This document shows, one piece after another, positions 1 through 42,679 of a DNA stretch of 42,679 nucleotides. Positions within the stretch are counted from its first letter, which is position 1. Every line of letters starts with the position of its first letter. The DNA is taken from the NCBI GenBank assembly GCA_023251975.1, contig JAHEXU010000004.1, positions 1 to 42,679 on the forward strand, in the 5' to 3' direction. The position numbers and the translations under genes were made by a program. Below the pieces are notes generated by a model, which saw nothing but the letters and a program-made list of their open reading frames with translations, made no database searches and was not told the DNA's origin. Source of the stretch: a bacterium (GTDB lineage Bacteria > Actinomycetota > Thermoleophilia > Solirubrobacterales > 70-9).

Positions 1-2
1 TG

Positions 3-2039
3 GTCGGCGAGGTCCGGACCCGGTTCAACGTCGACGGGGTCCCGAGGCTGGCGCCGGTGCCGTTGGTCGACGGGACGGTTCGGTTGCTCCTCTTTGGGAC
101 CGATTCGGGGGCCGATCCCGACGAGATCGAGGACGACGGCGGCGACCCGCCGACCGGGCCAAAGTTCGTTTTGAAGGTTGCCCACTACGCGAAGCCGTCG
201 CTGTTTGGCGACAACCAGGCGGCCTTCTCGGTGATGCTCGACGAGGCGGGAGTGGTCACGCTCGAGAAGGCGCTGCTTGGCGAGATCACGCCGATTGCGG
301 TCGTTTATTCACTCGAATACCTGGCGTTGCGGCCCGCCTACACGGTGCGGGTGCGGGCCGACTGGGATCGGGTCCAGTCGCACCTCTCGCAATCGTTCGG
401 GTTCAACAGCCTGATCTTCAGCGCCCAGATCGACCACGTCGTCGACAAGTTGATCGATGATCGGGTCATCGAGATCACCGCCGACACCTTTGTCGACCCC
501 GACGAGGATCCGGGGACGATCTCCCGCCGCGACCTCGCGCTCAACGAGGTCCGCGAGATGGTGACCGACACGTTTTTTACCCCCAGCGTCGACCCGATCG
601 AGACCGACGGTGGCTTTGCCGATACCGTCGAGCGGCTCTCCCAGATCGGTGCCCGCGGCGGTCTTTCGGCGCTCTTTACCTGGAAAAGCGTTGACGTCAC
701 CCGGATTGACCAAAAGCATCTAAACGTCGAGATGAGCGAGCGAACGACGGTCCGCCGCTCGATCAATCCGCAGGGACACCTCGCGGGGATCTTCCGCTCG
801 GTGATCGAGTCCGGGCTCGATCTGAGCCGCTTCGTGATGTCGGTTGACCTTGACGACCCCTACTTCGCGAAGCGCAAGTTGCGGGTTCGCAGCGTCGCCA
901 ACTTCGCCGAGGACTCGATCGCTTTGATCAACGTTTCGCTCGACTACGGCGCCGAGCGTCGCAACCTGTTGCTCGAATCGTCGGATGCGACCGGCGAGGT
1001 CGAGTGGCCCAGCATCATCGAAACCGGGGCGATGCGCCGCGATGTCGGGGTCTCATACGACATCGCGTTTCGCGATGTCGACGGAGCGGAGCGACCGTTG
1101 TCGTTGCGGGCGGAGCTTGACCCGACGCTCGGCGACGAGTTGGTCCTAATTCCGCGCGATGACCTCTACTCGGTGGTGCAGATTCCGATCGACGCGGATC
1201 GCGTCCCGTGGGAGCGCTACCCCGAGGTCGAGGTCGAGGTGCGCTACGCCGACGAGGTCGCCGGGATTGACATTCGCGATCACTTCTTGCTCAACCGGGA
1301 ACTCGATGTTGCCGGCCGGACCCCGGTTTGGCGGCTTTTTCTGGCCGACCGCGGCAAGCGCCGATTCGAGTACAAGCTGACCTACCGGGCCGCCGACAAC
1401 CGCGATCTCGGAGGGGGCTGGATCGCCTGCGAGGACGATCGGATCAGGGTGCCCGACCCGGCGCCGCGCCGTCGCCGAATCGATGTCGTCACCAACCAGG
1501 GCCTGTGGATCGAACTCGACCGGGTCTTCGTCGATTTGCGCTACCAGCTGCCCGACGGGACGATCGGCGCCGAGGGTTCGCTGCAGTTCTCTGCGACCGA
1601 CCCGGAGCCGGTCAAGCAGTTCGTTGTCGATGAACTCGATCCGGCCGAACCGCGGATCTCATACCGGACGACCCTCGTTTACAGGGACGGTCGGGTCTTT
1701 GAAACCCCCAACTCCTACACGGTCGACCAACGGATCATGGTGAGGGCGGATCTGCGCGGCCATCAGGTTGTGAGCGTTCGCCCGATCGGTCCCGAGTTCG
1801 TCGTCAAGAACGTGGTCGAGATCGTCGTCGAGCTTCGCTACCACGACGAAACGCTCAGCTTCGCCGACAACTTCAGCTTCCGAACGACCGGGGCGCGGGC
1901 CGCCTTTGAGTTCGACTTCCTCGACCTGGCCCGCCGTGAGTACGAATACAAGGTCACCTGGAGTTACGCGAACGGGCTTTCGCGCGGAACCGAGTGGACA
2001 AAGACGAGCGCGGAGGATCTGACGATCCCGGTCGAGTAA
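3..2039 (+). CDS. Large beta-repeat protein, paralogue of the next gene (5' end outside window)
   Basis: The reading frame is open from the left edge, so the gene is 5'-truncated. A GTG at 57 could serve as a start, but the paralogue downstream has about 110 more residues before the matching segment, so the true start probably lies upstream. The N-terminal part aligns by eye with the next gene: PSLFGDNQAAF here against [11 protein letters not shown] there, then TPIAVVYSLEYLALRPA against [17 protein letters not shown]. The second half (about 1180-2036) holds three similar beta-rich units of roughly 85-95 residues, each with an ExxVxVxxRY-type strand and ending near a RxFEYKxTY-type strand (RRFEYKLTY, RREYEYKVTW). 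No signal peptide, membrane segment or catalytic motif is visible in the part present. I do not recognise the family. It is probably co-transcribed with the genes up to 6764. Confidence 0.8.
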   Translation, partial: VGEVRTRFNVDGVPRLAPVPLVDGTVRLLLFGTDSGADPDEIEDDGGDPPTGPKFVLKVAHYAKPSLFGDNQAAFSVMLDEAGVVTLEKALLGEITPIAVVYSLEYLALRPAYTVRVRADWDRVQSHLSQSFGFNSLIFSAQIDHVVDKLIDDRVIEITADTFVDPDEDPGTISRRDLALNEVREMVTDTFFTPSVDPIETDGGFADTVERLSQIGARGGLSALFTWKSVDVTRIDQKHLNVEMSERTTVRRSINPQGHLAGIFRSVIESGLDLSRFVMSVDLDDPYFAKRKLRVRSVANFAEDSIALINVSLDYGAERRNLLLESSDATGEVEWPSIIETGAMRRDVGVSYDIAFRDVDGAERPLSLRAELDPTLGDELVLIPRDDLYSVVQIPIDADRVPWERYPEVEVEVRYADEVAGIDIRDHFLLNRELDVAGRTPVWRLFLADRGKRRFEYKLTYRAADNRDLGGGWIACEDDRIRVPDPAPRRRRIDVVTNQGLWIELDRVFVDLRYQLPDGTIGAEGSLQFSATDPEPVKQFVVDELDPAEPRISYRTTLVYRDGRVFETPNSYTVDQRIMVRADLRGHQVVSVRPIGPEFVVKNVVEIVVELRYHDETLSFADNFSFRTTGARAAFEFDFLDLARREYEYKVTWSYANGLSRGTEWTKTSAEDLTIPVE

Positions 2040-2072
2040 CCGGGACCGTCGCCGTCGCAGAAAGGTTGCGTG

Positions 2073-4718
2073 ATGCTTTTACTCGGGAGTAAGACCCAGA
2101 CGATCGAGGGCGTCACGGTGTTTGCCGACAACGCCGATCCAAATCAGTTTTGGTACCTGCCAGCGCCGGTCGCGCTGGCCCACCGCGGCGAAGATCAGCG
2201 GGCCCAGTTCACCTTCATTAAATACAAGCCGGCGGCGGTCGCCGGCGGAGCAAAGGGCGGCGGCTTTTTGATGTTCGAGGTCAACCTCCGCCTCGATCCG
2301 AAGGTGCACGCGAAGATTCTCGCCCAGGTGGGCGCGACCGCAACCGGGATCAAGCGGCTCGACCCGGCTCCGTTTGATGAGGGGACCGTGCAGTGCGTCG
2401 CCCTCAACTTGCAGGGTTCAGGCGGCACCGGAGCGACCCCGGCTGGCCCCGATACCTTCAACGCCGTCGAGCAGATCCTCGGCGCCGGGGTTCCGTCGCT
2501 TTACGGCGACAACAACGCCGTCTTCGGGCTCACCCTGAGCCAGGAAGGCGCGACGATCGTCGAACAGGCCTTCCGCGAGGGAACCGCTCCGATCGGGGTT
2601 CTCTACAACCTCAAGTTCACCGGGATCAGACCGGCGCTCGATGTCAAGATCACCGCTGATATGAAGCGGGTTTTCGATCAGTTCAGCGCTGGCCTGAGCG
2701 CTCAGGTCTACTTCCTCAAGGCTGCGATCGAGGCTGGATTTGAAAAGCTCGTTCAAGACGGCGTAATCAAGATCGAGGTGACCAACTACTCGACCGCCGC
2801 CGATCGAGCGATCAAGGAGCGCTGGGCGCTCGACTTCTTCCAAAACAACATCCTCGCGCAGTGGTTTACCCCGACCCTCAACCCCGGTACCCTGCAAGGT
2901 GGCGGGGGTCGGCCCGGTGGCGGTGGCCCGGTCGGCCCCGGTGGCCCCGGCACCCCGGGAGTTCCCGGCGTCCCGGGTAATCCCGGCATTCCGGGTGGCC
3001 CCGGGACTCCCGGCATTCCGGGCTCGCCCGGCGGACCCGGCTCGCCCGGCAGCCCCGGCACCCCCGGCGGGCCCGGCACCCCGGGCGGACCCGGCACTCC
3101 CGGCTCGCCAGGCACCCCGGGCGCACCAGGCACCCCCGGCCCCGGCGGAACTCCCGGAGCTCCGGCTCCGGGTGGCATTCCCGGCGCTCCCGGAACCCCC
3201 GGCCCCGGCGGAACTCCCGGCGTTCCGACCCCGGGCGGCCTTCCCGGCGCCCCGGTTCCCGGACCCGGAGCTCCCGCACCCGTCCCCGGTTTCGTCTTTG
3301 GCGTCGAAGCGGGTGCCGCGCCGGGCCTGCCTTCGCTACCCGGTGCACCCGGTGGCGGGCAGGCCCCCGGCGCACCTGGTGGCGGACCGGCGCCGGGCCA
3401 ACCGGGCCGCAACCCTCTCCCGGGTGGCCCAGCGCCCGGCGGCACCCCAGGTGGCTCCAGCACGGGCTTCGCGGTCCAGCTCAACGTAAAGTTCATCCAC
3501 CAGGAGGAACTGAAAACGGTCAGCTTCGAGTACCACTCCTCCGAGGCGGAGCAGCGAAGCTATGCGCCGCAGGGGTTCTTCGGGTTGTTGGTCGAGGATC
3601 TGAAGCGATCCGACTACTTTCTCGAGGTCGACCTCGACGACCCGTTCTTTCGGGTCTTTAGCGTCCAGGCGAGCGCCCCGTTTGATTTCTCGCGGATTGG
3701 GCTGTCCTCGGCGACCGTCTCACTCGATTACGGCGATCCGCACCGGCCGGCGACGATCAAGCATGCCGATATCGCATTCCAATCCGAGGACCTGGCTGGC
3801 CGCCCCTGGGAGGTCTTCATGTCGGATCTCGAGACCTCCTACCGGCAGGCGACCACCTATCACTTCGATCCCGATTCGGATTGGCAGGGCGAGAGCTTCG
3901 AGTACGAACTCGACCCGCAGCAAACCGAGGAGCGCACCCTGATCTTGAACCCGCATCGCGGTCTCGGGTTCCTCGAGATCGAGGTGGCGCCAAATCGGAT
4001 GGATGGCGGCGTCATTACGTCGACCGAGGTTCATTTCGAATACGTCAGTCCGACCGGCTGGAGCCACGATCAAACCGTCCTGGTTCGGCCCGACTCGTCG
4101 CCGCAGAAGATTCGACTGCGCCTGACCGATCCGGCCGCTCGCGAATACGGCTACCGGTTCGTTCACCACCTCAAGGATGGAACGAGCAGGGAGTCGGAGC
4201 CGCGGCGACAAACCGGCAGTTCGATTCCGGTCGATGACCCGTTCGAGGCGGCGCTCGACCTCGAGTTGATCCCGCTGTATCGCGCCGGGTCTTTTCGAAC
4301 CGTCTACGTCGACATCGAATACGACGATCCCGACAATTCCTACGAACGCCGCGAGCGGATCGAAATCGACGGCAACGACCTCAACCCGGTCGATCTGCAC
4401 CTGTCGCTGGTCGATCCCGAAAAGCGCAGTTTCCGCTACCGGGTGACCTATGTGGGCAGCGACAACTCGCTGCAGCGCGGCGCCTTCGTCGAGACCGAGG
4501 AGACCCTGATCGCTTTGCAGCCCGAGCACGAGCCCTCGCCGACCGACCAGCCCTCGCCCGATCCGAGCCCCGATCCCGATCCGGCCCCGAACCCCGGACC
4601 GGCCCCAACCCCTGGACCGGCGCCGAGCCCCACCCCGAGCCCCGGTCCCTCCCCGATTCCCGATCCGACCCCGATCCCGGCACCTCCGCAAAGCGGCGAG
4701 CCGCCGCCGGTCGGCTGA
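2073..4718 (+). CDS. Large beta-repeat protein with collagen-like insert
   Basis: This 881-residue protein is a paralogue of the gene before it. ATG 2073 is chosen over the adjoining GTG 2070 because AAAGG at 2061-2065 then sits 7 bases upstream. Layout: N-terminal domain (about residues 1-270) shared with the preceding protein; collagen-like Gly-x-Pro-Gly segment (about 275-465); beta-rich repeat units (about 480-815) with strands such as REYGYRFVH and RSFRYRVTY matching those of the paralogue; then a Pro-rich tail (about 816-881) of DPxP and PxPxP type. No signal peptide or membrane helix is seen, so export is uncertain despite the collagen-like part. The gap to the preceding gene is 33 bases and to the next one 7 bases, which argues for an operon. 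A filamentous or surface structural role is only a guess. I do not recognise the family. Confidence 0.85.
2899..3460 (+). repeat. Collagen-like Gly-x-Pro-Gly coding repeat
   Basis: This is an imperfect short-period coding repeat in which GGN-NNN-CCN-GGN units encode GTPG, GVPG, GSPG, GGPG and GAPG motifs, becoming less regular and Ala/Pro-richer toward the 3' end. It lies between the N-terminal domain and the beta repeats of its host gene and has no counterpart in the paralogue upstream. Repeats of this kind gain and lose units easily, so length variation between strains is expected. Confidence 0.9.
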
Positions 4719-4725
4719 GCTGTCG

Positions 4726-5688
4726 ATGGCGCACCTGCTCGAACACGACCCGCTGCTCGACCGCCACTTCGCCGATGCCGGCGCCTCGGCAAACCGGGCG
4801 GCTGAGCGGATCCTTGCTCCGCTGCGTGATTCGGACTGGCCCGAGGTCGCCTGGTCGTTCAGCCGACTGACCGCTTGCGGCTACCCGCTTGAGCTCTCCT
4901 TTGGCGACGGCCCGACCGTCCGCTATACCGCGGAGGTCGCCGCCCCCGAGGTCGCGAACTCGCAGCGGCTCGAGCTGGCGATCGCGACGGCCGCGGAGCT
5001 TGGCGGCGCCGCGCCGCCGCTTCGAACCGCCCAGGTCCTGGCTTCGCTGCAGCGCCGCAGCCCGCTCCTTTTCGGAGCTTGGCTCGGCGCTCGCCACAGC
5101 TCGGGCGGCGACCTCTACAAGCTTTACGCCGAGACCCCGCGCCAGATCGGACCGTTCGAGATGCTCAGCCTAGGAGTCCCGGCCGCCGATCTTGATGTCG
5201 CGGTTTCGGCGCGCGGCGTCGGCGTCGAGTTGAGCGGCGATCGACCCCTTCACGAGGTCTACTACCGCTTCGACGAATCGGTCGAGCCGTGGCAGGTCGA
5301 GCGGGTTATCGGTCGATTCGGGATGGGCGGCGCGATCGCGGCGCTTGGCGATCTGGTCGAGTCGGCGACCGGGCGGGCCTTCGAGCGGGTTGCCCACGGG
5401 CGCTACCTCGGCTTCAGCATCGCCGCTGCCTCGGGAGGCGGCGCCCTCGCGTTCGCGCTCTTTTGTTACGCCCGTCGGGTCTTCGGGTCCGATGCGCAGG
5501 CTCGGCAGCGGCTCCTTCGATTGGCCGCTGCACGGGGCTGGGATTTTGAGCGCTACGCCGCCGCGACCGCCTCGATTGCCGATCGGCAGGCCTCGGGGGC
5601 CCACGGGGTCGCCGCCTTTGTCGTCGATCGGCGCGGCGAGGCGTCGCTGCAGGTCACCGTCTGCCCGCGCGAGGTCGCGCCACAATGA
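4726..5688 (+). CDS. Unknown protein with ABBA-like beta-hairpin repeats
   Basis: This 320-residue protein starts 7 bases after the preceding stop. It has no signal peptide or clear membrane helices. About five times along the chain a beta hairpin is followed by a helical stretch: PLELSFGDG/VRYTAEV, FGAWLGARH/LYKLYAE, VGVELSGDR/EVYYRFD, YLGFSIAAA/ALAFALFCYA, and VAAFVVDRRG/ASLQVTVC. The second strand of each hairpin often carries Tyr, Lys or Arg facing the same side. This periodicity is what ABBA (PT-barrel) aromatic prenyltransferases show, but no diagnostic sequence motif is recognised and the match is at the fold-pattern level only. Its stop overlaps the next start by 4 bases (ATGA), so the two are translationally coupled and probably act together. 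Alternative: a non-enzymatic beta-rich protein of unknown family. Confidence 0.8.
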   Translation: MAHLLEHDPLLDRHFADAGASANRAAERILAPLRDSDWPEVAWSFSRLTACGYPLELSFGDGPTVRYTAEVAAPEVANSQRLELAIATAAELGGAAPPLRTAQVLASLQRRSPLLFGAWLGARHSSGGDLYKLYAETPRQIGPFEMLSLGVPAADLDVAVSARGVGVELSGDRPLHEVYYRFDESVEPWQVERVIGRFGMGGAIAALGDLVESATGRAFERVAHGRYLGFSIAAASGGGALAFALFCYARRVFGSDAQARQRLLRLAAARGWDFERYAAATASIADRQASGAHGVAAFVVDRRGEASLQVTVCPREVAPQ

Positions 5689-6764
5689 CCGTTGCGGCAG
5701 CGCCACTTCAGGTTGAGGTGGCCGCCCTGGCCCGACAGCAGACACCCGACGGCGCCTTCACCGCGACGATCTTGATGCCGACCGGCCGCATGGTTTGCGA
5801 TCGTAATTGCTTTGTCACCGCGCTGGTGCTGCGGGCGCTCGATCCCGGCGGCCCGGTCCCTTGCTCGATCACCGACAGGGCCTTGGATTTTCTTCTCGAC
5901 TCGGTCGACCAGGCATCACGGGCTTGGGGATTTTGGCCGCGCGGCGACGGAGTTCGGCCAGGCTTCATTCCAGAGCCACCAATCGACTGCGACGATACCT
6001 CGATCATCGCCTTGGAGTTGGTTCGATGGGGTGCGATCGACCGGGCCGATGCGCACGCCGCCGTCGCTCGGATCGCCGCCGAAGGGCGACTGCTTGAGAC
6101 CCGTTGGCCAGCTCCGCCGTGGATCGGTCGCGGCAGTTTCGTCACCTGGATGCGCTCCGACGGCCGCCCCCAGGTGATCGACTGTGCCGTCAATGCCAAC
6201 GTCGTCGCGCTGTTGGCGTGGCTCGGACTGCGCTCGCTTCCGGGATACGCCGAAGCCTGCGCGATGATCGATCGCGCCGTCGCGTGGAGCGGTGACAGCC
6301 TCGCCCGGGCTCGTACCCTGGCACCGTTTTACCCCGGCCCGGCCGAGCTGGTCACCGCGATCGATCACGCCGTCGCCTGTGGCGCAACCGAACTGGTCCC
6401 AACCCAAAAGCGGGCCCAGTCGGCTCCCTGGTCGGCTCCGGCGCCCGAGGATCCGCTTTGCTCGAGCATGTATGGCGCCTGTCGCTGGTACTCCGAGGCG
6501 GTTCAAATCGCCCGCCGCTGGGGGCTAGCGTCGGGGTCGTCGACCGAGGGAGATCGACTCGGTCCAGGTGCCGCGATCGAAGAACGGCAGCTCGGGAGCG
6601 GCGGCGGCGCCTTGGGCGCTGATCTCGTAGAGGCGGCGGGGCTCGCGCCAGTTGACCACCGAGTCGCTGCCGAAGCGGGCGGCGAGCGCGGTCGCGGTCG
6701 CGTCAGCGGCGCGGCCGTAAAGTCGGGCGCCGGTGAGTCGGAGCGCCAGCGACTCGCCATTTGA
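5685..6764 (+). CDS. Alpha/alpha-toroid-like protein with DCDDT motif (prenyltransferase/squalene-cyclase-like)
   Basis: The start ATG overlaps the preceding stop (ATGA). Helical segments with Gln/Asp-Gly turns (QQTPDGAF, residues 18-25; ASRAWGFWPRGDG, 78-89) resemble the repeats of prenyltransferase beta subunits and squalene cyclases. PPIDCDDTSIIALEL (98-112) contains D101-x-D103-D104-T105, like the DxDDTA acid motif of class II terpene cyclases, and IDCAVNANVVALLAW is a second helix pair of similar style. At about 280 meaningful residues it would be a single toroid domain, much shorter than squalene-hopene cyclase (about 630). The last 80 codons or so lie antisense to the convergent acylase gene and are Gly/Arg-rich, so the natural C-terminus is probably near residue 280 and the tail may be read-through after loss of a stop. 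The substrate is unknown. Confidence 0.7.
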   Translation: MTVAAAPLQVEVAALARQQTPDGAFTATILMPTGRMVCDRNCFVTALVLRALDPGGPVPCSITDRALDFLLDSVDQASRAWGFWPRGDGVRPGFIPEPPIDCDDTSIIALELVRWGAIDRADAHAAVARIAAEGRLLETRWPAPPWIGRGSFVTWMRSDGRPQVIDCAVNANVVALLAWLGLRSLPGYAEACAMIDRAVAWSGDSLARARTLAPFYPGPAELVTAIDHAVACGATELVPTQKRAQSAPWSAPAPEDPLCSSMYGACRWYSEAVQIARRWGLASGSSTEGDRLGPGAAIEERQLGSGGGALGADLVEAAGLAPVDHRVAAEAGGERGRGRVSGAAVKSGAGESERQRLAI

Positions 6765-8963
6765 GATGTCGAACTGGTGCGAGGTGCCGGGCTCGCCGGC
6801 CAACAGCTCGGCGCCGGGCCCGAAGCGGGCCAGGTAGATCCGCTCCAGCTGATCTTTGAACTCCTCCCAGATCGCGACCCCGGGGTCGACGGTTCCGGCC
6901 GCGTTGGCACGGGTGTAGTTACCGTCCCAGTGGCGTAAGTGCAGCAACATCTTGGCGGCGAGGGGACCGGCGTAGCGGTTCTTGGCGCGCCGCAGGCGGG
7001 TCTGGTTGACGAATGGGAACTGCTGCGCGGTGGTTCCGTTGACCCGCTCGATCGCCCGCGAACGACGGTAGCTGGGATTCTTGGCGACCCGCCGGACCAG
7101 GGTCGCAAGCAGCCGGTAGCGATGCAGGTTGGCGTTGAGCCGCTCGCGGGCGGGAGCGTCGCCGTTGGTCCAGCCGGAGGACGGCAGGTTGTTCCAGTTC
7201 GCGAGCCAATTGCGCTCTGGGTTGACCAGGTGGGGTGTCTTCGAGCGCGGTAGCAGGCCCGCCCAGTCGGCGCGACCGTCGCCGGGCATCGGCAGGCGCT
7301 CATCCCATCGCTTTGCCCGCAGCGGGTGCAGGCCGGGATGCCAGTAGCCGATCCCACCGCGATCGTCGGCCGCGATCACGTTCTCGTTCCAGGTGACTTT
7401 GCGGAGGGCGGCATCGACCTGCTCGACCGTTCTCGCGTCGTTGAGGGCGCTGATTCCGACCACCGTCTCAAGCTCGCGGCCCCAGATCGCGTAGTCGCGG
7501 GCATAGGCGACGCCGTTGCCTCGGAATTGGACCGGCCCGTGGACGGTTCGGCAGATTCGTTCGGTGGTCGAACCGGACGGCAGGCCGGGATCGTCGGTCA
7601 GGCCGGGCAGGCTGGTCAGCGGAGTGCTGTAGTCGAAGGTCTCGTCGCGACAGTCCATTGATCGGACCTGGCCCCGGTAGGTGTAGGACTCCTCGCCCCC
7701 GACCAGCCGCGCCGCGAACAGGTCGTCCTCGTCGGACAGCCCCGAGGTGAAGCCCCAGGCGAGGTGCTTGTTGTGCCCGATCCCGACCAGCGGAACCCCG
7801 GCGGCCCCGACCCCGCGCAGGTTTTGCTGCGGGGTGTGAAGCTCAAACTCGACAAACAGCTCCGGGATCGAGAAGCCGAGCTGGGGGCCGTTGAACAGGT
7901 AGGTGCGGCCGCGGCGATCGTCGCGGATCGCCCACATGTAGGAGCCACCGTGCGGGATGATCCGGGCCAGATCGGCGCCGGGCGCTTCGCCCTCGGCGGC
8001 GCTTGCCTGGGCGAGGGTTGAGCGTCGCGGCACTACTCTCGGGCTCGTCCCGGGGCCGACCGCGTCGAGGTCGATCGTGTCGAGGAAGCGTTGTGAGCGC
8101 CGAAATCCGGCCTTCACATCTTGGCGATCGCGGCCCGGTCGGGACGGAAAAATCCCCTCGCTGCGGTGGATCGTGACCAGGCGCTTCCTGCTGCGAACCG
8201 GGAGCATTGTGTTGAAGGCCCGAGGCCCGATCTGCGCCAGCGCTTGGGCGTTTTCGAGTTCGTTGCCGTCCCCCGAAGGGACGGTGCGGGCGAGCAGGAC
8301 CCCGATCCGGGCGATGTCTCGATCGTCGATCGCGCTCGGCGCTATTCCGAGGGCGCCGAACTCGCCCGGTATCTCCGATGGGTGGGTGGTGAGGTAATCG
8401 ACGTAGGCGTTGACACCGTCGCGGTATGCCTCGAGCCGGTCCAGTAGCGGCGTCGGCAGCTTGGCGAGTTGGGCGTCGAGTTCCGTCGGGGTGTAGTAGT
8501 CGCGACGCGCGATCAGGTCGTCATCGAGGTAGGTCGACCCGAGGATCTCGGACAGCCGACCACTGCCGGCGCGGCGGAACAGCTCGAGTTGAAAGAGCCG
8601 GTCCTCGGCAACCGCGTAGCCGACCCCCCACCAGCCGTCGAGATCGCTGCCGGCATCGATCCTCGGCACCCCGTAGGCGTCGCGAGTGATCGAGACTCCG
8701 GGGCGTGGTGAGGTCGCGGAGCCGGGCTGGTTGAAGGTGAATGGCTTGTATTGGAAATTGAGGAAGAGGTCGGTCTGATCGCTCAGATGCGGCGACCCGG
8801 TGCCAGCGGCAACCCCGCCGATCGAGACGTAGCCGCTTTGCCCCGGCGGCAGGACCGCTTCGGCTTTCAGGATCGAGGCGCTTGCGAGTTCGGCGCAAAC
8901 CAACCAGCCGGTTGCCGTGGCGGTCGCGAGCAGGAGGGCAGGGCGCAGCCAACGGATCGTCAT
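6525..8963 (-). CDS. Penicillin acylase (penicillin amidase) family secreted N-terminal nucleophile hydrolase
   Basis: This 812-residue protein is probably exported through an N-terminal hydrophobic signal (about residues 8-30, ending in ASASI). Members are precursors that cleave themselves before a Ser or Thr, giving alpha and beta chains, and hydrolyse amide bonds of acylated amines such as beta-lactams or acyl-homoserine lactones. SITRDAYGVPRIDA and WWGVGYAVAEDRLFQLELFRR are typical alpha-chain sequences. The predicted nucleophile is S341 in HGGSYMWAI; most relatives have Ser-Asn there, here Ser-Tyr. GIGHNKHLAWGFTSG with following acidic residues and NWLANWNNLPSSGW are the usual beta-chain oxyanion and calcium-site regions. 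The 3' end overlaps the convergent gene by 240 bases. The real substrate cannot be told from sequence; an acyl-homoserine-lactone or lipopeptide acylase role is possible. Confidence 0.92.
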   Translation of the reverse strand: MTIRWLRPALLLATATATGWLVCAELASASILKAEAVLPPGQSGYVSIGGVAAGTGSPHLSDQTDLFLNFQYKPFTFNQPGSATSPRPGVSITRDAYGVPRIDAGSDLDGWWGVGYAVAEDRLFQLELFRRAGSGRLSEILGSTYLDDDLIARRDYYTPTELDAQLAKLPTPLLDRLEAYRDGVNAYVDYLTTHPSEIPGEFGALGIAPSAIDDRDIARIGVLLARTVPSGDGNELENAQALAQIGPRAFNTMLPVRSRKRLVTIHRSEGIFPSRPGRDRQDVKAGFRRSQRFLDTIDLDAVGPGTSPRVVPRRSTLAQASAAEGEAPGADLARIIPHGGSYMWAIRDDRRGRTYLFNGPQLGFSIPELFVEFELHTPQQNLRGVGAAGVPLVGIGHNKHLAWGFTSGLSDEDDLFAARLVGGEESYTYRGQVRSMDCRDETFDYSTPLTSLPGLTDDPGLPSGSTTERICRTVHGPVQFRGNGVAYARDYAIWGRELETVVGISALNDARTVEQVDAALRKVTWNENVIAADDRGGIGYWHPGLHPLRAKRWDERLPMPGDGRADWAGLLPRSKTPHLVNPERNWLANWNNLPSSGWTNGDAPARERLNANLHRYRLLATLVRRVAKNPSYRRSRAIERVNGTTAQQFPFVNQTRLRRAKNRYAGPLAAKMLLHLRHWDGNYTRANAAGTVDPGVAIWEEFKDQLERIYLARFGPGAELLAGEPGTSHQFDISNGESLALRLTGARLYGRAADATATALAARFGSDSVVNWREPRRLYEISAQGAAAAPELPFFDRGTWTESISLGRRPRR

Positions 8964-9068
8964 CGCTGCTCAGACTATCGGCCCTGCGGACACGGGGTCG
9001 CAGTCCGAACCGCCCGGCGGTCGGGCCCCCGGACCGATTATCGGCCCTGGTTCGTTACGCTGCGAGGC

Positions 9069-9866
9069 ATGAACATCTCCGGTAAGACAGCACTTCTGAC
9101 GGGCGCGACCGGCGGGATCGGCCGCGCAATTGCGACCAGCCTCGCCGCGGCTGGCGCCCGGGTCGTATTGAGCTCGCGAAAGCAGGACGAATTGGAAGCC
9201 CTGGCGGCTGCGTTGCCGGGTTCGGGGCACTCGGTTGTGGTCAGCGACTTGGCCGAACCGGGGGCGGTCGCAAAGCTGCTGGCCGACGCCGGGCCGATCG
9301 ATATCTTGGTCGCCAACGCGGCGCTGCCCGCCTCGGGAAAGATCGATGCGTTCAGCGAGCAGGAGATTGATCGCGCCCTCCGGGTCAATCTCGAAGCGCC
9401 GATCAAGTTGGCCCACGCGCTGATCGCTCCGATGCTTGAACGTGGTGGCGGCCACCTTGTCTTCACCGCCTCGCTGGCCGGAATCGTCACCGCGCCGCGC
9501 TCGGCGATGTATAACGCGACCAAGTTCGGCCTGCGCGGCTTTGCCGGGGCGGTTCGCCAAGACCTCGAGGGTTCACCGGTCGGGATCTCGTTGGTCTCGC
9601 CGGGCTTCATTCGCGACGCCGGAATGTTTGTCGACTCGGGTGCCGAGACGCCCCCCGGAGTCGGCACCTCGACTCCGCAGGAGGTCGCCGCCGCGGTGAT
9701 CACCGCGATTGAGAAGGACAAGGCCGAGATCCTGGTTGCGCCGAGGTCGATGAAGCTGGTCACCCGCTTCGCGGTGAACTTCCCCGGGATCGCGGCGCGC
9801 GCCACCAAGGGCAGCGGCACCAAACTGGCCGAGCAGGTCACCGCGGGACAGGCAGAGAAGCGTTAG
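9069..9866 (+). CDS. Short-chain dehydrogenase/reductase (SDR)
   Basis: This 265-residue classical SDR is an NAD(P)-dependent oxidoreductase of unknown substrate. ATG 9069 is chosen because the Rossmann motif TGATGGIG then falls at residues 11-18, as usual. The frame extends upstream to 8751, but that part is antisense to the acylase gene. Catalytic residues are in place: S135 (TASLAG), Y148 and K152 (YNATK), with ANAA at 82-85 in place of the NNAG motif. Residues 33-40 (VLSSRKQD) suggest NADP preference because of the Ser and Arg after the second strand. It is divergent from the acylase gene with 105 bases between them, and aconitase follows 46 bases downstream. Nothing ties it to a pathway. 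Confidence 0.93.
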
Positions 9867-9912
9867 CGCACCCGAGCCCGGCTGGACGAGCCAACCCAGA
9901 AACGAGAACAAG

Positions 9913-12663
9913 ATGAGCAACAGCTTCGAAGCCAGGTCAACCCTCGAGGTTGGCGGCAAGTCATACGAGATCTACCGACTCGATTCCCTCCAGGCCCGGT
10001 TTGATGTGGCTCGGCTGCCGTATTCGATCAAGGTTCTGCTCGAAAACGTGTTGCGGCTTGAGGACGGCGTTTCGGTCCTCTCCTCCGATGTCGAAGCGAT
10101 TGCATCCTGGAACGCCGGTGCCGAGCCGTCAGCCGAGATTCCCTTTCAGCCCGCCCGGGTCTTGATGCAGGACTTCACCGGGGTTCCCGCGGTGGTCGAC
10201 CTGGCGGCGATGCGAGATGCGATGGAGGAGTTGGGCGGCGATCCGAAGAAGATCAATCCGCTGGTCCCGGTCGATTTGGTGATCGACCACTCGGTCCAAG
10301 TCGATGCCTTCGGCAACGCCCGCGCCTTCGAGGTCAACGCCGAGCGCGAGTTCGCCCGCAACGCCGAGCGCTACGAGTTCCTGCGTTGGGGTCAGCAGGC
10401 GTTTGACAACTTCAGGGTGGTTCCGCCGGCTACCGGGATCTGCCACCAGGTCAACCTCGAATACCTCGGCCGGGTCGTTTGGTCGAGCGAGCGTGACGGC
10501 GTCCTTCAGGCCTACCCCGACACCCTGGTCGGGACCGACTCGCATACCACGATGATCAACGGCCTCGGAGTACTCGGCTGGGGTGTCGGTGGAATTGAGG
10601 CCGAGGCGGCGATGCTGGGGCAGCCGATCTCGATGCTGCTGCCGCAGGTGCTTGGCTTCAAGCTGTCGGGATCACTTGGCGAGGGCGCGACCGCGACCGA
10701 CCTGGTGCTGCGGGTTACCGAGATGCTGCGGGCACGCGGCGTCGTCGGCAAGTTCGTCGAGTTCTTCGGCCCCGGCCTCGCCACCCTCGGCCTGGCCGAT
10801 CGCGCCACCCTCGGCAACATGTCGCCGGAATTCGGCTCGACCTGCGCGATCTTCCCGCCCGATGCCGAAACGCTGCGCTACCTCGAGTTCACCGGCCGCC
10901 CAACCGAGACGATCGAGCTGGTCGACGCCTACGCTCGCGAGCAGGGGATGTTTCACACCGCCGATTCGCCCGAGCCGACCTTCAGCGATGTCCTCGAGCT
11001 CGAGCTGAGCGATGTCGTCCCGGCGATCGCGGGACCGAAGCGGCCGCAGGATCGGATCAGCCTGAACGACGCCAAGGGCGCCTTCTTCGTCGCACTCGAC
11101 GACTTCGCGCCCGAGGCGGCGGCCGATCTGCAAGGCCACGGCGCGGACGCTCGCTCGCTCGCGCCGTCCGGTGACGGCGTCGCCGCGGTCACAACCGCCG
11201 AGCAGCGTCCGACCCGCGACTGTGTCGCGGTCACCCTTGATGACGGAACCACCGTCAAGCTCGATCACGGTCGGGTGGTAATCGCCGCGATCACCAGCTG
11301 CACCAACACCTCGAACCCGTCGGTCATGATTGCCGCCGGCTTGATCGCCAAGAAGGCGGTCGAGCATGGGCTTGCCAGTCGTCCCTGGGTCAAGACCTCG
11401 CTGGCGCCCGGATCGACCGTCGTCACCGACTACCTGGCGCAGTCCGGGCTCAACACCTACCTCGATCGGCTCGGCTTCAACCTGGTGGGCTACGGCTGCA
11501 CGACCTGCATCGGCAATTCCGGGCCGCTACCCGAGGCGATCTCCGCCGCGGTCAACCAAAACGATCTGGTCGTCTGCTCGGTCCTCTCCGGCAACCGTAA
11601 CTTCGAGGGTCGAATCTCGCAGGATGTCAAGGCGAACTACCTGGCCTCGCCGCCACTTTGTGTCGCCTACGCGCTGGCCGGTCGGATGGATCTCGACATC
11701 ACGACCGAGCCGCTGGGCAACGGCTCCGACGGTGAGCCGGTCTATCTGGCAGACATCTGGCCGACAAACGACGAGATCAAGGCGGCGGTCGAGGGGGCGG
11801 TCCGCTCCGACATGTTCAGCAAGAACTACGCTCACGTGTTTGACGGCGACGAGCGTTGGCAGGCGATCCAGACCTCGACCGGGGACCGCTATGACTGGCC
11901 CGATTCGACCTATGTCCGCAAGCCCTCGTTCTTTGAGGGAATCCCGTCCGAGCCGCCGCCGCTTCGGCCGATCGAGGGTGCGCGGGTGCTAGCCCTGCTT
12001 GGCGAGTCGATCACGACCGATCACATCTCACCCGCTGGGGCGATCAAACAGAGCAGTCCGGCCGGACGTTGGCTGATCGAGCAGGGGGTCGAGCCGATCG
12101 ACTTCAACTCCTACGGGTCGCGACGCGGCAACCACGAGGTGATGGTCCGCGGCACCTTCGCCAACATCCGCCTCCGCAACCGCCTGGTCGAGCGCGAGGG
12201 CGGCTGGACCAGGCACTTCCCCGACGGCGAGGAGATGTCGATCTACGACGCGGCGATGCGCTACGCGGCCGACGGGATCGGGTTGGTTGTCCTGGCCGGT
12301 CCCGAGTACGGATCCGGATCGTCGCGCGATTGGGCCGCCAAGGGAACCAACCTGCTCGGCGTCCGGGCCGTGATCGCCGAGAGCTACGAGCGAATCCATC
12401 GCTCCAACCTGATCGGGATGGGTGTGGTGCCGCTGCAGTTCGCCGTCGGCGAAAGCGCCGCCTCGCTCGGCCTCGACGGCTCCGAGCTGATCACGATCGG
12501 TGACCTGGCGGGCGGCGAGGCGAAGTCGGTCGGTGTCACCGCCCTCCGCGAGAGCGCCGATACGATCGAGTTCACCTGTCGGGTCAGGCTCGATACTCCC
12601 AATGAAGTCGGCTACCTGCAAAACGGCGGCATCCTGCAGCGGGTGCTACGCGATCTCCGCTGA
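9913..12663 (+). CDS. acnA: Aconitate hydratase A
   Basis: Interconverts citrate and isocitrate in the TCA cycle in the cytoplasm, using a [4Fe-4S] cluster. The three cluster cysteines are C463 ([11 protein letters not shown]), C529 and C532 ([12 protein letters not shown]); the 66- and 3-residue spacings equal those of E. coli Acn[30 protein letters not shown], and the C-terminal swivel-domain signature [16 protein letters not shown] are all present. At 916 residues it is slightly longer than the usual 890-900, owing to an Ala-rich insert near residues 400-430, a common actinobacterial feature. Start ATG 9913 has only a weak purine-rich region (GAGAA) upstream. Acn of this type often also acts as an iron-responsive RNA-binding protein, but nothing here shows that. 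Citrate synthase (33069-34451) and 2-oxoglutarate dehydrogenase (17276-21529) lie elsewhere in the window, not in one operon. Confidence 0.98.
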
Positions 12664-13316
12664 GCCGATCCAGGCCGAGTTGCCTGGGGTGCCCGCGCCC
12701 AGCCGCGACCGACGAAAATCGGCGCCAGCTATCGGCCGCTCGGAAGGCCCCGGCGGCGCTTCAGCAGTGGGCGCCACCTTTGAGCGCCCGGCCCAACCGA
12801 TCGTAATCGCCGACGGAGGTGTGGTGGAGGACCGATTTCGTCCGTTTCGCGCCTCGGATCGGCACGTCGAGGAGCCCGTCGATCACCTGGATCGGGCGAT
12901 CTGGCTGCTCGGCGAACGGGGCGGCACGGCAGCCTCGCCTGCCAGCAACGGCTTTCGCTCGGGTTTGCGGGCCGCGCAATCGGGTGCCGCCGCCGGCCGG
13001 CCGCCCGGCCGTCGATTGCCCTCAGCCTTGAGAAACCGGCGATCGCGCCCCGGGGTGCGATAGGCTTGCATTGGACAGGGTTTACCATTCAAAGTCTCGT
13101 CCCCGGTCAGTCCCGCCTCCGGGGGCGATCGCGTCGGCATCCCTCCCTGGCTACCGGCGCGCAGGCGAGGGTGCGGGCCGTGTGGACCCCCTGCCTCCCA
13201 CGGCCCGCCCCCGCCATCTTTAGCTTCGATCCGGGCCGACGGGCGGCTGCCGAACCTTTCCCAGCGCGCTCTTTCGGGCCGATTTTGGTCGCGATCGATC
13301 CGTACCCTTGAGCCTG
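12664..13316. other. Intergenic stretch of about 650 bases without a clear gene
   Basis: No protein family is recognised on either strand. Several overlapping short frames are open, as expected for G+C-rich DNA. The only one with coding-like third-position bias is a 72-codon minus-strand frame (12761-12979), listed separately with low confidence. No strong hairpin terminator for aconitase and no convincing promoter for the sulfatase could be picked out by eye. Confidence 0.5.
12761..12979 (-). CDS. Possible small ORF or gene remnant
   Basis: A 72-residue frame with an ATG start. The last 50 codons (QVIDGLLDVPIRGAKR onward) have almost exclusively G or C at the third position, more so than either competing frame, which is the only argument for it. 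The encoded peptide is basic, has no membrane helix and ends ALKGGAHC. No family is recognised and no ribosome-binding site is evident. It may be the tail of a decayed gene rather than a functional one. Confidence 0.2.
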   Translation of the reverse strand: MRGPQTRAKAVAGRRGCRAAPFAEQPDRPIQVIDGLLDVPIRGAKRTKSVLHHTSVGDYDRLGRALKGGAHC

Positions 13317-14933
13317 ATGTCTCGATCGGCCCTGCGCCACCTCGCGATTGCAATCGGCGTTTCGGTCGCGGCCGTCAGCACCGGTTGCGGCGGCGATCAT
13401 CATCGAACTCGAACCGCCAGGGCTTCGAGCCCTCGGATCGTTCAAAACGCTGAGCGCCCGGCCGGGGCGCCGAACCTTGTCGTCTTGATGACCGACGACC
13501 AAACATTCGACCAGATGGGGGTAATGACGGCAACGCGGCACCTGATCGGCTCCCGCGGGGTGACCTTCGAGAACGCGTTTGCCTCGTACCCGCTGTGTTG
13601 TCCCTCGCGCTCGACCTTCCTGACCGGCCAGTACGCGCACAACACCGGCGTGCAGGGAAACCGACCGTTTGGTGACGGCGGCGGCTACGTTGCCCTGCGC
13701 GAACCGAAGCGAATCCTCCCTGCCTGGCTATATGCGGCCGGATACGAGACGGTTCACCTCGGAAAATGGGCCAACTCCCCCGGTCCGTCGGTGCCGCCCG
13801 GGTGGGACTGGTGGGGTCGGACCTTCAACCACACCACCAACTACTACGACTTCTCGATTCGAGAGGCGGACGGAAGTGAGACCCACTACGGCGCCGACGC
13901 GGCCGACTATCAAACCGACCTGCTGACCCAGCGGGCGCTCGATTGGTTGGCCGAGCGCGACAACCACGACCCTTTTCTGCTCTCGATCGCCTACCTCGCC
14001 CCGCACGCCGGTCAGGGTCGCGATGACGCCGCGGGGCGGCGCTGCGAAGGCGTCGATCAGAAGGGGTTCGCCCAACCGCCGCCCCGCTACGCCGGTCGCT
14101 ACGTCGAAGGTGGCGTCCCCCAAACCCCCTCCTACAACGAGCCCGACATCTCCGACAAGCCAGCCGCGGTCGCTCCACCGCTCCTGAGTGCCCCGACGCT
14201 CGAGAAGGCCGACCGCTCCTACACCTGCTCGCTCGCCACGCTGCTCGCCGTCGACGATTCGGTGAAACGGCTCGTGGCGGCGTTGCGACGGAGCGGCGAA
14301 CTCGCAAACACGGTTGTTCTCTTCACATCCGACCAGGGGAAGTTTTACGGCGAGCATCGACAGGGCGGCGGCAAGAACCTGCCCTACGATGAGGCGACCA
14401 GGATTCCGCTCCTGATCCGCGGGCCGGGTATCAGGCCGGGCCAACTCGTTGGCGATCCGGTGGTCAACGCCGACATCGCGCCGACCTTGCTTGATCTGCT
14501 CGGCGTTGATCCGAAGCCGTCGTTGGCTCGACCGCGCGACGGCCGTTCCCTGCTTCCCCAGATCGTGGGCCGACGCGACGACCCGAACCGGCTTGTTCTA
14601 ATCGAGGGAAAGCAGAAGTTCATCGAACTCGATTCAGGCGACGGATACGAGTCGTCCTCCTACCAAGGGGTTCGCAGCGTCGACTACCTTTACGTCGAGT
14701 ACCGATCGGCGCTCTTCGATCGCGCCCGCGAGGCTTCCGATGCTCCGTTTGGAGCTGGCGAGGTGGCCGGAACCGAGCTTTACGACCTCCGCTCCGACCC
14801 CTTCCAGATCGAGAATCGAAGCGACGACCCGGCTTATGCGCCGACCCGACGGGCGCTCGCCGATGCGCTCGCGAAGCTGCGCGACTGCGTCGGCGAAGAC
14901 TGCCTGCTCAGCGCCCGGATTCCACGCCCGTAG
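13317..14933 (+). CDS. Secreted sulfatase (formylglycine-dependent arylsulfatase family)
   Basis: Hydrolyses sulfate (or phosphonate) esters outside the membrane. Start ATG 13317 is preferred to TTG 13308. The N-terminus is a signal with a lipobox-like AVSTGC at its end, although Ser at -3 is unusual, so lipid attachment is uncertain. VVLMTDDQTFD is the first metal-binding segment. PLCCPSRSTFLTG matches the sulfatase signature, with C94 as the residue that the formylglycine-generating enzyme would oxidise, P96 and R98. HLGKWAN and LFTSDQGKFYGEH are the usual later motifs, the latter with the Asp-Gln metal ligands. Length (about 538 residues) is typical. No generating-enzyme gene is seen in the window. 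The 3' end overlaps the convergent gene by 26 bases. The substrate is unknown. Confidence 0.93.
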   Translation: MSRSALRHLAIAIGVSVAAVSTGCGGDHHRTRTARASSPRIVQNAERPAGAPNLVVLMTDDQTFDQMGVMTATRHLIGSRGVTFENAFASYPLCCPSRSTFLTGQYAHNTGVQGNRPFGDGGGYVALREPKRILPAWLYAAGYETVHLGKWANSPGPSVPPGWDWWGRTFNHTTNYYDFSIREADGSETHYGADAADYQTDLLTQRALDWLAERDNHDPFLLSIAYLAPHAGQGRDDAAGRRCEGVDQKGFAQPPPRYAGRYVEGGVPQTPSYNEPDISDKPAAVAPPLLSAPTLEKADRSYTCSLATLLAVDDSVKRLVAALRRSGELANTVVLFTSDQGKFYGEHRQGGGKNLPYDEATRIPLLIRGPGIRPGQLVGDPVVNADIAPTLLDLLGVDPKPSLARPRDGRSLLPQIVGRRDDPNRLVLIEGKQKFIELDSGDGYESSSYQGVRSVDYLYVEYRSALFDRAREASDAPFGAGEVAGTELYDLRSDPFQIENRSDDPAYAPTRRALADALAKLRDCVGEDCLLSARIPRP

Positions 14934-15240
14934 CGGGCTTTGGCTCGCCTTTTTCCTCTCGTCGGTAGCGCCGCTCCAGTAGCTCGATCCCGATTACGCT
15001 ACCGAGCGGACCGACCGGGGTCAGGGTCGCGGCCAACAGCCAGTACGGGGATTCGCGGCGCATCACCGCGATCCAGATCAGCACCGCCAAGGCGACGAAG
15101 CCGAGCCCGTGACCGAGCCCGAAAAGGAACGTCAGGTACTCAAGACCCGGAATCGCCCAAACAACCAGCAAACCCGCGAAGACCGCCAACTCGGCCCACG
15201 AGCAGCGCTTGACCCAGGGCCATAGACGGCGCGGAACCAC
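14908..15240 (-). CDS. Small membrane protein, DUF3817-like
   Basis: About 110 residues with three hydrophobic segments (AELAVFAGLLVVWAI, LGFVALAVLIWIAVM, YWLLAATLTPVGPLGSVIG) and a highly charged C-terminal tail (LERRYRREEKGEPK). The order, the short GLGHGLGF loop and the PLGSVIGIELLERR end resemble the DUF3817 integral membrane family of actinobacteria; the function is unknown. The frame is open up to an ATG at 15372, but that start would overlap the upstream gene by about 98 bases and add a basic, low-complexity leader. GTG 15240 lies 35 bases after the upstream stop and is preferred. It is probably co-transcribed with the gene at 15275-15994. Confidence 0.7.
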   Translation of the reverse strand: MVPRRLWPWVKRCSWAELAVFAGLLVVWAIPGLEYLTFLFGLGHGLGFVALAVLIWIAVMRRESPYWLLAATLTPVGPLGSVIGIELLERRYRREEKGEPKPATGVESGR

Positions 15241-15274
15241 CTCGCGACGCCGCTGGCCCGAGTCGGCGGGAGGG

Positions 15275-15994
15275 CTAGCGGCCGCCGCCACCGCGCGACG
15301 TGGGCGACTGGGGCGGAATGGCGAGGGCCGCGTTTCGGACCGCCCAGGCCATCGCCAGGATCCAAACGCCAAAGACGAAGAATGGGATCCAGAAGACGAG
15401 GATGCCGTGGTAGGCGAGCGGGCCGCTCTTGAAGAAGATCAGCAGGGTGCCGGGGAAAAACAGGACCGCAGACCACAGGTTGAGGTAGCCGAACCAGCGC
15501 GGATAGACGGCGCCGTCGCGATCCTTGAAGGTTGCGATCGCGATCGTGACCGCCATCAGGCAAAACGGCGCTGCCGGCATGAACGCGGTTATCCAACCGA
15601 GGTCATGCAGCGCCTGAGTCAGCTCGGCCGAGCGCTCGTCGGGGCGAAACGTCGCGACCTCGAGCAAGAGCGAGGGGAAGAGCAGGAAGATCCAGCCGAC
15701 GGTGCCGCTTGCCAGCTCGAGGTTGGCGAGGACCCCGCGCTCGCCTTCGATCCGCGATATCTGGGTTGCGATCGCTGCAACCAGGGTGCCCCAGCCGAGC
15801 CAGGCGAACAGGCAGATCACCATCCCGATCCGGATCCGGGTCGCGTTGTCGACGTAAAAGTCGGCCAGTTCGTTTGCCGGCAGGTCGGCCCGTGGCGGCG
15901 GCACGTAGCCGGTGACCGCGAAGAAGCCGATCCCGGCCAACAAAACACAGGCGACCCCGCCCCAGGCACAGGCGATTTGAGCTCGCGGGTTCAT
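15275..15994 (-). CDS. Multi-pass membrane protein of unknown function
   Basis: This 239-residue protein has about six hydrophobic helices: residues 8-28 (CAWGGVACVLLAGIGFFAV), then around 55-75, 95-112, 135-153, 170-190 and 200-220. A conserved-looking extracytoplasmic loop, PPPRADLPANELADFYVDN, follows the first helix. The C-terminus is a short Ser/Gly/Arg tail. No family can be named with confidence; tetraspan proteins of similar pattern are common in actinobacteria. It lies 125 bases downstream of the gene at 16120-17103 and just upstream of the DUF3817-like gene on the same strand, suggesting a membrane-protein operon without a clear role. Confidence 0.82.
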   Translation of the reverse strand: MNPRAQIACAWGGVACVLLAGIGFFAVTGYVPPPRADLPANELADFYVDNATRIRIGMVICLFAWLGWGTLVAAIATQISRIEGERGVLANLELASGTVGWIFLLFPSLLLEVATFRPDERSAELTQALHDLGWITAFMPAAPFCLMAVTIAIATFKDRDGAVYPRWFGYLNLWSAVLFFPGTLLIFFKSGPLAYHGILVFWIPFFVFGVWILAMAWAVRNAALAIPPQSPTSRGGGGR

Positions 15995-16119
15995 CGCGCC
16001 GGATCATATCGGCGCCTTGCGGTCCGACCTCACCGCGCCGATTGACGCGCCCAAAACGACGACCGGACCCCCGATTCGGGGTCGCGGTCGAGCCCGGTCG
16101 ACCGGTGCGTCGATCCGGC

Positions 16120-17103
16120 TCAGCTCAGCGCGGGCTCGCGCTCGTTGGCCTCCGAGGGCGCCTTCGGCGAGTGGATCGCCGGCGGCCAGGTTGGATCCGG
16201 ACGCGGCGGCGGTTCCTCGTTCCAGCCGATTGAGCGGATGTAGGCCTCACGCTGGTGGGGCAGCATGAACCGGGACTTGAATAGTCCCCAGAAGGTCCAC
16301 GGGACCGCCCATTCGGTCGCAACCAACGCCGCCAGGGCACGAATCCAGATCAGCGAGATCACGATCGTCAGCGAGCTGATCAGCCACTGCGACCAGGTCG
16401 GAATATCGGCGTTGATCGAGAGGAACACCGGGAAGCCTGATCCGAACTCGCCGATCATCGTCCCGATGATTCCGATCGGGAGGATGTAGAGGCGTTTGAT
16501 CCCCTTGTCCTTGACCATCGGCCAGACGTAATGGAGGATCACCGCGATCGTACAAATTGCCACCCCGTTGGTCAGCGACCAGTAGAACGGGAACTTGTAG
16601 AACTCGAAGGGCTGCTTGCCGTAGTACTCGTAGACGCCCATGATCACCCCGGGGTGCTCCATGATCGCGTCGCTGACGCCGCAGGCGGCGAACATCAAAA
16701 AGAACGACCTGACGGTGATCCCGCGCTGGATGATCGACCAGATCCAGTACGCCTCAAGCCCCATGAACAGCGCATAGCAGGGCGGAATCAACAGCGGGAT
16801 CGCGATGTCGAAGTTGGTGAAGGCCGGCCCGTGCAGGTTTTGCGACCAACGCAGGTGCCCGACAAGGTCGAGCATCGGCTCGCCGAGCGAGGTCAAAAGA
16901 CCGGCGCCGAGCATCAAAAGCGGCAGTGGGTCGCGGTGGTTCTTCAGTCGCAAGATCGCCCACGGCAGGGCGATAACGACAACCAAGAGGCCCGCCCAGA
17001 AGAGGAAGAACCAGGCGTCGAAGTCGCTCGCGGCGTTGGGCGGCGGGCTACAGAGGATCTTGCCGTAGCCAGCTACGGTCTCGGTGCAGTTGTTTCCAAC
17101 CAT
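16120..17103 (-). CDS. Polytopic membrane protein of unknown function
   Basis: This 327-residue protein has roughly eight membrane helices, starting with FLFWAGLLVVVIALPWAI and ending near LISSLTIVISLIWIRALAALV. The N-terminus (two Cys in NNCTETVAGYGKILCSPPPN) would be extracytoplasmic, and the C-terminal 60 residues form a Pro/Arg-rich cytoplasmic tail. GEPMLDLVGHLRW, AFTNFDIAIPLLIPPCY and VSDAIMEHPGVIMGVYEYYG contain buried Asp, His and Glu residues inside or next to helices, hinting at an enzyme or transporter, but I cannot name the family. Similar proteins are, from memory, known in actinobacteria as uncharacterised proteins. The 172-base upstream gap presumably holds its promoter. Confidence 0.82.
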   Translation of the reverse strand: MVGNNCTETVAGYGKILCSPPPNAASDFDAWFFLFWAGLLVVVIALPWAILRLKNHRDPLPLLMLGAGLLTSLGEPMLDLVGHLRWSQNLHGPAFTNFDIAIPLLIPPCYALFMGLEAYWIWSIIQRGITVRSFFLMFAACGVSDAIMEHPGVIMGVYEYYGKQPFEFYKFPFYWSLTNGVAICTIAVILHYVWPMVKDKGIKRLYILPIGIIGTMIGEFGSGFPVFLSINADIPTWSQWLISSLTIVISLIWIRALAALVATEWAVPWTFWGLFKSRFMLPHQREAYIRSIGWNEEPPPRPDPTWPPAIHSPKAPSEANEREPALS

Positions 17104-17241
17104 CGGGTGTTTCTCACTTTCTCGGTAGCTCCGCAGGGATGCTCCGCGGGGCGGTCGAACGAGGCGTCAGAACGCACCATACACTCTGTCCGTTGTTGCT
17201 GTCTAGTCGCCCGTCGATCGTCGCCCGTCGCCTGATCGGAT

Positions 17242-17272
17242 CTCGGACTCCGCCGCCCGGGGGGCGTCCGAG
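17242..17272 (-). terminator. Hairpin downstream of the 2-oxoglutarate dehydrogenase gene
   Basis: CTCGGAC (17242-17248) pairs with GTCCGAG (17266-17272), and the 17-base interior is itself G/C-rich with further pairing possible. It begins 4 bases past the kgd stop codon on the minus strand. There is no T-tract, as is usual for high-G+C actinobacteria. It may act as an intrinsic terminator separating kgd from the next minus-strand gene. Confidence 0.5.
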
Positions 17273-17275
17273 CCG

Positions 17276-20200
17276 CTAGCCTGCCAGCGCGGTCAGGACG
17301 ATTCGCTCTTGCTCGAGTCGGTGTGCCGAGCCGTAACCCTCGGACGGGCTGGCGCGCTCGGGGCGACCGATGTAGCGGAACTCGACCCCCTCTGGGACCA
17401 GCTCCGGCATCCGCCGAGACATAACGCTCCAGCCGCCCATGTTCTTTGGTTCCTCTTGGACCCAGACGATCTCGGTCAGGTTCGGGTAGGCGGCGACCAG
17501 TTGACGGAGTTCGGTCTTGGCAAACGGGTAGAGCAGTTCGACCCGGGCAATCGCGACCTCGGGGTGAACCGCTCGGGCCTCGTTCGACTCGATGTCGTAG
17601 AAGACCTTGCCCGAGCACAAGACCAAGCGGCTGATTTGCTCGCGCCGCTCCGCCGCCGCGGCGTCGTCGAGCACGAAGTGGAAGCGACCCTCGGTCAAAT
17701 CCGACAGCTTTGAGGCGGCGGCGGGCAGGCGCAGCAGTCCCTTCGGGGTGAACACGATCAGCGGCCGCTGTTTGGCGATCCGCGCTTGGCGACGCAGCAG
17801 GTGGAAATACTGCGCGGCGGTCGTCGGGTTGGCGAGCCGGATGTTGCCCTCGGCGGCGAGCTGGATAAAGCGCTCGATCCGCGCCGAGGAGTGCTCCGGC
17901 CCCGAGCCCTCGTAGCCATGCGGCAGCAGCATCGTCAGGCGCGACTTCTGGTCCCACTTCGCCTCACCGGAAACGATGAAGCTATCGATAATCACCTGGG
18001 CCGAGTTGCCGAAGTCGCCGAATTGGGCCTCCCATAGGATCAGGCTCTCCGGCGAGGCCGCCGAATAGCCGTACTCGAAGCCGAGGCAGGCGATCTCAGA
18101 GAGCGGCGAGTTATGGATCTCAAACGGCGCCAGCGCACCCGAGAGGTGCTGCATCGGCGAGTACTTGAGCCCGGTCTTGGCGTCGTTGAGGACGACGTGG
18201 CGATGCGAGAAGGTGCCGCGCTCGACATCCTGGCCGGTCAGGCGGATATGGGTCCCCTCGGTCAGAAGCGACGCGTAGGCAAGTCCCTCGGCATGGCCGA
18301 ACTCGATCGGCCCGTCCTCGAGCACTTCGAGCCGCCGCATTAGCGGCTTTTGCAGCTTCTTGTGGATCGCGAAGCTGTCCGGGACCCGGAGTAGCTCCGC
18401 GTTCAGACCGCGAACCCGCTTCCCGGAGACCGCGGTGTCGACCTCGGGGCTCTTGGTCCGGTCGAGCTCGCCGGTCCCGGCCTGGGTCAGGGTCGGATCC
18501 TCGAACTCGCCCGCGTCGATCTTGGCGCGCAGCTCCTTGTGGATCGTCGAGATCTCGGCCAGTCGGGTGGCCGCGGCCGCCGCTACCTCGTCGGTCGTGA
18601 CGACGCCCTGCTTGACCAGCTCACCCGCGTAAACCTCCGAGACCGGCGGGTGCTTTTTCACCTTGGCGGCCATCAGCGGCTGCGTGTAGGCTGGCTCGTC
18701 GGTCTCGTTGTGGCCGTAGCGGCGGTAACCGATCAGGTCGATCACAAAATCGCGGCCCCACTTGTCGCGGTAGGCGATCGCGAGCCGGACCGCGGCGACG
18801 CAGGCCTCGACATCGTCGGCGTTGACGTGGACGATCGGGACGTTGAATCCCTTCGCCATGTCGGCCGCATACGGGGTCGATCGACCTTCTTGGGGGTCGG
18901 TCGTGAAGCCGACCTGGTTGTTGGTGATGATGTGGATCGTGCCGCCGGTCGCGTAGCCGCGAAGCGCTTGCAGGTTGAACGTTTCGGCGACCACGCCCTG
19001 ACCGGGGAAGGCGGCGTCGCCGTGCAGCAGCACCCCCACCGCGATCCGGGTGTCGTGGTGGAGCTGGGGACCGCTGTGGTCGCTCTGCTCGGCCCGGGCG
19101 ATCCCGGTTACAACCGGGTCGACAAACTCGAGGTGCGACGGATTCGGCGACAGCCGCATCTTGACCTGCGAGCCGTGACGGGTCGAGAGGATCCCCTCGG
19201 CGCCGTGGTGGTACTTGACATCGCCGGTCCCGCCGTGCTTGATCGCGGCGGTGTTGCGGACCGCGTCGATCTCCTTGGCAGCCTCGAACTCGGACAGGAT
19301 CGATTCGATCGAGCGACCGAGGTTGTGGGCAAGGACGCTGAGCCGACCGCGATGGGCCATCCCGATCACGACCTCAGTGGCGCCGCCACGCTCGGCCAGG
19401 GTCGCGATCTCGTCGAGCATCGGGACAACCGCGTCGAGGCCCTCGATCGAGAACATCTTCTGGCCGAGGTAGGCCTTTTGGAGGAATCGTTCGAACTGGA
19501 AGACCTCGATCAGGCGGCGCAGAAGCTCCTTCTTCTCGACCCCGTCAAGGGTGCCGCGGTGGGCGTCGGTCTCGATCATGTCGCGCAGCCACATCCGCTG
19601 CTGGTGCGAGGAGAGGTGCTCGATCTGGTAGCCGATCGTGCCGCAGTAGGCGCCGCGCATCCGGGGCAGCGCGTCGAGCAGGTTCTCGCCCGGCACCCCG
19701 ATCCGCAGGATCGAGGCGGGGATTTGCGCCATCAACTCCGGCGTCAGGTCGAGCGTCTCGGGCTCGAGCGCCGGGTCGCCCTTCGGCTTGGTGCCGAGCG
19801 GGTCGAGCCGGGCGGCCAGGTGGCCGTGGGTCCGGTAGGCCTTGAGCAGCGAGGTCGCCGCCTGCACCGCCTGCAGCAGTTCGGTCCTCGGGGCGGCGGT
19901 CGGCGCAACCTGGCCGACCGCGGTGGCGAGTCCGGCGAGCGGCGGCGCCGATGCGGCGGCGGCGTGCGCCTGGGTTACCGCCTTCGGATCGACCCCGAGC
20001 GACTCGGCGATCGCCTCGTAGAAGTTCTCCTCGCCCTGCAGAAATTGATCGACCCGCTTCAGGAAGGCACCGGACTCGGCCCCCTGGATCACCCGGTGGT
20101 CGTAGGTCGAGGTCATCGTCATCACCTTCGAGACGCCGAGCGTCCGCAGTTTCTCCGGCGAGGCGTGCGACCACTCGATCGGGTGGGCGATCGAACCGGT

Positions 20201-21529
20201 CGCGATGATCGAGCCGCCGGTGGTCAGCCGTGGCACCGACGCGACGGTTCCGATCCCGCCCGGATTGGTCAGCGTGATGTTGGCGCCGATCAGATCCTCG
20301 GCGGTCATCGAGCTGTCGCGGGTCTTCGAGATCAGATCCTCGTAGTAGGCGTGAAAGCCCTTGAAGTCGAGCTTGTCGGCGGCCTTTATCACCGGCACCA
20401 TCAGGCCCCGACTGCCGTCACGGCGCTCCATATCGACCGCGATCCCGAGGTTGACATCGTCGTTTTCGACCGCGTGGGGCTTGCCGTCGGCGATCGCAAA
20501 CTCGCGGACCATAACCCGCTGCTCGCGGACCGCCGAGACGATCGCCCAGGCGACCAGGTGGGTGAAGGAGAGCTTGACCGCGCGCGGCTTCAGGGTCTCG
20601 TTGAGGGCACGACGCTTGGCGTCGAGGGTGTCGACGGCGAGGTTGCGGAACGAGGTCGCGGTCGGGGTCGCAAGGCTTTGCTCCATCGCCTTGACCAAGC
20701 TCGCGGCCGGTCCCTTGAGGCGCCTCAGGGCGGCACCCTTGGGGACGACGGTGTCGGCTGGCTTGGCGGCGCCGCTCAACACCGCGGCGGTGACATCGGC
20801 CTTGGTCACCTTGCCGGCGAAGCCGCTGCCGCTGAGGGCGCCGACGGCTACCCCCTTGTCGGCGGCGATCCGGCGGGCAAGCGGGGTCGCTTTGGTACTG
20901 GGGTCGCTCGCCGCGACCGCGCTCGTGTTCGGCGCCGCGCTCGCGGCGGCGCTCGAGGCCGCTACGGCCGCCGCGCCAGCACCGCTCATCCGCGCCAAGA
21001 CCGCACCGACCTTGACCGTGTCGTCCTCTTGCAGTGTCAACTCGGTGATCGTCCCGTCGCTCGGGGCCGGGACCTCGGCGTCGACCTTGTCGGTCGAGAC
21101 CTCGACGATGACATCGCCCTCGGCAACCGCTTGACCGACCGCGACCCGGTACTCCAAGACCGTTCCCTCGGTCACCGATTCGCCCATCTCCGGCATCGTG
21201 ATCTCGACGATTGCCGCCGCCTCGCCGCCGCCGCTCGCCGCCTCGCCGGCGCCGTCTGACGCGGTGCTCGCACCGGCGGCTGGCGCGGTCGCGGCGGGAT
21301 CGATCTCCGCCAGCACCTCACCCACCTGGACATCCTCGTCGGCGGCCTTGAAGATTTTCGTGATCGTGCCGCTGACCGGGGCTGGCACCTCGGCGTCAAC
21401 CTTGTCGGTCGAGACCTCGACAACGGTCGCGCCCTCCTCGACGTAGTCGCCCTCGGCGACGTGCCACTCGAGCACCGTACCTTCGGTTACCGATTCGCCC
21501 ATCGCGGGCATCTCAATCTGGGTGGCCAT
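17276..21529 (-). CDS. kgd: Multifunctional 2-oxoglutarate dehydrogenase E2-E1 fusion with two lipoyl domains
   Basis: Carries out the E1 (thiamine-diphosphate decarboxylase) and E2 (succinyltransferase) steps of 2-oxoglutarate to succinyl-CoA in the TCA cycle. Order of domains in the 1417 residues: lipoyl domain 1 (about 2-78, lipoyl-lysine K43 in STDKVDAE); lipoyl domain 2 (about 108-183, K148, same motif); Ala-rich linker; peripheral subunit-binding domain (about 213-250, TPLARRIAADKGV); E2 catalytic domain (about 265-500, H478 in TYDHRVIQGAESG); then E1 (about 590-1417) with GMAHRGRLSVLAHN, GDAAFPGQG from residue 837 and NNQVGFTTDP for cofactor binding. Mycobacterial Kgd and corynebacterial OdhA have the E2-E1 fusion but lack lipoyl domains, so this version looks self-sufficient except for E3. 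It is divergent from the acyl-CoA reductase gene. Confidence 0.97.
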   Translation of the reverse strand: MATQIEMPAMGESVTEGTVLEWHVAEGDYVEEGATVVEVSTDKVDAEVPAPVSGTITKIFKAADEDVQVGEVLAEIDPAATAPAAGASTASDGAGEAASGGGEAAAIVEITMPEMGESVTEGTVLEYRVAVGQAVAEGDVIVEVSTDKVDAEVPAPSDGTITELTLQEDDTVKVGAVLARMSGAGAAAVAASSAAASAAPNTSAVAASDPSTKATPLARRIAADKGVAVGALSGSGFAGKVTKADVTAAVLSGAAKPADTVVPKGAALRRLKGPAASLVKAMEQSLATPTATSFRNLAVDTLDAKRRALNETLKPRAVKLSFTHLVAWAIVSAVREQRVMVREFAIADGKPHAVENDDVNLGIAVDMERRDGSRGLMVPVIKAADKLDFKGFHAYYEDLISKTRDSSMTAEDLIGANITLTNPGGIGTVASVPRLTTGGSIIATGSIAHPIEWSHASPEKLRTLGVSKVMTMTSTYDHRVIQGAESGAFLKRVDQFLQGEENFYEAIAESLGVDPKAVTQAHAAAASAPPLAGLATAVGQVAPTAAPRTELLQAVQAATSLLKAYRTHGHLAARLDPLGTKPKGDPALEPETLDLTPELMAQIPASILRIGVPGENLLDALPRMRGAYCGTIGYQIEHLSSHQQRMWLRDMIETDAHRGTLDGVEKKELLRRLIEVFQFERFLQKAYLGQKMFSIEGLDAVVPMLDEIATLAERGGATEVVIGMAHRGRLSVLAHNLGRSIESILSEFEAAKEIDAVRNTAAIKHGGTGDVKYHHGAEGILSTRHGSQVKMRLSPNPSHLEFVDPVVTGIARAEQSDHSGPQLHHDTRIAVGVLLHGDAAFPGQGVVAETFNLQALRGYATGGTIHIITNNQVGFTTDPQEGRSTPYAADMAKGFNVPIVHVNADDVEACVAAVRLAIAYRDKWGRDFVIDLIGYRRYGHNETDEPAYTQPLMAAKVKKHPPVSEVYAGELVKQGVVTTDEVAAAAATRLAEISTIHKELRAKIDAGEFEDPTLTQAGTGELDRTKSPEVDTAVSGKRVRGLNAELLRVPDSFAIHKKLQKPLMRRLEVLEDGPIEFGHAEGLAYASLLTEGTHIRLTGQDVERGTFSHRHVVLNDAKTGLKYSPMQHLSGALAPFEIHNSPLSEIACLGFEYGYSAASPESLILWEAQFGDFGNSAQVIIDSFIVSGEAKWDQKSRLTMLLPHGYEGSGPEHSSARIERFIQLAAEGNIRLANPTTAAQYFHLLRRQARIAKQRPLIVFTPKGLLRLPAAASKLSDLTEGRFHFVLDDAAAAERREQISRLVLCSGKVFYDIESNEARAVHPEVAIARVELLYPFAKTELRQLVAAYPNLTEIVWVQEEPKNMGGWSVMSRRMPELVPEGVEFRYIGRPERASPSEGYGSAHRLEQERIVLTALAG

Positions 21530-21722
21530 CTGATTCGTGCAGCGCCTTATCGTCGTCGTTTTGCAGCGGCTCTCGGACTATATGGCCTGCCCGCCGGATG
21601 TGTTTCGGATCACCGCCCCCGGGTCGTTGCCGGGCGAGGGCCGATAAGGCTCGACTGTGTAGCCTCGGCCCCGCAGGCCCGCCAGTCCCGGAGGCAGGAA
21701 TACAGACAGGAGATTCGCAGCA

Positions 21723-23717
21723 ATGAGTTACTTCGTAACCGGTGCAACCGGCTTCATTGGACGCCATCTGATCGAGCGACTGTTGCAGCGCGAAGGAACG
21801 ATCTACCTGCTGGTCCGCGACGCCTCGCGGGGTCGGCTCGACGAGTTGATCGCGGACTGGGGCGCTGCGCCGGGCCGAGTCGTCCCGGTCATCGGCGATC
21901 TGACCGATCCCGGCCTGCTCGGGATCAGCGGCGAGCAACTGGCGGCGATCCGCGGCAACGTCAAGCACCTGTTCCATCTCGCGGCGGTTTACGACATTCA
22001 GGCCGACGCCGACTCGCAGCGGGCCGCCAACGTCGAGGGCACCCGCAACGTCGTCGAGCTGGCAAACGCAATCGAGGCCGGGTGCGTCCATATGACCTCC
22101 TCGATCGCGGCGGCCGGATTGTTCAAGGGGACCTTTCACGAGTCGATGTTCAACGAGGCTCAGGCGATCGACAACCACCCCTACTTCGAGACCAAGCACC
22201 TCTCCGAGAAGGTGGTGCGAGAGGACTGCCAGCGCCCGTGGCGGGTCTACCGCCCCGGAATCGTGGTCGGCCATTCGCAGACCGGCGAGATCGACAAGAT
22301 CGACGGTCCCTACTACTTCTTCAAGCTGATTCAGAAGATCCGATCGGTGATGCCGCCGTGGATGCCGCAGATCGGGGTCGAGGGCCGCAAGATCAACGTT
22401 GTCCCGGTCGACTACGTGGCGGCGGCGATGGATCACATCGCGCACCGCCCCGGCCTCAACTTCAAGGCATTCCACCTGACCGACCCCGACCCTCGCACGG
22501 CCGGGCAGCTGATCAACATTTTCGCCAAGGCCGCGCACGCGCCCGGCTTCGGGCTCAGGGTCGACCCGAAGATGTTCGCGATCGTGCCGCCGGCCGTTCG
22601 CGCCGGATTGATGATGCTGCCGCCGGTCAGGCGAATCAGCGACAACCTGCTGAGCGACCTCGGGATTCCGCGCGAGGTGCTGGTCTACGTCAACTACCCG
22701 ACCGATTTCGACTGCCGCGAGGCCGAGGCGGCGCTTCAGGGCTCCGGGATTTCCTGCCCGCCGTTGGAGAGCTACGCCGAGGTCCTATGGGACTACTGGG
22801 AGCGCAACCTCGACCCCGACCTGTTCCGGGACCGCTCGCTGGCGGGAGCGATCGCGGGCAAGCGGGTCATGATCACCGGCGCCTCGTCGGGAATCGGAAA
22901 GGCGGCGGCGCTTGAGGTCGCGGCCGCCGGTGGGATCGTCTTGTTGGTGGCACGGACCCCGGAGAAGCTCGAGCAGACCCGCGAGGAGATCGAAGCGGCA
23001 GGCGGCGAGGCATATACCCACCCTTGTGATCTCGCCGATATGGCGGAGATCGATCGGATGGCCGAGGAGGTGATCGCCGAGCACGGCGGGGTCGATGTCC
23101 TGGTTAACAACGCTGGCCGTTCGATCCGGCGTTCGCTGGCGCTCAGCTACGACCGCTTCCACGACTTTGAACGGACGATGCAGCTCAACTACTTCGGCGC
23201 GGTCCGGCTGATTTTGAAACTGGTGCCGGGAATGCGGCAGCGGGGCAGCGGGCACGTCATTAACATCAGCTCGATCGGGGTGCAGACCAATACGCCTCGG
23301 TTCAGCGCCTACGTCGCCTCAAAGTCGGCGCTTGACGCCTTCAGTCGCTGCGTCGCCTCGGAGATCGTCGACGACGGGGTCAAGATCACGACGATTCACA
23401 TGCCGCTGGTCCGGACCCCGATGATCGCGCCGACCAAGATCTATGACGCCTTTCCGACGATCAGTCCGGAGGAGGCGGCGGAGATGATCACGGCGGCGAT
23501 GATTACCCGGCCGAAGAAGGTCGCGACCGGGCTTGGCAGCTTCGGTGAGGTGATGTATGCGCTGAGCCCGAACTCGATGGACGCGATCCTCAATACGGGC
23601 TACAAGTTGTTTCCTGATTCATCGGCGGCGAAGGGCGATCGCGACTCAGGGGCCTCCGAGCAGGCCTCGACCGAGGGGATCGCCTTCGCGCACCTGATGA
23701 AGGGCGTTCACTGGTAG
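21723..23717 (+). CDS. Two-domain fatty acyl-CoA reductase (alcohol-forming, Maqu_2220 type)
   Basis: Reduces long-chain acyl-CoA (or acyl-ACP) with NADPH through the aldehyde to the fatty alcohol, a precursor of wax esters. The N-terminal extended-SDR domain has TGATGFIG (residues 6-13) and Y154-x-x-x-K158 (YFETK). The C-terminal classical SDR domain begins near 380, with TGASSGIG from 385, NNAGRSIRRSLALS, and Y530-x-x-x-K534 (YVASK). Length (664) and sequence follow the Marinobacter Maqu_2220 reductase very closely as I remember it, including DGPYYFFK, DYWERNLDPDLF, FERTMQLNYFG and MPLVRTPMIAPTKIYD. Uncharacterised mycobacterial homologues share the layout. AGGAG (21708-21712) lies 10 bases before the ATG. 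No wax-ester synthase is in the window. Confidence 0.93.
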   Translation: MSYFVTGATGFIGRHLIERLLQREGTIYLLVRDASRGRLDELIADWGAAPGRVVPVIGDLTDPGLLGISGEQLAAIRGNVKHLFHLAAVYDIQADADSQRAANVEGTRNVVELANAIEAGCVHMTSSIAAAGLFKGTFHESMFNEAQAIDNHPYFETKHLSEKVVREDCQRPWRVYRPGIVVGHSQTGEIDKIDGPYYFFKLIQKIRSVMPPWMPQIGVEGRKINVVPVDYVAAAMDHIAHRPGLNFKAFHLTDPDPRTAGQLINIFAKAAHAPGFGLRVDPKMFAIVPPAVRAGLMMLPPVRRISDNLLSDLGIPREVLVYVNYPTDFDCREAEAALQGSGISCPPLESYAEVLWDYWERNLDPDLFRDRSLAGAIAGKRVMITGASSGIGKAAALEVAAAGGIVLLVARTPEKLEQTREEIEAAGGEAYTHPCDLADMAEIDRMAEEVIAEHGGVDVLVNNAGRSIRRSLALSYDRFHDFERTMQLNYFGAVRLILKLVPGMRQRGSGHVINISSIGVQTNTPRFSAYVASKSALDAFSRCVASEIVDDGVKITTIHMPLVRTPMIAPTKIYDAFPTISPEEAAEMITAAMITRPKKVATGLGSFGEVMYALSPNSMDAILNTGYKLFPDSSAAKGDRDSGASEQASTEGIAFAHLMKGVHW

Positions 23718-24007
23718 TCGGCGTCGGCCGCGCGGATCGTCGCGTCAAGGCCGCCGACCCGCGAATATTCGCCCGACGGCAGCGAGGTCCAGACGGCCCC
23801 GTCGCGACCGAGACGGGCGGCCGGTTCGATCAGGGTGAGGCCGCTGAAGCGGCCCGCGCCGTCGTAGATCCAACGATCCCCTTCCGGATTGGAGACGATC
23901 CGCTCGTCGTCACCCCGGCTGCCGGGGCCGAGGTTGGCGTAGGCGACATCGCTTGCGGCGTCGTAGACGACGTAGGGGAAGTTGTAGCGGCCAATCCGGA
24001 GGGTCAA
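23708..24007 (-). CDS. Small DUF2283-like protein
   Basis: A 99-residue protein with a TTG start (no ATG or GTG is better placed). YDAASDVAYANLGPG followed by a W-x-Y-D-x-x-G-R-x-x-G-L-T-L-I-E segment resembles DUF2283 proteins, in which an early Tyr-Asp-x-x-x-Asp-x-x-Tyr strand precedes a GxxxGLxLL helix start. The function of that family is unknown; members are often found near toxin-antitoxin or other accessory genes, as here. The 3' end overlaps the acyl-CoA reductase gene by 10 bases, tail to tail. The match is by pattern only. Confidence 0.62.
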   Translation of the reverse strand: MTLRIGRYNFPYVVYDAASDVAYANLGPGSRGDDERIVSNPEGDRWIYDGAGRFSGLTLIEPAARLGRDGAVWTSLPSGEYSRVGGLDATIRAADADYQ

Positions 24008-24046
24008 GCCGACCAGGCTAGCGACCGACTGTTAGGTTGACGGGCG

Positions 24047-24556
24047 ATGGGAGCGGTTTTAGCCAACGGCGGGCGCGGATTGGCCGCGCTTTTTCTGATC
24101 ATTGCGCTGATCGGTTGCGGCGATCAGAGTGATCCGGCGACGATCGGCGACGATCCGAAGGCCGAACCGGAACCGACCGCTGCCAACTTCAAGCTCGACG
24201 CCGACGCCGCCTGCGCCGACGCTCGCCGTGAGCTGGTCAACTCGACTGAGTTCGGGGGGATCGCCAAGACGAAGCAGTTCGCCGGGGTTGCGATGCGGGT
24301 CGTCCACGCCTTGCGCGGTCGGTTGGCACAGCTTGAGCTGCCCGATCGTCTCCGCGTCGACCGCGCCCGCCTCACCACCGAGCTCGATGTCGCCTTCCGA
24401 CAGCTCGGGTTCGTTCGAGACGCCGCCCGCGCCCGCGACCGCGACGCGATGGCGGGCGCCCTGGCGGAACTCGACGAGTCCTTTGGCGAGGCCGCCAGGT
24501 TGATGAAGCTTGGCGAGTGCGCCGCCTTTTCGAACGCTGTCGTTCGCAATCCCTGA
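24047..24556 (+). CDS. Predicted lipoprotein
   Basis: A 169-residue protein. The N-terminal hydrophobic signal (LAALFLIIALIGC) ends in a good lipobox, L-I-G-C, so C24 would be lipid-modified after signal peptidase II cleavage. A short Asp/Pro/Glu linker follows, then a helical region (about residues 50-165) rich in Leu, Ala and Arg with two further Cys (ADAACADARREL and LGECAAF) that could form a disulfide. This pattern of a helical bundle with an early and a late Cys is common in uncharacterised Solirubrobacter-type lipoproteins. It is divergent from the DUF2283-like gene. Function unknown. Confidence 0.8.
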   Translation: MGAVLANGGRGLAALFLIIALIGCGDQSDPATIGDDPKAEPEPTAANFKLDADAACADARRELVNSTEFGGIAKTKQFAGVAMRVVHALRGRLAQLELPDRLRVDRARLTTELDVAFRQLGFVRDAARARDRDAMAGALAELDESFGEAARLMKLGECAAFSNAVVRNP

Positions 24557-24582
24557 CCCGGGCGCCGCCGCCGGACAGCTCG

Positions 24583-24727
24583 ATGGCCGAGGCGGATCGG
24601 CTGGGCGCGAGATTCGCGGTGCGCTTGCTCGCTCAGGTTTGGCGCCGCCTCCGACTTCAAACCGCTCGTCAACCCCGATCAGTGGGGCGACCTCGCGTCC
24701 TTTCGCGAGGCCGCCGGGCGCTGGTGA
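24583..24727 (+). pseudogene. Antitoxin-like remnant upstream of broken mazF
   Basis: Immediately before mazF a coding-like signal changes frame. ATG 24583 opens MAEADRLGARFAVRLLAQ, while the 3' part reads well only in another frame (FGAASDFKPLVNPDQWGD, then LASFREAAGRW and stop TGA 24725-24727), where nearly every third base is G or C. That stop overlaps the mazF GTG (GTGA), the normal antitoxin-toxin arrangement. The second frame has no start codon of its own between 24557 and this segment, so a frameshift is needed to join the halves. The sequence does not match an antitoxin family I know; an unrelated small decayed gene is possible. Confidence 0.35.
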
Positions 24728-25052
24728 GCGGTCAGCCGTCCCGGGGCGAGGTTTGGTGGTGCGAGTTGCCCCAGATCGCGCCCGGTCCGGTCGTGATGCT
24801 GACCTGCGACGTTGCGATTCTCCGCCTTCGGCGGGCGCTGGTGGCGCCCTGTACGACGAAGGTCAGATCAGAGGGCTTGCGAGCGAAGTAGGGTTCGAGT
24901 CCCATCAAGACCCGGTCCCGATGGCTTGCCCGGTCAACCTTGATTCGGTCGAGAGCGCTGCACTCGGCCCGATCGTCGATCGCTTGGGCCGGTTCAGCGA
25001 TGCTCGCATGCGGCGGGTGTCGCCGCGATCTCACCGGGGTCTCGCGGCCTGA
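24724..25052 (+). pseudogene. mazF: mazF/pemK toxin gene broken by a 5-bp duplication
   Basis: MazF-family toxins are sequence-specific mRNA interferases. From GTG 24724 the frame reads SRGEVWWCELP, then GPVVMLTCDVAILRLRRALV and APCTTKVR, a textbook MazF N-terminal half. It then ends at TAG 24889-24891. The rest is in the frame two bases on: RGLASEVGF, DPVPMACPVNLDSVESA, IVDRLGRFSDARMRRV, ending at 25052. The switch sits exactly at TCAGATCAGA (24863-24872), a tandem duplication of TCAGA; removing one copy restores TTKVRGLASEV, the expected family sequence. The last residues (SPRSHRGLAA) are also off-family; a further slip near 25018 would give VCRRDL. As it stands the toxin cannot be made in full. 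Confidence 0.85.
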
Positions 25053-25088
25053 GCGGCCGATCGGGCAAACTAGGTCGGTGATGTCCCG

Positions 25089-26810
25089 GTGACGGCTCGG
25101 TGGAGGATCGCCACGGCCACGCTCGTCGTGGCCGCACTGCTCGGAGCACCGGGACCGCTCAGCACGGTACCGTCGGCGGCCGCGGCCCGCTATACCGAGG
25201 TCCCGTTCGATTCGCTCGCAACCGACGATCGCGTCGTCGCCTCGCTGGTCCGGATCGAGCAGCCGCTGCCCGACGAGCTTGGCGCGCCGCGCGCCTGCGA
25301 CTTCATTGAGTCCGAGCGCTGGCGGACCCGTGGCGGCCCGAAGCGCACCGCCCGGGCCGACATCGTCTTTGTTGCGATCCCGGGTTTCCTCGGCGGCGCC
25401 GGTTCGTTTGATCAGCTCGCCCGCAACACCGTCTTGCGCGCCTCGCGCCACGGCCGCGACGCCGAGTTCTACGCGCTCGACCGCCGCGCCAACTGCCTTG
25501 AGGACGACCACGGGATCGCCGCCGCCGTGGCGGCCGCCGATCCGCGGCGGGCCTACGACTACTACTGGAACCGCGCCGAGGTCGCGGGGCGCCGCTTCGG
25601 CGGCTTTGAGACCGCAACCAGCGCCTCGTTTGTCGGTTCGTTCGGCCTCAAACGGACGATGCGCGATTGGAACACCGTCGTCAAGGCGATCATGCCGGGG
25701 CGAAAGCGTCGCGCCCGCAAGCTCCTGTGCGGCGGCCACTCGCTCGGCGGTCCGCTGACGGCGCTGTTTTCAAGCTGGGACTTCGACGGCGATCCCTCGA
25801 CCCACAGTGACGCCGGCTACAAGCAGTGCGCGGGCCTGTTTGGGCTCGACACGACGGTTTCGATCGGCAGCGGCGGCGGCTCTGCGGTCAGCGGCCCCCT
25901 GCTCGATCTCGCCAACGCCAGTCCAGCGCCGTTTCTCGACGTCACCCCGCTTACCCCCGAGACGATCCAACTTACCGCGGCCTTCGGGGTTGGCGCCTAT
26001 TTCCGCCCCGACGGGACCGAGCTGATCGACGGGCTTCCTTCAACTGCGAACATCGAGGGGGCAAACCGCGCCCTGTTCTCGCGTGACGCGGCCCAGGCGG
26101 CAACCGGGATCCCCGATATCCGTGACTTCGAGCTCAGCAACGAGACGGTGATGGGCGGCGTCTTCGACGACAACTCGGCGAACTCGCTGAGTTTCATCCG
26201 GGCGAGCCTCGGCTTCCTCGCACCGGGTCGGCCGCTCGTCGACAAGAACTTCCCCAACCCCGGTGACGGCACCTACGCACTGCCCGACGATCCCGCCGCC
26301 GGGCACTACAACTGGGACAGCTACGCCGAAGTTGGACGGGGCGGTCGCGAGATCACGGCGAACGACGGGGGCCTGGCCTATACCAACCGCGAGAGTGAGA
26401 TCTCCAGCCTGAAGCAGTTCTCGCGCGCCTTCATCGACGGTCCGATCAACTTCATCGAGCAGTACTTCCCGACGAAGCTGATCACCGATGTCGCCGCCGC
26501 CGAGACCGGATCGTTCGATGAGGTCGCCTACAACGGCCCGGCGAAACGCCCGGTGTTGCTCCTCCACGCCGGTGACAGCTCGAGCAACGGCGGTATCGAC
26601 TCGGGGCCGCCGATCGCCGGGTCAGCCGCAAACGAGCGCCCGCTCAGCGCCGATTGGACCCTGCCCGGCTACAACCACCTCGATGTGCTGACCGCAGCCC
26701 GCCGCCAAAATGACCACCGCCCCGAACCGACCTCGACCCTGCTCGCCGATTGGGGCCGCGCCGTCGTCAAGATGCGCCGGACCAAACCGAACGGACCGGG
26801 CGAGCGATAA
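25089..26810 (+). CDS. Secreted alpha/beta-hydrolase-fold protein
   Basis: This 573-residue protein starts with GTG 25089 and has an N-terminal export signal (ATLVVAALLGAPGPLSTVPSA with an AAA cleavage region). VFVAIPGFLGGAGSF is the oxyanion-hole region. GGHSLGG contains the nucleophile S218. PVLLLHAGDSSS is the strand preceding the acid, and H530 in PGYNHLDVLTA is the likely catalytic His. A long insert (about 250-440) between nucleophile and His is unusual and may form a lid. It could be a lipase, esterase or peptidase; the substrate is not predictable. It stands alone, 36 bases after the mazF remnant and before the HNH region, and its codon use resembles that of the core genes. Confidence 0.85.
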   Translation: MTARWRIATATLVVAALLGAPGPLSTVPSAAAARYTEVPFDSLATDDRVVASLVRIEQPLPDELGAPRACDFIESERWRTRGGPKRTARADIVFVAIPGFLGGAGSFDQLARNTVLRASRHGRDAEFYALDRRANCLEDDHGIAAAVAAADPRRAYDYYWNRAEVAGRRFGGFETATSASFVGSFGLKRTMRDWNTVVKAIMPGRKRRARKLLCGGHSLGGPLTALFSSWDFDGDPSTHSDAGYKQCAGLFGLDTTVSIGSGGGSAVSGPLLDLANASPAPFLDVTPLTPETIQLTAAFGVGAYFRPDGTELIDGLPSTANIEGANRALFSRDAAQAATGIPDIRDFELSNETVMGGVFDDNSANSLSFIRASLGFLAPGRPLVDKNFPNPGDGTYALPDDPAAGHYNWDSYAEVGRGGREITANDGGLAYTNRESEISSLKQFSRAFIDGPINFIEQYFPTKLITDVAAAETGSFDEVAYNGPAKRPVLLLHAGDSSSNGGIDSGPPIAGSAANERPLSADWTLPGYNHLDVLTAARRQNDHRPEPTSTLLADWGRAVVKMRRTKPNGPGER

Positions 26811-27204
26811 ACGGGGGGGTGAGGCCGCGCTGTCGCGATCGCCGCTTACGCCGCCCCGTCTCGACGCGATCACGCGGGGTTGCCCTCGGCAGAGGCCATC
26901 GCGTCATTCAGGCCAAAGCCGGGAGCAGCGGCGTCGGCGCCGAGAATTGGGTTGGTCCGACTGACGCCGGGCCAGAGCGGGCTGGAGAATGAGTCAAAGG
27001 CTCAGGCGGAGCAGGTGCGGTCGATTTCGGCGGCGCGACTTGGTGCGGCGGCCGGCTATCTCGGGGCCTCCCGAGCTGGGTCGGATCGACCTGGCATTGT
27101 GGCTGCATCTCGCTCTGTAATGCCCACATCGACAAGGCGGTTTGGGGGAGTCACCTGGCCGGAGCCCCTCCTAGCAAGATGGTGGAGCGCGGGGCGAACC
27201 GCCC
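26811..27204. other. Non-coding stretch of about 390 bases
   Basis: No frame on either strand has both coding-like third-position bias and a recognisable product. Composition appears less G+C-rich and less regular than in the flanking hydrolase gene, which, together with the HNH endonuclease and toxin-antitoxin remnants next door, suggests acquired or decayed DNA. No terminator or promoter could be picked out. Confidence 0.4.
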
Positions 27205-27771
27205 TCATCGCTGCCGCTTTGCTTGGATCGACTGCCAAGTCTTCGGCCAAAGCTGCTCGTCATCGGACGGTCGCACCGGTTCCGGTGCGTCAATGCGGCG
27301 CGATAACTCTTGGGCTCGGCGACGTTGGGCAGGATCGGTCATGGGACGAAAGGACGCCTTCGTCTTGTCACGATGGCAGCGTGCGCACAGCGCTTGCAGG
27401 TTGACCATGTCGTTCAAGTCAGCGTCGAGGCTTCCATCGATATGGTCGATCTCGGATGCGCCGTCGCCGCAGATTTGACATTGGCGCATGTCACGGGTGA
27501 ACACTGCCTTCCGCCTATCCGCCGAGAGGCGACGACGCGACTCGGGATAACCGCCGCCGAGGAGAATGGCCATCTTGATGTCTACCGCCTCGCTAACCTC
27601 TGGCCTCGCGATCCTCCCGTCGCGGTTCACGGCACGGATGTATCGGATCGTCTTTGCCTCCTCTTGGCAAAGTTCCGAGCAGTAGAGCTGCGCGGTCGTG
27701 ATGCGCTTGTCGCAGTTGACGCAACAGAACTCCGATGTTTCCGGCCCCGGCACGTGGGTATCGTCCCCCAT
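27205..27771 (-). CDS. HNH endonuclease with N-terminal zinc-finger-like motif
   Basis: About 188 residues. The HNH nuclease domain at about 90-140 reads CQICG, then EIDHIDG, NDMVNLQALCARCHRDKT: zinc-binding C98/C101 and C129/C132, catalytic H110 after D109, N124 and H133. This ICG-IDH-NLQ-CxxCH type is a metal-dependent DNA nicking or cleaving domain of phages, mobile elements and defence systems. The N-terminus carries CVNC (17-20) and CSELC (31-35), a probable treble-clef-like zinc finger for DNA binding. The frame could start at GTG 27795, but ATG 27771 begins just before the first conserved part. No methyltransferase, restriction gene or phage terminase is nearby, so a restriction or packaging role is not supported. 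It looks like a solitary accessory gene. Confidence 0.88.
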   Translation of the reverse strand: MGDDTHVPGPETSEFCCVNCDKRITTAQLYCSELCQEEAKTIRYIRAVNRDGRIARPEVSEAVDIKMAILLGGGYPESRRRLSADRRKAVFTRDMRQCQICGDGASEIDHIDGSLDADLNDMVNLQALCARCHRDKTKASFRPMTDPAQRRRAQELSRRIDAPEPVRPSDDEQLWPKTWQSIQAKRQR

Positions 27772-27962
27772 TGCAAGCTGGGAAGTCGGGCCCACTGGTC
27801 GCCGACCGACGGCTGGGTATCGGCGGCGGGCGCGCCAGTGAAGGCCGACGCGACATCCTGACGGGGTTGTCCGGCCATCTGTGCGGGGTCCTGCGTAAGC
27901 GCCGCCGCCGGGTCGGACGCCCAGCGCGCGCGTGGCTCGGTGCCGGAGTGGCCACCCGGGTG

Positions 27963-27983
27963 ATTGCTAGCATTGCTAGCAAT
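27963..27983. promoter_or_regulatory. Palindromic operator of the fitAB-type module
   Basis: ATTGCTAGCA (27963-27972), a single T, then TGCTAGCAAT (27974-27983): a perfect 10-bp inverted repeat with a 1-base centre. It also reads as two direct TTGCTAGCA-like elements. It overlaps the first two bases of the antitoxin ATG (27982). Ribbon-helix-helix antitoxins of the VapB/FitA group autorepress by binding inverted repeats with TGCTA-type half-sites at their own promoter, so this is a strong operator candidate. Binding would block initiation near or just upstream. Confidence 0.8.
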
Positions 27984-28227
27984 GGCAGCGCTCAGTATCC
28001 GCAACCTCGACGACAGGGTCCGCGATCGACTTCGGGTGCGCGCCGCAGCCAACGGCCGCTCGATGGAAGCGGAGGCGCGGACAATCCTCGCGGAGGCCGT
28101 CGGCGGCCAGCGAAACGAGCCCGATCTGTTCTGCTCGTTGCTGGCTCGCTTCGACGCCGAGGGCGGGATCGAGCTTGAGATACCGAGCCGGGATGATCGC
28201 CCCCGCGCCGCCAACTTTGAGCAGTGA
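27982..28227 (+). CDS. fitA: FitA/VapB-type ribbon-helix-helix antitoxin
   Basis: An 81-residue antitoxin. ATG 27982 is chosen because MAALSIRNLDDRVRDRL is the standard start of this family; a TTG at 27964 is open in frame but lies inside the operator. The beta strand ALSIRNL and two helices ending RSMEAEARTILAEAV form the ribbon-helix-helix DNA-binding dimer. The C-terminal part (LFCSLLARFDAEGGIELEIPSRDD) is the segment that normally wraps the toxin active site. The stop overlaps the toxin GTG (GTGA, 28224-28227), so the two are translationally coupled. This gene appears intact although its partner toxin is broken. Confidence 0.9.
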   Translation: MAALSIRNLDDRVRDRLRVRAAANGRSMEAEARTILAEAVGGQRNEPDLFCSLLARFDAEGGIELEIPSRDDRPRAANFEQ

Positions 28228-28649
28228 TTGTCCTTGACACCAATGTCGTCTCCGAGCTGATGCGACCGCAGCCCGATCCCGCGGTCAGGAATTGGGTTCT
28301 GGCCCGCAGTCCCGGGGAAGCGGTGACGACGACGATCACTCTCGCCGAGATCCGCTGCGGACTCGAACGCCTGGATCCAGGGGCGCGACGTGCGAGGCTC
28401 AGCGCGATCGCCGACTAGCTTTTCGGCCGCTTCGCCGCTCAGATCCTGAGTTTTGATCGTGCGGCGGCGGAGCGCTACCCGGAGGTGGCGGTAGCTTGCG
28501 AGCGTGCCGGACGGCCGATCCACGGATTCGATACCCAAATTGGCGCGGTGTGCCTCAGTCGAGGTGCGGCACTGGCTACCCGCAATCGACCCGATTTCGA
28601 AGGCATCGGCCTCGAGATCGTCGATCCGTGGACGAGTGATTACGAGTAG
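28224..28649 (+). pseudogene. fitB: fitB/vapC PIN-domain toxin with in-frame stop
   Basis: PIN-domain toxins are Mg-dependent ribonucleases. From GTG 28224 the frame reads MIVLDTNVVSELMRP (first Asp), TLAEIRCGLERL (Glu), then hits TAG at codon 65 (28416-28418). The same frame goes on without a shift: LFGRFAAQILSFDRAA, RPIHGFDTQIGAVCLSRG (third acid), ALATRNRPDFEGIGLEIV (fourth acid) and DPWTS, to the natural stop at 28647-28649, giving a normal family length of 141 codons. Relatives usually have Glu or a similar residue near this position, so a GAG to TAG change is the simplest explanation. The truncated 64-residue product lacks half of the acidic site. Natural suppression or a sequencing error are the alternatives. 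Confidence 0.88.
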
Positions 28650-28871
28650 GGAGTAGGGGGTGTGGGCGAAGGCAGGTCGCCCGGCGCTATCACCCGAGCT
28701 CCCACGGTGCTTGGGCATCGAAGCGATCCCCAAGCTGGGCGGCGTCGCAGTCGTAGCGGTCACTTCCGACGTGCGTTCCTACCGGTAGCTGAGGCTCGGG
28801 TGGTCAGCGGGTGGTGGTTGGCGGCGCCTCCCGGGCGCTCTGATTGTCGAACCGCTAGGTTTACTGCCGCT

Positions 28872-30011
28872 GTGGACCTGACCCTGACGCCCGAGGAAAC
28901 CGCTTTCCGCGATCAGGTTCGCGATTGGCTGGAGGCCAACCGCCCCGGCCCGGTGCCTGACGGCGACGAGGAGTCGCGATTTGAGTTCACCCGAGCCTGG
29001 CAGCGGACTCTGCACGCCGCCGGTTGGGCCGGAGTCTCGTGGCCTACCGAGTACGGCGGCCGCGGCGCCAGCTTGCTCGAGGCGGCGATCTTCTCCGGTG
29101 AAATGGCCCGCGCCAAGGCGCCCCGACCCGCCAATGTCTTGGGGTTGGTGATGGGTGGTCCGGTGGTGATGGCGCACGGAACCGAAGAGCAAAAGGAGCG
29201 CTTCCTTGAGCCAATCTTGTCGGGCGAGGAGATCTGGTGCCAGGGCTTCTCGGAGCCGGAGTCCGGCTCCGACCTGGCCTCGTTGAAGACGCGCGCCACC
29301 AAGCATGACGGCGGCTGGCGGATTAACGGCCAGAAGGTTTGGACGACCTTGGCCCATGTCTCGAAGTGGTGCATGTTGGTGGCCCGCTCAGACCCGGGGT
29401 CGAGCAAGCACGCCGGGCTCACCTACTTCATCTGCGACATGGAGCAAGCGGGGATCGAGGTGCGTCCGCTGATCCAGATCACCGGCGAGGCCGAGTTCAA
29501 CGAGGTCTTCTTCAACGACGCCTGGGTGCCTGAGGAGAACGTGATCGGTGGCGAAGGCAACGGTTGGATGGTCGCGATCACGACCTTGATGAACGAGCGG
29601 GCCGGGCTCGGGGCCTCGGCGGCGGTCGGCCTCAGCAACGACCTCGATGCGCTGATCGAGCTGTGCAACCGGCGTGGCTGCGGCGGCGACGTTCGGATCC
29701 GCGATCGAATCGCTCGTCTCAAGATTGGGATCGAGGCGCTGCGACTCGGCTCGATGCGCTCGTTGACGGCCCAGATCCGCACCGGCATCCCGGGCCCGGA
29801 AGGCTCGGTGGCAAAGTTGCAGTGGTCTTCGACTAACCAGGCGCTGGCCGAGCTGGCAACCGAGGTGCTGGGACCGGCCGGGCTTGAGCGCAATGGCGAG
29901 TGGGCCTACAAGATGCTGCGTTCGCGGGCCAACTCGATCGAGGGCGGGACCACCGAGGTTCTGAAAAACATCGTCGCCGAGCGGGTGCTCGGCCTGCCAA
30001 AGCTGCGGTAG
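28872..30011 (+). CDS. Acyl-CoA dehydrogenase, first subunit of a pair
   Basis: A FAD-dependent flavoprotein oxidising acyl-CoA at the alpha-beta bond. Start GTG 28872 is chosen because DLTLTPEETAFRDQVRDWL is the usual N-terminal helix; the frame opens farther upstream (28662), but that part has no family resemblance. WCQGFSEPESGSDLASLKT (122-140) and NGQKVWTT (152-159) are the flavin- and substrate-binding signatures, and SIEGGTTEVLKNIVAERVLGLP is the C-terminal helix typical of actinobacterial FadE proteins. About 379 residues. The second dehydrogenase gene begins 24 bases later. Adjacent pairs like this form alpha2beta2 enzymes such as mycobacterial FadE28-FadE29 acting on steroid side chains, so a bulky CoA thioester is a plausible substrate (inference). 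Confidence 0.93.
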   Translation: MDLTLTPEETAFRDQVRDWLEANRPGPVPDGDEESRFEFTRAWQRTLHAAGWAGVSWPTEYGGRGASLLEAAIFSGEMARAKAPRPANVLGLVMGGPVVMAHGTEEQKERFLEPILSGEEIWCQGFSEPESGSDLASLKTRATKHDGGWRINGQKVWTTLAHVSKWCMLVARSDPGSSKHAGLTYFICDMEQAGIEVRPLIQITGEAEFNEVFFNDAWVPEENVIGGEGNGWMVAITTLMNERAGLGASAAVGLSNDLDALIELCNRRGCGGDVRIRDRIARLKIGIEALRLGSMRSLTAQIRTGIPGPEGSVAKLQWSSTNQALAELATEVLGPAGLERNGEWAYKMLRSRANSIEGGTTEVLKNIVAERVLGLPKLR

Positions 30012-30035
30012 ACAAAACCGGATCGGCGATCACAG

Positions 30036-31022
30036 ATGGACTTTGGATTTAACGATGAGCAGCGCGAGATCAAGCAGACGGCGCGGGCGTTTTGCGCCGA
30101 TCGCTTCAAACCCGAGGTGGTTCGAAACCTCGCCGAGGCAGAGCGCTATGACGACGATCTGTGGACGCAGATGGTCGAGCTGGGCTGGCCGGGGATTGCG
30201 ATCGACGAGCGCTTTGGTGGCCAGGGCCTCGGTCTGATCGAGCTGGTATTGCTGGCCGAGGAACTCGGCTACGCCTGCGCGCCGAGCCCGTTTTTGGCCC
30301 AAGCGTTGAGCGCGCTGGCCCTCCAAGTGGCGGGTTCGCAGGCGCTGCAAGAGCGCTACCTCCCCGGGTTGGCGAGTGCGAGCAGCCGCGGCGCTGTCGG
30401 CACCGACGAGCTTTGCATCGACCCCGAGGGCGCCGATCTGCTGGTTTTGTTCAGCGACGATCAGGCGCGGGCGGTCGAGGCGGCAGACGCCGAGGTGCAA
30501 GGGCTTTTGACGATCGATCAGACCCGCCGCTACGGGGTTGTCGGGCCCGCTGGAGAACCGCTTGGCGGCGAAACCGAGGCGATAGCCGGGGCGCGCGATC
30601 GGATCGCCGTGGCAATCGCCGCCGACAGCCTCGGCCTCGCCCAGCGGGCGCTGGACATGTCGGTTGCCTACGCCGCGGAGCGCCGTCAATTCGAGCGTCC
30701 GATCGGCGCCTATCAGGGGGTTTCACACCGCTGCGCCGAGATGCTTTGGGCGGTCGAGGAGGCGCGGTCGCTCGTCTACTACGCCGCCTGGGCCGCCGAT
30801 TCGGAGCCCGCCTCGCTGCCGCTCGCGGCGGCGATGGCGAAGGCCCGGGCCAGTGACGCGGCCTGGGAGGTCTGCAAGGACGCCGTTCAGGTGCACGGCG
30901 GGATCGGCTTCACCTGGGAGCACGACCTGCACTTCCTTCTCAAGCGCGCCCGCGCCAACACCCAGCTGTTTGGCGGCGGCGCCCGCCACCGCGAGCGCGT
31001 CGCCGAACTTGTCGGCCTCTAA
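30036..31022 (+). CDS. Acyl-CoA dehydrogenase, second subunit of a pair
   Basis: A 328-residue, shorter acyl-CoA dehydrogenase-fold protein. MDFGFNDEQREIKQTARAF is the family N-terminus, and GWPGIAIDERFGGQGLGL and AEELGYACAPSPF are typical of the middle domain. The strands that normally carry the GSD-type flavin motif are reduced (SRGAVGTDELCIDPEGADL). The C-terminal domain is well kept: AYAAERRQFERPIGAYQGVSHRCAEM and VHGGIGFTWEHDLHFLLKRA. The weakened middle domain and small size are what the non-catalytic or half-site partner of heteromeric acyl-CoA dehydrogenases shows. It is therefore read together with the preceding gene as one enzyme. No terminator was spotted after it. Confidence 0.92.
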   Translation: MDFGFNDEQREIKQTARAFCADRFKPEVVRNLAEAERYDDDLWTQMVELGWPGIAIDERFGGQGLGLIELVLLAEELGYACAPSPFLAQALSALALQVAGSQALQERYLPGLASASSRGAVGTDELCIDPEGADLLVLFSDDQARAVEAADAEVQGLLTIDQTRRYGVVGPAGEPLGGETEAIAGARDRIAVAIAADSLGLAQRALDMSVAYAAERRQFERPIGAYQGVSHRCAEMLWAVEEARSLVYYAAWAADSEPASLPLAAAMAKARASDAAWEVCKDAVQVHGGIGFTWEHDLHFLLKRARANTQLFGGGARHRERVAELVGL

Positions 31023-31119
31023 GACACCGCTAAGGCATCGGCCACTCAGGCAGAAACTTTAGGCCTGCAGGATCGCTCCCAGTTCAAGGGATCGGGCGCG
31101 GTGGGGGGAACTCTTCCGC

Positions 31120-31812
31120 ATGGGCCTGATTTCTCCAAGCGACGCGCGAGCACGATTCGTCGGCGTCGTGTTGTTGGTTGTGATCGCATTCCTCCACCTG
31201 CTCGCGGTCTCCGGTATCGTCGAACAGGGTGCGGGCTACGTCACCATCGCTTTCTTCGCCCTGGTCGCGGCCTGCTTGTTGCTCGTGATCGCGCTGGTCC
31301 GCGCCCCGGCCTCGATGGTGCGCGGCTTCTGGGTCGGCGGCTGCTTGCTCGCCGCCACGGCGCTGGTTGCCTTTCTTCTCAGCCGTAGCTTCGGCCTGCC
31401 GGGACTGGCAGAGGAGCGCGGCCACTGGTTCGATCTCGTCGGCCTGCTCGCCTGCTACTGCGAGATCATGCTGGTTGCGCTTGCCGGGGTCGCCTGTCGC
31501 GAGTTGACCCTGGCCGGGGTTGTCAACCGACCCCCCGATTTCAGGTTGATGATGCCGCTCGCCCCGGCCGTCTACATCGCCTTGGCGCTGGCGATCCCGG
31601 CCGCCGCGCTCGGTAACGAGGCGACTCCCGACAAGCCCGATAAGTCGCTTGCCGACGCGCTCGAGGCCTCCGCTTCAAACTCCCCTGCGACGGCTACGAG
31701 CCCGGCTGATCCGCTGCTTGGCAGCTTCGAACTCGGGATCGCTCTGCTGTTCTGTCTCCTCTTCATCCGCTGGGCTCAGGTCGGCCTGCGCGGGCGCGTC
31801 GCCGCGTACTGA
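31120..31812 (+). CDS. Multi-pass membrane protein of unknown function
   Basis: This 230-residue protein has about six hydrophobic helices: FVGVVLLVVIAFLHLLAV, VTIAFFALVAACLLLVIALV, GFWVGGCLLAATALVAFLL, FDLVGLLACYCEIMLVALAG, APAVYIALALAIPAAAL and, after a polar Ala/Ser/Asp-rich loop (about 168-200), ELGIALLFCLLFIRWAQVGL. No family is recognised. It stands 97 bases after the acyl-CoA dehydrogenase pair, and its 3' end overlaps the convergent lipoprotein gene by 37 bases. Nothing in the context assigns a role. Confidence 0.78.
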   Translation: MGLISPSDARARFVGVVLLVVIAFLHLLAVSGIVEQGAGYVTIAFFALVAACLLLVIALVRAPASMVRGFWVGGCLLAATALVAFLLSRSFGLPGLAEERGHWFDLVGLLACYCEIMLVALAGVACRELTLAGVVNRPPDFRLMMPLAPAVYIALALAIPAAALGNEATPDKPDKSLADALEASASNSPATATSPADPLLGSFELGIALLFCLLFIRWAQVGLRGRVAAY

Positions 31813-32390
31813 TAGATCGAGGCGCCGCTGACGACCGCGTCCGGGTCCGCCGTTTCGTAGCGAACTCGCAGCAAGGCGACGCGGTTGCCGGGGCCGCGTC
31901 CAACCGGGCCGAGCCGGTAGTCGGCCGGCGGCGTGCCGAGCGGACGTTCGGTCGGCCCGGCCGGCCGACGCGGCTTGGTCGCCGACGGACGACCCGGGTC
32001 GGGGTCGGAGGCGCCGGTTTCGGCGGGCGTTTTCAGCGCCACCGCGCCGAGCGCCGCCTCAACCTCGCTGCGCGGTAGACCGACCAGCGAGTGACACCGC
32101 GTCAACCGCAGCGCCAAGGCGTAACGCGCTGTTCGCCCCGCTGCGGTCGGTCGGGTCGCGCCCGGCAGATCGTTCCAGGCGGCGCTGTCAAAGCCCTCGA
32201 GGCTGCCCGTCCCCGAGCAGTCGTGGGTAAGCGTCGTGTCTGCCTCCCCCCGAGCATCGCGGTCCGCCCCGCCGCTCGAACCCCCGCTCGCACCCCCGCT
32301 CGGGTTGTCCCCGCAGCCGAGCAGTCCTGACGCCGCCAGCGCCGTCAGCACCGTCAGCGCCAGTCGGGGTGGTGTGGGCAGGCGGCTCAC
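31776..32390 (-). CDS. Predicted lipoprotein
   Basis: A 204-residue protein with a GTG start overlapping the stop of the upstream gene (GTGA). The signal LTVLTALAASGLLGC has a clear lipobox (L-L-G-C, C26). A Gly/Ser-rich linker follows, then a domain of unknown type with two or three Cys (THDCSG, RLTRCHSL) and a Pro/Arg-rich disordered stretch near 125-160. It is the last of three coupled genes downstream of citrate synthase. Nothing visible suggests an enzyme; a secreted binding or cell-envelope role is a guess. Confidence 0.75.
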   Translation of the reverse strand: MSRLPTPPRLALTVLTALAASGLLGCGDNPSGGASGGSSGGADRDARGEADTTLTHDCSGTGSLEGFDSAAWNDLPGATRPTAAGRTARYALALRLTRCHSLVGLPRSEVEAALGAVALKTPAETGASDPDPGRPSATKPRRPAGPTERPLGTPPADYRLGPVGRGPGNRVALLRVRYETADPDAVVSGASIYQYAATRPRRPT

Positions 32391-32695
32391 TCGATCACCT
32401 CGACATCGGAGGCGAGTCGCGTCTCGCCCCGCAGTCGGTAGGAGATGTCGATCGTTTCATTTTTTCGGTAGGTGCCGACCAGCCCGATCCACATCGACAG
32501 CCAGCGCAGACCGCCGAGCTTGCCCTCCTTGACGATCGGCCGAGCGAATCGAACCTCGCTGCCGATCAGCTTGTAGCCGACCCCCTCGGCTTGTTCGATC
32601 CCGTTGATGTAGACCGCGATCGGGCGCTCGGCGCCTCGCGGCAAGATGACCCGGGATCCGACCTCGATGCTGCCGTCCTCGCGGGGCGCGCTCAT
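32387..32695 (-). CDS. Small conserved-looking protein, unknown
   Basis: A 102-residue soluble protein. GSRVILPRGAERPIAVYINGIEQ and GVGYKLIGSEVRFARPI suggest a compact beta sandwich; a short hydrophobic segment (LRWLSMWIGLVGTY) and a final strand pair follow (ISYRLRG, LASDVEVIE). The pattern 'polar strand, YxNGxEQxEGxxY, xIxFxxPL' also occurs in tail-fibre or surface-protein modules, so a structural or binding domain is possible, but no family is recognised. The start overlaps the upstream stop by 4 bases (ATGA) and its own stop overlaps the lipoprotein start (GTGA). Such tight coupling suggests that the three products act together. Confidence 0.75.
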   Translation of the reverse strand: MSAPREDGSIEVGSRVILPRGAERPIAVYINGIEQAEGVGYKLIGSEVRFARPIVKEGKLGGLRWLSMWIGLVGTYRKNETIDISYRLRGETRLASDVEVIE

Positions 32696-33048
32696 TCGCT
32701 CAGCTCCTGGCGGACCAGCTCCATCGTTGCGCTCGTTTTGGGGCCGCTTCGCAGTGGCCTACGGCCAGCCAACCCGGCTTGGGCACGGTATGGGACCAGG
32801 CTGCCGTCGCCCATCACGTCGACCCCGGCGACCCGGCGGCGCCGCCGCGGTCCGGTCGAGATTTCAAGCCGCGCCGCGACCTGTCGGCGGGGCTCGAAAT
32901 CGCGCAGCATCGAGACCTGCTTGAGCGGTCCTGCCGCCACCACGCGCTCGGCCCGTAGTTGAAGCGCCGCCACCGCCTCATCGAGGTTCGCGTATTCGTC
33001 GCGCTCAACCTGCGGCCCCTGCCGGGCGGTCAGTCGGAACCGATCCAT
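32692..33048 (-). CDS. Small conserved-looking protein, unknown
   Basis: A 118-residue soluble, basic protein. MDRFRLTARQGPQVERDEYANLDEAVAAL begins with a strand and then a helix, a layout often seen in small actinobacterial proteins that take a 'DEA' helix (dsRBD- or ferredoxin-like). A second strand pair (AARLEISTGPRRRRR, AGVDVMGDGSLVPY) and a C-terminal helix follow. No family is named. It lies 20 bases downstream of the citrate synthase stop on the same strand and is coupled to the next gene by ATGA. It could be co-transcribed with citrate synthase, though the metabolic link is not evident. Confidence 0.72.
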   Translation of the reverse strand: MDRFRLTARQGPQVERDEYANLDEAVAALQLRAERVVAAGPLKQVSMLRDFEPRRQVAARLEISTGPRRRRRVAGVDVMGDGSLVPYRAQAGLAGRRPLRSGPKTSATMELVRQELSE

Positions 33049-33068
33049 CCCGTCGGGCCGCCGCGCCC

Positions 33069-34451
<1,383 letters not shown>

Positions 34452-34529
34452 CAGCCCTCCAACGGCCCATCAAGTGTGGATACGGCGAGCGCGCAGTATC
34501 GCAGGCCGGGGCCGCCTTCAACCGGGCGC

Positions 34530-35444
34530 CTACCCGCCGAAATGCGTCAGGGCACGGAACTCGGCCAGTCGTTCCTCGATCGCAGGCCTGGTCAGGCGTG
34601 CCACCCGGTCGGTTCCGAAGTCCTCGACGTTGAACGAGGCGAGGACCGATCCGTAGGCCATTGCGCGCTTCAGCTCGCGGCTTGAAATCGAGTCGGAGCC
34701 GATCGAATCGAGGTAGCCCAAGAAGCCGCCGGCGAAGCTGTCGCCGGCCCCGGTCGGGTCGCGGACCTCGTCGAGCAGCATCGCTGGGATCGCGATTCGA
34801 TCCTCGGCGGTAAACAACGCCGCGCCGTACTCGCCGCGCTTTGCAACCACAATCGAGGGACCAGCTTCGATCAGCTTGGCGGCGGCCTTGACGAGGTTCG
34901 GATGGCCGGTCAGCATCCGCACTTCGGCGTCGTTGAGCAGCACGCAGTCGACCTCGGCGATCGCCGCGAGCAGCGACTCGCGGGCGATCTCGATCCACAG
35001 GTTCATCGAGTCGAGGGCGACAAATCGGGCCGCGTCGGCCTCGCCGCGAACCCGCCGCTGCAGATCCGGTTGGATGTTGCCCAAGAATAGGGTCGAGGCG
35101 GCGCGGGCCTGCTCGGTCAGCTTCGGCTCGAAGTCGGCGAAAACGTTGAGCTCGGTCTGGTCGGTGTGCGCGAGGTTCATGTCGTGCTCGTAGTGACCCG
35201 CCCAAAAAAAGGTCTTGGCGCCGTCGATTCGCTCGATCTCGGCGGTCTCGATCCCGGCCTCGTCGAGCAGCCCGAACTCCGCGTCGCCAAAGTCCTCGCC
35301 AACCGGTCCGATGATCCGGACATCGGTAAAGAAGCGAGCCGCCAGCGCGAAGTGGACCGCTGAGCCGCCGAGCATCCGCTCGCGCGCCCCAAACGGAGTC
35401 CGCACCGAGTCGAAGGCGATTGATCCAACTGCGGTCAGGGCCAT
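34530..35444 (-). CDS. PfkB-family carbohydrate/nucleoside kinase
   Basis: An ATP-dependent kinase of the ribokinase (PfkB) superfamily, 304 residues. ATG 35444 gives the standard beginning ALTAVGSIAFDSV; the longer open frame (to 36143) runs antisense to the next gene. MLGGSAVHFALAARFF is the substrate-binding Gly-Gly region. RDPTGAGDSFAGGFLGYL carries the anion hole and the catalytic base D235. VVAKRGEYGAALF is the nucleotide-binding strand. Related actinobacterial proteins are labelled sugar kinases or adenosine-kinase-like; the substrate is unknown. It is divergent from a quinone-oxidoreductase gene with only 32 bases between the start codons, which must hold both promoters. Confidence 0.92.
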   Translation of the reverse strand: MALTAVGSIAFDSVRTPFGARERMLGGSAVHFALAARFFTDVRIIGPVGEDFGDAEFGLLDEAGIETAEIERIDGAKTFFWAGHYEHDMNLAHTDQTELNVFADFEPKLTEQARAASTLFLGNIQPDLQRRVRGEADAARFVALDSMNLWIEIARESLLAAIAEVDCVLLNDAEVRMLTGHPNLVKAAAKLIEAGPSIVVAKRGEYGAALFTAEDRIAIPAMLLDEVRDPTGAGDSFAGGFLGYLDSIGSDSISSRELKRAMAYGSVLASFNVEDFGTDRVARLTRPAIEERLAEFRALTHFGG

Positions 35445-35476
35445 CAGCGCCGCAGTCTCCCATAAGATGCCGAGCG

Positions 35477-36433
35477 ATGCGGGCGATTCAGATAAACCGG
35501 TTCGGCGGTCCCGAAGTGCTCGAACTGTCCGAGTTGCCCGATCCGGTCGCCGGTCCCGGCGAGGTGGTCGTCGAGGTCGCACGGGCCGGAATGAACTTCG
35601 CCGACACCCACCAGCGCCGCGATGATTACCTGGCGAAGGCGACCTTGCCGCTGATTCCGGGCGCCGAGGTAGCGGGCCGGACCGCCGACGGCCGCCGGGT
35701 TGCCGCGATCTTGATGAGCGGCGGCTACGCCGAGCGGGTCGCGGTCCACCAAGCCGGACTGATCGAGATTCCCGACCCGGTCGGCGACGATCAGGCGGCG
35801 GCGCTTTTGCTGCAGGGGTTGACCGCCTCGGCGCTGCTTCGCCAGTGCGCGCGGATCGCCCCCGGCGAGTCGGTATTAGTCCAGGCGGCCGGTGGCGGTA
35901 CCGGGACCCTGGCGGTCCAACTGGCGAAGCAATTCGGCGCCGGTCGCGTTGTCGCGATGGCTTCGAGTGAGCAGAAGCGAGCGCTGGCAGCTCGGCTCGG
36001 CGCCGACGCCTGCGTCGATTCGCGACTCGCCGGAGACGAACTCGCCAGCGCGCTGTCGGAGGCCAACCAAGGCCGCAAGCTCGATGTTGTTTTGGAGATG
36101 AGCGGCGGCGAGACCTTCGATGTCTGTCTTGAGGCGCTGGCACCGTTCGGTCGCTTGGTCAGTTTCGGGATTGCCTCGCGGCAGCCCAATCAGGTGCAAA
36201 CCCAGGACCTGATGCGAACCAGCCGGGCTGTGGTCGGTTTTTGGCTGGTCCATCTGCTCGGCCGTCCGGAGGTGGCGGCCGCTGCGATCGCCGAGCTTTT
36301 CGAATCGGTGGCGAGCGGACGGCTCGAGGTTGTGATCGGCGGGGTTTATCCGTTGGCGCAAGCCGGGGAGGCGCAGATCGCGCTTGGCGAACGGCGCACG
36401 CAGGGCAAGCTCCTGCTCGATCCGTCAAGCTGA
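35477..36433 (+). CDS. Zinc-independent quinone oxidoreductase/enoyl reductase (MDR family)
   Basis: A 318-residue member of the medium-chain dehydrogenase/reductase superfamily. ATG 35477 is chosen because MRAIQINRFGGPEVLEL is the classical start. GEVVVEVARAGMNFADTHQRRDDY and PLIPGAEVAGRT belong to the catalytic domain. VLVQAAGGGTGTLAVQLAKQFGA is the NADPH-binding Rossmann motif, in the 'AAGGVG' style of quinone oxidoreductases. The structural and catalytic zinc cysteines of alcohol dehydrogenases are absent. It probably reduces quinones or reactive enones with NADPH. The helicase gene starts 7 bases after its stop, so the two are likely co-transcribed. Confidence 0.93.
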   Translation: MRAIQINRFGGPEVLELSELPDPVAGPGEVVVEVARAGMNFADTHQRRDDYLAKATLPLIPGAEVAGRTADGRRVAAILMSGGYAERVAVHQAGLIEIPDPVGDDQAAALLLQGLTASALLRQCARIAPGESVLVQAAGGGTGTLAVQLAKQFGAGRVVAMASSEQKRALAARLGADACVDSRLAGDELASALSEANQGRKLDVVLEMSGGETFDVCLEALAPFGRLVSFGIASRQPNQVQTQDLMRTSRAVVGFWLVHLLGRPEVAAAAIAELFESVASGRLEVVIGGVYPLAQAGEAQIALGERRTQGKLLLDPSS

Positions 36434-36440
36434 TCGACTG

Positions 36441-37976
36441 ATGTCGCAAACGCAGACGATGACGTTCAGGGAACTCGGGCTGTCCGAGTCTCTTCTCACC
36501 GCGCTCGACGAGCTCGGATTCGAGCAGCCCTCCCCGATCCAAGAGCAGGCGATCCCGCAATTGCTCGACGGCCACGATGTGATCGGCCAGGCCCAGACCG
36601 GGACCGGCAAGACCGCGGCGTTCGGCCTGCCGCTGCTGCAATACCTCGACCCCGGCAGCGACGAGACGCAGGCGATCGTGCTCACCCCGACCCGCGAGCT
36701 GTGCATTCAGGTCACGCAGGCGCTTCGCTCCTACGCCGAGCATCTCGACATCAACGTTGTCGCGGTCTTCGGCGGCGCCCCGATCGCGGAGCAAAAGGCC
36801 CGGGTCCGCTCCGGCGCCCACGTCGTCGTCGCGACCGTGGGGCGGATGAAGGACCTGATCTCGCGCCACGCGCTGGTTTTGACCGCGGTCCGCTTCGTAG
36901 TGCTCGACGAGGCCGACGAGATGCTCGACCTCGGCTTTATCGAGGATGTCGAGCGGATCCTGCGGATGTGCCCGTCGGGCCGCCAGACCCTTCTGTTCAG
37001 CGCCACGATGCCGGAGCCGGTCGAGCGGCTCGCCCAGCAATACATGTATGACCCGGTGACGATCAGGATCACCCCAAAGGTCCTGACTGTCGAGGCGATC
37101 GAACAGGCCTACGTTCCGGTTGCCGAGAAGGACAAGACCGACAAACTGATCGAGATCCTGAGGGTGGAGGAGCCCGAGCAGGCGATTGTTTTCTGCCGAA
37201 CCAAGATCGGCACCTCGCGGCTCGACAAGCGGTTGCGCGATCGCGGCCTCCCCTGCAAGGCGCTGCACGGCGACCTCAGCCAGGGCCAGCGCGACGGTGT
37301 GATGATCTCGTTCAAGGAGCACAAGCACCCGCTGTTGGTGGCGACCGACGTGGCGGCTCGCGGCCTCGACATCGAGCACGTCACCCACGTAATCAACTTC
37401 GATGTCCCGAACACGACCGAGATCTATGTGCATCGGATCGGCCGCACCGGGCGGGTCGGTCGGACCGGCCGCGCGATCACCCTGATCACTCCGAAACAAG
37501 AGGACGATCTGCGTCGGATTGAGCGCGAGGCAAAGGTTTCGATCGGCGAATGGGAATCGCCGGAAGAGCGGCTCGAGCACGCGCCGCGACCGCGCCGGCG
37601 CGATCACTCGGAGGACCGCGAGCGCCGCGCCGCCAAGCCGCCGCCGAGCGAACCGACCGCCGCGGACGGCGCCGAGTTCGCCGAGCTCGTCGAGCCGGAG
37701 GTGTCCGGGCAAGCGCCGGGTCCAGCGTCGGCTGACGGCGATCACGCCAAGCTATTCTTGAATCGTGGCGCGGGCAGCGGGTTGAGCGAGGACGACATCC
37801 GCTGGGCGCTGGTCGAGGGTGCGGTCTTGCCCGCCCAGTCGATCCACGACATCCGCGTTTTGGAGCGATTCAGCTTCGTCGACATCGATGACGCCTTTGC
37901 CGAGCAGGCCGTGGAGCGACTTGACGGCACCAAGATCGCGGGCAAGCAGATCCGGATCGAGTACGCCAACGGCTGA
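36441..37976 (+). CDS. DEAD-box ATP-dependent RNA helicase
   Basis: Unwinds structured RNA in ribosome assembly, mRNA decay or cold adaptation. ATG 36441 follows the preceding stop by 7 bases. Motifs in order: Q motif (MTFRELGLSESLLTALDELGF with PSPIQEQAIP), motif I AQTGTGKT (51-58), Ia PTREL (83-87), II D156-E-A-D159, III SAT, IV IVFCRTK, V ATDVAARGLDI and VI HRIGRTGRVG. After a charged, Pro-rich linker (about 370-425), the C-terminal domain (about 430-511; LFLNRGAGSGLSEDDIRWAL, IRIEYANG) is a DbpA-type RNA-binding domain, as in DeaD/CsdA and DbpA. At 511 residues it is closer to CshA/DeaD-like proteins of Gram-positives than to the 630-residue E. coli DeaD. Confidence 0.95.
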   Translation: MSQTQTMTFRELGLSESLLTALDELGFEQPSPIQEQAIPQLLDGHDVIGQAQTGTGKTAAFGLPLLQYLDPGSDETQAIVLTPTRELCIQVTQALRSYAEHLDINVVAVFGGAPIAEQKARVRSGAHVVVATVGRMKDLISRHALVLTAVRFVVLDEADEMLDLGFIEDVERILRMCPSGRQTLLFSATMPEPVERLAQQYMYDPVTIRITPKVLTVEAIEQAYVPVAEKDKTDKLIEILRVEEPEQAIVFCRTKIGTSRLDKRLRDRGLPCKALHGDLSQGQRDGVMISFKEHKHPLLVATDVAARGLDIEHVTHVINFDVPNTTEIYVHRIGRTGRVGRTGRAITLITPKQEDDLRRIEREAKVSIGEWESPEERLEHAPRPRRRDHSEDRERRAAKPPPSEPTAADGAEFAELVEPEVSGQAPGPASADGDHAKLFLNRGAGSGLSEDDIRWALVEGAVLPAQSIHDIRVLERFSFVDIDDAFAEQAVERLDGTKIAGKQIRIEYANG

Positions 37977-37980
37977 GCGG

Positions 37981-38005
37981 CGACCGAGCGCCGCGCGCTC
38001 GGTCG
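37981..38005 (+). terminator. Perfect hairpin after the helicase gene
   Basis: CGACCGAGCG (37981-37990), loop CCGCG, then CGCTCGGTCG (37996-38005): a perfect 10-bp stem, all but two pairs G-C, starting 4 bases past the stop codon. A T-tract is lacking, which is common for actinobacterial terminators. It is also symmetrical on the other strand, but no minus-strand gene ends here. Confidence 0.65.
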
Positions 38006-38033
38006 AGGGTCGCCCCGCCCCTACCCTGTGGCG

Positions 38034-39656
38034 ATGGCGACTCGCCTGACAAACACCGTTCGGGCTCGGCCGATCCCGGTCGCCGTAGCGATTTCGGCGC
38101 TGGCCAGCCTCGCCTACCTACTGTGGGATCCGCACCCGCTCGATCTTGCCGCCCAGACCTTCCGGGCCGACCTTTGGGAGAGCGACGGCTGGGTGCTGTG
38201 GAGCCCGGACTGGTACGGCGGCCACACGATCCCCGGCTACAGCCTCCTCTACCCGCCGTTGGCGGCGCTTTTGACGCCGAACCTGCTGGGGCTGATCTGC
38301 TCGCTCAGCGCGGCGGCACTGTTTGGCATCGCCGCTCGCCGCGCCTACGGGGAGCAGGCCTGGCTTGGCACACTCTGGTTTGGCCTCGCCTCGACGGTCG
38401 CGCTTTACGGCGGCCGCCTCACCTTCGGGCTCGGGATCGTGTTCGGCCTCGGCTGCGTCTTGGCAATCCAAAGTCGCCGACCGGTCGCGGCGGCGCTGGC
38501 CGCCGCCGGTTCGAGCTGTGCCAGCCCGGTTGCCGGGTTGTTCGTCGCAATTGCCGCTTCCGGGGTGGTTTTGAGCGCGCTGCTTGGCCGTCTCGGCTGG
38601 GGTGGCCAGCGTCGACTCCCGGTCCGCGCATCGCTCGCCGCCGCGATCGGAGCGATGGCCGCGATCTGTCTCCTGATTTTGTTCTTTCCGACCGCGGGCT
38701 ACCAGCCGTTCACGATCAAAGCCTGGTACTTCATCCCACTGACTGTGATCGCGCTGCTCGTCCTGGCCGATCGCAGCGAAACGGTTGTCCGCTGGGTCGC
38801 CGCTATCTACCTACTGGCCGCGACTGTCGCCCTCTACCTCGACACCCCGCTCGGCGGCAATGTGGTCCGATTCGCCACCACCTTCAGTGGCCCCGTGCTG
38901 GCGCTGCTGTTGGTTCGGCGCCGTCCGGTCGCGCTGGCCCTGCTTGCGCTACCGCTGCTTTATTGGCAATGGGTCGCGACGATTCGCGATGACCTCGCCG
39001 CGGCCGGCGACAAGACGACCCGCGCCGCCTACTACGAGCCGCTTGCCGATCGAATCGAAGAGCTGGCCGACGGTCGGGTCGTCCGGGTCGAGGTGCCGCC
39101 GACCCGTAGTCGTTGGGAGGCGGTCTATCTGGCCGAGCGGGTGCCGCTGGCGCGCGGCTGGTTGCGCCAGCTCGAGGCGGATGACTTCGATCTCTTCCAG
39201 CATCAAAATCTCGATCCGGCGAGCTACCGCGACTGGCTGCGTCGACAGGGGGTCTCCTATGTGGCGCTACCGCTCGGAGTCGATCGGGACTACCTGGCTC
39301 GCGACGAGTCGGAGCTGATCGAGGCCGGCCTGCCGTATCTGCGCGAGGTCTGGTCGAACCCGGATTGGCGGCTGTTCATGATCGGTGGCGCCGGCCCACA
39401 TCCATTGGTTGACGGGCCCGCCGATCTCCTCAAGGTCGGGCCCGATGGTTTCACGGTCGTGCCAACCCGGCTCGGTCGCCTCGATCTACGGATCCGCTGG
39501 ACCCCCTACTTCCAGATCGACGACGGCGATGGCTGCATCGAGCCGATCGGCGACTGGACTCGACTTGAGGCGAGCTCGACCGAGCCAATCCGAATCGAAG
39601 CAATGTTCGACCTGGATGTCGTAACCGACCCGCGCCGGTCCCGATGCTCGCAATGA
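38034..39656 (+). CDS. Large polytopic membrane protein, GT-C glycosyltransferase-like
   Basis: About 540 residues; ATG 38034 is taken in preference to GTG 38028. Roughly nine to eleven membrane helices occupy residues 15-325. A large soluble C-terminal domain (about 330-540) follows. The first extracytoplasmic loop (AQTFRADLWESDGWVLWSPDWYGGH) has acidic and aromatic residues and is followed by SLLYPPLAALL. This layout, helix 1, loop with Asp/Glu, many helices, soluble tail, is that of GT-C-fold glycosyltransferases and the related PTPS-like membrane family. DDLAAAGDKTTRAAYYEPLADRIEEL and QGVSYVALP resemble the soluble part of the latter. The role is probably in cell-envelope glycan synthesis; the exact function is unknown. 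The Rhs-remnant region begins right after it. Confidence 0.75.
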   Translation: MATRLTNTVRARPIPVAVAISALASLAYLLWDPHPLDLAAQTFRADLWESDGWVLWSPDWYGGHTIPGYSLLYPPLAALLTPNLLGLICSLSAAALFGIAARRAYGEQAWLGTLWFGLASTVALYGGRLTFGLGIVFGLGCVLAIQSRRPVAAALAAAGSSCASPVAGLFVAIAASGVVLSALLGRLGWGGQRRLPVRASLAAAIGAMAAICLLILFFPTAGYQPFTIKAWYFIPLTVIALLVLADRSETVVRWVAAIYLLAATVALYLDTPLGGNVVRFATTFSGPVLALLLVRRRPVALALLALPLLYWQWVATIRDDLAAAGDKTTRAAYYEPLADRIEELADGRVVRVEVPPTRSRWEAVYLAERVPLARGWLRQLEADDFDLFQHQNLDPASYRDWLRRQGVSYVALPLGVDRDYLARDESELIEAGLPYLREVWSNPDWRLFMIGGAGPHPLVDGPADLLKVGPDGFTVVPTRLGRLDLRIRWTPYFQIDDGDGCIEPIGDWTRLEASSTEPIRIEAMFDLDVVTDPRRSRCSQ

Positions 39657-39750
39657 AATCCCGTGCAGTTGCTCGGTTGGATCCCGAGCCTCCCCCCGAA
39701 TCCGACCGCGACCGCATGTCCGCCACCGCGCCCTGCGCCAACCCAGCGCG

Positions 39751-40173
39751 ATGAGACCCGGCACTGGCCTGTTGGCGTTTGGGGCGCCGCTGCTGATAGT
39801 GGTCGGTCTGGTTCGCCTTGTCCACGGGGAGGTTTGGGGGCTCGTGGATCTGCTACTTGGCGGACTTGCTGTGTTCCGGGTACGTACGAGCGTACGCTCA
39901 TCTTGGGATGTCACAGGCATTCGAGGTCTAGCGGGGGGTGTCCAGGGTTTGTCTTGGCGATGGGCGTTTGTCCCGTTTGTATTGTCCGCATTGCTAGCAG
40001 CCATCGCCGTCGGGTTATTGTCGGGTATCATCCATTCTGGCGCGGACACGCCCACGGAGTTCGCAGGCATCCTCGCCGGGACTTCTGCCTTTTTATTTTT
40101 CCGGGCTGGTCAGAAGCTCATTGAATCGGTTCGAGCGTCGGAGAGATCGAACGAATTTCCTAGTAGGAATTAG
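39751..40173 (+). CDS. Small membrane protein, candidate immunity or orphan protein
   Basis: A 140-residue protein with about four hydrophobic segments (LLAFGAPLLIVVGLVRLV, WGLVDLLLGGLAVFRV, WAFVPFVLSALLAAIAVGLLSGII and EFAGILAGTSAFLFF) and a polar tail with a REN/RN end. Base composition falls noticeably compared with the flanking core gene (runs such as TTTTTATTTTTC near 40090). It lies directly upstream of an Rhs remnant. Small, compositionally atypical membrane proteins are common as immunity proteins of Rhs toxins, but no toxin domain is next to it. No family is recognised. Confidence 0.6.
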   Translation: MRPGTGLLAFGAPLLIVVGLVRLVHGEVWGLVDLLLGGLAVFRVRTSVRSSWDVTGIRGLAGGVQGLSWRWAFVPFVLSALLAAIAVGLLSGIIHSGADTPTEFAGILAGTSAFLFFRAGQKLIESVRASERSNEFPSRN

Positions 40174-40756
40174 TAGCCGTAAGTGCACTCTGATCACGAG
40201 ACCAACCTCGATGGGTCCGGCTCCCCTGGAGGGACTCACTCGCCACCGGGATTACGCCGCCCGCGTGGCCCGAGCGATGAACGCGCCGCTGCTCTTGATC
40301 GAGGTGCCAACGCCAGTACTCAGCGCCGAAGCCGGCCAGCGCCGGCGGCGCCAGATCGGAGCGAAACGGACGGGCCTTGAGCCCAAAATAGGGCCCGAGT
40401 TCAGCCAGGCGCATCGCGCCGCCCTCCCGTCGGTGTCGGCTTCGCCGCCACTCCCGCCGCTTCCCTCGCTACCGGCTTCGCCGTCGCTCCCATTCGCGGC
40501 CGGCACCACCACCCGCGACTACGACGATCAGATGCGCCTGACCAAGATCACCCCGGCCGATATCGGAAACGACGCCACCCGGACCCGCACGATCGCCTAT
40601 GACCCGATCGGCCAGATCACCGAGAAGCGCTGGCCCTCGGGCTTCACCGCCGCCCCAATCACCCACACCTACGCCTACCTGCCCGACCAAAACCTCGCCG
40701 CCGCAACCGACGGCCGCGGCTACACCACCAGCTACGGCTACGACGGCTTTGGACGG

Positions 40757-41093
40757 CGCAACTCCGAGACCGCCCCCGGCTCATATTCCCATCAGGGCGA
40801 CCAAACCTACGACTCCCAAACCACCCGCTGGAGCTACGATCCCAACTCGATGATCACCGAGCGGATCAGCCCCGCCGATACCCGCTTCAGCTTCGACTAC
40901 GACGCCCTGGACCGGCTCGTCAAGGAAACCAACCCGGCCGGCGAATCGTGGCGCTACGCCTATGACAGCGCCAGCCAAACAACCGCCGAGATCTCCCCCC
41001 GCGGCCTCGCCGACCCCGATGACGCTGCCACCGATTTCCAAACCACCTACCACTACGACCCCGCCGATCGCCTGGTCGAGATCAACGCTCCCT
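40757..41093 (+). repeat. Duplicated Rhs segment, copy 1
   Basis: This 337-base segment recurs at 41697-42033, offset exactly 940 bases and without gaps, at about 92% identity by hand count (about 25 mismatches). It runs from CGCAACTCCGAG to ATCAACGCTCCCT. Beyond the right boundary the two copies part at once: here into tandem HATGDA-type repeats, in copy 2 into normal YD-repeat sequence. Confidence 0.9.
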
Positions 41094-41095
41094 AC

Positions 41096-41194
41096 CACGC
41101 CGCGGGCGATGCTGGCGGTTGGGGATTGCACGCGACGGGCGATGCCGCTGGTTGGACCTACCATGCGACAGGTGATGCTTTCTGTGCGCTACCG
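41096..41194 (+). repeat. 33-bp tandem repeat, three units
   Basis: Three in-frame 11-codon units begin at 41096, 41129 and 41162. They encode HAAGDAGGWGL, HATGDAAGWTY and HATGDAFCALP; the third diverges at its end. The repeat starts right where the Rhs copies diverge, so it marks the recombination or insertion junction. No function is known for it. Confidence 0.8.
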
Positions 41195-41210
41195 TTAGGC
41201 CGCTGCTGAG

Positions 41211-41675
41211 ATGAGCTCATCAGATGTCGATCTCGCAAATCCTGTGGGAATTGCCGCGGCGTCGATCCTAACGGCGTTCGTTTTACTGGTGACATGGCGG
41301 CTTTGGTATGATAAGGCTCCGTATCTGAATTCAGATCGACTGCCACAGGGATGGTCAGGGGGCCTTTCCCGGTGGCGTAGGGGCTTGCGGATCATGCCGG
41401 TTGTCGCGGTGATGTTGCCGTTTATAATCCCCGATTTGGTCACAGCACACTCTCCAGGGACAATTGCCGATGTCACGCATGCCGTCACGGGAGCGGCTTT
41501 CCTGAGCGGGATTATTCTTTGCGTCACGATTAGCTTGTTCAACCGACCGAGACGGTTAGTGCCGCCGCACCTGCGCAATCACCTCGGGGCGGTCGCCGAA
41601 TGGCGACCGCCCCGAACTGGCAACACCGCAAAGCGCGCAATCGCTGAATTGGCTTCAGGTAGCCTGGCGAGTTAA
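41211..41675 (+). CDS. Small membrane protein, candidate immunity protein
   Basis: A 154-residue protein starting 1 base after the Rhs fragment stop, the usual toxin-immunity spacing. Hydrophobic segments: PVGIAAASILTAFVLLVTWRLW, IMPVVAVMLPFIIPDLV and VTGAAFLSGIILCVTISLF, about three membrane helices, then a basic, polar C-terminal 45 residues. G+C content is clearly lower than in the surrounding Rhs DNA and third codon positions are mixed, a mark of acquired immunity genes in Rhs loci. The toxin tip that it would match is not present upstream (only the short HATGDA repeat). No family is recognised. Confidence 0.65.
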   Translation: MSSSDVDLANPVGIAAASILTAFVLLVTWRLWYDKAPYLNSDRLPQGWSGGLSRWRRGLRIMPVVAVMLPFIIPDLVTAHSPGTIADVTHAVTGAAFLSGIILCVTISLFNRPRRLVPPHLRNHLGAVAEWRPPRTGNTAKRAIAELASGSLAS

Positions 41676-41684
41676 GGTGAGGTG

Positions 41685-42679
41685 ATGTCCCGTCGCCGCA
41701 ACTCCGAGACCGCTCCCGGCTCATGTTCCCACCAATCAGATCAAACCTACGACTCCCAAACCACCCGCTGGAGCTACGATCCCAACTCGATGATCACCGA
41801 GCGGATGACCGCCGCCGATACCCGTTTCAGCTTCGACGACGACGCCCTGGACCGGCTCGTCAAGGAAACCAACCCGGTCGGCGAATCGAGGCGCTACGCC
41901 TATAACAGCACCAGCCAAACAACCGCCGAGATCTCCCCCCGCGGCCTCGCCGGCCCCAATGACATCGGCGCCGACTTCCAAACCACCTACCACTACGACC
42001 CCGCCGATCGCCTGGTCGAGATCAACGCTCCCTCGGGCCGCGAGGGCTACCTCGACTACGACGCCGAGGGCAACCTGACCAAACAAAACCTCCCCGGCAC
42101 CGACGAGGCCGACTCCCGCCGCGTCTCAACCACCCTTTATGACGCCCGCGGCCTGCCTTGGATCTCGACGATCGCCGCCGGCACCCCCGAGGCCCGCTCA
42201 ACCGCGACCGAATACGACCCCGACTCCAATCTGATCCGGACCGTCAACCCGAAAGGCATGACTGGTATGGCCGGGGGAATGGGCGCCGCCACCACCCCCG
42301 GCCCCTCCCCAACCCTCGATCCGATCTATGCGATCCACTATCCCCAAATCCAAACCGAGCACGCCGACACCGATGCGCTCAAAGCACCGACCCGCCACGC
42401 CACCGTCAACCTCTACGATCAAGACGGCCTCCTCCGCGACACCTACGCGCCGCACGCAATCGGCGCCGAGCGCGACCCCGACCCCGATGATCACCGCTAC
42501 CGCCAGCGCTTACGCCTACGACCCTCGCGGCGAGATCTCCTCGATCGACAACTTCTACGACTTCGAGGCCGAGCCCAACCAATTCCTCGGCAAGACCCGC
42601 CGCACCGCCTACCTCTACTACGAGACCGGCTGGCTAAAAAGCCAGACCGACTCGAAGCTGGTCAACCCCGATCAAGCAG
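41685..42679 (+). pseudogene. Second Rhs/YD-repeat fragment, frameshifted, runs off the window
   Basis: ATG 41685 opens MSRRRNSETAPGSCSHQSDQ, joined directly to the duplicated YD-repeat segment. It then continues with normal Rhs sequence absent from copy 1: REGYLDYDAEGNLTK, STTLYDARGLPW, TATEYDPDSNLIRTVNPKG and VNLYDQDGLLRDTYAPHA. Near 42490-42520 the YD pattern shifts frame: the original frame degenerates to RQRLRLRPSRRD, while the next frame gives AYAYDPRGEISSIDNFYDFE and TAYLYYETGWLKSQ to the edge. Key residues are also altered relative to copy 1 (SFDYD to SFDDD, SWRYAYD to SRRYAYN). It is a decaying, 5'-truncated cassette; the right end lies outside the window. Confidence 0.78.
41697..42033 (+). 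repeat. Duplicated Rhs segment, copy 2
   Basis: Second copy of the 337-base segment at 40757-41093. By hand count about 14 of some 25 substitutions between copies change the amino acid, including replacement of aromatic residues in the YD motif. This copy therefore appears to be under weak or no selection. Confidence 0.9.

Follow-up and report, generated by a model that had tools for sequence, protein, structure and literature searches.

The window, i.e. the whole stretch of 42,679 nt that was analysed, is the entire contig C122 of a bacterial genome of 3.47 Mb (291 contigs, 99.6% complete). Four genes on the forward strand occupy its beginning. Gene 1 (3..2039) is open from the contig edge and lacks its 5′ end; gene 2 (2070/2073..4718) follows, and the two encode paralogues, B and C, of a family of giant proteins. 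Gene 3 (4726..5688) encodes a 320 aa protein resembling aromatic prenyltransferases of the ABBA/DMATS type. Gene 4, with a conserved part at 5685..6521 and an ORF continuing to 6764, encodes a protein of ∼279 aa resembling a single-domain class II terpene cyclase. These are real genes. Their ORF coordinates agree with the layout described in an earlier note on this DNA, four co-directional genes with spacings of 33 bases (taking the ATG at 2073 as the start of gene 2) and 7 bases and then a 4-base overlap. The two large proteins, which the same note had called paralogues, are indeed related: blastp aligned them at 29% over 190 aa (E-value 8e-19), with a second match between the C-terminal halves. 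None of the four proteins had a Pfam match or, except for a weak DMATS match of gene 3, a credible NCBIfam or PHROG assignment.

The similarity of gene 4 to its relatives stops at residue ∼279 (∼position 6521), and the last ∼80 codons of the ORF have no counterpart. This tail runs antisense inside a penicillin-acylase gene (6525-8963; Pfam E-value 3e-103) that is convergent with gene 4. Thus, the true end of gene 4 is probably near 6521, with either a disturbed frame near 6520 or a spurious ORF end.

Extent and distribution of the cluster

When gene 2 was searched against the genome, a further giant paralogue (A) came up at the 3′ end of another contig, C1. Upstream of paralogue A, this contig encodes a short paralogue and then two more large proteins, the larger of which has DUF346 repeats. 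The cluster is therefore larger than the four genes of the earlier note, whose genes stand but whose boundary, and whose end of gene 4 (the conserved part stops at ∼6521), do not: the upstream part of the cluster is at the 3′ end of C1, and only the 3′ portion falls in the window.

The entire cluster of the window genome (C1 plus C122) has homologues, arranged alike, on a Methanosarcinales contig (L037, L038, L020). The series there begins with two relatives of the DUF346 protein without the repeats and continues with the large protein next to it, an additional short gene of the A-like kind, the short paralogue, and then A, B, C and genes 3 and 4. Identities are ∼46% for A, 47% for B (gene 1 against L020:3808-6063, 683 columns beginning at archaeal residue 83), 56% and 48% for the N- and C-terminal parts of C (gene 2 against L020:6085-8946), 35% for gene 3 (archaeal copy L020:8952-9965) and 43% for gene 4 (archaeal copy L020:9962-10831). 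Set against the archaeal orthologues, A is short of ∼22 residues at the end of C1 and B of ∼82 residues at the start of C122. Since the order is shared with the archaeon and the missing residues fall at the contig ends, the two contigs are very probably neighbours, with a gap of ∼0.3 kb.

With gene 4 as the query, 84,980 species genomes yielded six loci, found in the Methanosarcinales archaeon, in Hymenobacter, on plasmid 3 of Calothrix, in an acidobacterial MAG (two contigs; one ends within gene 4, and the other begins with a nearly complete copy) and in Flammeovirgaceae, where the relative is distant and has no partner genes. An Azospirillum plasmid is an additional locus of the cluster. In all six core loci (window genome, Methanosarcinales archaeon, Hymenobacter, Calothrix plasmid, Azospirillum plasmid and acidobacterial MAG) a giant protein is followed by gene 3 and then by gene 4, so the neighbourhood survey proposed in the earlier note found the genes together and not scattered. 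Wherever both ends are readable, the overlap between genes 3 and 4 is 4-13 bases, or else 3 bases separate them. The number of large or medium proteins ahead of gene 3 is eight in the archaeal cluster and smaller in the other loci.

For the most part, the genes are missing from genomes related to the hosts. Gene 3 among 242 genomes of the Hymenobacter order, gene 4 among 295 genomes of the archaeon's phylum and the giant N-terminal domain among 297 genomes of the window genome's phylum were each found in the queried genome only. The same order in such distant hosts, with most host relatives devoid of the genes, is not an inherited chromosome order; together with the two plasmid copies, it indicates that the cluster is a rare, mobile unit that has spread horizontally as a whole among bacteria of several phyla and one archaeon. 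Giant paralogues were also seen without gene 3, on plasmids of Pararhizobium, Paracoccus and Deinococcus; thus, the module of genes 3 and 4 is an addition and is not essential to all giant proteins. A 304-aa Pararhizobium protein at a similar position was tested as a relative of gene 3 and failed. Scans of viral contigs with alignments of the giant proteins and of gene 4 found no relative, leaving a phage origin of the cluster unsupported.

Families of genes 3 and 4

A profile of gene 3 built from six relatives (a shallow alignment from few loci) had tryptophan dimethylallyltransferase (3i4x) as its best PDB match (E-value 1.8e-5), and the next three matches were DMATS enzymes as well. Profile–profile alignment by hhalign to three bacterial DMATS proteins gave an E-value of 1.2e-5 over 261 colinear columns, and the control alignment to squalene-hopene cyclases gave 0.11. 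Out of 18,950 NCBIfam models, DMATS (TIGR03429) was the sole match, obtained for four of the six members (best E-value 7e-4). The scores are below the curated cut-offs: 14.7 bits for the window protein against the 163.85 bits of TIGR03429, and 16.7 bits (E-value 0.005) for the archaeal copy against the 25 bits of Trp_DMAT (PF11991).

Five residues of gene 3, Glu56, Arg66, Lys132, Tyr134 and Tyr179, are invariant across the six loci. The first three align with Glu89 (acceptor site), Arg100 and Lys187 (donor site) of FgaPT2, where the positions of Glu89 and Arg100 are our own count in the tagged chain 3i4x. In FgaPT2, Glu89 contacts the indole and Arg100 binds DMAPP (PMC11443524); the best-matched stretch of gene 3, lSrLTatGyPfEfaf...iRytaE, covers both. 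The position of FgaPT2 Lys259, the diphosphate-binding lysine of DMATS enzymes (PMC11443524), holds an invariant glutamate (Glu177) in gene 3, which thus lacks this second donor-site lysine. The donor site therefore differs from that of DMATS. Gene 3 shares with the DMATS family (FgaPT2, TIGR03429, PF11991) the signature S-LT--G-P-E---F---R-T-E and a K-x-Y motif, but it is shorter, has Glu at the Lys259 position, scores far below the curated cut-offs and resides in an operon of giant proteins. Structure prediction from the single sequence reached a pLDDT of 37, and the model was discarded. Altogether, the sequence comparisons support well the assignment of gene 3 as a remote relative within the DMATS/ABBA superfamily with an altered donor site, which by the curated definition is not a DMATS.

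The profile of gene 4, likewise shallow and from few loci (seven relatives), matched drimenol synthase 9mhs best in the PDB (E-value 5.9e-5 over 210 residues); squalene-hopene cyclase ranked third, weakly, with an E-value of 0.11. In hhalign, six cyanobacterial squalene-hopene cyclases aligned with an E-value of 6.6e-7 and with the acid motifs in register, while the control alignment to DMATS gave 0.46. The class II-cyclase-like acid motif pointed out earlier is DCDDTS (residues 101-106), and DxDDT is invariant in 7/7 relatives. In related enzymes the middle Asp of the DxDD motif is critical or acts as the acid (PMC9128629, PMC13244436). When 386 cyanobacterial genomes were scanned with gene 4, the true orthologue was followed by ten proteins of ∼640-660 aa, and D[VL]DDTA occurs in nine of these; the two that were tested by Pfam are both squalene-hopene cyclases. 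The window protein and its relatives had no Pfam or NCBIfam family match.

Gene 4 is thus similar to the class II terpene cyclases (HAD-fused drimenol synthase 9mhs, squalene-hopene cyclase) in the DxDDT/DxDTT motif and in the toroid-domain sequence around it; unlike them, it is a stand-alone domain of ∼280 aa, lacking a HAD or gamma domain as well as a Pfam match. A single class II cyclase domain of the beta type is unusual yet known, the case being merosterolic acid synthase (cited in PMC9128629). Membership of gene 4 in the class II terpene cyclases, as a single-domain form, is well supported at the level of family. Both of the initial readings of the small proteins were borne out, ABBA-like for gene 3 by the PDB, profile–profile and NCBIfam tests and DxDD toroid-like for gene 4 by the drimenol-synthase and squalene-hopene-cyclase tests, and none of the four genes was assigned to an unrelated known family.

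Giant proteins and neighbouring genes

The giant proteins have in common an N-terminal domain (∼270 residues in the alignment) and several Ig-like domains. In gene 2 the N-terminal domain is followed by a collagen-like, low-complexity Gly/Pro-rich linker (2910..3480 on the forward strand, approximate borders read from the translation), Ig-like domains and a Pro-rich tail; in the archaeal orthologue the linker is swapped for a different low-complexity one. The structure of the archaeal gene 1 orthologue, predicted from ten sequences, had a pLDDT of 70 and a pTM of 0.37, with the confidence mainly in the C-terminal half. Foldseek with this model returned generic tandem Ig/FN3 proteins at TM-scores <0.2. 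The C-terminal halves are accordingly modelled as tandem Ig-like repeats, a resemblance of generic fold only. Tandem Ig/FN3 or macroglobulin-type proteins (6xi3, alpha-2-macroglobulin) have comparable series of beta-sandwich domains, but the giant proteins have no sequence match to them and their N-terminal domain is unmatched: the family libraries gave no match to the giant proteins, and Foldseek gave none for the N-terminal domain of the archaeal model, which is of moderate confidence. A P47/TULIP-like identity was considered for the N-terminal extension that the acidobacterial giant protein carries, but was dropped, as Pfam did not support it.

The neighbouring genes differ from locus to locus. 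A C70-type cysteine protease lies ahead of the archaeal cluster, and 1.9 kb downstream of the cluster begin the sheath, tube and baseplate genes of a contractile injection system. A Bacillus_HBL-family protein with two companions precedes the Azospirillum cluster, and trypsin-like, EAD1-annotated and caspase-family genes accompany the giant-protein loci of Paracoccus and Deinococcus. Such neighbours hint at roles in conflict or injection, though not consistently among loci. The tube family PF06841 is absent from the window genome and from the acidobacterial MAG; in Hymenobacter it is on a contig other than that of the cluster, and in the archaeon it is beside the cluster. Membership in an injection system, a reading prompted by the archaeon, was rejected as a general rule given a window genome with no tube gene. 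PADLOC models of anti-phage defence did not match genes 1-4; their matches were limited to neighbours in Paracoccus and Deinococcus, so a defence role was not adopted. Next to the Hymenobacter and Calothrix clusters, two proteins look by eye like DNase I-type (EEP) enzymes; Pfam confirmed neither, and the PDB search of one of them gave no confirmation. In two papers on conflict systems, prenyl, terpene and squalene go unmentioned. Within the clusters we noticed no prenyl-diphosphate synthase, no precursor peptide and no further biosynthetic genes.

Proposed function and alternatives

Our preferred reading, to which we give a probability of about one half, is that genes 3 and 4 form a prenylate-then-cyclise module serving a giant multi-subunit protein assembly, with the product either bonded to a subunit or carried. 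Gene 3 would draw on the host pool for a prenyl diphosphate, probably with a C15-C20 chain, and use it to prenylate an aromatic acceptor. Cyclisation of the chain by gene 4 would follow, started by protonation of its distal end by the middle Asp of DxDDT. Because the set of giant proteins is constant and neither other biosynthetic genes nor a precursor peptide were noticed, the product is assigned most likely to the giant-protein assembly, bonded to a subunit or carried by the assembly, where the terpene may provide membrane affinity or serve as a hydrophobic cargo. We infer the catalysis, the order of steps, the chain length, the acceptor and the purpose; the reaction would resemble that of NctPC, the one clear precedent for an ABBA prenyltransferase beside a monodomain class II cyclase, and two separate genes, coupled and in fixed order, fit such a reaction. 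In NctPC, an ABBA-fold prenyltransferase fused to a cyclase puts a C20 chain onto Trp and cyclisation follows; its cyclase part resembles the monodomain enzyme MstE (review PMC13290415). The likeness, a two-step scheme of an ABBA prenyltransferase followed by a monodomain-type cyclase, was drawn from the published description of NctPC; differently from NctPC, the two activities would here be in separate genes tied to giant paralogues, with no precursor peptide noticed. Several points speak against the preferred reading: all the enzyme matches are far below curated family cut-offs, gene 3 has a different donor site with Glu at the Lys259 position, neither a prenyl-diphosphate synthase nor a precursor peptide was noticed in the clusters, and some giant proteins occur with no genes 3 and 4 beside them.

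The suggestion in the earlier note of a structural pair with two enzyme-like partners handling a prenyl or polycyclic substrate remains in essence the best reading, with the substrate presumed, except that the structural set is not a pair (eight proteins in the archaeon). Its authors knew of no described system with this composition, and the combination is indeed absent from the family libraries and the open-access papers searched. The novelty refers to the system as a whole, i.e. giant paralogues with no credible family match, joined by a prenyltransferase and a monodomain terpene cyclase and moving between bacteria and an archaeon; taken alone, each of the two enzymes is a remote form of a known kind.

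Most ABBA/DMATS enzymes act on small aromatics. This favours a possible, though rather unlikely, alternative in which the product of genes 3 and 4 is a small-molecule meroterpenoid (an indole or phenol, prenylated and cyclised) that the giant proteins bind, store or deliver while staying unmodified. Merosterolic acid synthase supplies this alternative too with a precedent for a single-domain class II cyclase (PMC9128629). Yet the loci share no gene for an aromatic precursor, an oxidase, a methyltransferase or export, and the constant partner of genes 3 and 4 is a giant protein. Alternatively, genes 3 and 4 might have lost their catalytic activity in the course of descent and now be subunits of the giant assembly with a structural or binding role: several giant subunits adjoin the two genes, both genes are remote from the active families, and gene 3 has an invariant Glu where DMATS enzymes have the diphosphate-binding Lys (PMC11443524). 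We consider this improbable, in view of the conservation across phyla of DxDDT in gene 4 and of Glu56, Arg66, Lys132, Tyr134 and Tyr179 in gene 3, which points to selection on active sites.

Marginally less improbable is that the whole cluster is a set of toxins or effectors delivered by contractile injection or by lysis, with the terpene within the payload. The contractile genes past the archaeal cluster, the Bacillus_HBL-family protein ahead of the Azospirillum cluster and the trypsin-like, EAD1-annotated and caspase-family genes flanking relatives would fit such a set, but no toxin-like neighbour is common to the loci, the window genome has no tube gene at all and the Hymenobacter tube genes are on a separate contig. 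Mere chance adjacency of the four genes is refuted by the loci found and has a negligible probability, as the identical order recurs in an archaeon and several bacterial phyla while most host relatives do not have the genes.

Returning to the module that serves the giant-protein assembly, a narrower version is doubtful, somewhat more so than the meroterpenoid alternative: genes 3 and 4 might attach a cyclised terpene to a Trp of a giant structural protein, which would be a new protein lipidation in bacteria and an archaeon. If the terpene does end up on proteins, a protein assembly would be lipidated or armed in a new manner, and the two small enzymes could be of use in protein tagging. In the N-terminal domain, a loop that varies in length contains a candidate Trp, which falls in the same or an adjacent alignment column in one giant paralogue per cluster, in 6/6 clusters with gene 3. 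Against its role as acceptor, the same Trp is also found in Paracoccus, whose plasmid has no gene 3. The short paralogues of Calothrix and Hymenobacter have a Trp near the C-terminus (KWVR).

Upstream part of the cluster on contig C1

The upstream part of the cluster lies at the 3′ end of another contig of the same genome, C1. There, positions 3185-7300 of stretch L009 encode a large protein that carries DUF346 repeats as well as recurrent Gly-Pro motifs and apparently belongs to the cluster. The archaeal relatives of this protein, from the Methanosarcinales contig, are without DUF346 repeats. Upstream, the opposite strand (L009 1984-3652) encodes two proteins: one has LGFP repeats, and the other matches Nal1_C and is trypsin-like in appearance.

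End of gene 4 and the convergent acylase

The last stretch of the ORF of gene 4 (6522-6764 in the window) has no counterpart in relatives and runs antisense within an acylase gene; probably, either the reading frame of gene 4 is disturbed near position 6520 or this ORF has a spurious end. The acylase gene (6525-8963, minus strand), convergent with the cluster, encodes a penicillin amidase family protein with a weak match to PvdQ-type acylases.

Neighbors and partial gene sets in other genomes

Three further genes 3′ of the cluster are common to Hymenobacter (L021, 11487-18299) and Calothrix (on a plasmid; L017, 12508-19056). One product is a giant protein of ∼1500 aa, and the other two look EEP-like by eye; a Pfam search with the three proteins gave no matches. 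On the Azospirillum plasmid (L018, 4082-7568), three genes are located immediately 5′ of the cluster: one encodes a member of the Bacillus_HBL family, and the other two encode helical companions.

A distant relative of gene 4, encoding a 336 aa DxDDTS protein, is present in a Flammeovirgaceae MAG (L025, 9953-10963) without the partner genes of the cluster. Giant paralogues without gene 3 are found on plasmids of Paracoccus (L016, 2414-7301), beside trypsin-like, EAD1-annotated and ATPase genes, and Deinococcus (L019, 13118-14722), beside a caspase-family gene.
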